Assembly: GCF_003610195.1 (NCBI RefSeq)
Contig: NZ_RAPO01000004.1
Span: forward strand, 62,001 to 126,000
Direction of reading: 5' to 3'
Source: Halopiger aswanensis
Lineage (GTDB): Archaea > Halobacteriota > Halobacteria > Halobacteriales > Natrialbaceae
DNA length: 64,000 nt
In this document: one piece after another, positions 1 to 64,000 of the stretch
Numbering within the stretch: position 1 is the stretch's first letter
Layout: every line of letters starts with the position of its first letter
Position numbers and translations under genes: made by a program
Notes under the pieces: model-generated
Databases searched by the model: none
What the model was told of the DNA's origin: nothing
The model's input: only the letters and a program-made list of their open reading frames with translations

Positions 1-380
1 CGATCGAGTTCGGCGTTAGCCAGATACGTTTGTAGTTGATCCCGTTGATCGGCCGTCTCGGTAAAGACGATATGCTGGTACTGGCGTTTCTTTGGCTGTT
101 TGTACGGATGGTGTTCGGCGAACGCCCACTCGAGGAGGTCGCCGAACGACAGCTGATCGGGATCGTACTTGAGTTGGACGACTTCGGTGTGGTCGCCCAT
201 AGCGTCGTAGGATGGCTCGGGTGTCGTCCCGCCGGCGTAGCCGACTCGCGTTCGAACGACGCCGTCCAGTGCGCCGGCTGCTGCGTCAGGTCCCCAGAAA
301 CAACCGAGCCCGAACGTCGCTGTTTCGGTGGTATCCGGCGCTTTCGCATCGAATGCTTCGATAACTGTTGGTGTGAGCAT
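1..380 (-). CDS. msrA: Peptide-methionine (S)-S-oxide reductase MsrA, 3' end cut by window edge
   Basis: Reduces methionine S-sulfoxide in oxidised proteins in the cytoplasm. The reverse strand from the ATG at 380 reads to the window edge without a stop (126 codons). It carries the MsrA active-site motif GCFWG with the catalytic cysteine at residue 27, followed by the family's RVGYAGG and an HTEVVQ segment, and an RQY-type segment near the edge. The C-terminal part with any recycling cysteines lies outside the window. The family call is firm; only the C-terminus is unknown. Confidence 0.9.
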   Translation of the reverse strand, partial: MLTPTVIEAFDAKAPDTTETATFGLGCFWGPDAAAGALDGVVRTRVGYAGGTTPEPSYDAMGDHTEVVQLKYDPDQLSFGDLLEWAFAEHHPYKQPKKRQYQHIVFTETADQRDQLQTYLANAELD

Positions 381-554
381 GGCAGTAGCGGGGTGACCGT
401 GTTCGGTATCGTCGTTCCGGTCTGTACGTAGTTAACCCTGTCTCCGCCGCCCGTCGTAGCGCGCTCGAGGGGTGCGAGTCGCTCGACGTTTTGTTCTGTA
501 CATCGGACTCGTAGTCCATCTACACTGGCAATTCGGTGCACCCCGTCTGCTGAG

Positions 555-1103
555 TTACTGAATTTCGTAGGTGAGTTGTACAAAAACGTCGCCGTGTTTC
601 TGGACGTCGACCAGTTTCAGGGACGGGCTGGTGATCCTGCGCGGCAGCAGTGGGGCACCCGAACCGAGTGTGACGGGCGCAACGCTGAGGATGATTTCGT
701 CGAGCAGTCCGTGATCGTGGAACTGCCCGACGAGGTCACCCCCACCGACTAGCCATATGTTCTCACCGTCTACGGCATCGACCATCTCAGCATGGACGGG
801 CGCAACGTCCCCCTGTACGAAGCGGATGTCCGCACCGTCGACCACCGGTAAGTCCCGAGTGCTGAATATCCAGGCCGGGATGTCGTACGGCCACTTTTCG
901 GGGTCCTCGAGGAGGGTCTCGTGCTCAAGCAGCCACTCGTAGGTCGTCGACCCCATGGCAACAGCACCGACCTGATCGATGAACTGCCGGTAGTTGTCCT
1001 GGACACCCTCGATCTCGCCGAACTGGAAGAGCCAGTCCAGTGACTGGTCTTGGTCAGCGAGATACCCGTCGAGACTCGTGGCCGTGTAATAGTGGGTCTT
1101 CAT
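555..1103 (-). CDS. Dihydrofolate reductase-fold protein (RibD C-terminal-like)
   Basis: Probably an NADPH-dependent reductase of the YwjB/YyaP-like DHFR superfamily; the substrate is unknown. The protein (182 aa) begins MKTHYYTATSLDGYLA, the usual strand and SLDG signature of the family, has MGSTTYEWL in the first third and a glycine-rich LVGGGDLV segment that fits the nucleotide-binding loop, then the PVTLGSGAPLL motif typical of RibD_C proteins. Four residues upstream is another ATG, but the start at 1103 fits the family's N-terminus better. It is not the canonical folate enzyme, whose N-terminal motifs differ. Confidence 0.85.
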   Translation of the reverse strand: MKTHYYTATSLDGYLADQDQSLDWLFQFGEIEGVQDNYRQFIDQVGAVAMGSTTYEWLLEHETLLEDPEKWPYDIPAWIFSTRDLPVVDGADIRFVQGDVAPVHAEMVDAVDGENIWLVGGGDLVGQFHDHGLLDEIILSVAPVTLGSGAPLLPRRITSPSLKLVDVQKHGDVFVQLTYEIQ

Positions 1104-1248
1104 CCGTCCAACCACTACTTTAGACGGCTTCTGAGGGTATAACGGTACTCACAACGAATTGGAACCTTGGAACTTCGACGGGGCAGGCTTCGATCAAGCT
1201 ACCAGTCAAACTTGCAATTCTCTTCAGCCTTCAACGGAGCCGTCGACC

Positions 1249-2223
1249 CTACTGGCGTTCGAACGTCTGCCGGACAGCCTCGTGTTCATCGAAGGCCGAC
1301 AGCGCCAACCCGAGTTTGATTCGTGCCTTCCACGGGGGAAGCTCACCGGCCGGAATCGTCCCGTGATCACGGAGCGTTTGGCTGCCACCGGGTCCACCGT
1401 ATCGCGCACCGACAGCGCCGTCGTAACAGCGCGTCGCGACGACGACCGGAATTCCGTCAGCAACCGCATCGGCGACGGCATCGCCGAGTTCGGGGGTCGT
1501 GTTCCCGATGCCGCTCGCAGCCAGGACGATCCCGTCGACGCCGTCGGCGACGGCACGCTCGAGTTGTCGACCATCGACACCCAAGCCGCTGGTGACCACC
1601 TCGACTCGGGCCGTCGTCTCGAGAGCGGGGATCGAGACTGACTCGCTGCGGGGCTCGCGGCGGAGCGCCAGCCCGTCGGCCGTGATCTCTGCGACCGGTC
1701 CCGCATCGGGTGACGCGTAGGCTTCCGGACGTCCCGCCCGTGCTTTCGTCACCCATCTAGCTGCGTGGACGAGATTTCCAAACGCGATGTAGACGCCATC
1801 TCCGAAGCGGTCGTCACCCGCGACGCGAACCGCCTGCAGCAGATTCGCTGGGCCGTCCGCACCCGGACGATCCGCGGGTCGTTGCGCCCCAGTGAATACG
1901 ACCGGTATCTCGGCGTCAACGACGAGGTCGAGGTAGTACGCCGACTCCTCCATCGTATCGGTGCCGTGAGTGATGACGACGCCGTCGACTCCGTCGTCCG
2001 CTGCGCGCTCGACGGCGCGTGCCATCGACGCGACGTCCCCGAACGAGAGGTGGAAGCTAAGCTCGTCGCAGACGGATTCGACGTCGAGAGTCGCTACGTC
2101 CTCGAGTTCGGGAACAGCGTCGACGAGATCGTCGCCGTCTTTGGACGGCGTTGCCCCGTCCGGGCCGTCCGTCGATGCGATCGTGCCACCGGTACTCAGA
2201 ACACGAACCTGTGGGAGCGCCAT
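1249..2223 (-). CDS. L-asparaginase
   Basis: Hydrolyses L-asparagine to aspartate and ammonia. The 324-aa length suits the bacterial-type asparaginase family. The N-terminal TGGTIAST motif supplies the nucleophilic threonine (T14), and VITHGTDTMEES supplies the second catalytic Thr-Asp pair (T88, D89); a lysine in VTKARAGRP matches the third active-site position. There is no signal peptide, so it is predicted cytoplasmic (type I role). It stands alone between unrelated genes. A role in acidic amino-acid or nitrogen supply is inferred. Confidence 0.93.
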   Translation of the reverse strand: MALPQVRVLSTGGTIASTDGPDGATPSKDGDDLVDAVPELEDVATLDVESVCDELSFHLSFGDVASMARAVERAADDGVDGVVITHGTDTMEESAYYLDLVVDAEIPVVFTGAQRPADRPGADGPANLLQAVRVAGDDRFGDGVYIAFGNLVHAARWVTKARAGRPEAYASPDAGPVAEITADGLALRREPRSESVSIPALETTARVEVVTSGLGVDGRQLERAVADGVDGIVLAASGIGNTTPELGDAVADAVADGIPVVVATRCYDGAVGARYGGPGGSQTLRDHGTIPAGELPPWKARIKLGLALSAFDEHEAVRQTFERQ

Positions 2224-2350
2224 GCGTCGCTGTTTTGGTCGAAGCTACTTCGCTGTTACCGGCCGGTAGTGGCTCAGGTCCAGTAGACGAAGGGGCGATC
2301 GTAACTGACGCTCGAATCGGGAATCAGGAATCGAGAATCCGGCTGCTCGA

Positions 2351-2638
2351 TCACTCTATTTCTAACCGGCCGCTCCCCGCATCCGTCTCGTCGCTGTTCT
2401 CGTCCCACTCGAGTTCGAACTCGATGCTCAGCTCGCCGGGGCCGTCCGCCGGCCCCTCGCGTTCAGCTTTGACCTCGAAGGTCGGCTGTGCCGGCGGGTC
2501 CATCGTCACTGACTCCGATCCGGATTTCAGCGTTATCGTCTCGCCGTGGTCGAGTTTATCGGCGACACTGCGCAGATACGAGGCGATTTCTTCTCGAGGC
2601 AAGTCACTTTCCGATTTGAATAGTACTTCTTCGGGCAT
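2351..2638 (-). CDS. amphi-Trp domain-containing protein
   Basis: A 95-aa acidic protein made of a single amphi-Trp domain. It begins MPEEVLFKSE with the characteristic LPREEIASYLRSVADKLD helix, followed by beta strands rich in Glu (SIEFELEWDE). The domain is widespread in haloarchaea and has no established biochemical role. It has no membrane segment. It lies convergent-free downstream of the asparaginase on the same strand, about 130 bases upstream of it, and could be co-transcribed. Confidence 0.85.
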   Translation of the reverse strand: MPEEVLFKSESDLPREEIASYLRSVADKLDHGETITLKSGSESVTMDPPAQPTFEVKAEREGPADGPGELSIEFELEWDENSDETDAGSGRLEIE

Positions 2639-2730
2639 AGACTGAGACTACGTCCCCAGTGCCGATAAGTGCATCTGTTATACCGTGGCACATTTACATG
2701 TCCCGTTAGCCGACAGATACTGAAATTCCA

Positions 2731-2904
2731 TTAGCAGTAGTAGACCCAGAAGGTGTGTCCGGCTGCACAGTCAACCTTCGTGTAATCACCGAATGCGGCT
2801 ACGTACGGACTGATTTTTAGTTCTACGTCTGCATCCGGAATCGGGACGGTACTGGTCTCGCCGCATTTCGGGCACGCGACTTCTTCGGTTTCTTGGACTT
2901 GCAT
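2731..2904 (-). CDS. Small zinc-ribbon protein
   Basis: A 57-aa protein starting MQVQETEEVACPKCGET and ending in a C-x-x-G-H-x-F-W-V-Y-Y-C tail. The CPKCG pair near the N-terminus and the two C-terminal cysteines with a histidine could bind one zinc ion. The start at 2904 was chosen over an upstream ATG because a TATA-like box (gtatattg, about 2926-2933) sits 26 bases upstream, as expected for a leaderless haloarchaeal mRNA. Function unknown; such mini-proteins are common in haloarchaea. Confidence 0.7.
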   Translation of the reverse strand: MQVQETEEVACPKCGETSTVPIPDADVELKISPYVAAFGDYTKVDCAAGHTFWVYYC

Positions 2905-3438
2905 CTGCGCTGATCGTACAATATACACCACGAATGATAATGTAGTTTTCTGCGCTAAATCGAGAGAGTCGCTATCTGGATACTGACTGTGAGTTTCACA
3001 GGTCACACCCGATGACAAGCGAATGGAAAACAGCTGGTACGCAGCCGAACCTGTAGCACCAGTACCTGAGCCACGGCGAGTTCCTGACCACTCGTCTCCC
3101 TGGTCGGCATCACGAGGCTGCCTTCGTTGCCTGCTGCTGACCTATTGCCCGTTCGATCGAACGCGTCGTATTACAGCCGATCTCGCCGGTCCAGTTTCAG
3201 TTTCACTCTGGTTGGCTCGCCTATATACAACCTCGGATCCAAAAGTGGGCATAGAGGGGGCAACGACACCACCACACCTACCATCGGCCTATCGTAGTCA
3301 CGCGCTCCCTCCACACCGTCTTTCCCGATTCATGCCTCCCACGAACTCCCCATCTCTGATTCCGACACCGAACCGCTGTCTCGAGTCTACGCCTCTCGGA
3401 GAGTTCCACGACTGCAGCCCCAGCGAGCGACGTGAACG
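2905..3438. other. Intergenic region without recognised gene
   Basis: Holds the promoter of the zinc-ribbon gene at its left end. Open frames on both strands here have no recognisable domain, and their Arg/Ser/Pro-rich composition is that of antisense frames rather than acidic haloarchaeal proteins. A TATA-like tatataca at 3221-3228 may drive a transcript, but no convincing start follows at the usual spacing. Confidence 0.4.
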
Positions 3439-3591
3439 ATGCTAACCGATAGAATGGACCGGTTGCTGTCCCGACTGACGCGAAGGGAGACCGTATACGA
3501 GTGTCGTCGATGCGGGACGACCGTCGACGACGGCACTGACAACTGCCCCGAGTGTGGGTCGGACGCAATCGTGCAGTACCGAATCTCCTGA
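3439..3591 (+). CDS. Small rubredoxin-like zinc-ribbon protein
   Basis: A 50-aa protein: a basic N-terminal helix (MLTDRMDRLLSRLTRRE) followed by a zinc ribbon of the form C-x2-C-G ... C-x2-C-G (cysteines at residues 22, 25, 36 and 39), with the DNCPECGSD ending common to haloarchaeal zinc-ribbon mini-proteins. A second ATG five codons in is also possible. No partner is evident; the flavodoxin gene begins 105 bases downstream on the same strand. Confidence 0.72.
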   Translation: MLTDRMDRLLSRLTRRETVYECRRCGTTVDDGTDNCPECGSDAIVQYRIS

Positions 3592-3696
3592 GTGCTGCGA
3601 GACGTCTGCAGGGACCGCGGCCGGCGGTAATTTGCGGTGTACTCATCCCGGGCAGTCCCCACATTGCTTTATCCACATCGAGAGCGTATCCAACGC

Positions 3697-4251
3697 ATGG
3701 CATCGGTTCTCGTCGTGTACGGGACTGGCGAAGGACAAACAGCGACCGTAGCGGAACGGATCACGGCGACGCTCGAGGATCGAGGACACGACGTTACGAC
3801 GATCGATATCGAATCGATATCCGACGACGTATCGATCGATTCGTTCGACGCCGCGCTCATCGGCTCGTCGATACACGTCGGGAAACACCACTCGGCGATC
3901 CCGGAGTTCGTCGCGTCGAATCGCAAAGCGTTGCACAGTCGGCCGACAGCGTTCTTCCAACTCTCGCTGTCGTCAGCAGTCGACGACGAGAAGCGTCGAG
4001 CGGACGCAGCATCGTACGTGGACGGACTACTGGAGGAGACGGACTGGCATCCGGATCGAATCGGGCTGTTCGGGGGCGCGCTCCGGTATTCGAAGTATGG
4101 ATTTCTCAAGCGACTGCTGATGAAACGGATCGCCAAGGACGCGACTGGTGACGTGGATACCAGTCGGGACTACGAGTACACCGACTGGGACGAGGTCGAC
4201 GCGTTCGCCGCCGACTTCGCGGCCTTCGTCGAGAGCCGAACGGGAGACTGA
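3697..4251 (+). CDS. Flavodoxin-domain protein (HemG-like)
   Basis: A 184-aa FMN-binding flavodoxin-fold protein. The N-terminus [22 protein letters not shown] is the FMN-phosphate loop. The segment [14 protein letters not shown] matches the second FMN loop of the HemG/menaquinone-dependent protoporphyrinogen oxidase group, and [16 protein letters not shown] matches its later signature. It may oxidise protoporphyrinogen IX or act as an electron carrier; the first is suggested by similarity of motifs only. A TATA-like ctttatcc at 3666-3673 lies 27 bases before the chosen ATG, supporting a leaderless start there. Confidence 0.85.
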
Positions 4252-4256
4252 GTCAC

Positions 4257-4454
4257 GCCGCGCGTCTACGGCAGCCGACGATCGGTACGGGCCTCGGGCT
4301 CGCGCTCTGCCAGCGGATCGTCGAACGGCACGGCGTTCGAACGAGCGAAGCGAGTTCGGCCGGCTCGCAGAGCGAGTCTGCCGGCGGCGAGATCTGGGTC
4401 GAGTCCGAGCCCGGCGACGGCGCGACCTTTTCGTTTACACTCCCTGCCGCGTGA
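4257..4454 (+). pseudogene. Remnant of a histidine kinase C-terminus
   Basis: Immediately after the flavodoxin stop, one frame from about 4281 to the TGA at 4452-4454 encodes the last part of an HATPase_c domain: [18 protein letters not shown], then an extra stretch of about 16 residues (4335-4382), then [21 protein letters not shown]. This matches almost residue for residue the C-terminal end of the intact kinase at 33248-36451, except for the insertion. There is no start, PAS or HisKA part upstream, because the flavodoxin gene occupies that space. It is a gene tail left by deletion or recombination. Confidence 0.75.
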
Positions 4455-4476
4455 TCGAGTCGGCTTCGCCGACTGT

Positions 4477-5817
4477 CTACTGAGAGCCCTCGCCGACGGC
4501 CGTCGCCTCGAGGACCGCTTCGACGGACAGTTCCTCGCCGTCGAGTTCGATCCACATCGCCTCGGGCTGGTCGACGTCGATCGACGTGACGGGACCGACG
4601 ACGGTGAACGCGTCGCCGTGGCCGCCGCCGGTAACGCCGCCAGCGCGGATCGTGCCATCGTCGGCTTCCTCGATGAAGTCAGCCGCGTCGTACGTGCCGC
4701 CTTCGATCCGACCGCCGGAGGGACTCTCGTACGGCGCGTCGGTGAACTCGACGGCGCCATCAGCCGAGAACTCGTACCCGGCAAACCGTGCGTCGGGTTC
4801 GGTGACGAACGCGAGCAGGTGTTCTTCCGGCTCGGTGTCGTCTTCGCCCTCATCGCCGTCGTTGTCGGCGCTACCGTCCGACGACGGGCTAGTACCGTCG
4901 CTGCCGCCGCCCGACGCGGCTTCTTCGGCCGAGCGCGGGACCCCCGCGACCTCCTCCGGGGACGTCCGCTGCGGCGAGCCCGCGGACGAGCCGTCGATCG
5001 ACCCCGAGTGGATTACCTCCGTCTCGTAGCGGACGTTCTCGAGTCTGGGTGTCGCGTCGTCCTGCCATTGACCGTCGCCGACGCGGATATCGCCGAGTTC
5101 CGAGTCGGAGAAATCGCAGTCGACGACCTTCGGCGCATTGTAGAATCCCCAGAAGCCGCAATCGGAGCCGACGGAAACGCAGTTTTCGACGCGGCTGCCG
5201 TCGGTCCCCACGCGGAACGAGGACGAGACGCAGTCGGCTGCGTAGCTGTTCGTGATGATCACGTCGCCACCGCCTCCGGCACCGAGACTGTGCTGGGGGA
5301 GGTCGCCCGGCGAACTGCCGTAGATCGCGTTGTCGGGCAGGTCCTGGATGTTGACGTTGTTGATCTCGATCGTGCCGCTATGGTCGTTCGCAACGTAGAT
5401 ACCAGTCGGCCCGTTCGGGTACGTCTCGCCCGTGGCGCCGTCGGCGAAGTAGTAGTTGTCGATGACGCCGTCGCCGCTGACGATAAACGGCTCCGCCTTC
5501 GTCGTCTCGTCCCAATTCCCGCGGATCCCGAGGTTGCGAACTTCCCAACCCGAGCCGCGCGCACTGATCTGGAACTTCGCGTTCCGTGCGGAGATGTCGA
5601 TCAGCGTGTTCTCGAGCGTGTCTCCATCGCCGAGCGTGATCGTGTGGGTCTGCCCAGCGGGGACCTCGATGACGTCGTAGTCTCCGCCGGCGGCCGCAGC
5701 AGAGGTGGCACCGGTAAGCGCAAGGGCGACTCCGCTCGCGGCCGCTTTCAGACAAGAGCGACGATCGACTAGCGTCCGTTCGTCCGCTTCCGAACGAGTC
5801 TCCTCGTGAGTAGTCAT
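4477..5817 (-). CDS. Tat-exported right-handed beta-helix protein
   Basis: A 446-aa protein with a Tat signal peptide: DRRSCLKAAASG followed by an alanine-rich hydrophobic stretch ending near residue 43. Residues about 48-280 are made of short repeated strands (NTLIDISARNAKF, VIDNYYFADG, IEINNVNIQD, VIITNSYAADC, RVENCVSVGS) typical of parallel beta-helix proteins such as pectate-lyase-like folds. A low-complexity Asp/Glu/Ser/Gly linker (about 295-330) leads to a C-terminal beta-rich domain. It may bind or cleave a polysaccharide outside the cell; no catalytic residues can be assigned. Confidence 0.8.
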   Translation of the reverse strand: MTTHEETRSEADERTLVDRRSCLKAAASGVALALTGATSAAAAGGDYDVIEVPAGQTHTITLGDGDTLENTLIDISARNAKFQISARGSGWEVRNLGIRGNWDETTKAEPFIVSGDGVIDNYYFADGATGETYPNGPTGIYVANDHSGTIEINNVNIQDLPDNAIYGSSPGDLPQHSLGAGGGGDVIITNSYAADCVSSSFRVGTDGSRVENCVSVGSDCGFWGFYNAPKVVDCDFSDSELGDIRVGDGQWQDDATPRLENVRYETEVIHSGSIDGSSAGSPQRTSPEEVAGVPRSAEEAASGGGSDGTSPSSDGSADNDGDEGEDDTEPEEHLLAFVTEPDARFAGYEFSADGAVEFTDAPYESPSGGRIEGGTYDAADFIEEADDGTIRAGGVTGGGHGDAFTVVGPVTSIDVDQPEAMWIELDGEELSVEAVLEATAVGEGSQ

Positions 5818-6495
5818 CTACCCGTTCCGATGGCCAGTTCACGGAAGCCAGATTCTCTTCAACTGATCGGTCTTTATCCGATACAATCTTGGTTTGGTGA
5901 ATATGTATCCATATTTACATTCAATCAGACCGCGTCGTACCGAGAGGAGATGGCCAAGATGCTCTTGGGTTTATTCTACAATATAGTTTAGTTTAAAGAA
6001 AACTGCAGATATTTCGCTATATAACTGGTATAGTATAGATATGAAGTTATGTGTCTTCAGAATTATCGCAGAAACCGTAATATTCCGGATTCTAAGCTCC
6101 TCAGACCTAATTCGGCTATCAGATTTTCCTTCGGCTACGGCTGAACAGTCGAACTAACGTAATTAATCAAAACAACACCGAAATCGCACCAATACCTCAA
6201 AATACGTATTGGCTGTATCCATAGCCTCTGAAGACCAATCGACCGACATTCGTCAGAGAATTGTGCTCCCCACACACTATTATGGTGGTTAGAGACCGTA
6301 TTCAACACTCGACGGTAACGTACCAACTGACCGGATGCAGAACTAGGCGATACTTCTCGAAGTCGGGTTTTGTCAGTCGTCAACCACATCCTGAGATTAC
6401 CATTGGTTATTACATATTTTAGTTAGATATTTGTAACTACCACCAAGTATTATAGAATAATTTACATTATCGACTGTTGTCTGATAGCTCGTGTC
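5818..6495. other. AT-rich intergenic region
   Basis: A stretch markedly richer in A and T than the flanking genes, with many TATA-like strings (for example 5897-5917, 5994-6035 and 6414-6440). No frame has haloarchaeal composition or a recognisable domain; an 84-codon reverse frame at 6135-6389 is unconvincing. The region holds the promoters of the beta-helix gene (left) and carboxypeptidase gene (right). Low GC in haloarchaeal chromosomes often marks old insertions or plasmid-like DNA; that is only an inference here. Confidence 0.4.
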
Positions 6496-7740
6496 ATGGA
6501 GTTAGAAAAACGGGACTTCCTGAAAGCACTGGGTGGAATCGCAGCGTTAACAACTGCAGGGTCAGCGTCGGCGCGATCCGACCGGCACACTGATGATGAC
6601 TTCGAACTCGAAGACTTCGCAAGAGCATACCTCAACAACGACGACGTACTCGATAACCGAGAACTCGAGACGCTTCTGCACCGATTAGAAAACGAAAACC
6701 CCGAACTGGTTACGGTCGATCAGATCGGACAATCGAATCAAGGACGGCCGCTGTACTCCGTGAGCGTCGGGAAAGAGAAGAACCCGAGCGTACTGGCCAT
6801 CGGCCAACAGCACGGCGACGAATACTTCATGGCCGAGGGGCTGCTCGCGGTCGCCCAGTTCCTCACCAGCGGCGACCCGCGAGCCGAGCGTATACTCGAG
6901 AATCGAACGGTCCATCTCGTTCCGCGAGTGAATCCAGACGGCTTCGTCGTTCCGCACCGGTACAATATCGATCCGGAGGCGCCCGAAGACGATCCGGAGA
7001 GCGGTATCTTTCAGGGCGGATCTGGGATTTTCGCGGCCGACGAACCGGGGGTCGGCTGGGATATCAACCGTTACAACCGCCACGATTGGACTCAACACGA
7101 ACTGTACCAGAACTTCCCCGAAGAGTATCCCGAGAATCCGGTTCCCGAAGCGGTGGCCATCCACGCAATGATGGACGAAGTCGATCCGGAGTGGGTCATC
7201 GACTTCCACCGAATGGGGAGTTTCATGGTTGATTACGAGTCCGAGTGGCCGGGACCCGAGTGGGCCCGCGACGACACGGACGACGATGCGGAAGACGAAA
7301 CTGAAGGCTTCGTCCCGCCGGATCCGAACGATCCCGGCGACGGGTACATCGGAACCGGGGCAATGCTGTGGCCGCTCCACGAGGATGTCGATCCGGAGAT
7401 TCGCGAACTCTCCAAGCAACTGGTAGTGACGATGCGCGACGACCTAATCGAACCCGACGACGAATTACGACGTGTAGAATACGTGCGATATCCCGGCGGA
7501 ACCTACGGTGGAATCGCCAGAAACGGCCACGCGTTAGCTGGCTACGGCAGCGTCCTCGTCGAAGTAGCGGGCGGGACGCTCGGCGACCGTCTCTTCCGAG
7601 CACGACAACCCTTTGACGCGATGCTGGCAGCAGCCGAAGCGACTGCCGACGGGTCGCTGTATACCGTCGACACAGCTCGTGTGGACGAACTTCCTGAAGC
7701 GGGCACCGATGTTGGAATAGAAGAGGACGGCGCAGAGTAA
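6496..7740 (+). CDS. Exported M14-family zinc carboxypeptidase
   Basis: A 414-aa metallocarboxypeptidase. After an export signal (EKRDFLKALGG plus a short hydrophobic stretch) comes a propeptide-like acidic segment and the catalytic domain. Zinc ligands are seen as H106 and E109 in QQHGDEY and H238 in VIDFHRMG; RVNPDGF (from R144) is the substrate-binding motif and the glutamate in SVLVEVAGG fits the general base. The signal has KR where the Tat consensus has RR, so it may be a weak Tat or another route. Acidic inserts (for example near 250-280) are typical of halophilic forms. Confidence 0.88.
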   Translation: MELEKRDFLKALGGIAALTTAGSASARSDRHTDDDFELEDFARAYLNNDDVLDNRELETLLHRLENENPELVTVDQIGQSNQGRPLYSVSVGKEKNPSVLAIGQQHGDEYFMAEGLLAVAQFLTSGDPRAERILENRTVHLVPRVNPDGFVVPHRYNIDPEAPEDDPESGIFQGGSGIFAADEPGVGWDINRYNRHDWTQHELYQNFPEEYPENPVPEAVAIHAMMDEVDPEWVIDFHRMGSFMVDYESEWPGPEWARDDTDDDAEDETEGFVPPDPNDPGDGYIGTGAMLWPLHEDVDPEIRELSKQLVVTMRDDLIEPDDELRRVEYVRYPGGTYGGIARNGHALAGYGSVLVEVAGGTLGDRLFRARQPFDAMLAAAEATADGSLYTVDTARVDELPEAGTDVGIEEDGAE

Positions 7741-7875
7741 TCGCTACGCACCGGAACCGACAACCCCCCGAGAGGGTAGCAGTACCCCCGTCGATCGATT
7801 ACCAGTCGTTGAGATCGAATCGAGACGAATTACGACATACGGACCGTATTCGACACCGAGAGTGAACAGCGAAGA

Positions 7876-9198
7876 TCAGTGCAGGTCGGGGAGATACTCG
7901 GCGTTCGCGGCGAGCAGGTCGTCGACCATCTCGTCGATCGTCTCGAGATCGAGCGCGGCCGCCGTCAGCGGATCGAGTTTCACGGCCTGTCGCAGGGCAG
8001 TCTCGTCCCGATCGAGGATCGCGTCGACGGCGCGTTCCTGGACGGCGATATTCGAACGGTTCAACGCCGCGAGCTGCGGGGGAAGATTACCGACGGAACA
8101 GGGATGAATTCCCCGCCCGTCGACGAGACACGGAACCTCGACGCAGGCGTCGGTCGGCAGGTTCGCGATCGCGTCGGTGTCGTTTCTGACGTTGAGATTC
8201 ATCCGGCGGGTTTCGTCGGTTTCGATCGAGTGGATGACTCGGGATCCGTAGTCGGCGGAGCGCTCGAGGGCGACGTCGTCCTCGGTTACCTCGAACTCGT
8301 CCTCCTCGAGGGCCGGCTGGTAAGACTGCCAGTGCTCCAGATACCGTCCCGTCGGCATCCACTCGACGGTGTAGTGGCCGAAGTCTTCGTCCGGCGTCAA
8401 CTCCTCGATGAGGTCGTCATCCGTCCGGAAGTACGGGAGGTACTCGCTCAGGTGGTGGCTCGATTCGGTAATGAACGCGCCGAAGTGCTCCATCACGTCG
8501 AATCGGACCGGATCCTGCTCGTAGACGTCAGGATCGGACGCAGCCTCGCGGAGCGCCGGATAGCAATCCTCGCCGTCGCGTTCTAACTCGAGGTACCACG
8601 CCATGTGGTTGATACCGGCGACCCAGTGCTCGATGTCGTCGCTCGAGACGTCGAGGTAGCGGCCGATAGCCTCGGTCGTGTGCTGGACGCTGTGACAGAG
8701 CCCGACGACGTCGACGTCAGTCGCTTCGTCGACCGCCCAGCAGAGCATCGCCATCGGGTTGGTGTAGTTCAGCAGGAGCGCGTCGGGGCACAGCTCCTCC
8801 ATATCGCGAGCGATGTCGAGGACCGTCGGCGCAGTCCGCAGGGCGCGGAAGACCCCACCGGGGCCCAGCGTATCGCCGACGGCTTGTTTCACGCCGTACG
8901 CCTCGGGGATACGGATCTCGTTCTCGAACGGTTCTTCGCCGCCGACGTTGATCATATTCAGCACGTAGTCGGCTCCCTCGAGGGCCTCGCGTCGATCCGT
9001 CGTGGTTCGGATGTCACCCGGAAGGTCGTGGTGGTCGACGACCGCCTCGCCGACTTCGGCCGTCCGCTCGAGCCGCTGCGGATCGATATCCATCAGCGTG
9101 ATCGTGCTGTCTTGCAAGCGGTCGAACGAGTAGATGTCCGTCAGCAGGTTCGTTGCGAAGACGACGCTCCCGGCGCCGATGAAGGTAATGTTCGTCAT
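7876..9198 (-). CDS. GH4 alpha-galactosidase (MelA-like)
   Basis: A 440-aa NAD- and metal-dependent glycosidase of family GH4, which cleaves by an oxidation-elimination mechanism. It starts MTNITFIGAGSVVFA, the NAD-binding Rossmann motif. The metal and active-site signature GLCHSVQ is of the CHS type found in alpha-galactosidases, unlike the variants of alpha-glucosidases or alpha-glucuronidases; NYTNPMAM and GINHMAWYLEL complete the site. No signal peptide, so cytoplasmic. Placed beside arabinan-degrading genes it may process galactosyl side chains. Substrate is inferred from the motif. Confidence 0.9.
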   Translation of the reverse strand: MTNITFIGAGSVVFATNLLTDIYSFDRLQDSTITLMDIDPQRLERTAEVGEAVVDHHDLPGDIRTTTDRREALEGADYVLNMINVGGEEPFENEIRIPEAYGVKQAVGDTLGPGGVFRALRTAPTVLDIARDMEELCPDALLLNYTNPMAMLCWAVDEATDVDVVGLCHSVQHTTEAIGRYLDVSSDDIEHWVAGINHMAWYLELERDGEDCYPALREAASDPDVYEQDPVRFDVMEHFGAFITESSHHLSEYLPYFRTDDDLIEELTPDEDFGHYTVEWMPTGRYLEHWQSYQPALEEDEFEVTEDDVALERSADYGSRVIHSIETDETRRMNLNVRNDTDAIANLPTDACVEVPCLVDGRGIHPCSVGNLPPQLAALNRSNIAVQERAVDAILDRDETALRQAVKLDPLTAAALDLETIDEMVDDLLAANAEYLPDLH

Positions 9199-9465
9199 TA
9201 GAACCCCTCAACTGCGGTGAGACGAAGTTGTTGCTCCGAACGACCGCCTCGAGAAGCCGTCTGGGTACTGTTCGGGGACGTGCGAGCAGTGTCGGTCAGT
9301 CGTGGACGACACTGACGACGATGCTGAATCGGCATGAATCAACGATGACTCTTGTCGGTAATAAACTCTTGCCAATTGATTCCACGGAACGTGCCGACTA
9401 CACAGTTGACGGTCGACCGGAGGGAAACTGCCGGTCAGCAACTGTCCCGTTTGAGCGGTTCTACG

Positions 9466-10509
9466 TTACTCACGGAGGACCGATACGTCGAAGACCGGCT
9501 TACAGGTCCCGCCCTCGAGGAACGTCTCGAAGGCCTCGTCGGCCTCGAGCAGGTTAAAGCGGTCGTCGATAAACGTCTCGGCGTCAACGTCGCCCGTGTC
9601 GATCAGGCGCAGCGCATTCTCGAAGTCCTCGTACTTCGACGCGTAGGAACACTGCAGGTCGATTTCCGACCGGACGAGCGGCGAGTAGGGCATCGTCGTC
9701 TCGCCGGTCTGACCGACGAGGACGATCTGGCCGCCCTTTCGGACCTCATTGACGGCCGACGGCAGCCCCGACGGGTGGCCCGTCGTGTCGAAGACGACGT
9801 CGTAGCCGATGCCGTCGGTTAATTCGTCGCGGACGGCGTCGAGCTCGTCGTCGGCCACGTTGATCGTCTCGAAGCCGAGTTCCTCGGCGAGCGGGAGGCG
9901 ATACTCGGCGTCCTGACCGACGCCGCTGACGACGACCTCGGCGCCCTGTGCGCGGGCGATCTGAGCGGTGAGGAGTCCGATCGGACCGGGTCCCTCGACG
10001 AGGACTCGCGTCCCGGCGCGTACGCGAGAGTTCTGGATGACCGCTCGCGCGCCGATGCTGGTCGGTTCGACCATCGCCGCGTGTTGCTGGTCGACCCCGT
10101 CGGGGACGGGGTGAAGCGCGTCCTCGGGGACGGCGATATAGGGCTCGTAGGCGCCGTTGTGGTCGACACCCGTGATGACCGCGTTCTGACAGACGTTCGA
10201 TTCGCCGATCTCGCACTGGTAGCAGTCGCCACAGCCCCGGATGGGACGCTCGACGACGCGGTCCCCGACCGAGAACTTCGTCACGGCGTCGCCAACCTGG
10301 ACGACGCGACCCGAGTACTCGTGGCCGATGATCGTCGGCAGCTCCATCCGCTCGAACGCCGACTCGAACTCGTAGATGCCCGCGTCGCTCCCGCACAGCC
10401 CCGCGTAGTCGACTTCGATCAGCGCCTCGTCCGGTGCGGGATCCGGTCGGTCGCGATCGACGAGTTCCATCGCTCCGTGCTCTCGAGCAGTCTTGGCTAA
10501 TCCTCGCAT
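9466..10509 (-). CDS. Zinc-dependent MDR dehydrogenase (sugar/polyol type)
   Basis: A 347-aa medium-chain dehydrogenase. Catalytic zinc motifs are GLCGSDAG (Cys) and GHEYSG (His-Glu); a structural zinc site is formed by four cysteines in CGDCYQCEIGESNVC; the NAD(P)-binding motif is GPGPIGLLTAQIA. The overall pattern is that of sorbitol, threonine or glucose/arabinose dehydrogenases. Position next to glycosidases and an importer suggests oxidation of a released sugar such as arabinose or galactose, which is inference. A TATA-like attataac (10531-10538, minus strand) lies about 26 bases upstream of the ATG. Confidence 0.85.
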   Translation of the reverse strand: MRGLAKTAREHGAMELVDRDRPDPAPDEALIEVDYAGLCGSDAGIYEFESAFERMELPTIIGHEYSGRVVQVGDAVTKFSVGDRVVERPIRGCGDCYQCEIGESNVCQNAVITGVDHNGAYEPYIAVPEDALHPVPDGVDQQHAAMVEPTSIGARAVIQNSRVRAGTRVLVEGPGPIGLLTAQIARAQGAEVVVSGVGQDAEYRLPLAEELGFETINVADDELDAVRDELTDGIGYDVVFDTTGHPSGLPSAVNEVRKGGQIVLVGQTGETTMPYSPLVRSEIDLQCSYASKYEDFENALRLIDTGDVDAETFIDDRFNLLEADEAFETFLEGGTCKPVFDVSVLRE

Positions 10510-10834
10510 GGTACCGGATCAGTGATTCATGGTTATAATTCTGTGGGGTTGGAATCGACGGACCGAAGCCCAGTTGAGACTCGCGGAAGCCGCCTATCCG
10601 TATCGAGCGAAGTAGATCGAGACGGAGGTTCGTGCACAGTTCTGCCGACAGCGTGTTCGCAGAAGGGTACGATCGAACACTCACTACGAGCGGTGCTTTC
10701 CGACCGATCGTTAGGAGCGCTCTCGTCTCGAGGACCGCACGGATAGCGACACACTCACCGGTGACGTTCGATCGTCCCAGCGTCCCTCGGCCATCCGGAC
10801 GCGAGATTGACCATCGTGGTGACATGAACCGAGG

Positions 10835-10843
10835 CACTTATAC
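10835..10843 (+). promoter_or_regulatory. TATA-like box of the GH51 gene
   Basis: The string acttatact lies about 29 bases upstream of the ATG at 10869. That spacing fits a leaderless haloarchaeal transcript and decides the start: more upstream ATGs at 10824 and 10857 would fall before or at the transcription start. Confidence 0.45.
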
Positions 10844-10868
10844 TACATTATCCAAAATGAACGTACAG

Positions 10869-12377
10869 ATGGCTGACGCAGAGATCACAGTCCATACTGC
10901 AGCGAGTATCGACCGGATCGCGCCCGAAATTCACGGCCACTTCGCCGAGCACCTGGGACGGTGTATCTACGGGGGAATCTGGCACGCCGACAGCGCCGAC
11001 GAGGACGGCTTCCGCGAGGAAACCGTCTCGTTACTCGAGGACCTCGAGTTGCCGGTGCTGCGGTGGCCGGGCGGCTGTTTCGCCGACGACTACCACTGGG
11101 AGGACGGCGTCGGGCCGCAGGACGAGCGGCCGCGCCGCCGGAACCTCTTCTGGGCGCAGGGTCCCGAAGAGAAGCCCGAGGAGTCCAATTCCTTCGGCAC
11201 CGACGAGTTCCTCGAACTCTGCGAGCGGATCGGTACGGAGCCGTACCTCGCGGCAAACGTCGGCTCGGGCAGTCCCCAGGAAGCGGCCAACTGGGTCGAG
11301 TACTGTAACTACGACGGCGACACGGAACTGGCCGACCGACGCCGCGAGAACGGCCGCGAAGACCCATACGGCGTGAAGTACTGGGGGCTGGGCAACGAGA
11401 ACTGGGGCTGTGGCGGCCAGATGTCGCCCGAGCAGTACGCCCGCGAGTACCGCCGGTACGCCACCTACGTCGGCACCCAGTCGAACCTGATGTTCGACCA
11501 CGACCTCGAGCTCATCGCCTGCGGCTTCGAGGGCCACGAGTGGAACCGCCGCTTCTTAGAGGAGATCAACGAGGCGCCGTGGGGCGCGGAGTTCCCACTT
11601 GACCACCTCACGCTGCACCACTACTACGGCCGGGGAACGAACGTCGACGAGGCCGACGAGGACAAGTACGACCGCATGCTCGCGGAGGCCCTCGAGATGG
11701 AACGCCACATCGAGCGCATGGCCGGTGCGATCAACGCCGTCGCGACAACTCGCGACATCGGCGTCATCATCGACGAGTGGGGGACCTGGCACCCCGAAGC
11801 GACCGCCGACAACGGCCTCGAACAGGAAGGGACCGTATTCGACGCCCTCTCGGCGGCGGCGGTGCTCAACATCTTCAACGACAACAGCGACGTCGTCACG
11901 ATGACCAACATCGCCCAGACGGTCAACGTCCTCCAGTGTCTCGTCGAAACCGACGAGGACGACGCTTGGGCGCGGCCGACCTACCGCGTCTTCGACCTCT
12001 ACGCTCCGCACAAGGGCAACGAGGCCGTCCGGACCTCCGTCGACACGCCGACCCGCGAAGTCGTCGACGGCGATTCGAACGACGAACTTCCGCTCGTCAG
12101 CGCCTCCGCGTCCGTCGGCGACGACGGGACGTACGTCACCGTGGCGAACCTCGACTGCCGCGGCGAGCAGACCGTCGACGTCTCCCTCGAGGGAACGGAC
12201 CTGAACGAGGACGATATCTCCGCCGAGATCCTGTTCGCCGAGCAGGAGCCCGACTACGCGGTAACCAAGCACAACGCCGACGAGTTCACCGCCGACGACC
12301 TCGCCGTGCCGTCGGACGGCAGTTCGATCGAAGTGGAGCTACCGCCGTCGACCGTCGCCGCGATCTCGATCGAATAA
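10869..12377 (+). CDS. Intracellular GH51 alpha-L-arabinofuranosidase
   Basis: A 502-aa enzyme removing terminal alpha-L-arabinofuranosyl residues from arabinan, arabinoxylan or their oligosaccharides. It starts with the EIHGHFAEHLGRCIYGGIW segment of GH51, then VLRWPGGCFADDYHWEDGVG. The acid/base glutamate is E177 in GLGNENWG and the nucleophile E303 in IIDEWG. The C-terminal beta domain runs from about 400. The length equals that of classical cytoplasmic GH51 enzymes and there is no signal peptide. It is divergent from the dehydrogenase gene and 680 bases before the importer operon. Confidence 0.95.
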   Translation: MADAEITVHTAASIDRIAPEIHGHFAEHLGRCIYGGIWHADSADEDGFREETVSLLEDLELPVLRWPGGCFADDYHWEDGVGPQDERPRRRNLFWAQGPEEKPEESNSFGTDEFLELCERIGTEPYLAANVGSGSPQEAANWVEYCNYDGDTELADRRRENGREDPYGVKYWGLGNENWGCGGQMSPEQYAREYRRYATYVGTQSNLMFDHDLELIACGFEGHEWNRRFLEEINEAPWGAEFPLDHLTLHHYYGRGTNVDEADEDKYDRMLAEALEMERHIERMAGAINAVATTRDIGVIIDEWGTWHPEATADNGLEQEGTVFDALSAAAVLNIFNDNSDVVTMTNIAQTVNVLQCLVETDEDDAWARPTYRVFDLYAPHKGNEAVRTSVDTPTREVVDGDSNDELPLVSASASVGDDGTYVTVANLDCRGEQTVDVSLEGTDLNEDDISAEILFAEQEPDYAVTKHNADEFTADDLAVPSDGSSIEVELPPSTVAAISIE

Positions 12378-13057
12378 GCGCTTCCGAACGGCCGTTCTGT
12401 CCTGCACCGTTCTTTTTTCGCGTCGTAATTTCGGCCCGACCGGTCGAATTCGAAGAGACGCTGCTCGAATCTGTTGGTGATCCACTGACTGCAACTCGAG
12501 CGTGCGTCCGGCAAACAGGACTCGAAAGCACGCTCGGAGAACGGAAGTCGGACACACGTTCGGAGGGGAACATCGACACACCGCTCCGGCACCGACCGCC
12601 GTACTCACGCGACGGAGTTCGCACCACGTCACACCGGCAGTAATCGTCGTCGCTGACTGACCCCCTGTCACGAGATGGCCGGAAATCTGATTCGTTCCTC
12701 GAGTCCGCAGTAGACTGCGTTTCCCAATGAGAAATACATCTACTCGTCGGGTACATCCCGTATTCTCTATTATTCGCAACGTCGGCTACCCCATTCGATT
12801 ACGATCGTACATCCGTAAATATACTTTACGCGATTCTATCGTTCCTAATCAGGAAACGGGGAATGACAGTGTATCCCACACGGGGTCCTAGAACCCGATA
12901 GCGGTAGCGATAGTACCTATCCGGTCGGTGATCGGGCTGATACAATTTCTTCCGTAGTACCACACGAGCAACCGTGACAAACGCGGAGTCGTTTCAACTC
13001 CTCTGTAAGTCATTATAGTCCACAATATTTTTTATCCCGTAACCAGAACAGGAGGCT
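12378..13057. other. Intergenic region before the importer operon
   Basis: A T-run (12411-12418) soon after the GH51 stop may end transcription. A perfect inverted repeat TTCCT-N4-AGGAA sits at 12842-12855, about 200 bases upstream of the binding-protein gene, and could be an operator. An AT-rich stretch with the run atattttttat (13025-13034) precedes the operon start. Frames on the minus strand here are Arg/Ser-rich and not convincing genes. Confidence 0.4.
13051..13055 (+). promoter_or_regulatory. Shine-Dalgarno sequence of the binding-protein gene
   Basis: The string GGAGG lies two bases before the ATG at 13058 (within aacaggaggct). It is notable because most starts in this window look leaderless; the operon's first gene seems to carry both a short leader and a ribosome-binding site. 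Confidence 0.5.
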
Positions 13058-14833
13058 ATGCCATCACTTGGCAATGAGCACACGGTAGAGTCGAATCGGC
13101 GCTCTATCTCGCGCAGAGGTCTTCTTCGCGCCGGCGCAGCCGGCGGTGCGATGGTCGTGGCCGGTTGCGCGGGAAGCGAGGAGGGGGAATCAGGGGGGAC
13201 TGACACGTTCATCGAGCCAACGACGACCCAGCCGACGAACTGGCAGTTCAATCACCTCAACCTGACCAATCCGTTCGCCCACGAGATGCAGAGCGATCCG
13301 CTCCAGCGATACCACATCGCCAACGAGGAGTTCGACTCGTACGCGGTTTCCGTCGAGGAATTCAGCGGTGAGACTGCAGTGTTGAAGGTGCGAGACGGAC
13401 TCACGTGGCACAACGGAGATCCCGGTGATCCGGTCAACGCCGACGACCTCTACACGAAACTGGCGACCGACGCCATCATCGGCGACACGATCTCGACCCT
13501 CTGGACGGACATGCAACGAGCCGGCGACAAGTCCGTCGAGCTTACCCTCGACGGGACGGTCAACGAGCGACTGTTCATGGACGCGCTCAACTACTACTGG
13601 CTCGAGACGCCACACCGGCTGTACCGGGACTACGTCGAGCGGTGGGAGGACGCGACGACCGACGACGAAGTCGCCGATATTCGAAGCGATCTCCGCAACG
13701 ACGCCTTCGACGAGCCGAAGGGGAACGGCCCCTTCCAGTTCGAGGAGCGAACGAACAACTACCTCCGGATGAGTCTGTACGAGCACCACCCGGACGCGGA
13801 CAACATCAACTGGGACTACTGGGAGATCCAGCGAGTCTCGACCGACACCGCGAGCGTGCTGCTCGGAGGCGAAGTGGACGGGATTCGGAACTACACCGCA
13901 CCGGAATCGGTCTTCGAGAGCGCCCCCGACGATCTCCTGCACGCGCAACTGCCTGCACTGTGGGGCCACTCGTTACCCTTCAACCACGAGGACGAGGACT
14001 TCGGCAATATCTACGTCCGCCAGGCCATCTGTGAGTTTATCGACCGAGACGCCTGTGCGAGCAATTACGGCCGCTTCGGACAGCCGGTCGAAGCGCCGAG
14101 CGGACTCGTCGGAAACATCGACGGACAGAACGAACAAAGCGACCGATGGCGGAACAAGGTCTCCGACGAGATGGCCGAGCAACTCCACCGGTACGACGAT
14201 CCCGAGCGAGGCCGACGACTCCTCGAGGGAGAGGGGTACCAGAAGGACGACGGCGAGTGGTACCGTCCCGACGGCAGCCGGTTCGAAGTGACGGTCAAAA
14301 CCGTCGCCGGCTTTAACGACTGGCACCCCATCTACGAGACGATCGTCGACAACCTCAACGCGGAGGGGATCGCCGCCGAACTACAACAGATCGAGGAGTC
14401 GGCGTACTGGTCGAACCACTACCTCGCCGGTGACTTCCAACTGGCGTCGACGGGGTGGACGCTCCAGCGATCGAGCCCGTACTACGTCTTCGACATGTAC
14501 TACAACATCGATCCGGAGTTCATGAACCTCTCCCCCGACGACCTCGAGGCGCCGCCGATGGGCGACCCCGACGGCGAACTCGAATCCGTCGATCCGCGCG
14601 GACTGATGGAGGAACTGCTCGTCACGCAGGACGATGCGGAGGCGACCAGTCTCGTCGACGAACTCGCGTGGATCACCAATCAGACGATGCCGATGCTACA
14701 GATCAACGAGATCAACGACCCGGTCTGGTTCTATACCGACGACTGGGAGGTTCCGGAACCGGACTCGCCGAAGTACCAGTCGAAGTGGCCGCTCTGGTGG
14801 TTCCCGCGATTTGGCGACCTACAGGCGAAGTAG
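13058..14833 (+). CDS. ABC transporter substrate-binding lipoprotein (SBP_bac_5, Opp/Dpp type)
   Basis: A 591-aa extracellular solute-binding protein, first gene of a five-gene importer operon. The N-terminus has a twin-arginine signal (SRRGLLRAGAAGG, R19-R20) and a lipobox ending at C37 (VVAGCAGS), so it should be a Tat-exported lipoprotein. The body has the DGLTWHNGDPVNADDLY segment of peptide/nickel-type family 5 binding proteins. In many archaea and in Thermotoga, members of this family bind oligosaccharides. Here flanking arabinofuranosidases make arabino-oligosaccharide uptake more likely than peptide uptake (inference). Confidence 0.9.
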   Translation: MPSLGNEHTVESNRRSISRRGLLRAGAAGGAMVVAGCAGSEEGESGGTDTFIEPTTTQPTNWQFNHLNLTNPFAHEMQSDPLQRYHIANEEFDSYAVSVEEFSGETAVLKVRDGLTWHNGDPGDPVNADDLYTKLATDAIIGDTISTLWTDMQRAGDKSVELTLDGTVNERLFMDALNYYWLETPHRLYRDYVERWEDATTDDEVADIRSDLRNDAFDEPKGNGPFQFEERTNNYLRMSLYEHHPDADNINWDYWEIQRVSTDTASVLLGGEVDGIRNYTAPESVFESAPDDLLHAQLPALWGHSLPFNHEDEDFGNIYVRQAICEFIDRDACASNYGRFGQPVEAPSGLVGNIDGQNEQSDRWRNKVSDEMAEQLHRYDDPERGRRLLEGEGYQKDDGEWYRPDGSRFEVTVKTVAGFNDWHPIYETIVDNLNAEGIAAELQQIEESAYWSNHYLAGDFQLASTGWTLQRSSPYYVFDMYYNIDPEFMNLSPDDLEAPPMGDPDGELESVDPRGLMEELLVTQDDAEATSLVDELAWITNQTMPMLQINEINDPVWFYTDDWEVPEPDSPKYQSKWPLWWFPRFGDLQAK

Positions 14834-14910
14834 AGTGACGACGTCGAGCGTCGATCCGTCAGCAAAACGGAACCATTATAGGACAACACCTACCACACTC
14901 ATTCAAATTA

Positions 14911-15921
14911 ATGTACATAATAAAGCGTCTCGGGCAAGCAGTTGTCACGCTTCTCGCCGTGATAACCGTGACGTTCGGACTGATTCGAGCGATGCCCGGT
15001 GGTCCGGCGGAGTACATCAGGGCACAGGTCATGCAGAACCGCGGATCGAACGGCGTCGACATGTCCCAGCTCAACTCGCTGGTCGAGTCGTACACGAACG
15101 TCGACCCGTCGACACCGCTGTACGTCCAGTACTTCGATTATCTCACCAGCGTCCTGCAGGGGGATCTCGGGCAATCGGTGTGGTTCAACCGCCCCGTTAG
15201 CGACATTATTATCGAAGCCGCTCCGTGGACGATCTTCCTCCTGACGATCGCAATCTTGCTTTCGTTCGCAATTGGAATCGTGCTCGGGGCCGTCATGGCA
15301 TACCAAGAAGGAAGCCGATTTGACGTCGGATCGACGGTCGTCTCGATGTTTCTGAACTCGGTTCCCTACTACATCGCGGCGATTTTCCTGGTGTACGTCC
15401 TCTCCATCCAGCTGAGTGTCTTCCCGCAGTCGGGGAACTACTCGACCAGCATCGATCCGTCGCTGTCGGCCGCGTTCATTTCCGACGTCCTGTACCACGC
15501 GACGCTCCCGATCGCGTCCCTCGTCGTGACCGGCTTCGGCGGGACGGCGATCACGATGCGGGGGAACGCCATCCAGGAGATCGGCGAAGACTACATTCGA
15601 GTTGCGAACCTTCGTGGCGTTCCCGGACGCCGAATCGCGATCCGATACGTCGGTCGAAACGCCGTGTTGCCGATGTACACGAGCTTGATGATCTCCATCG
15701 GCTTCATGTTCGGCGGCTCGGTCATCCTCGAGGAAATCTTCGCGTACCCCGGCCTGGGGTACTACCTCCTGCAGGGAATCCACAGCGGTGATTATCCGCT
15801 GATGATGGGCATCTTCCTCGTTATTACCGTCGCAGTTCTGCTCTGTATCCTGATCGCGGACCTCACGTACGGAAAGATCGATCCGCGGATCAGCGAAGGC
15901 CAGTCCAAGGAGGCATACTGA
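14911..15921 (+). CDS. ABC transporter permease (DppB-like)
   Basis: A 336-aa inner-membrane permease. It starts MYIIKRLGQAVVTLLAVITV, the usual first transmembrane helix of DppB/OppB proteins, followed by the MPGGPAEYI segment and a large outside loop. At least five more hydrophobic helices follow. The EAA-like cytoplasmic loop reads IQEIGEDYIRVANLRGVPGRRI, and the protein ends with the typical VILEEIFAYPGLGYYL segment. It pairs with the next permease to form the membrane channel of the importer. Confidence 0.92.
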   Translation: MYIIKRLGQAVVTLLAVITVTFGLIRAMPGGPAEYIRAQVMQNRGSNGVDMSQLNSLVESYTNVDPSTPLYVQYFDYLTSVLQGDLGQSVWFNRPVSDIIIEAAPWTIFLLTIAILLSFAIGIVLGAVMAYQEGSRFDVGSTVVSMFLNSVPYYIAAIFLVYVLSIQLSVFPQSGNYSTSIDPSLSAAFISDVLYHATLPIASLVVTGFGGTAITMRGNAIQEIGEDYIRVANLRGVPGRRIAIRYVGRNAVLPMYTSLMISIGFMFGGSVILEEIFAYPGLGYYLLQGIHSGDYPLMMGIFLVITVAVLLCILIADLTYGKIDPRISEGQSKEAY

Positions 15922-15934
15922 GAGGTGACTGACA

Positions 15935-16927
15935 ATGGCTGAAACGAATTCGACGTTCGACGCGACCGACGACCGAGATGGAACGAGAGATGGACCGAGA
16001 GCAACTCGTTCGGAACTGTACAGGGAGTGGCTTGACGTAGCCGTTCTCGCCCCACTACGAGTCATTTGGGATGACTGGCGGACGCAACTCGGCTCCCTCA
16101 TCATCCTGTTTTACGTCCTGATGGGGACGGTCGGCCTCTATCTCGTTCCCGCGCCGACGCAAGGACAGGGGCCGAACCGGACGCCGCCGCTCCAGAGTCT
16201 GTCGTACCCGCTCGGGACGGACAATCTCGGGACGAGCCTCCTGTCGGAGATCGTGTACGCGACGCCGCCGATGCTGAAGATGATCCTGGCCGGCGCGGTG
16301 TTTTCGACGATTATGGCAGTAGGGATCGGAACCGTCTCGGGCTACAAGGGCGGGTTCGTTGACCGAGTCCTGACTACCTTCACCGACATTGCGATGACTA
16401 TTCCCGGCCTCCCCCTGATCATCCTCCTGGTCGCCGTCTTCGACCCGCGGAGTCCGTACCTGGTCGGGATTTTCCTCTCGATCAACGCGTGGGCCGGCCT
16501 CGCGCGGTCGATTCGATCGCAGGTGCTTTCGATCAGGGACCACACGTACGTCGAGGTTTCGCGGATCATGGGTGCACCCCTTTCGAGGATCCTCAAGGAC
16601 GACGTTATCCCGAATATCATGCCCTACGTGCTGATCAACTTCGTCAACTCCGCGCGAGGAGTGATCTTCGGATCGGTTGCCCTGTACTATCTCGGGCTGC
16701 TGAACAGCGTCGGAAGCAACTGGGGGATCATGCTCAACAACGCCTACACGAACGCTGCCATCTACTCGCTCGATATGGTCTACTGGCTCCTCATTCCGAT
16801 GATAACGATCGTCACCCTCTCGTTCGGGTTAGTACTGTTCGCACAGGGGACTGAAAAACTGTTCAACCCGCGGATTCGGGCGCGTCACGCGGAAACCGTC
16901 GAAGACACTGCGCCGTACGAGGAATAA
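15935..16927 (+). CDS. ABC transporter permease (DppC-like)
   Basis: A 330-aa permease, 13 bases after the first. It opens with a hydrophilic cytoplasmic N-terminus and a first helix at about residues 50-70, then SYPLGTDNLGTSLLSEIVY, the LGTDxxGRD-type motif of DppC proteins. The EAA-like loop reads YVEVSRIMGAPLSRILKDDV, which docks the ATPase subunits. Six predicted helices are visible as long hydrophobic stretches. It is the second channel subunit of the oligosaccharide/peptide importer. Confidence 0.92.
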   Translation: MAETNSTFDATDDRDGTRDGPRATRSELYREWLDVAVLAPLRVIWDDWRTQLGSLIILFYVLMGTVGLYLVPAPTQGQGPNRTPPLQSLSYPLGTDNLGTSLLSEIVYATPPMLKMILAGAVFSTIMAVGIGTVSGYKGGFVDRVLTTFTDIAMTIPGLPLIILLVAVFDPRSPYLVGIFLSINAWAGLARSIRSQVLSIRDHTYVEVSRIMGAPLSRILKDDVIPNIMPYVLINFVNSARGVIFGSVALYYLGLLNSVGSNWGIMLNNAYTNAAIYSLDMVYWLLIPMITIVTLSFGLVLFAQGTEKLFNPRIRARHAETVEDTAPYEE

Positions 16928-16929
16928 CG

Positions 16930-17985
16930 ATGCACCAACAACACGCACAAACGACGTCAGTCGACGATCCGATCTTCGAGGTTCGTAACACGAGCGTCTC
17001 GTTCGACATGGAACGCGGCGAATCGAAGGTATTGAACGAGGTTTCCCTCGACATCGAACGAGGCGAAGTCCTCGGCGTCGTCGGAGAGAGCGGGAGCGGG
17101 AAGTCGATGTTCGCGTCCGCGTTGCTCGACGCGGTCGTCGATCCCGGCATCCTCACCGGCGATATCACCTACTACCCCGAGTCAGGCGAGTCGATCGACC
17201 TACTCGAGCTCTCCGACGAGGAGATCAAACAGGTCCGCTGGGAGGAAATCTCCATGGTCTTTCAGGGCGCGATGAGTTCGTTCAACCCGACGATGACGAT
17301 CGAGGATCACTTCCGGGAGACGCTGGCCGTCCACGACTACGACGTCGAGGAGGGGATGGCTCGCGCCGAAGAGCTCCTCTCGGACCTCTACCTCGAGGCC
17401 GAGCAGGTCCTCGACGCCTACCCGCACGAGTTGTCGGGTGGCATGTCCCAGCGAGCGCTGATCGCCCTGAGTCTCGTCCTCGAGCCCGAAGTGCTGGTCA
17501 TGGACGAGCCGACCGCCGCGCTGGATCTGCTCATGCAGCGCAGTATCATCCAACTCATCAGGGAGATCGCCGAGCAGCGGGATCTGACGATCGTCTTCAT
17601 CACCCACGACCTGCCGCTGGTCGCGAACCTCGCCGACCGGATCGCGGTCCTGTACGCCTTCGAGTTCGTCGAGGTCGGCCCCGCCTACGACGTGCTGAAG
17701 GCAGCGAAACACCCCTATACGCGGGCGTTGCTCAATTCGACGCCGAATCTCGATACGCCGCGCGAACAGATGAAGCCGATCGAGGGCGCGGCGCCCGATC
17801 CGGTATCGGTTCCCGAGGGCTGTTCCTATCACCCTCGGTGTCCGCTGTCCGACGCGGTCTGCGAACGCGACGATCCGCCGCTGGACTCGGACGAAGACGA
17901 CGGCCACGTCGCGGCGTGTCACCACGTCGAAAACGTCCCCGATGCGGTACCGCTGACCCTTCAGGAGGTGACGGTCAATGAGTGA
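16930..17985 (+). CDS. ABC transporter ATP-binding protein (DppD-like)
   Basis: A 351-aa nucleotide-binding subunit, starting two bases after the permease stop. Walker A is GESGSGKSM, the signature is LSGGMSQRA, and Walker B is VLVMDEPTAALD followed by the switch histidine in FITHDLP. The C-terminal oligopeptide-transporter extension has the cysteine set SYHPRCPLSDAVCERD, which in this family often binds an iron-sulfur cluster or disulfide. Its stop overlaps the next gene's ATG by 8 bases, so the two ATPases are probably translated together. Confidence 0.93.
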   Translation: MHQQHAQTTSVDDPIFEVRNTSVSFDMERGESKVLNEVSLDIERGEVLGVVGESGSGKSMFASALLDAVVDPGILTGDITYYPESGESIDLLELSDEEIKQVRWEEISMVFQGAMSSFNPTMTIEDHFRETLAVHDYDVEEGMARAEELLSDLYLEAEQVLDAYPHELSGGMSQRALIALSLVLEPEVLVMDEPTAALDLLMQRSIIQLIREIAEQRDLTIVFITHDLPLVANLADRIAVLYAFEFVEVGPAYDVLKAAKHPYTRALLNSTPNLDTPREQMKPIEGAAPDPVSVPEGCSYHPRCPLSDAVCERDDPPLDSDEDDGHVAACHHVENVPDAVPLTLQEVTVNE

Positions 17986-19090
17986 CGAGCACGTCGTCTC
18001 CCTCGAGAGCGTGGAAGTGCACTTCGAGTCGGACTCGTCGATGCTCTCTCGGCTGCGGGGCGAAACGGACATCGTCAAGGCGGTCGACGGCGTCTCGCTC
18101 TCGATTCCCGAGAACGACGTCGTCGCGCTGGTCGGCGAATCCGGCTGCGGCAAGACGACGCTGGGCAAAACGGCGATCGGGGTCCAGCGACCGACCGCTG
18201 GATCCGTGACGTACCGCGGCCAAGACATCTGGAAGGCCAAAGACGGCGAGGGAACCGTCGAGATCCCCTTCGAGGAGATCCGGCAGTCGCTCCAGATCAT
18301 CCCGCAAGATCCGGGCGCGTCGCTCAATCCGAACAAGACGGTCCAACACTCGCTCGAGGCGCCGCTCAGGCTCCGCAAGCCGGAGATGGATACCTTCGAG
18401 CGCCGGGAGCGAATTCACGAGATGATCGAACGGGTCGGGATGTCCCCGCCCGAAGACTACGCCAAGCGGTTCCCACACCAGCTGTCGGGCGGCGAGAAAC
18501 AGCGCGTCGCGTTGATCCGGGCGCTGCTGATGAACCCCGACCTCATCCTCGCGGACGAGGCGGTCAGCGCGCTGGACGTCTCCCTGCGGATCGACATGAT
18601 GGACCTCATGCTGGAACTGCAGGGGCAGTTCAACACCTCCTTCCTGTTTATCAGCCACAACCTCTCGAACGCCAGCTACGTCGCCGGGAAGTCCGACGGC
18701 CGGATCGGCATCATGTACCTCGGCGAGCTAGTCGAACTCGGTCCCATCGACGAGGTGCTCGAGAATCCAAAACACCCCTACACGAAGGCACTGGTGTGGG
18801 CGACGCCGAACCTCGATCCCGACGTCGACGAGCCGGACGGCTCGCCGCTTCGGAAGATCGACGTGCCCGACCCGCGGAACCCGCCGTCGGGCTGTCGGTT
18901 CCACACTCGCTGTCCGAAGGCCCGCGAAGCGTGCGAGGAGAACGTACCAGAAGCGGTCGCGGTCGACGGCGACGACGATCACACGGTGACCTGCTTCCGG
19001 GAACTCGAGGACCACGCGTACTGGGAGAGTCCCGAACTCGGGGACGAACCGGACGACGCCCCACGGCTCGAAAACGAGCCGACGCAGTAA
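17978..19090 (+). CDS. ABC transporter ATP-binding protein (DppF-like)
   Basis: A 370-aa second nucleotide-binding subunit. Walker A is GESGCGKTT, the signature LSGGEKQRV, and Walker B LILADEAVSALD, with FISHNLS as the switch region. The Walker B motif reads DEA where most family members have DEP. The C-terminal extension carries FHTRCPKAREACEEN, the same cysteine pattern as its partner. It closes the five-gene importer operon (binding protein, two permeases, two ATPases). Confidence 0.92.
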   Translation: MSDEHVVSLESVEVHFESDSSMLSRLRGETDIVKAVDGVSLSIPENDVVALVGESGCGKTTLGKTAIGVQRPTAGSVTYRGQDIWKAKDGEGTVEIPFEEIRQSLQIIPQDPGASLNPNKTVQHSLEAPLRLRKPEMDTFERRERIHEMIERVGMSPPEDYAKRFPHQLSGGEKQRVALIRALLMNPDLILADEAVSALDVSLRIDMMDLMLELQGQFNTSFLFISHNLSNASYVAGKSDGRIGIMYLGELVELGPIDEVLENPKHPYTKALVWATPNLDPDVDEPDGSPLRKIDVPDPRNPPSGCRFHTRCPKAREACEENVPEAVAVDGDDDHTVTCFRELEDHAYWESPELGDEPDDAPRLENEPTQ

Positions 19091-19158
19091 CGATCCCGAC
19101 GATTCGGGGCTGACAGTCTCCAGTACTTCTATTACGGCGCCGCCGAAACGAGCCTGCA

Positions 19159-19371
19159 ATGAATACGAGCGAAGCGATCTTTCGGGGGCTCCTCGCGATC
19201 ACTCTGACGCTTGCGGTTCTCCTGTTGGCGCTGTTTCCCTTCCAAGACCCCGGATCGGGCGGATACGTCATCTCCGTGCTGACGCTGTCGATTCAGGGCG
19301 TGCTGATTCTCGTCGCCGCGGCCGGGCTCTACTTCGGCTGGGAGCCGTTCTCGTTCCTCGACGAAAGCTAA
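19159..19371 (+). CDS. Small two-helix membrane protein
   Basis: A 70-aa hydrophobic protein with two transmembrane helices (about residues 10-28 and 36-58) separated by a short FQDPGSGG turn. It follows the importer operon on the same strand after 68 bases. A TATA-like ttctatta (19125-19132) lies about 30 bases upstream, so it may have its own leaderless transcript. No family recognised; function unknown. Confidence 0.6.
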   Translation: MNTSEAIFRGLLAITLTLAVLLLALFPFQDPGSGGYVISVLTLSIQGVLILVAAAGLYFGWEPFSFLDES

Positions 19372-19405
19372 CTCGGCTGCAGTAGGTCCCGTTCCCGCCC
19401 TCGGA

Positions 19406-21604
19406 CTACTTCTCTCGGTCTGCGGTCAATCGAACCATCGAGCACGGCGGGAGCGACACCGTGACGCTGTCCTCGTCGACCGTCGCGCTGTCGGTCGTCG
19501 GCGTGATTCGGTCGGGCTCCTCGAGCGTGTTCCGCTCGTACATCGTCTCCGCCGAGAGGCGATCGACGGTGACCTCGTCCCCGTCGACGGCCGCCAGCGG
19601 CTCGCCCGACACCGTGACGTCGATGGCGTCGGCGCCCGCGTCGCGGTGGACGAGGACGATCGCGAGGTCGTGCTCGTCGGCGTCGGTGACCGCCATCGCG
19701 TCGATCGCGGGCTCGTCGGTCACCGGCTCGAGTTCGCCGAACCACTCGCTCGTGTCCGTCCCCCAGGCCGTCTCCGTCGAGAAGGTGTGGCAGGTTACGT
19801 CGACGCCGATCGGAGTCCCGCCGATGAGCCTCGAGCCGAGCTGCTGGCCGTAGTAACAGGGGTCCGCCCAGACGTGTCCCTGGGACTTCCGGAGGCCGCC
19901 GCCGTGGTTCCCGACGCCGGAGTGAGTCACCATCTCGACGGTACCGCTCCGGATGCACTCGTGGATGATCGTCGCGTCGAAGACGACCTCGGTGATGCTC
20001 TTGTTCGTCGGGAGCGTCTCGCGGTCGAGGTGGCGTTCCCCGTTTTCACGGTCCTCGACTGCGCCGTCATCCGCCTCAGATTCCTCGTCGAGTTCATCGA
20101 ACCGCGTAAACAGTTGTAGCTCCGTGATCGCCTGTCGTACCTCCTCGAGTCCGGCCGCCCGACACTCGGCTGCGACCGCCTCGTACTCCTCGCGCAACTG
20201 GCTCGCGAAACCGGAGTGGGCGTTGAACAGTTCGACCGGATCGGTTTCTGGATCTGCGTGACACTCGACGAGGACGTGGTCGGTGAGCCAGTCGTCCGCC
20301 TCGAGTTCCTCGAGCAGCGGCTCGTTCCAGTCGGTCAGTCGGTTCCCGCAGGCAAAGACGTCGATCGACTCGTCGACGGCTTCCATCGCCTCCTTGAACC
20401 GGCGGAACCGGTCCGCGTTGCCCTCGGGCGTCGTCCAGCCGATCTGCCACGAGCCGTAGAGTTCGTTGCCGACCTCCCAGTATGCGACGTCGTACGGCTC
20501 GGGGTGGCCGTGTTCGGCCCGCAGCGCGCCCATCTCGGTATCGGTCGAGCCGTTGCAGTACTCCACCCACCGCGCTGCGTCTTCGGGCGTCGCGCTCCCG
20601 GCGTTCAGGCAGATCATCGGCTCGCAGCCGACCGCCTCGCAGAGCGCGACGAACTCGTCGGTGCCGAAGAGATTCGTCTCGAGGGCGTCCCACGCCGGAT
20701 TCGGCTTCGTCGGACGCTCTTCGATCGGCCCGACGCCGTCCTCCCAGTGATACCCCGAGACGAAGTTTCCGCCGGGCCATCGGAGCACGGAGAGGTTCAT
20801 CTCCGAAAGCAAGTCGACGATCTCGGGATCGGCCGTGGCGACGTGATCGTCGGGATAGCAACAGACGCGGTCGACGACGACGTTCCCGTCCGTTTTCCGG
20901 GTGGTGACGCTGAAGCCGAACAGTCGCTCGTCGTCTCGATCGACCGTCGGAAGCTCGAGCGAGAACGAGGCCGTTCGGTACTCGTCTCGAGCGGTCACGT
21001 CGGTCTCGGCGAGCACTGCGCCGAGCGAACCGTCGTCCGCCAGACCGTGAATTGCGAGCCGAACCGTCGTCTCCTCGGGAGCGCGCAGCGTCACCTTGCC
21101 CTCGAACTCGGTCGTTCGGTGCACCGGAAGGTAACACCACTGCGCGAGTCCGTCGTAGCCCTCCGTCGACCCGGTCTCGAACCGCTGTGCGCGGTCGTCG
21201 GCCGTTCCGATATCGGGACTGGTCCGGACATCGTCGGCGTTGCCGTACGGGAACCACCACAGCGCGGTGCCGTCGTGGTACGCCTGCTGCAGTCGCTCGG
21301 CCTCGGGCAACCCGTGCCTTTCGGCGTAGGTCTCGATCCGCTCGTCGATCGCATCGGGATCGGCGAGTTCGCTGTTGCCGCCGTCCGCACCGTACTGCTG
21401 GTCGCCGAACTTCCAGGAGCCGAACGTGGGATTGAACAGCACCTGCGCCTCGAGGACGTTGGTGACGTTTCGCGGCGTGTAGAGGTGTTCGCCGAACTTG
21501 CCGTACAGTTCGGGGGAGACCTCATCGCCCCGCCGCGAGGGATCGAGTCGAACGGTCGCCCGGGAGTCGGACTCGCCGTCCGTGTGAGTGAAAAGATCTG
21601 CCAT
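19406..21604 (-). CDS. Long GH51 alpha-L-arabinofuranosidase
   Basis: A 732-aa GH51-type enzyme, about 230 residues longer than the classical form at 10869. The catalytic TIM barrel begins after a long N-terminal part. Residues about 60-260 hold an extra beta-rich, CBM-like domain (for example VTLRAPEETTVRLAIHGLAD) inserted between the GKFGEHLY motif (35-42) and VLRWPGGNFVSGYHW (273-287). Acid/base is E381 in EVGNELYG; nucleophile is E495 in ITELQLF. No signal peptide, so likely cytoplasmic. It is divergent from the GH127 gene across a shared promoter region. Confidence 0.9.
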   Translation of the reverse strand: MADLFTHTDGESDSRATVRLDPSRRGDEVSPELYGKFGEHLYTPRNVTNVLEAQVLFNPTFGSWKFGDQQYGADGGNSELADPDAIDERIETYAERHGLPEAERLQQAYHDGTALWWFPYGNADDVRTSPDIGTADDRAQRFETGSTEGYDGLAQWCYLPVHRTTEFEGKVTLRAPEETTVRLAIHGLADDGSLGAVLAETDVTARDEYRTASFSLELPTVDRDDERLFGFSVTTRKTDGNVVVDRVCCYPDDHVATADPEIVDLLSEMNLSVLRWPGGNFVSGYHWEDGVGPIEERPTKPNPAWDALETNLFGTDEFVALCEAVGCEPMICLNAGSATPEDAARWVEYCNGSTDTEMGALRAEHGHPEPYDVAYWEVGNELYGSWQIGWTTPEGNADRFRRFKEAMEAVDESIDVFACGNRLTDWNEPLLEELEADDWLTDHVLVECHADPETDPVELFNAHSGFASQLREEYEAVAAECRAAGLEEVRQAITELQLFTRFDELDEESEADDGAVEDRENGERHLDRETLPTNKSITEVVFDATIIHECIRSGTVEMVTHSGVGNHGGGLRKSQGHVWADPCYYGQQLGSRLIGGTPIGVDVTCHTFSTETAWGTDTSEWFGELEPVTDEPAIDAMAVTDADEHDLAIVLVHRDAGADAIDVTVSGEPLAAVDGDEVTVDRLSAETMYERNTLEEPDRITPTTDSATVDEDSVTVSLPPCSMVRLTADREK

Positions 21605-21733
21605 GATCGTTCCCAATTGTTCTCCATCGTCTGATAAATGTACGGGTCGCCGAACGGTCTCGTGGGAAATCCTGCCGGAGAGCGGATCGGCCCTCGCAGT
21701 CGGTCGAAGGCTGGTTCGACGGACCTACAGCAG

Positions 21734-21742
21734 TATTTATAT
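21734..21742 (+). promoter_or_regulatory. TATA-like box of the GH127 gene
   Basis: The string tatttatat lies about 33-36 bases upstream of the ATG at 21774. It favours a start at 21774 over the in-frame ATG at 21741, which lies within the box itself. Confidence 0.4.
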
Positions 21743-21773
21743 GTTCACGTGTGCTGTTCGCACACAATACACG

Positions 21774-23684
21774 ATGCTGAACGCAGAGCCGGTCCCGCTT
21801 ACGGACGTGACGATCGACGACGAGTTCTGGAGCCCGCGGATCGAGACCAACCGGAAGGTGACGATCGAGTACCAGTACGAGCAACTCGAGACGAGCGGCT
21901 GTCTCGAGAACTTCCGGCGGGCCGCTGCCGGCGAAACCGGCGGCTTCGAGGGGTTCTGGTTCGCCGACACGGACGCGTACAAGTGGATCGAGGCCGCGAG
22001 CTACGTCCTCGCGACGACCGACGATCCCGACCTCGAGGAACGACTCGATGAGGTCATCGACCTGATCGCCGCCGCACAGGAGGACGACGGCTACCTCAAC
22101 ACGTACTTCGCGCTCGAGGAGCCGGAACGGAAGTGGACCAACCTCAACATGATGCACGAGCTGTACTGCGCGGGCCACCTCATCGAGGCGGCCGTGGCGC
22201 ACCATCGTGCGACCGGCAAGACGGCGCTGCTGGACGTCGCGACGAAATTCGCCGACTACATCGACGAGGTGTTCCCCGACGAAGTCGACGGCGCGCCCGG
22301 CCACCAGGAGATCGAACTCGCGCTCGTGAAACTCGCCCGAGCAACCGGCGAGGATCGGTACGTCGATCTCGCTAACTACTTCATCGACGTTCGGGGGCGA
22401 ACCGACCGCTTCGAACGGGAACTCGAGAACATCGAAGACATCGCCGGCTACGATCCCGACGACGGCGGGATCGCCGAGAGCGCCCGCGGCGCGTTCTACG
22501 AAGACGGCGAGTACGACGGAACGTACGCGCAGGCCCACGCCCCGCTCGAGGAGCAAGAGGCCGTCGAGGGCCACGCCGTCCGAGCGATGTACTTCTTCGC
22601 CGGCGCAGCGGACGTCGCCGCGGAGACGGGTGACGACGACCTGCTCGCACACCTCGAGCGGCTCTGGCGGAACATGACGACGAAACGGATGTACGTCACC
22701 GGCGGCATCGGCTCGGCACACGAGGGCGAGCGGTTCACCGAGGACTACGACCTGCCGAACGACACGGCCTACGCCGAGACCTGCGCGGCGATCGGGAGCG
22801 TCTTCTGGAACCGGCGGCTGTTCGAACTGACCGGGGACAAGAAGTACGCCGACCTCATCGAACGAACGCTGTACAACGGCTTTCTGGCCGGCGTCTCGCT
22901 CGACGGCACCGAGTTCTTCTACGATAACCGCCTCGAGAGCGACGGGAGCCACGGACGGCAGGGCTGGTTCGACTGCGCCTGCTGTCCGCCGAACGTCGCG
23001 CGATTGTTCGCCTCGCTCGAGCGGTACCTGTACGCCGTCGACGGCCGGGAGCTCTACGTCAACCAGTACGTCGAGAGTACGGCGACGCCGACGGTCGACG
23101 GCACCGAACTCGAGGTCACCCAGACGACCGACTACCCGTGGGACGGCGAGGTGACGATCGACATCGAGGCGACGGAGCCGGCGGCGGCCACGATTTCGCT
23201 TCGCGTTCCCGAGTGGTGTGACGAGGCGTCGATCGAAGTGAACGGCGAGTCGGTCTCGGTCGACGGCGACGGATACGTCTCCCTCGAGCGAACGTGGGAC
23301 GACGACCGGATCACCGCGACGTTCGAGATGGACGTCACCGTCGTCCGCAGCCACCCCGCGGTCGCGGCCAACGCCGGCCGCGTGGCCCTCGAGCGCGGGC
23401 CGATCGTCTATTGCCTCGAGGCCCTCGATACCGAGCGGCCGGTCCACCAGTACCGCGTCGACGCGAAGACCGATCTGGAGCCGGTGCACCGGGACGATCT
23501 CCTGGACGGCGTGACAGTCCTCGAGGGGGACGCGCCGGTTCCGGCGCTCGACGGCTGGGAGGACGATCTCTACCGGCCGGCCGAGGAGTGCGAGGAGACG
23601 ACGGCCCGACTGACCGCGATTCCGTACTACGCGTGGGATAACCGCGAAAGCTGTGCGATGCGCGTCTGGATACAGGAACACTAA
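21774..23684 (+). CDS. GH127 beta-L-arabinofuranosidase
   Basis: A 636-aa member of GH127 (former DUF1680), which releases beta-L-arabinofuranose, for example from hydroxyproline-rich plant glycoproteins. It begins with PLTDVTIDDEFWSPR, the family's N-terminal signature. The zinc-thiolate active site is visible: E335 and C337 in YAETCAA, and C403-C404 in WFDCACCPPN, equivalent to the glutamate, cysteine and nucleophilic cysteine of the characterised HypBA1. No signal peptide, so cytoplasmic. With GH51 enzymes of both alpha linkage types nearby, the locus covers alpha- and beta-linked arabinofuranose. Confidence 0.93.
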   Translation: MLNAEPVPLTDVTIDDEFWSPRIETNRKVTIEYQYEQLETSGCLENFRRAAAGETGGFEGFWFADTDAYKWIEAASYVLATTDDPDLEERLDEVIDLIAAAQEDDGYLNTYFALEEPERKWTNLNMMHELYCAGHLIEAAVAHHRATGKTALLDVATKFADYIDEVFPDEVDGAPGHQEIELALVKLARATGEDRYVDLANYFIDVRGRTDRFERELENIEDIAGYDPDDGGIAESARGAFYEDGEYDGTYAQAHAPLEEQEAVEGHAVRAMYFFAGAADVAAETGDDDLLAHLERLWRNMTTKRMYVTGGIGSAHEGERFTEDYDLPNDTAYAETCAAIGSVFWNRRLFELTGDKKYADLIERTLYNGFLAGVSLDGTEFFYDNRLESDGSHGRQGWFDCACCPPNVARLFASLERYLYAVDGRELYVNQYVESTATPTVDGTELEVTQTTDYPWDGEVTIDIEATEPAAATISLRVPEWCDEASIEVNGESVSVDGDGYVSLERTWDDDRITATFEMDVTVVRSHPAVAANAGRVALERGPIVYCLEALDTERPVHQYRVDAKTDLEPVHRDDLLDGVTVLEGDAPVPALDGWEDDLYRPAEECEETTARLTAIPYYAWDNRESCAMRVWIQEH

Positions 23685-23777
23685 GCGGAGACCGAACTCG
23701 AGTCAGCCGATCGCGGATGGGATACTGTGGTCCAAAGCGGAGACTGCCGCGGCTCCGAGCGAATCAGGCTGACAGCA

Positions 23778-24539
23778 CTATGCGTAGTTGTACTCGAGTT
23801 CGATCACGTTCGCTGCACCCTGAAGCGCGGTCAGATAGTCGCCGTAGAAGCGATCATCGTCGACACGGTGGACGGGGCAGGAGAGACCGATCGACGCAAT
23901 GCTCCGCCCATCGTCGTCGGTGATCGGCGCCGCGAGCGATCGTAACCCGGGCCGTTGTTCCTCGTCGCTCTCCGCGTAACCCTGTTCGCGGATTGCGGTT
24001 AGTTCGTCATCGAGCGCCTCCCGCGTCGTAATGGTGTTCGACGTAAACATCGGTAAGCCGTGCTCCGAAAGGATATCGTCGACCTCACACTGGGGACGGA
24101 AGGCGAGCATGGCCTTGCCGGACGCCGTACTGTGGAGCGGAACGGGCTCGCCCTCGTGCGTGCCCAGTTCGATTCCGTTCGCTCCGCTGGCGTAGTACAG
24201 ATAGACTCCGAGACCGTTGTTCTCGACGAACAGGGTCGCGAGCTCGCCCGTCTCCTCGGCGAGTCGATCGACCTGCGGTTGTGCGATATCGTAGATGGGA
24301 ACGAGATTTCTCGCGTGAGAGCCGAGACTGAAAAGCGGCAGTCCGATGTGGTACTCGTCGCCGTCCTTGTCGACGTACTCGTTGTGCTCGAGCGTTTTCA
24401 GGTAGTTGTACACCGATCGCTGTCCGATATCGACCCGCTCGGTAATTTCGCCGATGGTCGCACCGTCGAGATCGCGGATGACCTCCAGGATTTCGAAGGT
24501 GCGGCTAACGGACCGGATAGCAGACGCTGACTTAGCCAT
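23778..24539 (-). CDS. IclR-family transcriptional regulator
   Basis: A 253-aa regulator with an N-terminal winged helix (IRSVSRTFEILEVI ... ATIGEITERVDIGQRSVYNYLKTLE) and the C-terminal IclR effector domain (PVDRL-like helix through HSTASGKAMLAF and GLRSLAAPI). A TATA-like box (tctatatg on the minus strand, 24565-24572) lies 28 bases upstream of the ATG at 24539, so this start was preferred over one eight codons earlier. It sits at the end of the GH127 gene and just after the GH2 gene on the same strand. It probably controls the arabinan genes (inference). Confidence 0.88.
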   Translation of the reverse strand: MAKSASAIRSVSRTFEILEVIRDLDGATIGEITERVDIGQRSVYNYLKTLEHNEYVDKDGDEYHIGLPLFSLGSHARNLVPIYDIAQPQVDRLAEETGELATLFVENNGLGVYLYYASGANGIELGTHEGEPVPLHSTASGKAMLAFRPQCEVDDILSEHGLPMFTSNTITTREALDDELTAIREQGYAESDEEQRPGLRSLAAPITDDDGRSIASIGLSCPVHRVDDDRFYGDYLTALQGAANVIELEYNYA

Positions 24540-24591
24540 AGTCGTACTTACGCTCACCGCCACATATAGATTGTCCCGCGCCGAGACGCAT

Positions 24592-27273
24592 CTAGTCCCG
24601 GTCGGTGAGATAGTCGACGAGTCGGCACAACAACCCGGTCACGACCGGATGTGATCCGGCAGTCGTCTGCACGCGGAACGTACACGCGACGACTCGACCG
24701 TCGTCGACGGACCGCTCGAGGAGCGGACTCCCGAGGTCGGCCAGCCACCCCCGCACGAAGCCGACGTGGACGGTATCCTCCTCGGGCGCTACGTCCGCGA
24801 CGATGTCGTACGGATAGGCGTCTTCGAACTCCCAGCCGAGGTGGCGGTTCGAACAGAACTCCTCGACGAGCGGCGAGTCCTGATAGAAAAACGACGCCGT
24901 GTTGTTCCAGCTATCCGTCCGCGGGAGCGACCGGAACTCGAAAAACTCGGTCCCCCGCATCTCTCCCTGCCGGTCCGGGACGTGAACGGCGGTCCCGCCG
25001 TTCGAAACGAACTCGACGACGTCCGCGGTCGTCTCCGTTACGAACGCGACGTCGACATCGGGCGTCAGGCGGTGGGTGACGTCGAATCCCACCGACACGA
25101 GTCGCGAGGCGAGCGTTCCCTCCGCAAACACCAGCGCTTCCGGCGGCTCGCGCGGTGGCGAGGGGACGACAACGATCGGTTCCGTGCGCGTCAACTCCGT
25201 CTCGGAGCGGCCTCGAACCGTTACATCAACGGTTCGAACCGTTTCAACCTGCGGCGCAGTAATCCGTACCGGTTCCGATTCCACCACCGAGTGTGGCGGT
25301 GCTGTCAGTCGCCGGGTTTCGGTCCGTCCGTCGAACTCCCACTCGAGGTCTTCGACGACGCGGTCGTCGGTATCGTTGACGAGCGCGATCTCGAGTTCGA
25401 ACTCCTCGCCGGCCCACGAAACGTGCGAATCGACCGTCGGAACGATCGTTACGTCGGCGTTCAGCGCGGCGACGTCGTCGTAGACGGCCTTCTCGTTTCG
25501 GCAGTAATCGAGCAGGCCGGTCACCTCCCACTCGGTGTCGTACAGTTGCGTCAACACGTAGCCGGCGATTTCTTCCCGCGTTCGGAACTCACCGAGAATG
25601 TGCTCGAGCGAGACGCTCGCGCGGTGTTGCCACGACTCGGCGAGGTCCTCGAGGTTGTCGAAGACGTCGTCGAGACCGGTCTCGGCGAACCGATCCTGAA
25701 CGCCGCTGGGCCGCTTGACCGGATCGGTGAGGAACTCGTGGGAGAACCACGCGGGCTCTCGCCCGTAGTGATCGATGAGCGTATCGACCGACGGGAATGA
25801 GAAGGCACCGAATTCCGAGATCACGACCGGCTCGCCGTCGTCGGACCAGCGCTGCGTAGCGTAGTTATCCCGACGGTGGTGAAGCGTGTGTTCCAGATTC
25901 TCGACCCATTCCGTCGCTCGATCGGGACTGATACAGTACCAGTGATAGTCGTTGAGATCGGTCTCGACGTGTGCCCACCCGGAGTTGTCACACACGAGTC
26001 GCGTCGGATCCCACTCCCGAACCGTTTCGACCAGCGACGCGAGGTACGTCTGTTTCGCCTCGTCGGTCCAGAGCGTCTCCTCGGCCTCGTTGTGGCCGAT
26101 GCCCCACTCCTCGTGGTAGAGACTCCAGATGACGACGCTCGGTCGGTTGTAGTCCCGTTCGATGAGTCGGCGGAGTTCGGTTTTTACCTCCTCCTTCGAG
26201 CGATCCGTATACTGTGCCGGGTTCGCCGGCTCCTCCCAGACGAGGATTCCCTTTCGATCGGCTGCCTCGAGGAAATCGGGATGAGCCGGTTTGAGGTGTT
26301 TGCGGACCAGGTTGAACCCGAGTTCCGAGACGCGCTCGAGTTCGCGCTCGAAGAAGTCGCCGTCCGGCGGCCGATACAACGTCGTGGGGAAATAGCCCTG
26401 ATCGAGCACCCCGCGAAGCCGAATCGGCTCCCCGTTGAGCCGGAAGCCGTCGTCGTCGCGCTCGATCGTCCGAAGGCCGAAGTAATCCTCGTAGCGATCG
26501 AGTACCTCGCCGTTTGCTTCGAGCGTGATCTCGAGGTCGTACAGCGCCGGCGACTCGGGCGACCAGTACGCCGGATCGTCGAACTCGAGGACGGCCTCGT
26601 CGTCCTCGTCGATCGGGTGGACGGCGATCGCTTCGACCTCGCCATCTCGTGAGGCCCGAATGACGGCATCGACCACCGACCGATCAGTATCGCCGACGTC
26701 GACATCCAGCGAGACGGCGGCGGTATCCGTCTCGAGGTCGGGCGTCACGTTCGCCCCGGAAATGTGGGTCGCCGGCCGGAACGAGAGCGTCACCGACTGC
26801 CAGATCCCGCTGACGCGCGTAAACCACGGCTCACCTTGCTTCCCGTGGGGAATCTCCGACAGATCTCCGGGATCGTGAACCGCAACGGTGAGCGTGTTCT
26901 CGCCGGCGGTGATCGCCTCCGTGATTTCGAACTCGAAGGGGAGGTAGCCGCCGCGGTTTTCGCCGACCCGCTCGCCGTTGACCCAGACGGTCGTCCAGTA
27001 GTCGGCGGCGCCGAATTCGACGAAGACGCGCTCGGACTCGAGGTCCGCCGTCTCGATCTGAAACGTCCGATTGTACCACGCGGTTCCCGTGTACCCCCGT
27101 AGGCCGTCGTCCTCCTGCCAGATGTGCGGGACGTCGACGGGATTGGCCTCAGTGAGCCACATCGCGAGTTCCGTCTGCCATCCCTCCGTCATCCCGATCC
27201 CGTCGGGATCGACCTCGAACAGCCACTCTCCGTCGAGCGAGCGAGAGCGGCGAAGGGACGTGTCGTCGTTCAT
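24592..27273 (-). CDS. GH2 glycoside hydrolase
   Basis: An 893-aa GH2 enzyme (beta-galactosidase/beta-glucuronidase/beta-mannosidase clan). The N-terminal jelly roll has GTAWYNRTF and VWVNGERVGENRGGYLPFEFEIT; an immunoglobulin-like domain follows at about 180-270; the TIM barrel starts near RLRGV. The likely acid/base is E388 in IWSLYHEEWG, where the usual Asn before the glutamate is replaced by His387. The nucleophile is E487 in VISEFGAF. A long C-terminal region (about 600-893) has extra beta domains and a Rossmann-like segment. No signal peptide. Substrate not assigned. A TATA-like box lies about 27 bases upstream. Confidence 0.88.
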   Translation of the reverse strand: MNDDTSLRRSRSLDGEWLFEVDPDGIGMTEGWQTELAMWLTEANPVDVPHIWQEDDGLRGYTGTAWYNRTFQIETADLESERVFVEFGAADYWTTVWVNGERVGENRGGYLPFEFEITEAITAGENTLTVAVHDPGDLSEIPHGKQGEPWFTRVSGIWQSVTLSFRPATHISGANVTPDLETDTAAVSLDVDVGDTDRSVVDAVIRASRDGEVEAIAVHPIDEDDEAVLEFDDPAYWSPESPALYDLEITLEANGEVLDRYEDYFGLRTIERDDDGFRLNGEPIRLRGVLDQGYFPTTLYRPPDGDFFERELERVSELGFNLVRKHLKPAHPDFLEAADRKGILVWEEPANPAQYTDRSKEEVKTELRRLIERDYNRPSVVIWSLYHEEWGIGHNEAEETLWTDEAKQTYLASLVETVREWDPTRLVCDNSGWAHVETDLNDYHWYCISPDRATEWVENLEHTLHHRRDNYATQRWSDDGEPVVISEFGAFSFPSVDTLIDHYGREPAWFSHEFLTDPVKRPSGVQDRFAETGLDDVFDNLEDLAESWQHRASVSLEHILGEFRTREEIAGYVLTQLYDTEWEVTGLLDYCRNEKAVYDDVAALNADVTIVPTVDSHVSWAGEEFELEIALVNDTDDRVVEDLEWEFDGRTETRRLTAPPHSVVESEPVRITAPQVETVRTVDVTVRGRSETELTRTEPIVVVPSPPREPPEALVFAEGTLASRLVSVGFDVTHRLTPDVDVAFVTETTADVVEFVSNGGTAVHVPDRQGEMRGTEFFEFRSLPRTDSWNNTASFFYQDSPLVEEFCSNRHLGWEFEDAYPYDIVADVAPEEDTVHVGFVRGWLADLGSPLLERSVDDGRVVACTFRVQTTAGSHPVVTGLLCRLVDYLTDRD

Positions 27274-27824
27274 ACCGGTGTGTCTGGTTGATCGGGGTTA
27301 AATCTTCAGTATCCGCCTGCCGTTAGGAACGTTGCTCGACGGTCCGCGGCTGGCTCGAGGCCGGCCGTCCACTCCAACGAACGGCCGCATCCGAACCGCT
27401 GCATGATTTCGATATAAGAAATAGCTGCGTTCGATACCGACATATTACATACGTACTATTGTAACGGTTGGTACGGTGTCACACGGCAAATTGCGGGATA
27501 GCAGCACTTCTACGGAGAACGTATTCTGTTTCCTATAGAGAAAAATGGTCGATAAAGGGTGAAACCGACGACCGCCGTCTCACGCCGATCGATCTTCGAT
27601 TCGATCGGCAGTGACGGGTGAAGCCGCAGGCGGGATCCGTACCAATAAGGTCGTCCAACCACGAAGCGATACTCGATGACGCACGCACGCACGGTCCGCC
27701 CCGGTCGACGACGCTCGCCCAACGGACTGGTACCTCACGGACCGGCTGGGCCGACGTGCGAGACCGGACGGTATCGGACAGCCGGCCGATCGGTGTCGAA
27801 CGACACGCTATCGAACGGGGAACC
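27274..27824. other. Divergent regulatory region between GH2 and the propeller-IclR gene
   Basis: Contains the GH2 promoter (gatttaac, minus strand, near 27300), the inverted repeat at 27445-27464 and, further right, a TATA-like caataagg near 27644-27651. A 50-codon frame follows that box (27676-27828). No other gene was recognised. Confidence 0.5.
27442..27464. promoter_or_regulatory. Candidate IclR operator, copy 1
   Basis: An inverted repeat TTACA-N10-TGTAA (arms 27445-27449 and 27460-27464) inside atattaca. The same repeat with the same 10-base spacer length occurs at 56403-56422, with the flanking acat and the cgta inside the spacer also conserved. It lies between the divergent GH2 and propeller-IclR genes, about 170 bases from the GH2 start. 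Palindromes of this size suit a dimeric winged-helix regulator; binding by an IclR protein is inference. Confidence 0.5.
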
Positions 27825-27828
27825 ATGA
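27676..27828 (+). CDS. Possible short leader reading frame overlapping the fusion gene
   Basis: A 50-codon frame whose ATG lies 28 bases after a TATA-like caataagg, the spacing of leaderless haloarchaeal mRNAs. Its TGA overlaps the ATG of the downstream gene as ATGA. If real it would couple translation to the fusion gene. The peptide is Arg/Gly/Pro-rich and not acidic, which is unlike native haloarchaeal proteins, so chance is quite possible. Confidence 0.22.
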   Translation: MTHARTVRPGRRRSPNGLVPHGPAGPTCETGRYRTAGRSVSNDTLSNGEP

Positions 27829-29909
27829 CCGACGACGAACTCACGGACGACCGGGATGGGCGCGTGCTGTACAGTCCCCCTGAGTGGGCGCCGGTCCCCG
27901 GAGCGATGTATCCTCGAGTCGAGCGACTCGAGCACGACGAGAGCGACGACCCGACGATTCTCGCAACGTTCGAATGTTACGAGACGACGGGCAAGAACGG
28001 CACCGACGAGCCGTATTTCCCGGTCTATCGGAGCACCGACGACGGCCGAACCTGGTCCCGCTTTGCCGAGATTCGGGACACCCAGCACGGATGGGGACTG
28101 CGATACCAGCCGACGCTCTTCGAAGTCCCACAGCAGCTCGGTCCCTGGGAGGCGGGCACAGTCTTTGCCGTCGGAAACTCGATCCCGAGTGACCGCTCCG
28201 AGACGAGCATCGACCTCTACGCGAGCGAAGACGGCGGCCGGACCTGGTCGTACGTCAGCACCGTCGTCACGGGTGGAAAAGCCGTTCCGGGACGCGGTGA
28301 GTCGCCAGTGTGGGCGCCCGAACTGACCGTCGACGCCGACGGCAACCTCGTCTGTTACTTCTCCGACGCGCGCCACTCGGACGAGGGGTACAACCGCGTC
28401 ATCGGTCACCGCGTCTCGACCGACGGCGGGCAGACGTGGAACGCGGAGACGTTCGACGTTGCGGTCGCAGACGACGAGTCGACGCCGGGAATGCCGACGA
28501 TCACGACACTCCCGACGGGTCAGTACCTCCTTACGTACTTTATCGGTGGCCGACAGTACGGGGGCGGCGTGTACGTCAAAACGTCGCCGAACGGCCGCGA
28601 CTGGGGCGACCCCGACGACGTCGGATCGCCCGTCCGGACCGACGACGGGCGCCAGCTCATCGAGGGCCCCTACGCGACCTGGGTTCCCTACGGCGGCGAG
28701 GATGGAACGATTCTGGTCGCGGGAAAAACGCTCCGTGACCAAAATCGAAATCGCGTTCCGGAAAGCGGGACGGTCCTGCTCGCCTCGAGCGATCTCGCCG
28801 GTGCGGAGACGTGGGAACCCGTTTCAGCGCCGCTGTGGTTCGACGACGAACTCGAAACCGGCCACCGGTCCGTCGGCTGGTCGAGCGCGTTGCTCCCGTC
28901 GGCGGACGGAACGTCGCTCCTGCACCTGACTTCGACGTACGACGGTCACGGCAAAACCGAGATCAGGTACGCGCGAGCCACCCTGGAATCGCTTTTCGAC
29001 TACGACTCGAGCGAGCACGTGGATGAACAGTCGTCCCAGCGACGTCCCAGCGACCACCCGTCGCCGTCGCAGGACCCACCCCGAGCGATTCGACGATCGC
29101 GGGAGTCGACGCAGTCCGCGGAATCTCACCACGTCAAATCGATCGTCAAAGCGTTCGAACTCCTCGAGACGCTCGAGCAGACGGGCGAGATCGGCGTCAC
29201 CGAACTGTCCAGACAGACCGGCATCGCGAAGAGTTCCGTCTACAAGTACCTCGACACGCTGCGCCACCTCGGATACGTCACGAAATCCGACGGCGCTTAC
29301 GCACCGTCGCTGCGACTGTTCCACTTCGGGCAACGCATCGTCTCTCGCCACGAGGTCTACCGCATCGCACAGCCAGAACTAGACGCGTTGGCCGAGAAAA
29401 CCGGCGAAGTGGTCTCGCTGATCGTCGAAGAGGACGGGGATGCGGTGTATCTCTACTCCACCTCGCCACACGACGACCGGACCATCGAAGAGGGTAGTCG
29501 AATGCCGATCCACGCGTCGACGGGTGGAAAGGCACTGCTCTCGTACCGATCTCGGGAGTACGTCGACGACATCCTCGAGAACACCGCGTTCGATATCGAT
29601 CGCCAGAACTTCTACGCCGACCTGAAGCGAGCGCGCGATAACCGCGTGATCATCGATCGAGAAACGAACAACCAGCAGTACAACGCGGGCGTGCTGGAAA
29701 AGCGCTGGCACTCCTTCGACCAGCAAGCGGAGACGAATCAACTCTACCGGATCGCCGTTCCCATTCGGGACACCGAAGACAACGGAATCGCCGCGATCGA
29801 AGTCCTCGGCTCCGAGTTACAACGCGATTCCCGACGACTGCAGGAGGAGATCGTCCCCCTGCTGGTTTCGGCCGGAAAATCGATCGAAACCGAACTCTTG
29901 AGTAACTAA
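27825..29909 (+). CDS. Asp-box beta-propeller (GH93/sialidase-like) fused to IclR regulator
   Basis: A 694-aa two-part protein in one uninterrupted frame. Residues about 15-390 form a sialidase-type propeller with four Asp boxes: STDDGRTW (70-77), SEDGGRTW (134-141), STDGGQTW (198-205) and a weaker TSPNGRDW (253-260). The arabinan context suggests kinship with GH93 exo-arabinanases. A polar linker (about 391-432) leads to a complete IclR regulator: winged helix 436-490 (TELSRQTGIAKSSVYKYLDTL) and effector domain about 510-690 (HASTGGKALLSY, YRIAVPIRD). There is no signal peptide. No ATG lies near the junction, but an in-frame GTG at 29019 (residue 399) could start a separate IclR product. It may be a sugar-sensing regulator or an enzyme that also regulates. 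Confidence 0.82.
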   Translation: MTDDELTDDRDGRVLYSPPEWAPVPGAMYPRVERLEHDESDDPTILATFECYETTGKNGTDEPYFPVYRSTDDGRTWSRFAEIRDTQHGWGLRYQPTLFEVPQQLGPWEAGTVFAVGNSIPSDRSETSIDLYASEDGGRTWSYVSTVVTGGKAVPGRGESPVWAPELTVDADGNLVCYFSDARHSDEGYNRVIGHRVSTDGGQTWNAETFDVAVADDESTPGMPTITTLPTGQYLLTYFIGGRQYGGGVYVKTSPNGRDWGDPDDVGSPVRTDDGRQLIEGPYATWVPYGGEDGTILVAGKTLRDQNRNRVPESGTVLLASSDLAGAETWEPVSAPLWFDDELETGHRSVGWSSALLPSADGTSLLHLTSTYDGHGKTEIRYARATLESLFDYDSSEHVDEQSSQRRPSDHPSPSQDPPRAIRRSRESTQSAESHHVKSIVKAFELLETLEQTGEIGVTELSRQTGIAKSSVYKYLDTLRHLGYVTKSDGAYAPSLRLFHFGQRIVSRHEVYRIAQPELDALAEKTGEVVSLIVEEDGDAVYLYSTSPHDDRTIEEGSRMPIHASTGGKALLSYRSREYVDDILENTAFDIDRQNFYADLKRARDNRVIIDRETNNQQYNAGVLEKRWHSFDQQAETNQLYRIAVPIRDTEDNGIAAIEVLGSELQRDSRRLQEEIVPLLVSAGKSIETELLSN

Positions 29910-30128
29910 CGGCTGACCCCGCCATAGAATTATCCGGTCGATTTCTCGGTGCGACTCGAACAACGGCGATCGGGCCGCGATACCCGAATTCACCGAACAG
30001 CGGAACGGATTGATTCGCCGAGGATTGGTCGTATATCTATCTAGCTCGGGTCCGGAATTATCTTCACATCCTAACCGAGCGTAATTTTGGATAATAATTT
30101 AATGATGTTCTGTTCAATTCGCGAGTGG
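29910..30128. promoter_or_regulatory. Promoter region of the secreted GH51 gene
   Basis: An AT-rich stretch (30079-30104, including ataataattta) lies just upstream of the ATG at 30129. No gene was seen in this gap. Confidence 0.35.
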
Positions 30129-32633
30129 ATGTCACCAAATCCAACTGCAGACGGTAGTGGCGACAACGATTCGGACGGTGGAGGGCTGTCGCGTCGCGAA
30201 GTGCTCGCGACGCAGTCCATGCTGGTCGCCGGATCCACGGTCGGATTCGGGGCCGGTATCGCATCGGCCGAGCCGCGGGAAACGATCGAGAACAGGGTCA
30301 GCGTCGATCCGCACGACAAGTCCGAGGAGCCGGTTCCCGACACGCTGTTCGGCCGGCTGAATGAACACTACGGGGACGCGACGATCTATCCGGGCGTGTA
30401 CTCGCTGCACGTGATGAACCCGACGTTTTGGCGGGTTCCCGACTACTGGTTCAGCGACGAAATAGACGCGTTTTACGAGGTCGAGCGCCACGAGACGCTC
30501 CCGTTCCCGTGGGAACCCGTCGACGGATCCCGCGCGAGTTTCGACCTCCGGTCCGACGGCGAACGGGTCGCCGGGGGCGACTCGCCGCACGGAACCACCG
30601 GCTACCCGCGGATCGCGGTCGACGAAGGGACCGACGGCGCCGGGATCAAACAGCGGATCGTCCTGCCGGACAATCGGACGCTCGGGTACGACCTCGGCTT
30701 CTCGGTCCGCGGCGACGTCGACACCGTCACGGCGTCGCTGACGACCCTCGAGGGCGACGTGCTCGCGTCGACCGCGGTGGACGTCTCCGGGGAGTGGACG
30801 CGCTACGAGCCGACGCTCGAACTCGACGAAAAGAGCGGCGACGAGTACGTCGGCGGCGCCGTCGCTGACGTCGAAACGCCGTACGGACGGTACGCCCTCG
30901 AGTTCACGACCGACGGGACGGGGCACTTCGACATCGACTTCGTCGAACTCGCGGCCGACGACGCCGTTAACGGGAAATTCAATCCGTACACGGTCGACCT
31001 GCTGGCGGAACAGCACGGCACGTGGCTGAAGTGGCCCGGCGGCAACGTCACCAGCCAGTACAACTGGCGCGACGGGATCGGTCCGCTCGAGGAGCGCACG
31101 CCCCGGTTCAACCACGCCTGGCAGGGGATGCAACCCAACTTCTTCGGGACCGCCGAGTACCTCGAACTGTGCGAGGTCGCCGATCTCACGCCCGAGATCA
31201 CGATCGGGTGGTGGGACAACCCGGACGACTGGGCCGAAGAGCGCCAGATCCTCCCCGAAGACGCCGCCGACTGGGTCGAGTACGTCAACGGCTCGAGCGA
31301 CACCGAGATGGGTGCGCTGCGCGCGGAACACGGGCGTGCCGATCCATGGAACGTCGAGCACTGGGGCGTCGGCAACGAGGTTTGGGGCGACTGGCAGTTC
31401 GGTCACACGTCGGACGCCTCGGAGTACGCCACCGGCTCCGAGGAGCGCATCGGATTCGACGAGTACGCCGCCGCGATGCGCGAGGTCGACGATTCGATTA
31501 CGATCATCGCGAGCGGGTGGGACCCCGCCGAAGCCGAACACAACGACAATCCGTGGAACGAGACGCTGTTGGACGAACTCTCGCCCGAACAGCTCGACGG
31601 GCTGAACATCCACCGCTACCAGTGGGGACTCGACAGCGCCGAGGACGTCGAGGCCTGGAAGGACGACCACGACGCCGACGACTGGGACTACAGCGAAGTG
31701 ATCGTGATGGCGGCGACCCAGCTGGGCGAACAGCTCGGCGAACTCGGCGATCTGGCCGACGAATACGGCCACGAGGACGACTTCTACGTCAACCTCAGCG
31801 AGATCGGGATCTTCCCGACCGTTGCGGAGGGCGCGCCGTATCCGGGGCCGGAGACGATGCCCGGCGCGTCCTACGTGGCGGGCGTGCTCAACGCGTGCAT
31901 TCGCGAGACGGACACGGTCAAGTGGGCCGCCCAGACGTGGGTCCCGATCAAGTCGTGGGTGCCGGTGAAGACGGACGATCATCCGCCGGATCCGAATCCG
32001 CTCCGTCCCGACGGCTCCGTGACGGGGCTGTACTCGGCCGTCTTCGAGTACGACGCCGAGTGGCACGCAGTCGACGTCGAAACGACCGGTGCGAGCCGCG
32101 ATCTCCCCGACACCGGGGAGCGGATCAACCCCATGGCCGACGTCCCGTACGTCGACGCCGCCGCGATGCAGAACCGACGGGGCGAGGAACTGGCCCTGTT
32201 CCTGACCAACCGAAACCTCCGCGCACGGAGCGAGGTGACGATCGAACTGGGCGAGTGGTACGCCGACAAGTCGGTCGAGATCGTCCGACTCGAGCCGGCT
32301 GCCGACGAACGACCGCTTCCTCACGAAACCCCGACGTCGTGGGACGAACCGACGAACCACGCGGTCGAGCACACGATCGAGGACGTCGACGGCGACGGAA
32401 CGGTCACGCTCGAACTCGAGCCGGCGTCGATCGCCCGGCTGTTCGTCGACAACGATCGGGGACGCGCCGATATCATCGGCGACAACGGCGTGTGGCCCGG
32501 CCTCGACGGTGAGGAGAACATCCCGATTCGAAACAACAGCGGCCCCGGCAGGACGAACGGTTACGGAAAGAAGAACGGGAACAAAAAGAAGGACAGAAAC
32601 GGGAACGAGAAAAAGCGTGGGCAGTCAAAATAG
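30129..32633 (+). CDS. Tat-secreted GH51 alpha-L-arabinofuranosidase with lysine-rich tail
   Basis: An 834-aa extracellular arabinofuranosidase. A Tat signal (SRREVLATQSMLVAG, R22-R23) is followed by an AxA-type site near residue 47. A GRLNEHYGDATIYPG segment opens the GH51-like fold, then a CBM-like beta insert (about 110-280), WLKWPGGNVTSQYNWRDG, the acid/base E417 in GVGNEVWG and the nucleophile E558 in NLSEIGIF. The C-terminus (last 30 residues) is strongly basic and rich in Lys, Asn and Gly, opposite to the acidic rest of the protein. The ATG at 30129 was chosen over an upstream TTG. It is the only clearly secreted glycosidase of the cluster and probably acts first on the polymer. Confidence 0.9.
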   Translation: MSPNPTADGSGDNDSDGGGLSRREVLATQSMLVAGSTVGFGAGIASAEPRETIENRVSVDPHDKSEEPVPDTLFGRLNEHYGDATIYPGVYSLHVMNPTFWRVPDYWFSDEIDAFYEVERHETLPFPWEPVDGSRASFDLRSDGERVAGGDSPHGTTGYPRIAVDEGTDGAGIKQRIVLPDNRTLGYDLGFSVRGDVDTVTASLTTLEGDVLASTAVDVSGEWTRYEPTLELDEKSGDEYVGGAVADVETPYGRYALEFTTDGTGHFDIDFVELAADDAVNGKFNPYTVDLLAEQHGTWLKWPGGNVTSQYNWRDGIGPLEERTPRFNHAWQGMQPNFFGTAEYLELCEVADLTPEITIGWWDNPDDWAEERQILPEDAADWVEYVNGSSDTEMGALRAEHGRADPWNVEHWGVGNEVWGDWQFGHTSDASEYATGSEERIGFDEYAAAMREVDDSITIIASGWDPAEAEHNDNPWNETLLDELSPEQLDGLNIHRYQWGLDSAEDVEAWKDDHDADDWDYSEVIVMAATQLGEQLGELGDLADEYGHEDDFYVNLSEIGIFPTVAEGAPYPGPETMPGASYVAGVLNACIRETDTVKWAAQTWVPIKSWVPVKTDDHPPDPNPLRPDGSVTGLYSAVFEYDAEWHAVDVETTGASRDLPDTGERINPMADVPYVDAAAMQNRRGEELALFLTNRNLRARSEVTIELGEWYADKSVEIVRLEPAADERPLPHETPTSWDEPTNHAVEHTIEDVDGDGTVTLELEPASIARLFVDNDRGRADIIGDNGVWPGLDGEENIPIRNNSGPGRTNGYGKKNGNKKKDRNGNEKKRGQSK

Positions 32634-33247
32634 CCGAGTACAGCGGTACGAATTGCGCTCCTGATATATTTTGGCGGCTGCTCGTTGAGCGTGCCGTCAA
32701 GGTTTGAGCGGTAACCGATAGGAGCACAGGAGCCGATTACCTGATGAGATCATCCGGACTATATAGAACGAGATACAGTATATTATGATAAATATTTGCT
32801 ATCTATTCTAGACTAGTGATTGGTTTGTAAGAGAGAAAAGGAACGAAATAATCTGACCACATATATACCATTTCTTTTTATGTATCACCAATACCTCGGC
32901 CAAATAAAATGAGTTATAGGGGTATAGCCGCCATTTTTCCGCCATCTGAATATTGAGGGGAATAGTAAAGTAGCAAGGTTGACAGAGGAAATATATTCAT
33001 TACTATATTACCATAATTTGTATAGTTACGTGAGTGAGATAGTTACCTATTGTAGCTATTATAGCTATTGTACCTATCTTCGACCCCGAAGGGTGGACAA
33101 CCGCGCAAGTCAAATACCGCTAGGACGCGCTGTGAATCGACCAGAACATGCCATCTCGAGGGGAGTAAAGCGGAGTTCGGTTTTTCGGCTCAGACTGAAT
33201 AGTATCGAACGGTAAGTGTTTACAAGGGTGGGCCGAGAACTGCGTCT
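32634..33247. other. AT-rich intergenic region before the kinase gene
   Basis: Low-GC DNA without a convincing gene between the secreted arabinofuranosidase and the histidine kinase. It contains many TATA-like strings and a short tandem repeat listed separately. A 78-codon forward frame from 32979 reads through that repeat and is Tyr/Ser/Cys-rich, so it was not accepted. Confidence 0.4.
33046..33078 (+). repeat. 9-base tandem repeat
   Basis: Consecutive units cctattgta, gctattata, gctattgta and the partial cctatc follow with a strict 9-base period. The repeat is about 170 bases upstream of the histidine kinase start in AT-rich DNA. It may be a regulator-binding array or slippage product. Confidence 0.6.
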
Positions 33248-36200
33248 ATGGGTACCCCCGGGTCAGCACCGGACATTACACGGGAGGACGTGCGGGGTGT
33301 TTTTACGCAGTTCGAGCGACAAGGAATACCGATTACAGCCGCAGACGTCGCCGACGCACTCGACTGCTCGCAACGAACGGCACGCCGAGCCTTAGACGAG
33401 CTTACCGAAAGCGGCGAGGTCGAAAGGCGGGAACTCGCCGACGGGACGCGAGTATGGTGGCAGCCCGACGGCGACGACCGAACGGGGTCTGAAAGCCCCG
33501 ACGAAGCGGAGTTCGCGGCCTTCGTGAGCGCCGTCAGGGACTATGCCATATTTATGCTCGATCCGGAGGGGACCGTCGTCAACTGGAACGACGGAGCCGA
33601 ACGGATCAAAGGGTACCGAACCGAGGAGATCGTCGGCGAACACGTCTCGACCTTCTATACCGATGGCGATACCGAAGCGGGCGTCCCCGAGGAGAATCTC
33701 GAGGCGGCGGCGGACGCGGGCCGCGTCGAGGACGAAGGGTGGCGCGTCCGCAAGGACGGCACCCGGTTCTGGGCCCACGTCACGATCACCGCGATCCGCG
33801 ACGACGACGGCACGCTCCGGGGCTTTACGAAGGTTACGCGAGATATGACCGAGCGCCGGGAGTACGAACAGCGACTGCGCCGGGAGCGGGACTTCACCGA
33901 ACGGATCCTCGAGACGATCCCGGTGGGGACCTGCGTCCTGAGTCCGGACGGGAGCCTCACCCGTGCAAACCGGCGGCTGCTTACCCGACTCGAGATCGAC
34001 GATGCAGCCCTGTCAGAGTACACCGTGGACTCGTGGGAAGTCTACGACGAAGCGGGCGACCGCATTCCGCCGGCCGATCGACCCTGGGCGGAAGCCTTCG
34101 AAACCGGGGACCCCGTCTACGATTACCGGTGCCAGCTCGACGCGCCGAACGGGGACCGACGCTGGGTCTCGCTCAACGCTGCGCCGCTCGAAGACGGCGA
34201 GGATCGGCGAGTGATCCTCTCGCTCGAGGACATCACCGAGCAAAAGGAGCGCGAACGGCAACTCCGACAGCAGTACCGCCAGACGGAACAACTGCTGCGG
34301 ACCGCGCCGGTCGCCATCGCCGTGCAAAACAGCGACCGAGAGACGGTGATGGCAAATCGACGGGCGCAGGAGGTGTTCGACCTCTCCGAAGCGGAATTTA
34401 CCGCGAACCCCGTCGATACGGGAGAGTGGAAAATCTACGATGCCGACGGGAATCGACTCGAGCCGGAGGAGACGACGTCGGCCCGCGTTTTAGAAAGCGG
34501 CGAACCGGTGTTCGACGAAGAACTGATCTTCGAACTGCCGAACGGTGATCGACGACACTACCGCGTGAATACCGTCCCCGTATACGGTCCCGACGGAACG
34601 ATCGATCGCATCATCACTGCGGGGAAGGACATCACCGAACTCAAGGAACGGGAGCGACAACTCGAGCAACGAAAAGCGGAACTCGAGACGGAACTCAACG
34701 GGATCCTCGGGCGAATCTCCGACGCGTTCTACGCGCTCGACGACGACTGGCAGTTGACACACTTAAACGATCGAGCCGCCGAACTCCTCGGACAACCCGC
34801 CGAGGAGTTACTGGGACGAGAAATCTGGGACGTCCTTCCCGAGACGGACGACGAAATATACAGGACGAAGTTCCGAACGGCGATGGAAACGCAGGAGCCG
34901 CTCAATTTCGAGGTCTACGAGGACGGCACCGAGTCGTGGCTCGAGTTTTCGGTGTATCCGTCCGAATCGGGGCTCTCGATTTACTTCCGCGACGTGACGG
35001 CTCGAGTAGAGCGCGAGCAGGAACTGACGAAGTACGAGACCATCGTCGAGACGATCAACGACGGTATCTACGTCAAAGACGAGGACGGCTACTTCACGAT
35101 GGTTAACGAGGCGTACGCCGAACTCACCGGCTACGATCGCACCGAACTCGTGGGCGAACACGCCTCGTTGGTCGTCGACGAGGAGACGATCACCGAATCG
35201 CGAGACCAGATTGCGGCCGGCGTCGAAGCACCGCCGGCGATGGAGACGGAACTTCAGACGGCCAGCGGCGACCGCGTCCCGGTCGAAGGGACCTTCGCGA
35301 CGTTACAGACTGGCGACAGCCACGAGGAGATCGGCGTGGTCCGCGACGTCACCGAACGCAAGGAACGCGAACGGGCCCTCCGCGAGCGCGAACGTCGGCT
35401 CAAGGAGCACAAGGAGTTCACCGACGACGTTCTGAACGCCGTCGACGATCTGTTCTATCTCATCGATGCGGACGGCAACTTACAGCGGTGGAACGAGAGC
35501 GTAAACGACGTCACCGGCAACTCGGACGCGGAAATCGAGTCGATGACCGCACTGGACTTTTTCGACGAGGAACACGCCGAGCAGGTCGCAGCGACGATCG
35601 CCGACGGCTTCGAAACCGGCGATCTACAAATCGAAGCGAAGATTCGGACCAGGGACGGCGAAGAGATACCGTACGAGTTCACGGCATCCACGCTCGAGGA
35701 TCCCGACGGGAACGAGGTGCTCACTGGGATCGGCCGCGACATCACCGACCGTCTCGAGTACGAACACCAGCTCGAGGCGTCGAACGAACGCTTAGAGCAG
35801 TTCGCGTACGCCGCCTCCCACGACCTCCAGGAGCCGCTGCGGATGGTGACCAGTTACCTGCAGTTGCTGGAGAATCGGTACGGCGACGACCTCGATGACG
35901 ATGCCGAGGAGTTCATCGACTTCGCTGTCGACGGCGCCGAGCGCATGCGCCAGATGATCGACGGCCTCCTCCAGTACTCGCGGGTCGAAACGCGCGGCGA
36001 TCCGTTCGAATCGATCGATCTGAACGACGTTCTCGACGAGACGCTCGAGAATCTCGAACTCCAGATCGACGAAAATCAGGCCGAGGTTGTGGTCGACTCG
36101 CTACCAACCGTCCGCGGAGACGCCAGCCAACTCCAGCAGGTGTTTCAGAATCTCGTTAGCAACGCGATCGAGTACAGCGGCGATGAGCCGCCAGAGATCC

Positions 36201-36451
36201 GTATCGCTGCCGAACGAAATGGAGCGAAATACGTCATCTCGGTTCACGACGACGGGATCGGGATCGATCCCGAAGACCAGGATCGAATCTTCGAAGTGTT
36301 CCATCGGCTCCACACCCACGAAGAGCATCCGGGGACCGGCATCGGTCTCGCGCTCTGTCGGCGCATCATCGAACGTCACGGGGGCGAGATCTGGGTCGAC
36401 TCCGAACCGGGGAACGGAACGACGTTTTCGTTCACGCTGCCCCCGGCGTGA
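33248..36451 (+). CDS. HTH plus six-PAS cytoplasmic histidine kinase
   Basis: A 1067-aa sensor kinase. Residues about 9-70 form a winged helix-turn-helix (ITAADVADALDCSQRTARRAL, then SGEVERRE and a WWQP wing). Six PAS domains follow, each ending in a DITE/DVTE-type segment and joined by short RERE-rich coiled linkers (about 85-210, 215-330, 335-470, 475-590, 592-710, 715-840). HisKA has the phosphorylatable H858 in ASHDLQEPLRM; HATPase_c has NLVSNAIEYS, DDGIGIDPED and GTGIGLALCRRI. There are no membrane helices, so it senses cytoplasmic signals. Its cognate response regulator is not adjacent. A fragment of a close homologue lies at 4257-4454. Confidence 0.92.
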   Translation: MGTPGSAPDITREDVRGVFTQFERQGIPITAADVADALDCSQRTARRALDELTESGEVERRELADGTRVWWQPDGDDRTGSESPDEAEFAAFVSAVRDYAIFMLDPEGTVVNWNDGAERIKGYRTEEIVGEHVSTFYTDGDTEAGVPEENLEAAADAGRVEDEGWRVRKDGTRFWAHVTITAIRDDDGTLRGFTKVTRDMTERREYEQRLRRERDFTERILETIPVGTCVLSPDGSLTRANRRLLTRLEIDDAALSEYTVDSWEVYDEAGDRIPPADRPWAEAFETGDPVYDYRCQLDAPNGDRRWVSLNAAPLEDGEDRRVILSLEDITEQKERERQLRQQYRQTEQLLRTAPVAIAVQNSDRETVMANRRAQEVFDLSEAEFTANPVDTGEWKIYDADGNRLEPEETTSARVLESGEPVFDEELIFELPNGDRRHYRVNTVPVYGPDGTIDRIITAGKDITELKERERQLEQRKAELETELNGILGRISDAFYALDDDWQLTHLNDRAAELLGQPAEELLGREIWDVLPETDDEIYRTKFRTAMETQEPLNFEVYEDGTESWLEFSVYPSESGLSIYFRDVTARVEREQELTKYETIVETINDGIYVKDEDGYFTMVNEAYAELTGYDRTELVGEHASLVVDEETITESRDQIAAGVEAPPAMETELQTASGDRVPVEGTFATLQTGDSHEEIGVVRDVTERKERERALRERERRLKEHKEFTDDVLNAVDDLFYLIDADGNLQRWNESVNDVTGNSDAEIESMTALDFFDEEHAEQVAATIADGFETGDLQIEAKIRTRDGEEIPYEFTASTLEDPDGNEVLTGIGRDITDRLEYEHQLEASNERLEQFAYAASHDLQEPLRMVTSYLQLLENRYGDDLDDDAEEFIDFAVDGAERMRQMIDGLLQYSRVETRGDPFESIDLNDVLDETLENLELQIDENQAEVVVDSLPTVRGDASQLQQVFQNLVSNAIEYSGDEPPEIRIAAERNGAKYVISVHDDGIGIDPEDQDRIFEVFHRLHTHEEHPGTGIGLALCRRIIERHGGEIWVDSEPGNGTTFSFTLPPA

Positions 36452-36496
36452 TCGGCCATTCCTCGGCTCCGTACTATCGATAGCGGAATTGCCGGG

Positions 36497-37510
36497 CTAC
36501 CACGGGAACAACGGCGGAAGGGCAGAGGCAACCGACGATGCAGTTAGTTCAGCACCGTCCTCGCCGTAGCTCATCGTCGGATACGCATCGGCTGCGGCGG
36601 CGTACTCGATAGAGTGCTCGTATCCCGCTCTCGTATGCGGCGAGAACGGCGTTTCTAATCCCTGCTCTTCGAGCACCCACTGCCCGAACCGCTCGTTCGT
36701 GTCCTCGTTTGGCTGCCAGTCGCCGCCGTCCGGGCGACTCCCCTCCTCGAACTCGGTTTCCTCGCGCTTTCGCTCCTCGACGTAGAGGTAGTGCTTCGGA
36801 TACGGACTGACGTCCCAGACGCGCGCGAGCGTCGTCCCATCGGCCAGTAGCGCGAGCTCGAGGAACGTGTACATCGTCGGCGGCTCGACGATGAACGCGG
36901 GAACGACCGCCGCGTCCATCCCCGTCGTCTCGAGAAACTCGATGGGACCGAGTTCGTAGAACTTCTCGCGCATGATCTCGATGTACGTATCGGTGCCGCC
37001 GAAGATGACGGAGGCCCGGACGCCCTCGACGCCGTCGACGGCTTCGGAGACGGCATCGCTCTCGAACCGCGTGACCGACGCGCGGAGTTTGTCCTGACCA
37101 TCGAACCAGTCCAGATCCTCTCGCTCGATGATGTCTCTCACGAGGTTGTCCTCCGACTCCTCTCCTTCGACGCCGACGTACGACGGCTTCTCGTCCGCGT
37201 TCGTGTCGTAGGAGAGACTCGAGTCCACGACGGTTCGGCCGTCGGGGGTGGCGAACGCCAGTTCGATGCGGTTTGCCAGTCGGTACTGTCGAAGCCCCTC
37301 GTCGTATTCGGGAAGCTGCTTTCGCATCTCGCGGACCGCCTGCAGGTCGTCCGGAAGGTCGGTCACGGCGTCGGCGACGAACCACGCGTCGAGGGACTTC
37401 CCGTAGTAGTCGGGCATCGAGCTGTTGAGGGGATCGCCGCCCTCCGAACTGTTCTCGTTGTGACCGGGGAGGAGCGTGACGGTCGTCGCCGACGTGGATC
37501 GTTCGACCAT
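36497..37510 (-). CDS. Conserved haloarchaeal-type protein of unknown function
   Basis: A 337-aa soluble acidic protein with no signal peptide, membrane segment or recognised motif. Its ATG overlaps the stop of the upstream gene by one base (TGATG), so the two are translationally coupled and probably act together. It has an alternating alpha/beta appearance (VRASVIFGGTDTYIEIM, AAVVPAFIVEPPTMYTFLELALL). I do not recognise the family. Confidence 0.7.
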   Translation of the reverse strand: MVERSTSATTVTLLPGHNENSSEGGDPLNSSMPDYYGKSLDAWFVADAVTDLPDDLQAVREMRKQLPEYDEGLRQYRLANRIELAFATPDGRTVVDSSLSYDTNADEKPSYVGVEGEESEDNLVRDIIEREDLDWFDGQDKLRASVTRFESDAVSEAVDGVEGVRASVIFGGTDTYIEIMREKFYELGPIEFLETTGMDAAVVPAFIVEPPTMYTFLELALLADGTTLARVWDVSPYPKHYLYVEERKREETEFEEGSRPDGGDWQPNEDTNERFGQWVLEEQGLETPFSPHTRAGYEHSIEYAAAADAYPTMSYGEDGAELTASSVASALPPLFPW

Positions 37511-38391
37511 CAGTGCCACCCTCCGCCGAATTCGATCTCGGTTCCCGCAACCGTAAGCAGGTGCCGATCTGCGGCGAGCCTCTCGAATCGATACGGCTCC
37601 GTTTCACCGTCGGCGAACACGAATTCGCCTTCCTCTCGCGTCTCGGACTCCGCAGTTACCGTGGTACGGACGTAGACACCGTGATCGAACTGGAGGTCCC
37701 GCATCGTCGCCGCGAGGCGTGCGCGGCCGATGGCGCCGACTGCGTTGGTCGCACGAACGGCATCGAAGACGATTCCCCCACGGCGTGTGTCAATTTCGGT
37801 CGACGAGCCCGAATCGCGGTCGGCCACCGACCACGTGATCTCGAGTCGTGCCGTCGCGTCAAGGAGACCGGTGTCGACGTCGCTCGCGTCCCAGTAAATG
37901 CGTGCGGGCATCGCTTGCGGGATCGGGATGGGATCGGATTCGGCGATCGGATCCGTCGCTACCCAGTCATCGAGGACATTCACGAGCCGAAACCGAAACT
38001 CGAGGGCCGAATCGGTCCCCGCAATTCGGCCGGGCGTAACACCGGCGACGAAGTACGGATGCGCCATCAGGTCGAGGTCGGCGACCCGCCGCGAGATGGT
38101 CGGTGTCGTATTCCCGTCGACGGTCGCCTCGAGGGCGTACTCGCCTTCGGTGACCGCAATCGGACGATCACGTCGGGCGACTCTCGACAGCGCGACGTCG
38201 TCACCGGGTCGCCACTCGTCGAGCGCCGACTCGAGGGGGCCGAGCAGGAACTCATCACCCGCGCCCGTGCTCGTGTCGGCGGTGACGTACCGTGACGCGA
38301 TCGAACCGAAGACGGCGACGAAACCGGTTCCCGCGACCGTCGACAGGAGTCCACGACGAGGCGTTCGGAACGTCCGTTCGTTTTCGGTCAT
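37510..38391 (-). CDS. Tat-exported protein of unknown function
   Basis: A 293-aa protein with a twin-arginine signal (PRRGLLSTVAGTGFVAVFGS) and no lipobox cysteine, so it may remain anchored by the signal helix or be released. The mature part is rich in beta strands (EFRFRLVNVLDDWV, ARLEITWSVAD, VYVRTTVTAES) and has no recognisable catalytic motif. It is the first gene of a two-gene unit with the coupled gene at 36497-37510. Confidence 0.72.
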   Translation of the reverse strand: MTENERTFRTPRRGLLSTVAGTGFVAVFGSIASRYVTADTSTGAGDEFLLGPLESALDEWRPGDDVALSRVARRDRPIAVTEGEYALEATVDGNTTPTISRRVADLDLMAHPYFVAGVTPGRIAGTDSALEFRFRLVNVLDDWVATDPIAESDPIPIPQAMPARIYWDASDVDTGLLDATARLEITWSVADRDSGSSTEIDTRRGGIVFDAVRATNAVGAIGRARLAATMRDLQFDHGVYVRTTVTAESETREEGEFVFADGETEPYRFERLAADRHLLTVAGTEIEFGGGWH

Positions 38392-38607
38392 CTATCGGAA
38401 ATAGTGAACGTCACTATTCGTAGTAATTATGTACCACTGATGACAAGAGATCCGATACGTGTGCCTACCGCGGAATTGCTACGGGTCGGGTTGGGACGGC
38501 AGACGACGTCCCGCTCGCCCGTGAACGAAAAGAGATACCCTAATGGGGTTACTACCGCGAGCAATGAACACTCACAAAGGGCGTGACGAACTTACCGGTG
38601 AGTAGTC

Positions 38608-40251
38608 ATGGGTGCTGATAACGTCGATATCTTCAAACACATCGTCTTTCGGCTCCCGTCGCTCCCGGTTCAAATCGCCGCGTTGGTCGGTTTGAGCCCG
38701 CTCTATGCAACTCTCGCGTATTTGGCGCTCAACGAATTCGCGCCGGTCGAACTGGAACCGTGGCTCATCCCGGTCGGCGCGCTCGTAATCTTCATGGGGC
38801 CGTTCGTCATCGCCGCCGAACTCTTCTATCACGCATTGCCCGACTATCCGCGCCACTGGAGCTACTTCCTCGCGCTCACGACGCAGCTGTTTCTCTTCAT
38901 TTACGCGCTCATCCTCTCCGGTGCGGATACCGGACTGAACGCGTGGCGAATCGTTTGGCTCGCACTGATCACCGTGAGCCTCACTAACGTGATGGTCCTG
39001 ACCGTTTCGGTCGGTCCCGAGCGCCTGCGGCGGATAGTGCTCCTGTCGCTCGTTCAACCCCTTCTCCTGATCGGCACGTTCCAGTTTTTCATCGGTCGGA
39101 ACGTCGGCGTCTCCGAGGCGTCGCTGCTCGTCAACTTTGGCGTACTTCTGGTCGTCGTCGCAGTCCTCGTCGGATTCCTGAAGCTATTCGACTATCTGAT
39201 CGGTAGCAACGCCAACGTCTCCGCGTTCAGACTCACGTCGGGGCTGTTGAAGGGTGAACGATCGGCCCTCGATCTCGGGTACCCGGCGCGGCCGGACGTC
39301 CAAACGCTGACGATCGACAACGGCCAGACGCTTACGCTCGCAGCGCCGTGGATCCATCCGGGCCCCCTCGGCGGGTTCGGCGGCGGCGAACTCAGCAGCG
39401 ACGTCATCGACGACTTGAACGACGACGGCACCGGCTTCTTCCTGCACGTTCCGTGTACCCACAAGGAAGACCTCGCCGATCCGGCGGACGTGACCAAAGT
39501 CATCGACGCCGTCGGCGACCCCGAAACGGTGTCGACGGCGTCGCGACTCCACAGCGCGGAGTACGACGACCTCGAGTTCTACGGGCGGACGATCGACGGA
39601 AAGAAAATCGTCTTCTTCGAAGCCGAGGGAATCGACGACTACCATCCCGGCGTCTTCATGCGGGACGTCTCGAAAGACGACGTCCTCCTCGTGGATATGC
39701 ACAACCACCACATCCACGCGGAACTGGACCGGGAAATCCAGTACGGCACCGAGGAAGCCGCCCGCCTCAAGCGGTGTTTCGACGACTTCCTCGAGCGCCT
39801 CGAGGGTGCCGAAACCTACCCGTACAGCGCCGGCTTCGCCGTCGACTGCGGCGACCATCCGCTGCTGGCGCTCGTGGAGGAGGTCGACGGAGAACGAACG
39901 CTCGTCTTCGGCGTCGATACCAACGGGATCACCGACGATCTGCGAGCCCAACGCGAACGGTTCAAAGAAGAGTTCGACGAGGTGATTCTGTTCTCGACGG
40001 ACACGCACGCATCGGTTCACGACCTGGCGAACATGGACGGATTCGACATCGAGACGGTCACGGACACGGTCCAGCGTGCAACCGACCGCGTCACCGATGC
40101 CGAGATCGGGCTGACGAACGATCAGACGGATCAGTTACACTTGCTCAAACTCGACTACAGCGGCCTCGTCTTCAGCGTGAACATCCTCATCCGACTCGTT
40201 ATTATCTCGCTTGCGGCGTTCTACGCCTTCCTCGTTCTCTGGGTCCTTTGA
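38608..40251 (+). CDS. DUF2070-family membrane protein
   Basis: A 547-aa archaeal membrane protein. The first 200 residues hold about six hydrophobic helices; a large cytoplasmic domain follows with the family's conserved WIHPGPLGGFGGGELS and FLHVPCTHKEDLADP motifs and an MHNHHIHAELD segment whose histidines could bind metal. A final helix is found at the C-terminus (about 520-545). DUF2070 is found in most Euryarchaeota and has no assigned function. It is transcribed away from the Tat pair. Confidence 0.85.
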   Translation: MGADNVDIFKHIVFRLPSLPVQIAALVGLSPLYATLAYLALNEFAPVELEPWLIPVGALVIFMGPFVIAAELFYHALPDYPRHWSYFLALTTQLFLFIYALILSGADTGLNAWRIVWLALITVSLTNVMVLTVSVGPERLRRIVLLSLVQPLLLIGTFQFFIGRNVGVSEASLLVNFGVLLVVVAVLVGFLKLFDYLIGSNANVSAFRLTSGLLKGERSALDLGYPARPDVQTLTIDNGQTLTLAAPWIHPGPLGGFGGGELSSDVIDDLNDDGTGFFLHVPCTHKEDLADPADVTKVIDAVGDPETVSTASRLHSAEYDDLEFYGRTIDGKKIVFFEAEGIDDYHPGVFMRDVSKDDVLLVDMHNHHIHAELDREIQYGTEEAARLKRCFDDFLERLEGAETYPYSAGFAVDCGDHPLLALVEEVDGERTLVFGVDTNGITDDLRAQRERFKEEFDEVILFSTDTHASVHDLANMDGFDIETVTDTVQRATDRVTDAEIGLTNDQTDQLHLLKLDYSGLVFSVNILIRLVIISLAAFYAFLVLWVL

Positions 40252-40300
40252 GTATCGATTTTCGCTCACACGTTCAGCAGTCTCGTGAGTTTGATCAGCG

Positions 40301-40774
40301 TTACGCCGATTCGATGGCCTCGAGTAGGTCGTCGTAGGGCGGTTCGTTCGTCGGGTCGTCAGCAACCCATCGGTACGTGATCAGACCGTCCCCGTCGAGG
40401 ACGAAGACGGCCCGGTTCGCGATCCCGTGGAGGCCGAGGTCGGGAATGTCCGTTTCGACGTCGTAAGCATCGATGGCCGCGCGGGCCATATCGCTGACGA
40501 GATCGAACTCGAGTCCGTGTTCCTTACGGAACGCACCCTGTGAGAACGGGGAGTCCGCGCTCACTCCGAAGACCGTCGCGCCAGCGCCCTCGAACCGCTC
40601 GAGACGGTCCTGCAGGGCGACCATCTCGTTCGTGCAGGGCGGCGTGAACGCGCCGGGGAAGAACGCGAGGACGATCGGACCGTCACCGAGGTGGTTCTCG
40701 AGGTCGAACGATTCGTGGTCGCTGGTACCGACTGTCGCCGTGAACGTCGGAGCGGTGTCTCCAGTCGTGGGCAT
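40301..40774 (-). CDS. 1-Cys peroxiredoxin (AhpC/TSA family)
   Basis: A 157-aa thiol peroxidase that reduces hydroperoxides. The peroxidatic cysteine is C47 in PGAFTPPCTNEM; no other cysteine exists, so the enzyme must use a 1-Cys mechanism with an outside thiol. GVSADSPFSQGAF and GIANRAVFVLDGDG complete the thioredoxin-like fold. The start at 40774 is supported by a TATA-like cacttatg on the minus strand about 29 bases upstream; a longer start seven codons earlier is less likely. Confidence 0.92.
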   Translation of the reverse strand: MPTTGDTAPTFTATVGTSDHESFDLENHLGDGPIVLAFFPGAFTPPCTNEMVALQDRLERFEGAGATVFGVSADSPFSQGAFRKEHGLEFDLVSDMARAAIDAYDVETDIPDLGLHGIANRAVFVLDGDGLITYRWVADDPTNEPPYDDLLEAIESA

Positions 40775-40990
40775 ACGACTTCCGTTTGGTAACAACCAGC
40801 ATAAGTGCCGTCCCGAACAGCCGATATTCGAAACGAGTACGCCCGGTTCGCATTCAGCTTGCTAGCGAAGCAGAATAATACCTCCCGATTTGACGAGTAT
40901 TGTGACGAAAAAGGGACTTTCATCCGGATAATACAGTTAGTTCTATCCAGAAAAGAACTCAAATACAGCATTGTTGAATACTCATGTACG

Positions 40991-41266
40991 ATGAACGACC
41001 TCACCGGATTCCAACGTGATTTGCTGTACGTCATCGCGGGTGATGACCAGCCGTCAGGGCAGGACGTAAAGGAGGAAGTCGAACAGTACTACAGTAACGA
41101 GATCAATCACGGGCGACTCTATCCAAATCTCGATACGCTCGTCAACAAGGAACTCGTCGAGAAGGGACAACTCGACCGCCGGACGAACTACTACGCTATC
41201 ACTACGGCCGGAAAAGAAGCAATTGCGGAGCGACAGGAATGGGTACGGCAGTATATTGAGGTGTGA
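40991..41266 (+). CDS. PadR-family transcriptional regulator
   Basis: A 91-aa winged-helix regulator. MNDLTGFQRDLLYVIAG opens the domain, followed by SGQDVKEEVEQYYSNEINHGRLYPNLDTLVNKELVEKG-type recognition helices and the YYAITTAGKEAI wing, the usual PadR layout. No effector domain is present, as in other haloarchaeal mini-PadR proteins. The longer frame reaching upstream was rejected because it crosses a probable promoter and has no similarity. Possible target: the neighbouring peroxiredoxin or itself, unproven. Confidence 0.85.
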   Translation: MNDLTGFQRDLLYVIAGDDQPSGQDVKEEVEQYYSNEINHGRLYPNLDTLVNKELVEKGQLDRRTNYYAITTAGKEAIAERQEWVRQYIEV

Positions 41267-41355
41267 GGTGAAGTCGTTATCTGCGGGCTAGTTCAACAAT
41301 AGCTATGGTTTTACCGAAGAGAAGGCTTATGATCGCAGACTAGCGTCGTCGGGGT

Positions 41356-41667
41356 ATGTCGACTGAGACTGGCGACACTCTGCCAAATCTCGTTACGATC
41401 GTTGGGAGAGGCGTTCCATCAAACTATGAAATCACCGTCGACGGTGCTATCGAACTCGTCGGTGCTGATCCACTCGAGGAGGCAACGGTCGTTACGGACC
41501 ATTCAGCGGAGGGTTCCGTAGACACCGGCGTTATGCGGTTCCGGTTTTCCGGTGAAATGGCGGATATCCGTATCGTCGATTGGAACGGTATCGCTGCGCC
41601 TGACTCACCGAGTACGCCTGCGGTCCACATCGACTACGGTGTCTCGGCACGGGGCGACAGTACGTAG
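41356..41667 (+). CDS. Small conserved-looking hypothetical protein
   Basis: A 103-aa acidic protein with well-defined beta strands (NLVTIVGRGVPSNYEITVDGAIEL, split here: TIVGRGVPSNYEITVDG and MRFRFSGEMADIRIVDWNG). Composition and codon use match the neighbours. No known family recognised. It starts 89 bases after the PadR gene. Confidence 0.6.
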   Translation: MSTETGDTLPNLVTIVGRGVPSNYEITVDGAIELVGADPLEEATVVTDHSAEGSVDTGVMRFRFSGEMADIRIVDWNGIAAPDSPSTPAVHIDYGVSARGDST

Positions 41668-41841
41668 GCTATCGCCATCGAGCACGTTTACGGTATCCAC
41701 AGCGGAACCGGCCGATTTACCGGACACTGTGAGTTCGACTCTCCACTATGTAGCAAACTGGTTGCGGTGAGAGTCACCGGTGGGATACTCCGGTGACCGA
41801 ATCGATGATCGGAGTGGTGAGGTGAATACCAACGGAACGGT

Positions 41842-42216
41842 GTGTTGGTAGACGAGGAGGCGCTGTCTTCGGGCCAAAGGGTCGGTCGGATCGATACCGC
41901 TCCCCACACCCCCTCGTCATATAGTGAATCGTCAATAGAAGCTATAGTCCTGCTGGCTAATTATATTGGTATCTCAGATAGAGTCGATCAAGCAGTAACT
42001 GTATCATCGGCGGACCGGTTGCCAGCGTCCGTCCTCAGGACGCAACTACTGCGAAGGAGTAGGGAGTTGGACCAATATAATTCTGCTCTAGAACTTGCCC
42101 TCAAACACGCTGATCACGCTGATCGTGCGATCGAAGACTCGTTCGAACTGTCGCTTGACAGCAACGATAAGAATCGTTCCGAGCAAAATACTACTATACT
42201 ATTGTTGGTCGATTGA
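41842..42216 (+). CDS. Doubtful GTG-started open frame
   Basis: A 124-codon frame that has no ATG and must start at GTG 41842 or later. Its central part (ESSIEAIVLLANYIGISD, LRTQLLRRSRELDQYNSAL) looks helical and protein-like, but the ends are Ser-rich and the DNA is AT-richer than neighbours. It may be a remnant of a gene acquired elsewhere. No function can be given. Confidence 0.25.
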   Translation: MLVDEEALSSGQRVGRIDTAPHTPSSYSESSIEAIVLLANYIGISDRVDQAVTVSSADRLPASVLRTQLLRRSRELDQYNSALELALKHADHADRAIEDSFELSLDSNDKNRSEQNTTILLLVD

Positions 42217-42280
42217 ATTAATGCAATACCGTAGGTTACGCTAACGTTTATTTCTCTATCTCTAAACTAAGCCGGTGGCT

Positions 42281-43627
42281 ATGGATCTCAACCGACGACG
42301 GTTCCTCGAGACCGGACTGGCAGTGAGCGGACTCGGGCTTACGAACACGGTAACCGCGCAGGACGGTGACCGGTACCGACCAGGTGGCCCGTGGGCGCCG
42401 AACGAGCGGGCGATCAATTACAACGGCTATCTCGACAACGAGGAACTCGCCAAGCGACTACGCCAACTCGACAATCGAAGTGACCGCATTACGCTCGAGC
42501 AAATCGGCGAATCCGCGGGCCGCGGTGATCCGATCTGGGAAGTAACCGTCGGCGACGGCGACGAGAACGTCCACATCATCAACCAGATCCACGGCGACGA
42601 ACCGACCGGGGCGGAGGCGATGGTGAAAATCCTGCAGACGCTCGCGAACGGCTCCGGGGCGACGATCGACGCGATCCTGGACGAACTGACGATCACGATC
42701 ATCCCGCGGGTCAACCCCGACGGCGCGAACTTCGTCGGCGACGACGGACTCGGAACGGACGGCGAACTCCGCCAGCGCCGATATAATACGACCGAATGGG
42801 AAGAAGGTGACTCACAGTATATCAACGCGAATTCCTACGCCTACAACCTCGAGATCCCCGGGTACGACCTCAACCGCGGATTCAGTATCGATCCCGAGTT
42901 CACCCCCGGCGACGAAGAAGAGGATTGGTGGACTGTCGAAGACGAAGCTGCGAAACTCGCCACGCTGAACATGCCCGTCGAGGAGGTGCCGCTCGAACTG
43001 AAAGACGGGGACCCGTACGATGAACTCTGGAACGTCGGCCTGAACATCAATCCGGAGACGCAGGCGGTGACCGAGTCGTTCCTCGAGGCCGATCCCGACT
43101 GGGCGATCACCCACCACCATCAGGGTCCGACTATCGATCCGGAATCCGGCGGCAACGGCGGTCCCGAATGGCAGTCGATCATGAGCGTGATGTCGCCGTT
43201 CGGGCCCACGTACGCCGGACTCGACGGCGTTGACTATCGATCGTACGTCGGACAGGGGAATCCGTTCCTGTCCGTCGACGCGCAGACCCGCTCCCTGCAG
43301 CTTAACGCGCTGGTCGCCGACCGGATGGAGCAGTTCGGCCAGGGCCGATTCAACACGATCACGCGGTACGGCTACGGTCCACTCTGGGGGTCGTACCTTG
43401 ACGCGCTCTGCCCGCAGACCGACGCCGCGGGGGCGCTCTACGAGGTTTCGCACCAGAGCGACGACCGCGGTCACAAGGCCCGTGGAACGATGGTGAAAGC
43501 GACCGTCGAGGGGATCATGGCCACGTTCGAACGGCTCGCGGACGGGTCGATTCACGACGTCGACGAGATGGCGTACTTCGATATCCCGCTCAGCGAAGGG
43601 ATCGAAAATCCGCACGATAATCGCTGA
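42281..43627 (+). CDS. Tat-exported M14-family zinc carboxypeptidase
   Basis: A 448-aa extracellular metallocarboxypeptidase with a strong Tat signal (NRRRFLETGLAVSGLGL) and a signal-peptidase site near residue 27. Zinc ligands H104 and E107 appear in NQIHGDEPTG, the third histidine in ITHHHQG; IPRVNPDGANF is the substrate-binding segment. The ATG at 42281 was preferred over the GTG two codons earlier; a TATA-like tttatttc lies some 30 bases upstream. It precedes the subtilase gene by 13 bases, so the two form an exported peptidase pair. Confidence 0.9.
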   Translation: MDLNRRRFLETGLAVSGLGLTNTVTAQDGDRYRPGGPWAPNERAINYNGYLDNEELAKRLRQLDNRSDRITLEQIGESAGRGDPIWEVTVGDGDENVHIINQIHGDEPTGAEAMVKILQTLANGSGATIDAILDELTITIIPRVNPDGANFVGDDGLGTDGELRQRRYNTTEWEEGDSQYINANSYAYNLEIPGYDLNRGFSIDPEFTPGDEEEDWWTVEDEAAKLATLNMPVEEVPLELKDGDPYDELWNVGLNINPETQAVTESFLEADPDWAITHHHQGPTIDPESGGNGGPEWQSIMSVMSPFGPTYAGLDGVDYRSYVGQGNPFLSVDAQTRSLQLNALVADRMEQFGQGRFNTITRYGYGPLWGSYLDALCPQTDAAGALYEVSHQSDDRGHKARGTMVKATVEGIMATFERLADGSIHDVDEMAYFDIPLSEGIENPHDNR

Positions 43628-43640
43628 CAACGCCACGCCT

Positions 43641-44993
43641 ATGTCACGTCTGCAACGACGCACCCTGCTCCGGCGAACGGGCGTATCGATCGGTGGCCTC
43701 GTCCTGGGATCGACAGCCGTAAGCGCCGATGAAGACTCCCCACAGCGGTTCATCGTCGACCGCAAGAGCCTCCGAAACGAGGACGATTTCGAGGTAATCC
43801 ACTCGCTGGATCCGGTGGATCTCCTCGTCGTTCGGGCGACGGAATCGCAACTCGACGACGTCGGGGCGGCGTTTGCACCGGACGTTCGTCTCGGGCCCGA
43901 ACCGTACGGACCGGTACGCCGTGCCGACGCCGAGACGGCGGCGGATGAAAGCGACCTGGTCGAGTACCAGTGGGACAAGCAGGACCAGCGGATCCCCGAC
44001 GCACACGAACTCACTCGCGGCGAGGGGAGTCGCATCGCAGTTATCGACTCCGGAATCGCCGCGGACCATCCCGCCCTCGACGGACAAGTCAACCTCGAGT
44101 TGTCGCGGAGTTTCGCGGACGACGACTACGGCGTGGGGAAGCCCTACGCCGGCACCCACGGAACGCACGTGGCCGGAATCATCGCCGCGAGCGACGATAC
44201 CGGGAAGGTGATCGGATCCGCGCCGGACGCGGAACTCGTCGATCTGCGCGTGTTCAGCGCTTCCCCGGCGAGCGTCGACCAGCAGGGACAGGACCTCCCG
44301 CCCGCCTACTGGGGCGAGACCTACTACGGGACCGTTATGGCCGCACTCGTGTACGCCGCCGAGATCGGCTGCGATGCGGCCAATCTAAGCCTCGGCTGGA
44401 CCTGGCGAATGCGGACGGACGGCTGGGGACGATTCTGGGGCGAGGTCCACCAGCGCGTTGGAAACTACGCGCGACGGAACGGAACCGTTCACACGCACGC
44501 ATCGGGCAATTGGGGCGAGAGCCTCCAGTTCAACCAAGACGAAACGGACTCCTCGCAAACGGCCGGCGGCATCACGACGAGTGCGACGGGTCCGGTCGGC
44601 TTCGATCCCGACACCGGCGACGCGGACGAACCCGCGTATTCGCCCTCGACCTACACGACCCACGGCGTCGGTGCGATCGATCTGGCGGCCCCCGGCGGAC
44701 ACGGCGGGGAGAACAAATACGACAACGTGCTGAACGCCACCGCAACGCCCGTCTTCGACGACGAAACGGGCGAGTATCTCGAGACCGAGTACGGCTACGG
44801 ATGGTTAGCCGGGACGTCGATGGCTGCACCACAGGTTGCGGGTGCCGTTGCACTCGTGAACAGCGCGCATCCGGAGTACAACGGCAACCAGATCCGGAAC
44901 GTACTGAAACGGACCGCGGACCGTCCGGACGAGTACGCGAACAAGTACTACGGCGCAGGCTACCTCGATACATACGCTGCGTTGACAGACTGA
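43641..44993 (+). CDS. Tat-exported subtilisin-like serine protease (S8)
   Basis: A 450-aa halolysin-type subtilase. A Tat signal (QRRTLLRRTGVSIGG) is followed by an inhibitor-like propeptide (about 30-110) and the catalytic domain: Asp136 in AVIDSGIAADH, His173 in GTHGTHVAG, oxyanion Asn290 in HASGNWG and Ser393 in GTSMAAPQVAG. It lacks the C-terminal extension that some halolysins carry, ending shortly after the domain. Second gene of the unit with the M14 peptidase; together they would degrade proteins outside the cell. Confidence 0.93.
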   Translation: MSRLQRRTLLRRTGVSIGGLVLGSTAVSADEDSPQRFIVDRKSLRNEDDFEVIHSLDPVDLLVVRATESQLDDVGAAFAPDVRLGPEPYGPVRRADAETAADESDLVEYQWDKQDQRIPDAHELTRGEGSRIAVIDSGIAADHPALDGQVNLELSRSFADDDYGVGKPYAGTHGTHVAGIIAASDDTGKVIGSAPDAELVDLRVFSASPASVDQQGQDLPPAYWGETYYGTVMAALVYAAEIGCDAANLSLGWTWRMRTDGWGRFWGEVHQRVGNYARRNGTVHTHASGNWGESLQFNQDETDSSQTAGGITTSATGPVGFDPDTGDADEPAYSPSTYTTHGVGAIDLAAPGGHGGENKYDNVLNATATPVFDDETGEYLETEYGYGWLAGTSMAAPQVAGAVALVNSAHPEYNGNQIRNVLKRTADRPDEYANKYYGAGYLDTYAALTD

Positions 44994-45378
44994 CCAGACG
45001 CAGCTATCTGACGGACAGTTCTTAACAGCACTCGAGCACCAACCTCATCGGATTATCGAGACCATCCCGTTCACTCTGCTGTATAAACCATTTGAGACCG
45101 CCTGAGATCGGATCGGTGGGTCTGTAAGTTTGTCGCGACGGCGTTCAGGTACAGCTGCATTGTCTCTGTCAGGAGGAGGAATTCGAGGCTGTTTGTCATG
45201 GTTCTCTCACTGAAGGTCGAAACGATGACCCTAAACACAATTTTGAGCCCCTCTTGTGCGCACTACCAGCTTCCTAAGACTCTCGAATACTCTAGATGTG
45301 TCCTATCAGATCCAAACACGGTCACGGACGCCAGTGATACACTTCTTTCCCGCTGGTTGTCGAGAGTCACTGCTGTAC
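44994..45378. other. Intergenic region with possible gene debris
   Basis: Between the subtilase and deacetylase genes. A 42-codon reverse frame (45071-45199) has a helical look and might be a scrap of a mobile-element or plasmid gene, but no family could be assigned. No terminator stem was evident. Confidence 0.3.
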
Positions 45379-46278
45379 ATGCGAACAGTAGATGTCGCGA
45401 TCGGTGTCGACGCGGACTGCGTCGCCGGTTGGCTGGGCTCCTACGGCGGTGCGGACTCGCCCGCAGACCTCTCTCGAGGGTTAGCCGCCGGAAACGAGGG
45501 CATCCCGCGGATGCTCGCGCTCTTCGACGATCAGGACGTCGAGACGTCGTGGTACGTCCCCGGTCACACGATCGAGACCTTCCGCGACGAGATCGAAGCG
45601 GTGGCGGCCGACGGCCACGAACTCGGCGTCCACGGCTACTCCCACGAGAACCCGACCGACCTCTCGCGGGAACAGGAAGACGAAATCCTCGAGGTCTCGA
45701 TCGATCTCATCGAGGACGTCACCGGATCGGAACCGGTCGGCCACCGCGCCAGCTGGTGGGAGTTCAGCGAGAACACGCCGGAACTGGTCGAAAAGCACGG
45801 CTTCCTGTACGACAGCAGCCTCATGGAGCGGATGTTCGAACCGGGCTGGATGCGCAAGGGCGACAGCTGGGAGAAGATCCAGTACGACGAGGAGCCCGAG
45901 ACGTGGATGGAACCCTACCGGTACGGCGAGGAAACCGACGTCGTCGAAATTCCGATCAGCTGGTACCGGGACGACATCCCGCCGATGTTGTTCATCAAAC
46001 AGCCGATCTACCACGCCGGGTACAAGGATCCCGAGATGATGTACGAGCAGTATTACAAGCGCCAGTTCGACTACCTCTACAACCGCCGCGGCGCCGGCGT
46101 CTACACGTTCACGATCCACCCGGACATCCACGGCCTGCCGCACATGATCCCGCTGCTCGAGGAGTTTATCCAGTACGTGAAGGGCCACGAGAACGCGCAG
46201 TTCGCTACCCTCGAGACCATCGCCGAGAAGTACAAGGACGATCCGTCGGTGTACGAGAGTCAGAGCGACTACGTGTGA
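45379..46278 (+). CDS. Polysaccharide deacetylase-family protein (NodB fold)
   Basis: A 299-aa carbohydrate esterase-4-like enzyme. MRTVDVAIGVDADCVAGWLG supplies the first catalytic Asp pair; TSWYVPGHTIETF and HELGVHGYSHENP supply the family's metal-binding histidines, and PVGHRASWWEFSENTPEL the later motif. This subtype resembles the peptidoglycan/chitooligosaccharide deacetylase-like or PuuE-like group whose substrates in haloarchaea are uncertain. No signal peptide, so cytoplasmic. The ATG at 45379 was chosen because upstream codons lack similarity. Confidence 0.88.
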   Translation: MRTVDVAIGVDADCVAGWLGSYGGADSPADLSRGLAAGNEGIPRMLALFDDQDVETSWYVPGHTIETFRDEIEAVAADGHELGVHGYSHENPTDLSREQEDEILEVSIDLIEDVTGSEPVGHRASWWEFSENTPELVEKHGFLYDSSLMERMFEPGWMRKGDSWEKIQYDEEPETWMEPYRYGEETDVVEIPISWYRDDIPPMLFIKQPIYHAGYKDPEMMYEQYYKRQFDYLYNRRGAGVYTFTIHPDIHGLPHMIPLLEEFIQYVKGHENAQFATLETIAEKYKDDPSVYESQSDYV

Positions 46279-46371
46279 TCGTTGTTCAGTTCTTGAGCCA
46301 GTCGGGGTCAGAACACAGAACCGACGTATAAAACCCACATTACTGAAAAATTCGAACCGCGTACTCACTGG

Positions 46372-47367
46372 TCACTTGACGGCAGCCGCCAGTTTCGCCG
46401 GAAGGTCCGGGACCGCTGCCTTCTGCTCTTCGGAGAGGTACATCGTCCACTCGACCTTCCGCAGTAAGTCTTCCGTAGAGAATTCGTCCGATTCCCGATC
46501 ATAATCGTCGAGTAGCAGGTGCGTATTGTTCCGAAATCGGATTCTGGAGACGTCGCCCGCTACGTCGGCAACGTAGAACGCGAATTTGGCGGTCCCCGAG
46601 GCGGGGATGGTCGGCTGTTTGACCTGCCAGTCGCCCGGAAAATAGCTGTTCCGCGAGAACCGCATCTCTTGGGTGTACGACCGGCCGCGGTCGTCGTAGA
46701 CGGTGAAATCCTCCCACGGGTGCACGGAGAGATCGTAATCGACGAGATTGGTGAATTCGAACGCGAAGAACGGGCCGTCGAATTCGGTCGGCTTCCTCAC
46801 GGCCGGATCCGACGACGTGACCCACTCGTATCCGACGAGGGTCGCCCTGAAGAGTTCGCATTCGGCGACGATAGTCGTCGAAGATGGCGCTTCGAATGCG
46901 CTAATACACTCAGTGTACGGATGGTTCTGAATTTCGGCTCCGTCCGCGTAGGTCGCGACCAGATCTTCGGCGGACATCTCGCCGACCAATCGCTGCAGCG
47001 TTTTGCCGTCAATCAGCTTGATATTGAAATCGTCGGCGATGACGTCGGCCTGGTTCGTGAACTCGCTCGTCGTAATGACGACGACTTCGTCGACGTTCTC
47101 TCGTTGCTTTAGCGAGGCGTATTTCTGCAACTCGGGGCCGGAGACTGAGTTGGTGTCACGATATCGTTTCGTCTGGATGAGTACCTTCTTCGGATACGGG
47201 AACGCTTTCGTGGCGACCACGTCGATTCCTTTGTCGCTCGATTGGGACGTTACGTCGGCGTTCCACCCGCGACGAGCCCAGAGATCGGCGATGAAGTGTT
47301 CGAATTCGTGGCCGTCTAACTGCTGGAGCAGTTGCAGGATAGAAGTCGCCGATCCTCCCGTGCCCAT
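46372..47367 (-). CDS. Mrr-like restriction endonuclease-fold protein
   Basis: A 331-aa protein whose first 130 residues are an Mrr-type nuclease domain: HEFEHFIADLWARRGW, then the catalytic SSDKGIDVVA (D49) and VLIQTKRY (Q65, K67), followed by VVVITTSEFTNQA and IKLIDGKTL. These match PD-(D/E)XK nucleases that cut methylated or foreign DNA. The C-terminal half is a beta-rich domain (FAFEFTNLVDYDLSVHPWEDF) resembling DUF4352-type immunoglobulin-like modules, unusual for an intracellular nuclease. No methylase or helicase gene is adjacent. Confidence 0.85.
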   Translation of the reverse strand: MGTGGSATSILQLLQQLDGHEFEHFIADLWARRGWNADVTSQSSDKGIDVVATKAFPYPKKVLIQTKRYRDTNSVSGPELQKYASLKQRENVDEVVVITTSEFTNQADVIADDFNIKLIDGKTLQRLVGEMSAEDLVATYADGAEIQNHPYTECISAFEAPSSTTIVAECELFRATLVGYEWVTSSDPAVRKPTEFDGPFFAFEFTNLVDYDLSVHPWEDFTVYDDRGRSYTQEMRFSRNSYFPGDWQVKQPTIPASGTAKFAFYVADVAGDVSRIRFRNNTHLLLDDYDRESDEFSTEDLLRKVEWTMYLSEEQKAAVPDLPAKLAAAVK

Positions 47368-47616
47368 AACGCTGTGACCATCGTCGCTACGGTGGCAAAA
47401 GATTTCGTATTCCAGTTAATCGCAAGAATGCAGCCGGTATGACAAGCGCTACTGCAACGAGTGCGACACGTATTCTGAACGGACACATACAGCATTCGTG
47501 TACTAGCGTCGCCAGTCGTTCCAACCGCTCGAGCGCCGACGATACACTTATTACAATATTCTTACTCTTTCAAGTATGAACATCGCTGAAACATCGTGTC
47601 CGGTTCGAGCGAAACG

Positions 47617-48390
47617 ATGGTCTTGAAATTAATTCTATCTGCGATATTCATCCTCGTCGGACTCGTAGGTCTGACCGGCGTGGCACTCTCGCTACGCTCG
47701 GTGCAAACGATGGTCTCAACCGGCGTCAATCCCCTAGATGCCCTTGGATCCGGCCGCGTTGCAGCGGTCGGCGAGATCGAGGCCGCCGAGTCAACGGTGC
47801 GTGCGCCACTCTCAGGGGAGGTGTGTGCTGGATACATCCTCACCAGAGAGGTGAAACACCGTACGGGCGGAACCGGACTCGGGTTGCTCGTTCCGCGATG
47901 GCACCGCAAGGACGGCCACTACGACCTCCCGCCGCTGTATCTCGCCGACGACACCGGGTGCGTCCGGCTCGAGTTCGACACGGACGTTGCGTCGTGGCGG
48001 AGATCCGTCCCCGATGAACTGTACAGTGATCTCCGACTCGGTATCGACGACCGGGTCGCGTTCGACGAGACCAGCCCGCCGCCCGAGGCGGTCCACGATG
48101 TTCTAGGCGACGTTCCAGACGTTTCGAGTGCAGGGGCGGTGTTCGGCATTGGGTCGAATCCACACCGCTACACCGAGTGGCGACTCGAACCCGGAGACAG
48201 ACTCTACGTCCTCGGCCGCTCGGAAGATAGTGCCTCGGAGGCGACGATTCGGTTGCGAATCGACGACGACATGTTGGTAGACGTGGACGCGACCAGTCGT
48301 GTTCGGTGGCTCGGCTTAGTCGGCATTAGGTTTCTGGCTGCGTCGGCATTCGCAGGATTTGGGTTCGGTACCGCACTCGTTCTCTTATAA
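47617..48390 (+). CDS. GIDE-domain membrane protein
   Basis: A 257-aa protein with a transmembrane helix at each end (MVLKLILSAIFILVGLVGL and FLAASAFAGFGFGTALVLL). The middle matches the GIDE domain first seen in the mitochondrial E3 ligase MUL1/MULAN: VAAVGEIEAAESTVRAPLSGEVC, then a YLADDTGCVRLEFD segment and RLEPGDRLYVLGR. The prokaryotic form has no RING finger. Function unknown; a role in membrane stress has been proposed for the domain. A GTG seven codons earlier is a second possible start. Confidence 0.8.
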   Translation: MVLKLILSAIFILVGLVGLTGVALSLRSVQTMVSTGVNPLDALGSGRVAAVGEIEAAESTVRAPLSGEVCAGYILTREVKHRTGGTGLGLLVPRWHRKDGHYDLPPLYLADDTGCVRLEFDTDVASWRRSVPDELYSDLRLGIDDRVAFDETSPPPEAVHDVLGDVPDVSSAGAVFGIGSNPHRYTEWRLEPGDRLYVLGRSEDSASEATIRLRIDDDMLVDVDATSRVRWLGLVGIRFLAASAFAGFGFGTALVLL

Positions 48391-48639
48391 TCTGTTAGAC
48401 CTCAATCACGATACCATTCGAGGAGTCCAGTAGTATAAGTTCTTTACAATTCCATTCGTTGATCTGTTCGGCAACTGGATAGACTAAGAAGACTACGGCT
48501 AAGACCCATACGTAGAGGATCTGCAAGGCCTGTTTTCCTCCTGTGCAGTGGCTTGAACGCCAGTTCATCCAAACGTGTCTTAGAGCGAATTTCCCACCAC
48601 GGTCCTGTTTCGTTGTCTAACTGGACTCTAACTGATTTG

Positions 48640-49075
48640 TATCCTATACACGAACAGCCCCACTCCGGAAGTGTCGCAGGTCGATGTTGGTAGTGTTTCA
48701 TCAATAACAACAAGGGTGGTATTGTAGTGGTAATGCAAGAAATGGCGACTTCCGGTATACTCTTGACGTCGCAGTTTTGGATGACGAAGAACCAAACCAA
48801 CTGCTACATTCTTATAGAAAGAAATCAAAATCCACGATCTCTCCGACCTGTGTTTCCCGTTGAGAGTTACGGATACCTGACTGACCATATTCGCTTAGGA
48901 TGGAACAGTTAACCCACCTACGTTGATCGAAATCATATCGAAAAGTGGTTTCAAACCCTCAAATTGTGATCCCACTTCTTCCACATCTCGTGGATGGGTA
49001 GTCGGACCAGCGCCGGTATTGTATTGCATAGATCGAACATTATTGTAGCACGCCCCGATTAAATCGGTCAGAAAG
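48640..49075 (+). pseudogene. Decayed IS transposase (haloarchaeal IS6-type DDE)
   Basis: No frame is intact, but pieces in changing frames align in order with the C-terminal half of haloarchaeal DDE transposases: RYTLDVAVLDDEEP (48750s), VFPVESYGYLTDHIRLGW (to 48905), a stop, then TYVDRNHIEKWFQTLK (from 48913), another stop, HISWMGSRTSA, and a frameshifted HYCSTPRLNRS tail. At least two stops and two frameshifts separate them. Upstream similarity fades at about 48640. No terminal inverted repeats could be found by eye. Confidence 0.7.
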
Positions 49076-49211
49076 ATAATGGATACTAGCGGAGGGGCTA
49101 CACTAGACGGTGAAACCACACATTAGCGGTGGTTGGTCCACCTACTCGAGCACAGATGCTCCCTCCAAGAGAGCGAGAACCGGCACCGCCAACCGGTCAC
49201 AGGGGACCGGC

Positions 49212-49730
49212 TCAGTCCTCGAGCGGCGATTCGGTACCCCGGACGCTGTCGACGATGACGTCGCCGTCGGGCCGCGACGCGATCCAGAACAGTTTGTAGG
49301 CGTCGACCGACTGCTCGAAGCGAATGTCCGGCGTAGAACTGACGGCGACTTTCCGGAGCGTCCAGTTGAAGACGGCGTCCTCGGCCTTTGCCCGCGTCTG
49401 CTCGTCGGAGAGTTCCGACGGGATGACGAGAACGTCCTCAACCGTTTGCTCCGTCGTCTCCGGGAACGTATCCGCCCGAACGGCGAGTCGACGAGACCGA
49501 TCGACGGTGACGACGTACTCGAGCTCGCGGTCCGACAGCAGCGGCCGGTCGATGGTCGCAACGGCGTCGTAGACGCGGTAGGGATACGCGACGACGCCGA
49601 CGCGGCCGTCCGAGTCGACGTCGTCTCGTGCGACCGTCGGTGCGATGACGGAGAGTTCCGTGCGCTCGCGGCGGTCGCCCCGAGCAGGCGCGGATGCGGA
49701 CGCAGCGTCGGTCCGACGAGCGTTACTCAT
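49212..49730 (-). CDS. Conserved hypothetical protein of the proline-uptake operon
   Basis: A 172-aa acidic soluble protein. Its ATG follows the putP stop codon directly, so it is almost certainly co-transcribed. The region YRVYDAVATIDRPLLSDRELEYVVTVD is split by strands and helices with no catalytic motif; the end reads LFWIASRPDGDVIVDSVRG. No signal peptide or membrane segment. Its job is unknown; a partner or regulator of the symporter is an inference from position. Confidence 0.72.
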   Translation of the reverse strand: MSNARRTDAASASAPARGDRRERTELSVIAPTVARDDVDSDGRVGVVAYPYRVYDAVATIDRPLLSDRELEYVVTVDRSRRLAVRADTFPETTEQTVEDVLVIPSELSDEQTRAKAEDAVFNWTLRKVAVSSTPDIRFEQSVDAYKLFWIASRPDGDVIVDSVRGTESPLED

Positions 49731-51419
49731 CTATTCGTCACCCTCTTCCCAGTAGTCGCTGGCGGCGACGTGGGCGCGAATGTTGTCGGTCTCCGTCACG
49801 GCCTTCGGGTCGACGTCGCGACCGCCGTCGGTGACGTAATCGGGGGTGCCCGTCGGACTCTCGCTGCTCGAGAGCGCCGAGAGGGGCTTGTCGAAGACGT
49901 CGAAGTGCTCGTCGACGCCCTCCGGCGGGCGCGTGAGCAGCGAGACGACGATCAGCGTCGTCACCGAGAGGATAAAGGCCGGGAAGAGCCCGTAGACGCC
50001 GACGAGTCCCGAGAGGAACGCCGAACTCTCGACCGCTCCGGAGAGACCGAGCGCCTCGAGGAGCGACGACAACTGGGTCCACAGGATCATCGTCGTCGTG
50101 CCGACGATCATGCTCGCAACCGAGCCTTTGGCGGTGACGCCTTTCCACCACAGCGCCGCGATCAGCGTCGGGCCGATGGCGGCTCCGAGACCGCCCCAGG
50201 CGTAGTCGAGGACGAGCGTGTAGATCGGGGTGTCCTTCGCGAGGTAAGCGAAGGCGATACTCGCCGCGCCGAGGCCGAGCGTGACGATCTGCGAGTACCG
50301 GACGAGTTTCTCCTGACTCGCGTTCGGATTCACGTACCCGTGGTAGACGTCCTCGACGATGGCGCTGGTCGCGACCAGTAGCTGCGAGTCGGCGCTGGAC
50401 ATCATCGCGGCCAGCGCCGCCGCGAGGATGATGCCCGCGATGGCGCCGGGGAAGAACTCGAGGGTGAGCATCGGCATGACGTTGTTCGGGTCGTCGATCC
50501 CGCCCTGGCCGAAGGCGACCAGTGCGTACAGCCCGACGAAGCCGGCGCCGAGGTACGCGACGAACATGAACAGCTGAGCGACCATCGCCGCGAGGCGGAT
50601 GTTCTTCACCCTGTCAATCCCCATGAACCGCACCATCACGTGCGGATTGCCGGGGATTCCGAGTCCGATGGCGGCGTAGCTGATGATGCCGAAGATCGCC
50701 GCCCAGCCGGTCATGCCGGCCGTGACGCTCGTGTAGGAACTCCCGACGGACGCGAGGTCGTCGAACGGGAGGCCGTAGTTCGTAAACGCGATGATCGGCA
50801 GGACGATGAACGCGCCGAGGATGATCGCACCCTGGAAGTAGTCGGACCAGGCGACGGCGAAGTAGCCGCCGAGGATAGTGTAGCCGACGACGATGAGGCC
50901 GCCCACGAGGATGCCCACGAGCGGCTCGACGCCGGTGAGCACTTCCAGCAGCGTCCCGGCTGCGACGATCTGTGCGCCGACGTAACCGCCCTCGAAGATC
51001 ATGAGGACGAACGCGGAGACGCCCTTGACGAGGCCGGTATCGTCCTGGAGCCGCGTTTCGAAGAACGTCGGTAGCGTGACCGCCTTTACGATCTCCGTGT
51101 ACTTTCGCAGTCGCTTCGCGAGTCCTGCCCACGCGAACAGGTCGGCGGGGATCATGCCGAGCCCGTTGTAGAAGGCCATTACGCCCGTTCCGAACGCGTC
51201 ACTGGGGACGCCGAGCGTCAGCCAACCGCTCATCTCGGAGGCGCGTTCGGAAAAGCCCGTCACCACGGGACCGACGCTTCGTCCGCCGATGACGTAGTCG
51301 TCGACGGTGTCCATGAGCCGGGAGGAGTACAGCCCGATCCCGAGCAGTACGAGGAGATACGCTGCGAACGTTCCGAGGACCCAGATTCCGGCGGAGCCGG
51401 CGATTCCCTCACTGGCCAT
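49731..51419 (-). CDS. putP: Sodium/proline symporter PutP (SSS family)
   Basis: A 562-aa sodium:solute symporter with about 13 hydrophobic helices. Family landmarks are YVIGGRSVGPVVTGFSERASEMSGWLTLGVPSDAFGTG, given here in pieces: SERASEMSGW and GVPSDAFGTG; GIPGNPHVMVRFM; and AAALAAMMSSADSQLLVATSA, the strongly conserved proline-symporter segment. The acidic C-terminus (about 505-562) is hydrophilic. The gene lies in one unit with a small membrane protein upstream and an unknown soluble protein downstream, and beside proline dehydrogenase, so proline uptake for catabolism is well supported. Confidence 0.93.
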   Translation of the reverse strand: MASEGIAGSAGIWVLGTFAAYLLVLLGIGLYSSRLMDTVDDYVIGGRSVGPVVTGFSERASEMSGWLTLGVPSDAFGTGVMAFYNGLGMIPADLFAWAGLAKRLRKYTEIVKAVTLPTFFETRLQDDTGLVKGVSAFVLMIFEGGYVGAQIVAAGTLLEVLTGVEPLVGILVGGLIVVGYTILGGYFAVAWSDYFQGAIILGAFIVLPIIAFTNYGLPFDDLASVGSSYTSVTAGMTGWAAIFGIISYAAIGLGIPGNPHVMVRFMGIDRVKNIRLAAMVAQLFMFVAYLGAGFVGLYALVAFGQGGIDDPNNVMPMLTLEFFPGAIAGIILAAALAAMMSSADSQLLVATSAIVEDVYHGYVNPNASQEKLVRYSQIVTLGLGAASIAFAYLAKDTPIYTLVLDYAWGGLGAAIGPTLIAALWWKGVTAKGSVASMIVGTTTMILWTQLSSLLEALGLSGAVESSAFLSGLVGVYGLFPAFILSVTTLIVVSLLTRPPEGVDEHFDVFDKPLSALSSSESPTGTPDYVTDGGRDVDPKAVTETDNIRAHVAASDYWEEGDE

Positions 51420-51555
51420 GGTTCGTCTCCTCGTACTCTTGGCGGAGTCGTTTCTCTCGCTTTCCTTCCCACACGTAGTAGACGCCGAGCATCACCAGAT
51501 ACACGGCGAACGGTCCGAATAACCAGACCTGGCCGACCATGTTACTCGCAGACAT
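51409..51555 (-). CDS. Small single-helix membrane partner of PutP
   Basis: A 48-aa protein with one transmembrane helix (VWLFGPFAVYLVMLGVYYVW) followed by a strongly charged tail (EGKREKRLRQEYEETN). Its 3' end overlaps the putP start by 11 bases, so it is translationally coupled to the symporter. A TATA-like cttatgtg (minus strand, about 51580-51587) lies 29 bases upstream and makes this the first gene of the operon. It probably assembles with PutP, as small subunits do in other SSS transporters (inference). Confidence 0.75.
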   Translation of the reverse strand: MSASNMVGQVWLFGPFAVYLVMLGVYYVWEGKREKRLRQEYEETNHGQ

Positions 51556-51731
51556 CGTCGTTGTGTGGTTACTACCCACACATAAGGGTACCGAATCTAC
51601 CCGTTCTTTAATGGGGTAACGCGTCGAAAACATGCCCCGCTGAGACTACAGCTGTCGCTCGCTCCGGACTGCAAACCAGTACTGCTCCGGTTGTCGTGGA
51701 CGATTCGAAGCCCGACGTTCGCCCTCGCGGT

Positions 51732-52571
51732 TTATACGCCCACGACGGCACGCAGCGCGAACAGGGCGTTCTCCTTGCGCTCGCGGACCCGCCGGTAGAA
51801 GTACTGCATCCACTTGTCGCCGTAGGGAACGTACTGGTTGACCTCGTAGCCCTCGGCCGCGAGCCTGCGCTGGGCGTCCTCGCGCACGCCCATGAGCATC
51901 TGGATCTCGAACGGCGTTCCGTACTCCTCGTGGAGGTCCCTGGCGGTCTCGAGCATCGCCGGATCGTGGCTGCCGACCGCGACGCCCTGATCGAACTCCC
52001 GGAACAGGAACTCGAGGTGCTCCTCGTAGGCCTCGTTGACCTCGGCTTTCGTCTGGTAGGCGACCGACGGGGGTTCGTCGTAGGCGCCTTTCACGAGGCG
52101 GACTGCTGCGGGGATGTCGGCAAGACGGCGCAGGTCGTCGCCCGTCCGCTTGAGATTCGCCTGAATGGCGACACCGACGCCATGGGGGTACTTCTCCGCG
52201 GCCGATTCGACGGCTTCGAGCGTCGTGTCGGTCGTCGTGTGGTCTTCCATGTCGCACCAGACGAACACGTCCTCCTCGGCGGCGGTCTCGACGATCCGAT
52301 CGAAGTTTTCCGCGAAGACGTCCGGTCCGACGTCGATCCCGATCTGGGAGGGCTTGACCGAGACGCTTCCCTCGAGGCCGCGAGCGGCCATTCGGGAAAC
52401 CAACCGGCAGTACGTTTCGGCGTCCTCGTCGGCGGGTTCGCGCTCGTGATAGTGTTCGCCCAGCAGGTTCACGATACCGCCGAGGCCATCGGCGTTGCAG
52501 TCGGCGACGTGATCGAGCGCGCCGGACGCGGTCGTTCCGGCGACGAATCGGCTGGCGATCGGGGGAATCAT
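51732..52571 (-). CDS. Proline dehydrogenase
   Basis: A 279-aa FAD-dependent enzyme oxidising proline to 1-pyrroline-5-carboxylate, of the short monofunctional type. Landmarks are VSVKPSQIGID, VWCDMEDHTTTDTTL, VRLVKGAYDEPP, VGSHDPAML, FEIQMLMGVRED and VPYGDKWMQYFYRRVRER, which line the FAD and proline sites of the PutA barrel. The ATG at 52571 (MIPPIASRFVAGTT) fits the family start. It lies between the HTH-10 regulator and the symporter unit on the same strand. Confidence 0.93.
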   Translation of the reverse strand: MIPPIASRFVAGTTASGALDHVADCNADGLGGIVNLLGEHYHEREPADEDAETYCRLVSRMAARGLEGSVSVKPSQIGIDVGPDVFAENFDRIVETAAEEDVFVWCDMEDHTTTDTTLEAVESAAEKYPHGVGVAIQANLKRTGDDLRRLADIPAAVRLVKGAYDEPPSVAYQTKAEVNEAYEEHLEFLFREFDQGVAVGSHDPAMLETARDLHEEYGTPFEIQMLMGVREDAQRRLAAEGYEVNQYVPYGDKWMQYFYRRVRERKENALFALRAVVGV

Positions 52572-52658
52572 ATCGAACAACTGGGAGGGATCCCTCCTAA
52601 ATCGATACCCGACCAAAAGATTCGCTCCCGGTTCTACTGAATAGAAGTCGGCGAGCGA

Positions 52659-53402
52659 TCACGCGGCGTCGGGATTGAGGAGTTTCGCCTCCGCCTTTCG
52701 GAGGTGCTCGAGCAGCGTCGTCTTCGAGACGCCGAGTTCGTCGGCGAGTTCGCGCGTGCTGATCTCGCGGGGCCAGGCGTAGTAATTTCGTTCGCAGGCG
52801 AGTTCGAACGCATCTCGTTGCCGCGGCGTGAGACGATCGAGCCGATCGACCGGCCCCGAATCCGTCGATCCCCCGCCCCCGTCGGCAGAGCCGATCTTGC
52901 TGACCGTAATTTCGGCGTCGGTCTCGGCGCGGATCGTCTCGAGGCGGTCCCGGACCTGCGAGCGATCGTCGGCGACGAAGACCGGCCAGTGTTCGACGCC
53001 GCCTTCGACGCGAACCGACGCGTCGTGAATGAAGCCGTGGGAGACGAGCGTATCGCTGATGCTGTGTTCGGGTTCGTACTCGACGAACAACTCGCGCGTC
53101 GCGTTGCCCGGGTTCGGCGCCGTGCTGGTCGGCCGCCCGCCGAGTTCGACCGCCGAGTGCGTCAGGGGAGACTCGTCGGCGAAGGCGACGAACTCGTCGA
53201 GTTGGGCCGTCGTGTCGGCGTACACGGTGAAGTGTCCCTTGACGGTCTCGTCGACGGTTCGGTGGACGGTGTGGATGAGCAGGCCGGCGTCGACGGCTTC
53301 CGTCGCCTGAATGCCCCAACAGTCCGGATGCCAGATCTCGAGGGTCAGCCGCGTCCCGTCGGTCGTCCCCGCCGCTGTCGTCGTCGAACTCGTGCTACTC
53401 AT
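52659..53402 (-). CDS. HTH-10 (Bat-type) transcriptional regulator of proline genes
   Basis: A 247-aa regulator with the haloarchaeal bacterio-opsin-activator layout: a beta-rich N-terminal sensory part and a C-terminal HTH-10 domain (LTPRQRDAFELACERNYY, then TRELADELGVSKTTLLEHLRKAEAKLL). It is divergent from the P5C dehydrogenase gene and lies upstream of proline dehydrogenase, so it probably activates both in response to proline. A TATA-like tttatag lies about 38 bases upstream of the ATG, leaving a short leader. Confidence 0.85.
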   Translation of the reverse strand: MSSTSSTTTAAGTTDGTRLTLEIWHPDCWGIQATEAVDAGLLIHTVHRTVDETVKGHFTVYADTTAQLDEFVAFADESPLTHSAVELGGRPTSTAPNPGNATRELFVEYEPEHSISDTLVSHGFIHDASVRVEGGVEHWPVFVADDRSQVRDRLETIRAETDAEITVSKIGSADGGGGSTDSGPVDRLDRLTPRQRDAFELACERNYYAWPREISTRELADELGVSKTTLLEHLRKAEAKLLNPDAA

Positions 53403-53564
53403 GTGTTAGTCCGTATCGTGCCTTTCGCCGTCACCGCTATAAACATATTGACTCCGGGTACCAAACGTCGTCCGTTCGTTTTCGTCCTCAGCTATCGAAC
53501 GTCGGACCCGGACCCGACCATGGGAGGGCCTGCTTATTCGGCGGTGATCCGTCATCGATACCGT

Positions 53565-55100
53565 ATGAGTCAGCAGACCACAGCCCAGCCCGACCGACAC
53601 TACATCGACGGCGAGTGGACGGAGGGCGCAGGCGACGAGACGTTCGAGAGCGAGAACCCCGCGACCGGCGAGACGCTTCGAACCTTCCACCGGGGGACCG
53701 AAGCCGACGTCGACGCGGCGCTCGAGGCCGCGGAGGAAGCCCAGAAGGAGTGGCGCGCACTCTCGCACATCGACCGCGCGGAGTACCTCTGGGATATCTA
53801 CCACGAACTGCGCGAGCGCACGAACGAGCTCGGCGAGATCGTCACCAAGGAGTGCGGCAAGGAGATTTCGGAGGGGAAGGCCGACGTCGTCGAGGCCGCC
53901 CACATGGTCGAGTGGGCCGCCGGCAACGCCCGTCACCCCCACGGCGACGTCGTTCCCTCCGAGATCGCGAGCAAGGACGCGTACATGCGCCGCAAGCCCC
54001 GCGGCGTCATCGGCTGCATCACGCCGTGGAACTTCCCGGTCGCGATCCCCTTCTGGCACATGGCCGTCTCGCTGGTCGAGGGCAACACCGTCGTCTGGAA
54101 GCCCGCCGAGCAGACGCCGTGGTGCGCACAGATCGTCGCCGAGATGTTCGAGGACGCCGGCATTCCTGACGGCGTCTTCAACATGGTCCAGGGCTTCGGC
54201 GACGCCGGCGAGGCCATCGTCGAGGACGAGCGCGTCGACACCGTCCTGTTTACCGGGTCGGCCGAGGTCGGCCAGCAGGTCGCCCGCTCCGTCGCCGAGC
54301 AGCCCGGCAAGCTCGCCGCCTGCGAGATGGGTGGCAAGAACGCGGTCGTCATCACCGACGAGGCCGACCTCGACACGGCCGTTCACTCCGCCGTAATGTC
54401 GAGCTTCAAGACGACCGGCCAGCGCTGCGTCTCGAGCGAGCGCCTGATCGTCCACGAGGATCTCTACGACGAGTTCAAGGAGCGCTTCGTCGATGTCGCC
54501 GAAAACATCGCCGTCGGCGATCCGCTCGAGGAAGACACCTTCATGGGCCCGCTCGTCGAGGGCGAGCACAAGGAGAAGGTCCTCGAGTACAACGAACTCG
54601 CGCGCAACGAGGACGTCGACGTCCTCGTCGACCGCGACGAACTGGCCGACGACGAAATTCCCGAGGGCCACGAGGACGGCCACTGGGTCGGCCCGTTCGT
54701 CTACGAGGCCGATCACGAGGCCGACCTCCGCTGTACGCAGGAGGAGGTCTTCGGCCCCCACGTCGCGCTCATGGAGTACTCCGGTGACATCGAGGACGCC
54801 GTCGAGATCCACAACGACACCGAGTACGGGCTGGCGGGTGCGATCATCTCCGAAAACTACCGCGAGATCAACTACTACCGCGACAACGCCGAGGTCGGCC
54901 TCGCCTACGGCAACCTGCCGTGTATCGGCGCGGAGGTCCACCTGCCCTTCGGCGGCGTCGGCAAGTCGGGCAACGGCTACCCGAGCGGCCGCGAAGTGAT
55001 CGAAGCCGTCACCGAACGCACCGCCTGGACGCTGAACAACTCGAAGGAGATCGAGATGGCCCAGGGCCTCTCTGCGGACGTCACGACGAAGGACGACTAA
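53565..55100 (+). CDS. 1-Pyrroline-5-carboxylate dehydrogenase (aldehyde dehydrogenase family)
   Basis: A 511-aa NAD(P)-dependent dehydrogenase that would convert P5C/glutamate semialdehyde to glutamate, the second step of proline breakdown. It has PWNFPVAIPFWHMA and VVWKPAEQTPW (cofactor site), FTGSAEVGQQVA, the catalytic Glu in ACEMGGKNAVVI and the nucleophilic Cys in TTGQRCVSSERL. Context (proline dehydrogenase, PutP, regulator) fixes the substrate more than the sequence does; other aldehydes are possible. A TATA-like gcttattc (53532-53539) is 29 bases upstream of the ATG. Confidence 0.9.
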   Translation: MSQQTTAQPDRHYIDGEWTEGAGDETFESENPATGETLRTFHRGTEADVDAALEAAEEAQKEWRALSHIDRAEYLWDIYHELRERTNELGEIVTKECGKEISEGKADVVEAAHMVEWAAGNARHPHGDVVPSEIASKDAYMRRKPRGVIGCITPWNFPVAIPFWHMAVSLVEGNTVVWKPAEQTPWCAQIVAEMFEDAGIPDGVFNMVQGFGDAGEAIVEDERVDTVLFTGSAEVGQQVARSVAEQPGKLAACEMGGKNAVVITDEADLDTAVHSAVMSSFKTTGQRCVSSERLIVHEDLYDEFKERFVDVAENIAVGDPLEEDTFMGPLVEGEHKEKVLEYNELARNEDVDVLVDRDELADDEIPEGHEDGHWVGPFVYEADHEADLRCTQEEVFGPHVALMEYSGDIEDAVEIHNDTEYGLAGAIISENYREINYYRDNAEVGLAYGNLPCIGAEVHLPFGGVGKSGNGYPSGREVIEAVTERTAWTLNNSKEIEMAQGLSADVTTKDD

Positions 55101-55621
55101 CCGCGATCGAACTGGTCGGTTTCCGCGGTACTGCTCTTCGGGGTTCTCCCGTTCGTTTTCCGTTCGATGGACTTCTATCGGAGCTAGCGATCTCGAGACC
55201 GTTGTCTCAAGCGTCCGTTCTGGGTGTCCCGTCTCCCGTTCCCGTCCACCTAAATTGGTGAACAACGGTGATGACGACCCGTTCGGGATACGTGAATAGA
55301 CGAAACAGTCTCCCGAGCCGATTCAGTTGGAATCCTCGCTATCGAGGGAGACTGTGACCCGGACGATAATTCGTGATTTTCCGTTCACGCATTTCGAACG
55401 AACGCTCCCCGGGATAACCACGGCGAATAGAGAAGCGTATCCGAATGGGTGTTATCTACTCACACACTTCCATCCCCGAGCGCGATATCGCGGTGAACGG
55501 TAACCGAAGTGACCGTCCGTAATTTCACGGCGATTTTATCACAGCCGAAATCTACGTTCGTCCACCTATCTTATTCACACATTCCGAACGCTTATGGACC
55601 CGGCGCTCGACCGATCGATCA
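55101..55621. other. Intergenic region between proline and IclR genes
   Basis: No gene or domain remnant recognised. A TATA-like cgcttatg (55589-55596) stands about 29 bases before the IclR ATG. Rest of the region is moderately AT-rich non-coding DNA. Confidence 0.4.
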
Positions 55622-56395
55622 ATGACTGACAGTCGGCCGCGTCCGGTCAAGACGACGAAAACGTCGTTCGCGATCGTCCGCGCGATTCGCGAGACCGACG
55701 GTGCGACGTTGAGCGAGTTGGCCGATCGCCTCGGTCTGGCCAAGAGCACCGTCCACAACCATCTGCACACGCTGGTCGACGAGGGCTTTCTCGTTCGCGA
55801 GGGCGATACGTACCACGTCGGCCTCGAGTTCCTCCCGTTCGGCGAACACGCACGTCACCGGAACCCGCTGTACGCGTCGGCACGGCGACGCGTCTATTCA
55901 CTCGCCGAGCAGACGGGCAACGAGGCCGACTTCATCGTCGAGGAAAACGGCCGCGCCTACTCGCTCGAGTACGCGATCAGCGAGTCGACACGCGGCGTTT
56001 CGGACTCGAGTCCGTTCCGAGCCGGCAACCAGTTCCACATGCACAATTGTGCCTCAGGAAAGGCGATGTTGGCCGCCATGCCCGAAGATCGAGTTCGATC
56101 GATCCTCGATCGCTGGGGGCTACCGGCGACGACCGAGCAAACCATCACGGATGAATCGACGCTGTTTGCGGAACTCGAGACGATTCGGCGCCGCGGCTAC
56201 GCTGTTAATGACGAAGAACTGATCGAGGGGTATCGGTCGATCGGAGCGGCGGTTACGGGCCCAGAGGGCGATGTCCTCGGTGCCTTCACCGTTGGTGGGC
56301 CGACGTACCGGATGGCCGTCGACGACGAATCGACTGCGGCGATCGGGCGGCTGTTATTGGACGAAGTCGACGCGCTGAAAGACGACGTGTTCTAA
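55622..56395 (+). CDS. IclR-family transcriptional regulator
   Basis: A 257-aa regulator: winged helix (ATLSELADRLGLAKSTVHNHLHTL, residues about 22-55) and effector domain (RRVYSLAEQTGNEADFIVEENGRAYSLEY, HNCASGKAMLAAMP, and GYRSIGAAVTGPEGDVLGAF). It is most like haloarchaeal catabolic IclR proteins. The candidate operator at 56400-56422 begins five bases after its stop. Target genes cannot be assigned from position alone. Confidence 0.88.
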   Translation: MTDSRPRPVKTTKTSFAIVRAIRETDGATLSELADRLGLAKSTVHNHLHTLVDEGFLVREGDTYHVGLEFLPFGEHARHRNPLYASARRRVYSLAEQTGNEADFIVEENGRAYSLEYAISESTRGVSDSSPFRAGNQFHMHNCASGKAMLAAMPEDRVRSILDRWGLPATTEQTITDESTLFAELETIRRRGYAVNDEELIEGYRSIGAAVTGPEGDVLGAFTVGGPTYRMAVDDESTAAIGRLLLDEVDALKDDVF

Positions 56396-56399
56396 TCAC

Positions 56400-56422
56400 A
56401 TATTACATTCGTATGCTTGTAA
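56400..56422. promoter_or_regulatory. Candidate IclR operator, copy 2
   Basis: Inverted repeat TTACA-N10-TGTAA (56403-56407 and 56418-56422) in the same acatattaca context as the copy at 27442-27464. It lies between the 3' ends of two convergent IclR genes, which is odd for an operator; it may control an unseen transcript through the 56423-56673 gap, or mark a lost gene. Confidence 0.45.
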
Positions 56423-56673
56423 TGTCCGCTAGATTGTGGTTTCATCGAGCGACGGTTGAAGAGATTACTACATCAAATAAGAGTAGTTCCGATCGAAAAC
56501 GTGAACAAAGAGTGGTAAATATTCTTACCGTCTCTCCCGTGGCAATTAGAGTATGTACCACCGTCCAACTTGACAGTACGTTGCTAGGACACAGCAGCGG
56601 TCACACTGCCGGATAATCCGTTGAGCGATAAATACGGAAGGGAAGTCCATCACGGCGACATTGTGACGAGCGG

Positions 56674-57447
56674 TCATTCGTGTGCCAACCTGACTTCGAT
56701 TACGTTTTTCGACTGCATAAGATCGGTGACTAGTTCGGATTCGATACGACCTTGGTCGAACCTATTTTTCGGCCCTGAGACAGAAATTGAGCCGATCACA
56801 TTATCGTTATTCGAGATCGGCACTGCAACCGACCGAATCCCGTTCCACCGTTCCTCATCTTCGATGGCATACCCGTTTTCATTGATCGTCGCTAACTCGT
56901 CGAACAGTTCGGACTCGTCAGTGATCGTCTGCTGAGTTCTGGCCGGGAGCCCGTGTTGATCAATTATCTCCTCGACTCGGTCTCGTGGCAAGTGACCGAG
57001 TATTGCCTTTCCGAGCGCGGTCCAATGCATATACGTGTACTCGCCGGCGGGAGGATTATCGTACACTGCCTCGGAACTCTCTGATTTATACAACAAGACT
57101 CGTTTTCCCCGTTCCGGAACACCGAGCGCGGAAACCTCGTTCGTTTCGTCAGCTAGTTTATCGACCTCTGAGAGCGCCGCTTGATAGATGTCCGTCTGCT
57201 CTCGAGTCTTCGTTCCCAATCGAAGGAAGCGGTGGCTAAGCGAATATTTCGACGCCGCTTTTTTCACATAGCCCAACTCGCTGAGTGTTTTCAAATAGAT
57301 ATGAGCCGTGCTCGTTGACAGGTCGAGGTCTGCGGCCACCTCCGAGACGGTGGTCTCCCCTTCCTGATACAGATACTCGAGGACCTCAAATCCCCGCTCG
57401 AGCGATTGAATTCGCCGGTCGGACTTTCCGCGATCGGGAGCGGTCAT
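56674..57447 (-). CDS. IclR-family transcriptional regulator
   Basis: A 257-aa regulator with a winged helix (TTVSEVAADLDLSTSTAHIYLKTL) and IclR effector domain (VDKLADETNEVSALG, HWTALGKAILGHLP, GIRSVAVPISNNDNVIGS). A TATA-like gatataag (minus strand, about 57471-57478) lies 27 bases before the ATG at 57447, favouring this over the ATG three codons earlier. It converges with the other IclR gene. Regulon unknown. Confidence 0.88.
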   Translation of the reverse strand: MTAPDRGKSDRRIQSLERGFEVLEYLYQEGETTVSEVAADLDLSTSTAHIYLKTLSELGYVKKAASKYSLSHRFLRLGTKTREQTDIYQAALSEVDKLADETNEVSALGVPERGKRVLLYKSESSEAVYDNPPAGEYTYMHWTALGKAILGHLPRDRVEEIIDQHGLPARTQQTITDESELFDELATINENGYAIEDEERWNGIRSVAVPISNNDNVIGSISVSGPKNRFDQGRIESELVTDLMQSKNVIEVRLAHE

Positions 57448-57510
57448 ACGGGCCATATCGGCCGACTCCCTTATATCTCATTGGCAACCGCGTCAAATAT
57501 ACCAGTGGTG

Positions 57511-57912
57511 TCATTCGATTATTAGCACTGGGACCGACGCGTTATCGGAAACCAGTTTCGAGACGCTTCCGTATACCAGATGGTCTAATTCCCGATGGCG
57601 ACCGATGACGATGAGGTCGATATCGTGTTCCTCGGCGTACTGGAGAATCGCGCGGTGACGGAGCCCATGGGTCACCTCACAAACGACCTGTTCGACGCCA
57701 GCGTCCGTCGCGCGATCGCGGACGTATTCGACGGCCTGCTGGCCGATGTCCTCGAGGTCGGCGAATTCGATTCCGGGCGCGATCGCGGCCGAATTAACGA
57801 CATAGAGCGTGTGAAGCGTCGCACTGTTTTCACGGGCGAGAGCGATGGCTTCGTCGATCGCCTGCTCGGTACTCTCGCGTCCGTCAGTCGGAACGAGAAT
57901 GTGATCGTACAT
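57511..57912 (-). CDS. Universal stress protein, single domain
   Basis: A 133-aa UspA-like protein starting MYDHILVPTDGRESTEQA, the usual first strand and Asp of the nucleotide site. The C-terminal ATP loop G-2x-G-9x-G(S/T) is degenerate: it reads GRHRELDHLVYGS, without the second glycine, so it may not bind ATP. First of four usp genes in this island. Confidence 0.9.
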   Translation of the reverse strand: MYDHILVPTDGRESTEQAIDEAIALARENSATLHTLYVVNSAAIAPGIEFADLEDIGQQAVEYVRDRATDAGVEQVVCEVTHGLRHRAILQYAEEHDIDLIVIGRHRELDHLVYGSVSKLVSDNASVPVLIIE

Positions 57913-57997
57913 ACGTCGACGTTCGACGACTCGGTCTATAAGTCTCGGTCCCCAGTCTCGATCGTCGTTCGAAAGCGGGTAGCCGAATCGGCCGTCG

Positions 57998-58879
57998 TCA
58001 CGATGACCGCGTCACGGCTAGAATCGGGATATCGACCGTCCGTAAGAGGGCGGAGGTAACGCTCCCGAGGACCCGCCGGCCGAGGTTCGACCGACCGCGC
58101 GCACCCATAACGATGAGATCGATATCGTTCTCGTCAACGTACTCGCGAACGCCAGCAGCGACGCCGCCGAACGACGTCGTCCGAACGACGGCGGTCGTCA
58201 CGGTCGGAGGTGTATCGTCGATCGTCGTCGCGACGTCGTCGACGATCGCTTCGCCGTTTGCTTCGAGTCGGTCGACGAATTCGCGATCGAGGCCACCCGC
58301 ATTGAATGCGCCGCCCGCAGCCTGGATATCGACGACGTTCAGCACGTGGACCGTCGAGTCGTACCGCTGTCCGACCGCGGCGCCGTGTCGTGCGGCGTCG
58401 GCTGCGATCTCGCTGCCGTCCGTCGGAACGAGTACGTCGGAGTACTCCACTTCCTCGTCCGGTGCAGCCTTCGGAACGACGAAGACGGGTACGTTACTCC
58501 GGCGAAGCAACCGCTCCGTCACGCCGCCGAGAAGTCGCTTTCCGACGCCTGTGAGCCCCTGCCGTCCGATCACGATCAACGACGCATTCCGGGTCGTCGC
58601 GTAGTCGGCGATTTGTACCGACGGTTTTCCCTCCGTCAGCTCCGTCGTTACCGGATGACCGATAGTCGACGCGATCTCCTCGATGCGTTCGAGGACGGTC
58701 GTCCCGCGTTCTCGGAGCCGTTCCTTCTGCGCGGCCGTCGCCAACTGTATTGCCCGCCGCTCGACGACGTGGAGGACGTCCACGGCCGCATCAAAAACGC
58801 GAGCGAACTCGAGTCCGCGTTTCGCCGCTTGCTCGGCCTCGTCGCTTCCGTCGACGGCGATCAGGATCCGATCGTACAT
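57998..58879 (-). CDS. Tandem universal stress protein (two Usp domains)
   Basis: A 293-aa protein made of two Usp domains: residues 1-145 (MYDRILIAVDGSDEAEQA ... GRQGLTGVGKRLLGG) and about 155-293 (YSDVLVPTDGSEIA ... GARGRSNLGRRVLGS). Both ATP-loop motifs are close to the G-2x-G-9x-G(S/T) consensus, so both halves may bind nucleotide. The start at 58879 is chosen because upstream codons are not similar to the family. Confidence 0.92.
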   Translation of the reverse strand: MYDRILIAVDGSDEAEQAAKRGLEFARVFDAAVDVLHVVERRAIQLATAAQKERLRERGTTVLERIEEIASTIGHPVTTELTEGKPSVQIADYATTRNASLIVIGRQGLTGVGKRLLGGVTERLLRRSNVPVFVVPKAAPDEEVEYSDVLVPTDGSEIAADAARHGAAVGQRYDSTVHVLNVVDIQAAGGAFNAGGLDREFVDRLEANGEAIVDDVATTIDDTPPTVTTAVVRTTSFGGVAAGVREYVDENDIDLIVMGARGRSNLGRRVLGSVTSALLRTVDIPILAVTRSS

Positions 58880-59026
58880 GGTATGCGTCGCCGTTCCACG
58901 CGCACGCTCTTCGTTCATTCCCCAGCGGTTGCGGCTCGTTGGCCGACCCAGTGCAGCTTTTGATCCGTTCGATGCACTCGAGGGACGAACTGAGCGGCGG
59001 TCCCCGAACGGCGGAGGGAGCGTCGA

Positions 59027-59488
59027 TCACTCAGTATCTGGTTGCGGTCCACCGCCCGTCTGCGCCTCTTCCGCGTCTCCCCAGCCGCCGGCATCCACGA
59101 CTTCGAACAGCTTCTCCCAGTTTTCGTCTCGACGATCTTCCGGAAGTTGGTCTCGGAGCTGTTGAAAATCCGACGACGGGACCTGCGTCCGGACGAAGTC
59201 GACGATGACGCGAGCGTGGTATGCCGCCGTCGACGGCTCACACCCTTCGATTTCGCTCACTCGCGAGACGAACTCCCGCCAGTCGAACCGCTGGCCGTGT
59301 TCTCCGACGGCACCGGTCAGGTACCAGCGGATCTCCATCGGCAGCGCCGCCGCGAGGTCCTCGGCCGCCCCGGCCGGAATCCGCTCTCCGAGCGTCATGA
59401 GGGTCGCGCGGATCGCCCGGACGGTCTCACCCGTTCCGGGGAGCTCGAGACGGTGTTGTACTTCGCCGGTGAACTCGTCGAAATTCAT
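59027..59488 (-). CDS. DUF2267-domain protein
   Basis: A 153-aa acidic helical protein of the DUF2267 family: MNFDEFTGEVQHRL, AIRATLMTLGERIPAGAAEDLAAALP and EIRWYLTG. In bacteria and haloarchaea the family is often found next to stress and Usp genes. Function unknown. It has a Gly/Glu-rich flexible tail. Confidence 0.88.
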   Translation of the reverse strand: MNFDEFTGEVQHRLELPGTGETVRAIRATLMTLGERIPAGAAEDLAAALPMEIRWYLTGAVGEHGQRFDWREFVSRVSEIEGCEPSTAAYHARVIVDFVRTQVPSSDFQQLRDQLPEDRRDENWEKLFEVVDAGGWGDAEEAQTGGGPQPDTE

Positions 59489-59814
59489 GGCTCGAGACTC
59501 TTTCCCCGTTCACCGATATATATCCCTCCCCTGATTACTGGTGTCAGCCGTCGAACGGAGTCGCCTGGGCCGTTCCCTCGTCCGCGTTGGCGCTTCCGTG
59601 AATCGTCTGAGTCGAGGAGGTCGAGAGCGGTGCCCTCACGTCATAGCGGACGAGTGAACCCCTTCCCGACGACCCCGAGGCATTCGGCTGCTCCGCGTGG
59701 AGATCCGGTGACTGGATCGAACTCACGGGTTCGAAGACGCTGATTTATACTGTGTAGAATGTCACGGTCGGTACGAGTGGGGATTATATCGGGGATGGTA
59801 GTACGACGATTGCG
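59489..59814. other. Intergenic region upstream of dodecin
   Basis: A TATA-like ggattatat (59779-59787) is about 28 bases upstream of the dodecin ATG. A short reverse frame (59544-59726) is Ser/Thr-rich and not accepted. Nothing else seen. Confidence 0.4.
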
Positions 59815-60018
59815 ATGACGGCAGTAAAAGTAATCCGCGTTATGGGAACGTCGGACGAATCGTGGGAGGCGGCCGCTCACGAAGCGTTCCGCGAGGCGAG
59901 TCAGACGGTCGACGATATCTCCGGTATCCGCGTCGAAAACTGGACCGCAGACGTCGAAGACGGAGATATCGTGGAGTACAAGGCGACGACCGAAATCGCG
60001 TTTCCGGTCGAGCACTGA
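59815..60018 (+). CDS. Dodecin, flavin-storage protein
   Basis: A 67-aa protein forming hollow dodecamers that store and protect riboflavin and related flavins. MTAVKVIRVMGTSDESWEAAAHEAF and the ISGIRVENWTADVEDGDIVEYKA strand set are the family hallmark; the tryptophan in VENWTA stacks with the flavin isoalloxazine ring. The length equals that of the Halobacterium protein. It stands in the usp stress island, in keeping with protection of the cell from flavin-driven light damage. Confidence 0.93.
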   Translation: MTAVKVIRVMGTSDESWEAAAHEAFREASQTVDDISGIRVENWTADVEDGDIVEYKATTEIAFPVEH

Positions 60019-60237
60019 TCGGTCGGTGGCGACCCGGTTCGACAGTGCGTCACGAAAACCGGTGTGATCGTTGCCCAACCATTCCCGCCGCGAATCGAGC
60101 GCTCGAGCGAACCTCGACCGGCTCGTTTCGGTAGGTCCTCAACGGGAGGGTAGAGCCACGGTTCGTAAATTCGCGATAGCCAACGACCGGGCAGTCGGCT
60201 GGGAGGGGTTCTTGTACGTTCGCGACGTTGTTCTCGC

Positions 60238-60678
60238 ATGGCACCGCACGTACTCGTCCCGCTCGACGGGTCGCCGCAATCGTGGGCAGCGTTCGATTAC
60301 GCGGCTTCGAATTACGACGCCGGGAGGATCACGGTGTTACACGTCGTCAATCCCATGGAAGGCGTGTACGGCGATTACGGGGGCGGCGGATACTACGACG
60401 CGCAGGCGCACGAACGGGCCGTCGAACGCGGCGAAGAACTCGGCGAGGAGGCGCGCTACAGAGCCGACGACGCCGGCATCCTCGCGACGGTCGACCTCGA
60501 AACCGCAGTCGAAACGGGAGCGACCGCGCGGACGATCCTCGATTACGCCGCGGAGAACGACGTTGACCACATCGTGATGGGGAGTCACGGCCGTTCCGGC
60601 GCTGCACGAATTTTACTCGGCAGCGTCGCCGAAACCGTGACCCGTCGAGCGCCGGTTCCGGTGACCATCGTCCGGTGA
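60238..60678 (+). CDS. Universal stress protein, single domain
   Basis: A 146-aa UspA-like protein with MAPHVLVPLDGSPQSWAA and the full ATP-binding loop GSHGRSGAARILLGS. A glycine/tyrosine-rich loop (GDYGGGGYYDA, about residues 46-56) is inserted after the second strand. Adjacent SOUL gene is convergent. Confidence 0.92.
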   Translation: MAPHVLVPLDGSPQSWAAFDYAASNYDAGRITVLHVVNPMEGVYGDYGGGGYYDAQAHERAVERGEELGEEARYRADDAGILATVDLETAVETGATARTILDYAAENDVDHIVMGSHGRSGAARILLGSVAETVTRRAPVPVTIVR

Positions 60679-60693
60679 GGAGCCACGGCTCGA

Positions 60694-61344
60694 TTATCGG
60701 TCCGCCGTTCGGAGCCGTTCGGGGACTTCCTCGAGACGGACTTCGACTTCGTTCGTTCGCATGAACGGCGGCGTCCACGGATCGTTGTACTGCAATAGCG
60801 TCGGCTCGCCACGGGCCTCGAGGCCCCGCCGGGAGAGTTGTTCGCGCAGTCGCGTCCGTTCTCGCTCGACTCGCCTCTCGGTCGCGTACCAGAAGAATCG
60901 GCGCACTGCGACCGTCCGCGGCGGTTCGACGACGAGGCGCACGTCGGGATCGGTCGGCATCGGGGCGGTTTCCGGCGTGTACGTACGCGGAAGGTAGAAC
61001 GCCATCGTCACGTCGTCACTCTCGGCTGCCGTCCGTACCGGGGCCGTCATCGGAACCGTTGTCCCGCGGACGGCGACCGGTGCGGTCATCGCGATGTCGT
61101 CGCGGCTCGCGTTCGCGCCAGAGATGTAACGAAAGAGGCGCCCGAACGCCGTCCTCGCGTTCGGCGCCGTCGTCTCCGCGAGGACGGTTCGGGGATAGCG
61201 GCGGATCTCGACGCCGTCGAAGCGCTCGAGCGTTTCCGAGGGAACGCGCTCGGTCGTTCGATTGACGTACACTCCCCAACCGATCCACGCTCCCAACAGG
61301 GTGACGGCACCGAGCAGTAGGTTTCGGGCGGATCGCATAGCCAT
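60694..61344 (-). CDS. SOUL heme-binding family protein
   Basis: A 216-aa protein with a single N-terminal membrane anchor (LLLGAVTLLGAWIGWGVYV) followed by a SOUL domain: VEIRRYPRTVLAETT, FGRLFRYISGANAS, DDIAMTAPVAV and the later YTPETAPMPTDPDVRL. The double MTAPV motif is typical. The family binds heme in vertebrates and plants; in archaea the ligand is untested. The domain should face outside the membrane. Confidence 0.9.
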   Translation of the reverse strand: MAMRSARNLLLGAVTLLGAWIGWGVYVNRTTERVPSETLERFDGVEIRRYPRTVLAETTAPNARTAFGRLFRYISGANASRDDIAMTAPVAVRGTTVPMTAPVRTAAESDDVTMAFYLPRTYTPETAPMPTDPDVRLVVEPPRTVAVRRFFWYATERRVERERTRLREQLSRRGLEARGEPTLLQYNDPWTPPFMRTNEVEVRLEEVPERLRTADR

Positions 61345-61469
61345 CGTACATCTCGCAGCCCCATAGATGCGTAGGTGAGCGCAGTCCGAGCGATCCGGAA
61401 ATCCTGTGTCGGCAATTGCAGCAGCCCCGTCGTTACGCCGACCCGTGGCTGCGACGGGTCTCCGGCTGA

Positions 61470-61478
61470 AGTGTATAA
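61470..61478 (+). promoter_or_regulatory. TATA-like box of the ABC ATPase gene
   Basis: The string agtgtataa lies about 29 bases before the GTG at 61504, the leaderless spacing repeated through this window. It decides the unusual GTG start. Confidence 0.5.
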
Positions 61479-61503
61479 GTTCCGCGCCGTCGTCAGTGAG
61501 TCC

Positions 61504-62442
61504 GTGAGCAGCGCCGAATCGCAGGCGATCGAACTCGAGTCCCTGACGAAGTATTACGGCGACGTTCGGGGGATCGAAGACCTCACGTTCACCGTCCGTC
61601 GAGGCGAGATATTCGGCTTTCTCGGACCGAACGGCGCGGGCAAGTCGACGGCGATCCGCGTGCTCCTCGGCCTGTTACGGCCCACCGACGGCGCGGCGTC
61701 GCTGCTCGGCCGAGACGTAACGGACCGAACGGCACTGTGCGAGGCGAAGCGACACGTCGGTTACCTTCCCAGCGACGCCACGTTCTACAACCGCGTGACG
61801 GGCTCGGCGGTACTCGATTACTTCGCTCGACTGCGCGGCGACGACCGTCGCGCGGAACTCCTCGAGCGATTTCCCGTTCCCCTCGACCGGAACGTGAAGG
61901 CGTACTCGAGCGGCAACAGGCAAAAACTCGCTATCGTCGCGGCGTTCATGCACGAACCCGAGCTCGTGATCATGGACGAACCGACGTCCGGCCTGGACCC
62001 GCTCGTCCAGAACGAGTTCTACGAACTACTCGAGGAACGACGGGACGCCGGCCGAACGAGTTTCTTCTCCTCGCACGTCCTGAGCGAAGTGCGACGGGTC
62101 TGCGATCGCGTCGGCATCATCAAGAACGGCCGGTTGATCGAACTCGATACCGTCGAGAATATTCTCGCCGAAGGCGGCACCGTCGTCACCGTGCGGTTGG
62201 CCGAGGATCCGCCCCCGGACGCGCTCGAGTTCCCCGGTGTCGCGCGCGTCGAACGGCACGATAGCGACGACGGCGAGTATCAACTGGTTCTCGCGCGGGA
62301 GTTCGACGCGTTGATCGACCGTCTGGGCAACTATACCGTCCTCGAACTGGAAGTTCGCGAGGCGTCGATCGAGGACGTGTTCATCCACTTTTACGGCGAC
62401 GAACCTGGGTCGGAACCGAGGGAGGGACGGACGACACCGTAA
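61504..62442 (+). CDS. ABC-2-type exporter ATP-binding protein, orphan
   Basis: A 312-aa ATPase. Walker A is GPNGAGKST, the signature is SSGNRQKLA, Walker B is LVIMDEPTSGLD, and the switch region is SHVLSEVRR; the C-terminal part (about 220-312) is the usual accessory domain of CcmA/NatA-like exporters. No permease follows, although the permease is normally the next gene; the next gene is a usp. A partner must lie elsewhere. The GTG start is supported by a TATA box 29 bases upstream. Confidence 0.9.
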   Translation: MSSAESQAIELESLTKYYGDVRGIEDLTFTVRRGEIFGFLGPNGAGKSTAIRVLLGLLRPTDGAASLLGRDVTDRTALCEAKRHVGYLPSDATFYNRVTGSAVLDYFARLRGDDRRAELLERFPVPLDRNVKAYSSGNRQKLAIVAAFMHEPELVIMDEPTSGLDPLVQNEFYELLEERRDAGRTSFFSSHVLSEVRRVCDRVGIIKNGRLIELDTVENILAEGGTVVTVRLAEDPPPDALEFPGVARVERHDSDDGEYQLVLAREFDALIDRLGNYTVLELEVREASIEDVFIHFYGDEPGSEPREGRTTP

Positions 62443-62567
62443 CGAACGCGTCTGTCCCGCTACTCTGGCGACGACCGAGACGGTACCGAATCGAATGCGG
62501 GTGCCACGGATGTCAAAATACCGAATGATGGAGTCCTTTTTCTCCCTTCGCGTCGGAGGTCGCAGGG

Positions 62568-63017
62568 ATGCCCGATCGAATTCTCGTTCCCGTGGACGGG
62601 TCCCCGCTGTCGAAGCGTGCACTCGAGGTGGCGTGCGACGAGTACGGCACGGCCGAGATCACGGCGCTGCACGTGATCGATCCGACCGAACCGGGCTACA
62701 GTATCTTCGGCGTCGAGTACGATCCCTCGACGGCCCCGCGACACGGATCCGAAGCGTGGTATGAACGAGCGACGGAACTCGCCGACGAACTGTTCGAAGA
62801 GTTGGACGCGCTGGCGGACGAGCACGGCGTTTCGATTCGAACAGAGACGGTCGTCGGTCGACCCGACCGCGAGATTATTTCGTACGCGACGGACGAGGAC
62901 GTCGATCAGATCATCGTCGGGAGCCACGGCCGGGGCGAAGAATCGCGGCTCCTTCTCGGTAGTGTCACCGAAGCAGTCGCGTTCCGTGCGCCGGTTCGAG
63001 TGTCGTTGATCCGCTGA
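62568..63017 (+). CDS. Universal stress protein, single domain
   Basis: A 149-aa UspA-like protein with MPDRILVPVDGSPLSKRA at the start and the ATP loop GSHGRGEESRLLLGS near the end. It has the longer loop after strand 2 (EPGYSIFGVEYDPS) seen also in the usp at 60238. Fourth usp gene of the island. Confidence 0.92.
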   Translation: MPDRILVPVDGSPLSKRALEVACDEYGTAEITALHVIDPTEPGYSIFGVEYDPSTAPRHGSEAWYERATELADELFEELDALADEHGVSIRTETVVGRPDREIISYATDEDVDQIIVGSHGRGEESRLLLGSVTEAVAFRAPVRVSLIR

Positions 63018-63104
63018 GGCGAAGGCGGGTTCGAACGCCGTACTCGCCGCCCTGACGAATTCGCCGCCGGAAACGCGTCCCGCTCTCGCCGTCGACTGCC
63101 GGAT

Positions 63105-63581
63105 TCATTCGCGGGTCGATTCGAGACGCGGTGGAAGCCCCTGATGTTTGATTCCTGTCTGTTCGTCGATACGGAATTCGTAGATGGTGACGTCGCCGGA
63201 TAGAGCGCCGGACTGGAGGACCGATGGCCGCCAGATGTCGTTTAAAAGCTCTTCGAGGCCATCCCATTCCGTTTCCGGCACGGGATCGAGGCGCCCCGTC
63301 AAGAGAACGCTTTCCCAGTTATACATCGTATCGACCTTGTACACGAGGAATCTCGCGGTATCGGTCGCCTCGCTTAACTCCGCTTTCTGGCTGCGTGAGC
63401 CGACGAGGTACGTGAAATAGAGCCGTTCTTCCCCGTCGTACCCGTAGGAGAGGGGAAGAAGATACGGAACGTCTTCCGCGAGGAGACCGAGCACGCCCGT
63501 TCGTTGGCTCGAGAGGAAGCCGCTGATTTCTTCGTCGTCCATCGGTAGCAGTCCATACTCGCGTAGTTCGTCGACGGTCAT
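63105..63581 (-). CDS. Pyridoxamine 5'-phosphate oxidase-fold (flavin-binding) protein
   Basis: A 158-aa split-barrel protein of the PNPOx-like/nitroimidazole-resistance (NimA-like) group: EISGFLSSQRTGVLGLLAEDVPYLLPLSYGYDG supplies the flavin-binding strand pair (given in two parts: FLSSQRTGVLGL and PYLLPLSYGYDG), and SVLLTGRLDPV is the later strand. It probably binds FMN or F420; substrate unknown. The ATG at 63581 fits the family start. Confidence 0.86.
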   Translation of the reverse strand: MTVDELREYGLLPMDDEEISGFLSSQRTGVLGLLAEDVPYLLPLSYGYDGEERLYFTYLVGSRSQKAELSEATDTARFLVYKVDTMYNWESVLLTGRLDPVPETEWDGLEELLNDIWRPSVLQSGALSGDVTIYEFRIDEQTGIKHQGLPPRLESTRE

Positions 63582-63698
63582 GCGAGACTTCTCTCGACGG
63601 CGGCAAAGAAAAGTCACCCACCCTCTGTTAGCGCTGCCTATAATTCTCGTCTCGGTTTCGGTCGACGACTGAATTACGGCAAATGTTCGACCCGAACG

Positions 63699-64000
63699 TT
63701 AGCTGTCCGATCGCGACGGAATCGATTCGAATTCGACAGTAGCCGTCTCGGGCGGTTCGTCGACGAGCACGGCAGCTTGTCCCTCGAGTACGCGGTCGCC
63801 GTCCGCGCCGATCACGTCCGTAGTGAGTTGGAATTTGTTTCGGCCGTACTCTTCGATAACCTCACAGACGGCGGTTACTCGGTCGCCGATGTCGACCGGT
63901 GAGAGAAAGGAGAGGTCCGCCGAGACGTAAATCGTCACCCCGGGAAGTCGGGCCAGCGCCGCGCTGATCAGCCCGCTGACGAGCGTTCCGTGGACGATTC
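63699..64000 (-). CDS. MaoC-like hot-dog dehydratase, 5' end cut by window edge
   Basis: The reverse frame runs from beyond the window edge to the stop at 63699. Residues IVHGTLVSGLISAALARLPG and ADLSFLSPVDIGDRVTAVCEVIEE match the MaoC/R-specific enoyl-CoA hydratase fold, with the hydratase-motif His in VHGTL. The N-terminal part lies outside the window. The true start is not visible, although an in-frame ATG occurs at 63938. Confidence 0.85.
   Translation of the reverse strand, partial: IVHGTLVSGLISAALARLPGVTIYVSADLSFLSPVDIGDRVTAVCEVIEEYGRNKFQLTTDVIGADGDRVLEGQAAVLVDEPPETATVEFESIPSRSDS

Follow-up and report, generated by a model that had tools for sequence, protein, structure and literature searches.

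In a window of 64,000 nucleotides from Halopiger aswanensis (by the window we mean this whole stretch) one gene encodes a histidine kinase of 1067 residues that joins a predicted N-terminal winged helix-turn-helix (HTH) to six PAS domains and a kinase core, and its start codon is preceded by a conserved, operator-like dyad. The explanation that we favour, with a probability of a little under 0.6, is that this soluble orphan PAS kinase uses its N-terminal HTH to bind the dyad before its own gene, represses that gene and signals to a remote response regulator.

In such a scheme the winged HTH would bind a short dyad lying over the core promoter from which the kinase itself is transcribed. HisKA kinases are dimers, as is established for the family, and in a dimer there would be one HTH for each half-site of the dyad. 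A protein lying across BRE and TATA should exclude TBP and TFB, which makes repression the likeliest effect of binding, and the kinase would thus probably be an autorepressor limiting its own amount. Sensory input to the PAS domains, or autophosphorylation itself, may alter the affinity of the kinase for the dyad, while the phosphoryl output would pass to a response regulator encoded elsewhere.

Architecture of the kinase

The reading frame is complete and starts with ATG (Table 1). Both catalytic domains are well recognised by Pfam, HisKA with 42.3 bits against a cut-off of 26.9 and HATPase_c with 116.9 bits against 26.4, and the same search finds six PAS stretches. What we take to be the kinase motifs are intact: SHDLQEP at residue 857, which points to H858, NLVSNA at 968, DDGIGI at 1001, IFEVFH at 1014 and GTGIGLAL at 1029; with both domains above cut-off and with H and N/G boxes present, the protein is a histidine kinase of the HisKA type. 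The highest mean Kyte-Doolittle value over 19 residues is 0.99, so that the kinase has no membrane segment. The first-pass annotation, which had described an HTH at about residues 9-70, six PAS domains, a kinase core and no membrane part, is in all of this borne out by Pfam, the motifs, the fold model and hydropathy. BAT and HTH_10 gave no match in the protein (phmmer comparison; 25 of the 29 Pfam families listed), and its identification as a Bat regulator, which takes BAT together with HTH_10, was rejected.

Table 1. Positions in the window of the kinase gene, its domains, its promoter elements and upstream features
Feature	Position	Strand	Basis or remark
ORF with BNR/sialidase-like and IclR parts, 763 aa	27618-29909	+	
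ORF with ASD1 domain, 848 aa	30087-32633	+	upstream of kinase
Tandem repeat of the 9-bp unit CTATTGTAG	33047-33077		3.4 copies, about 170-200 bp before kinase ATG
Candidate operator AACGGTAAGTGTT, A-type dyad 5-3-5	33208-33220	+	40 bp before ATG
TTTA of presumed TATA box	33219-33222	+	about 27 bp before ATG
HTH-PAS6-HisKA-HATPase kinase gene, 1067 aa	33248-36451	+	ORF list, translation, Pfam
Winged HTH (predicted), residues 9-73	33272-33466	+	Pfam on residues 1-96, AlphaFold2, Foldseek, VIA-align
Presumed recognition helix, residues 42-55 of kinase HTH			model
PAS 1, residues ~91-203 (approximate limits)	33518-33856	+	Pfam
PAS 2, residues ~218-331 (approximate limits)	33899-34240	+	Pfam
PAS 3, residues ~332-468 (approximate limits)	34241-34651	+	Pfam
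PAS 4, residues ~487-590 (approximate limits)	34706-35017	+	Pfam
PAS 5, residues ~591-711 (approximate limits)	35018-35380	+	Pfam
PAS 6, residues ~712-838 (approximate limits)	35381-35761	+	Pfam
HisKA, residues 849-915 (phosphoacceptor H858 at 35819-35821)	35792-35992	+	Pfam, motifs
HATPase_c, residues 957-1066	36116-36445	+	Pfam, motifs

The N-terminal winged helix

A Pfam search with the whole protein brought no HTH family above its cut-off. When residues 1-96 were searched alone FaeA passed (22.2 against 20.7 bits), the sole family to do so among the 25 Pfam families listed, and HVO_A0261_N and DUF7342 stayed below their cut-offs. An assignment to the MarR family was rejected, as the same residues reached 20.3 of 27 bits for MarR_2 and 14.3 of 24.6 for MarR. 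The domain appears to be too divergent for Pfam, and its predicted fold is that of a winged helix: the AlphaFold2 model, made from four homologues (mean pLDDT 72.5), has helices at 12-21, 31-38 and 42-55 and strands at 59-62 and 68-71, that is, the three helices and the two-stranded wing by which a winged HTH is recognised. Foldseek returned no PDB match at E <=0.001, the best standing at 1.1e-3, all its matches were of winged-helix type, and VIA-align on these matches gave Z values up to 10.7 with an rmsd of 2.0 over 66 residues. Zalpha folds ranked at the top of VIA-align; many DNA-binding winged-helix families score nearly as high, and therefore we do not claim Z-DNA binding.

Conservation of the HTH residues, on which the first-pass annotation had staked its proposal of DNA binding, gave a divided answer. 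Three residues, L49, W70 and W71, are the same in all of 52 HTH kinases; P28 is found in 51 of them, a K or R at position 61 in 50, R68 in 46 and R46 in 41, but the other positions of the recognition helix vary, even among the nearest relatives of the window kinase. Identity to the five nearest relatives is 55-78% in the HTH, 81-95% in PAS1 and 87-94% in HisKA. For two pairs of kinases closely related to that of the window, the HTH has dN/dS ratios of 0.36 and 0.41, where the PAS and kinase parts have 0.08-0.16; in five other pairs of HTH kinases its ratios are 0.19, 0.33, 0.63, 1.05 and 0.31, where the rest has 0.10-0.24. In six of the seven pairs the HTH is evolving faster than the kinase core, and in six of seven its ratio is below 1; it seems to be mostly constrained, more loosely than the other parts, and apparently unconstrained in one pair.

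Distribution among haloarchaea

Of the 125 genomes of the family, 121 have relatives of the HTH (E <=0.001), and a profile search that scored 19 candidates per genome showed them in at least 177 of 292 Halobacteria genomes (E <=1e-15), both counts referring to the HTH and not to its fusion with a kinase. The nearest named relatives found belong to Natrinema salsiterrestre, Haloterrigena salina and Natronoglomus mannanivorans. We picked 120 HTH loci from the better matches, not at random, and judged orthology from sequence similarity: 72 carry HATPase and are kinases, 35 are Bat-type (BAT or HTH_10), two are PAS frames that break off, and 11 are without HATPase, BAT, HTH_10 or PAS. With 72 HTH kinases among 120 loci the architecture is a regular haloarchaeal one and no oddity of the window genome. 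Up to seven PAS domains per kinase were detected among the first 80 loci. The HTH-PAS frames of L070 and L086 end before the kinase core, L061 and L073 are fragments, and these broken or short frames retain the promoter stretch like intact kinases.

A candidate operator in the promoter of the kinase

Upstream of the seven nearest relatives, which belong to two genera, the sequences can barely be aligned outside the start-codon region and one further stretch, AACGN-CAA-GCGTT, continuing into TTTA. The dyad in this stretch, which we call A-type, begins 41 bp before ATG in one of these relatives and 40 bp before it in the other six. The version of the relatives, AACGC-CAA-GCGTT, is symmetric in all five pairs in L039, L040 and L043, and that of the window in three of five. 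Presumably the spacing of TTTA to ATG fits a leaderless transcript, and on this reading of the sequence the dyad would overlap the core promoter of the kinase. The gene has, in other words, what marks an autoregulator, a conserved and roughly symmetric site at its own core promoter, with the 3/5 symmetry of the window.

The site is rare in the searched genomes. The 15-mer AACGNNAAGNGTTTA occurs exactly once in each of the seven genomes of the two genera, every time 40-41 bp before the nearest relative of the window kinase, and its reversed reading, used as a control, is found in none of six genomes and once in G070. A 20-mer with up to three mismatches is likewise single in both genomes of the window's genus. 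This bears directly on the possibility that the HTH binds further promoters besides its own and makes the kinase a direct regulator of target genes, which would be compatible with self-binding but which we consider rather unlikely. Autoregulators usually have further targets, two kinases of G070 share one dyad, and looser matches do exist: the 13-mer without TTA has 34, of which 8 lie in promoters of HTH kinases and 26 elsewhere. Among ten of these 26 that were examined, however, eight fall within ORFs of at least 90 aa, and for the other two no listed ORF begins within 400 bp; one of the eight, L177 in the own genome, lies in a possibly spurious 90-aa ORF, 122 bp before an ORF of 189 aa.

The regulon was sought by strict sequence patterns, and these gave no second clear target of the A-type pattern in the searched genomes, so that the direct control of other genes suggested by the first-pass annotation found no backing there. 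Its other suggestion, of a sensor kinase held at a promoter, gains from the winged HTH on a soluble kinase and from the operator-like dyad linked to it, although the promoter indicated is the kinase's own.

Further upstream, the array of CTATTGTAG units (Table 1) is one unit shorter in the same-genus relative L038.

The A-type dyad and its controls

The right arm of the A-type dyad overlaps BRE/TATA, and for this reason we anchored the promoters on the right half and scored the left arm. The right half is present in 57 of 74 HTH genes of the kinase/PAS class and in 57 of 936 control ORFs, the latter being naive calls (first ATG after a stop, at least 150 aa) in the fetched loci, most of them unproven as genes or promoters. 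With this anchor the left arm agrees in at least four of five positions in 36/57 HTH genes against 4/57 controls, and at least four of five pairs are symmetric in 13/57 against 1/57. In 43 genes whose HTHs are less than 75% identical, anchoring on TTA gives the left-arm AACG 0.26, 0.13, 0.69 and 0.76 bits, against no more than 0.05 bits in the left-arm columns of 219 controls; the strongest columns of these promoters are TTA and the preceding CAA. An unanchored profile of upstream identity is blurred.

Scored at a fixed position, the A-type motif reaches at least 12/15 in 32 of the 52 HTH kinases of the first batch and 12 of the 20 of the second, in 0/933 control ORFs and in 0/20 kinase loci that lack the HTH (one ORF being represented by two of these loci). 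This scoring, like that of the Bat-type dyad below, is not blind: the motifs had already been noted when loci L117-L156 were added, but the degenerate scoring tables were drawn up with the upstream sequences of these loci known. Covariation of the arms is not significant overall, for 105 of 215 pairs match and 887 of 5000 shuffles, with a mean of 100.3, do as well, and one slid control (+2) exceeded its own shuffles, with fewer pairs (72/215). No coupling between HTH residues and bases in A-type genes survives multiple testing, the best p being 1.5e-5 in 4914 tests, and such p-values overstate independence because the HTH genes are mutually related. Against binding to the own promoter one must count this lack of A-type covariation and of residue-base coupling, the faster evolution of the HTH, the 28 of 72 HTH kinases that fall below the A-type score, the incomplete symmetry of the window dyad and the acidity of the window HTH (net -6, per residue about that of PAS1).

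The Bat-type dyad and the type of the HTH

The promoters of Bat-type HTH genes have, at the same place as the A-type dyad, another one, TTCCG-N4-CGGAA or CTCCG-N4-CGGAG. At least 12/14 is reached in 15 of 16 first-batch and 17 of 19 second-batch Bat-type genes, in 5 of 933 controls and, any start codon being allowed, in 1 of 20 non-HTH kinase loci. Here the arms do co-vary: in 22 sequences 102 of 132 pairs match (shuffled mean 94.0, reached by 25 of 5000 shuffles), and the outer pair matches in 20 of 22, which 2 of 2000 shuffles reached. Each of seven genomes has a single site for the strict 14-mer; five of these sites immediately precede HTH genes (L105, L140, L149, L148 and one in G086), another falls within an ORF, and the last is intergenic with no ORF of at least 90 aa starting within 400 bp.

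The six most Bat-like HTHs among the 72 kinases, those of L108, L104, L050, L124, L148 and L053, belong to exactly the kinases that have a Bat-type dyad of at least 11 at -48 to -45, where the reference HTHs are those with a Bat-type dyad and the limit of 11 was chosen after the data were seen. This suggests, from sequence comparison, that the dyad type goes with the HTH type and not with the output domain. Over all 72 kinases the Bat-likeness of the HTH and the dyad score are not significantly correlated (Spearman 0.16, p 0.18), because the other 66 share the A-type or a looser site, and the link rests on the extreme six of 72. Joint inheritance of adjacent HTH and promoter could also contribute, but by itself it would not explain why the upstream arm is preserved between diverging flanks. 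An attempt to type the HTH by a regular expression for its wing misplaced L043, L135 and L124 and was dropped in favour of similarity scores.

It is against this background that a quite improbable proposal should be seen, namely that another transcription factor binds the dyad and the HTH serves for protein contacts only or is a relic. Winged helices can bind proteins, and this HTH combines acidity with a lower conservation than that of the other parts of the kinase. Such an outside factor would, however, hardly account for the correspondence between dyad and HTH types in kinases and Bat regulators alike, for the dN/dS below 1 in most pairs, or for G009, where the five HTH genes examined have five different sites while a common factor would need one; in G000 three Bat-like HTH genes have similar sites. 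Still less probable is a core promoter of extended form (BRE/TATA, possibly one served by a particular TFB) with no operator in it, for although the right arm overlaps BRE/TATA and TTA with the preceding CAA form the strongest columns, the same right half is accompanied by the upstream arm in so few controls, and the Bat-type arms co-vary.

Binding of the kinase to its own promoter might be a part of something wider. We put forward, tentatively and at somewhat less than even odds, that haloarchaea have a portable cassette of operator plus HTH, in which the dyad and its HTH move together before kinase or Bat outputs, so that one protein would be both a phosphotransfer sensor and a signal-gated regulator of its own gene. 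If true, two-component feedback would be built into the kinase, with no DNA-binding response regulator needed. The two dyad types, together with the six Bat-like kinases that have the Bat-type site, offer natural material for an experiment on specificity.

L097, L099-L101, L103, L105-L107, L109, L111-L116 and others are Bat-type regulators with an N-terminal winged HTH besides the C-terminal HTH_10, and in most of these double-HTH regulators the own promoter has a near-perfect TTCCG-N4-CGGAA.

Relation to known systems

Autoregulatory archaeal winged-helix repressors are simple DNA-binding proteins and not sensor kinases, and their action is the same as that expected here, the own promoter being bound and the core machinery blocked. 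For autoregulation by an archaeal repressor PMC9426492 cites Bell and Jackson (2000); it also reports for OxsR that promoters with the motif upstream of BRE/TATA are activated and those with a motif downstream are repressed.

Bat regulators, (REC/PAS/GAF)-BAT-HTH_10, have the same kind of N-terminal HTH and an own promoter dyad in 35 of the 120 loci, but they end in BAT and HTH_10 without a kinase core, whereas the window protein ends in HisKA-HATPase. The cytosolic PAS/GAF kinases of haloarchaea, as treated in the portions of PMC5847659 available to us, are similarly soluble, with several PAS domains, HisKA and HATPase, and often without a neighbouring regulator; the window kinase differs by its N-terminal winged HTH and the operator-like dyad in its promoter. 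The census, in those portions, makes no mention of kinases with an N-terminal HTH, and describes HTHs on archaeal response regulators. LtrR and FilR1, likewise according to these portions of PMC5847659, couple an archaeal winged HTH to a two-component part as the window kinase does, but on a REC response regulator, not on the kinase itself. The same portions depict haloarchaea as having many kinases and few DNA-binding response regulators, and archaeal two-component output as working mainly through protein contacts. A search of the open-licence full-text literature found none that treats archaeal kinases carrying an N-terminal HTH, or the operator of such kinases. For the question of how haloarchaeal signals reach genes, one route becomes testable, a signal-gated binding of the promoter by the kinase itself.

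Response regulators and gene neighbourhood

No REC domain (PF00072) was matched at E <=0.001 on the whole 582-kb contig of the window, in agreement with the earlier statement that no response regulator lies nearby, and the partner must accordingly be encoded elsewhere. This absence is no argument for a special status of the kinase, a notion that we discarded: in three genomes a REC gene within 10 kb is missing for 8 of 9 HTH kinases and for 35 of 43 other kinases, the kinases counted being the 52 of 123 HATPase matches with at least 98 bits, weaker ones having been dropped.

Among the seven loci no neighbour is common to the two genera except an IclR-like ORF, which is found some kilobases before the kinase in four of the seven (L037, L038, L041 and L042) and is 28-36% identical between genera or distant species. 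The 848-aa ORF before the kinase, which carries an ASD1 (arabinofuranosidase-like) domain, is 91% identical in the same-genus genome G009, and no counterpart was found beside five kinase relatives of the other genus. In the window an IclR regulator (HTH at 508-556, IclR_C at 573-688) is in frame with a BNR/sialidase-like domain (about 194-291) within one ORF, whose last 533 aa are 91% identical in G009.
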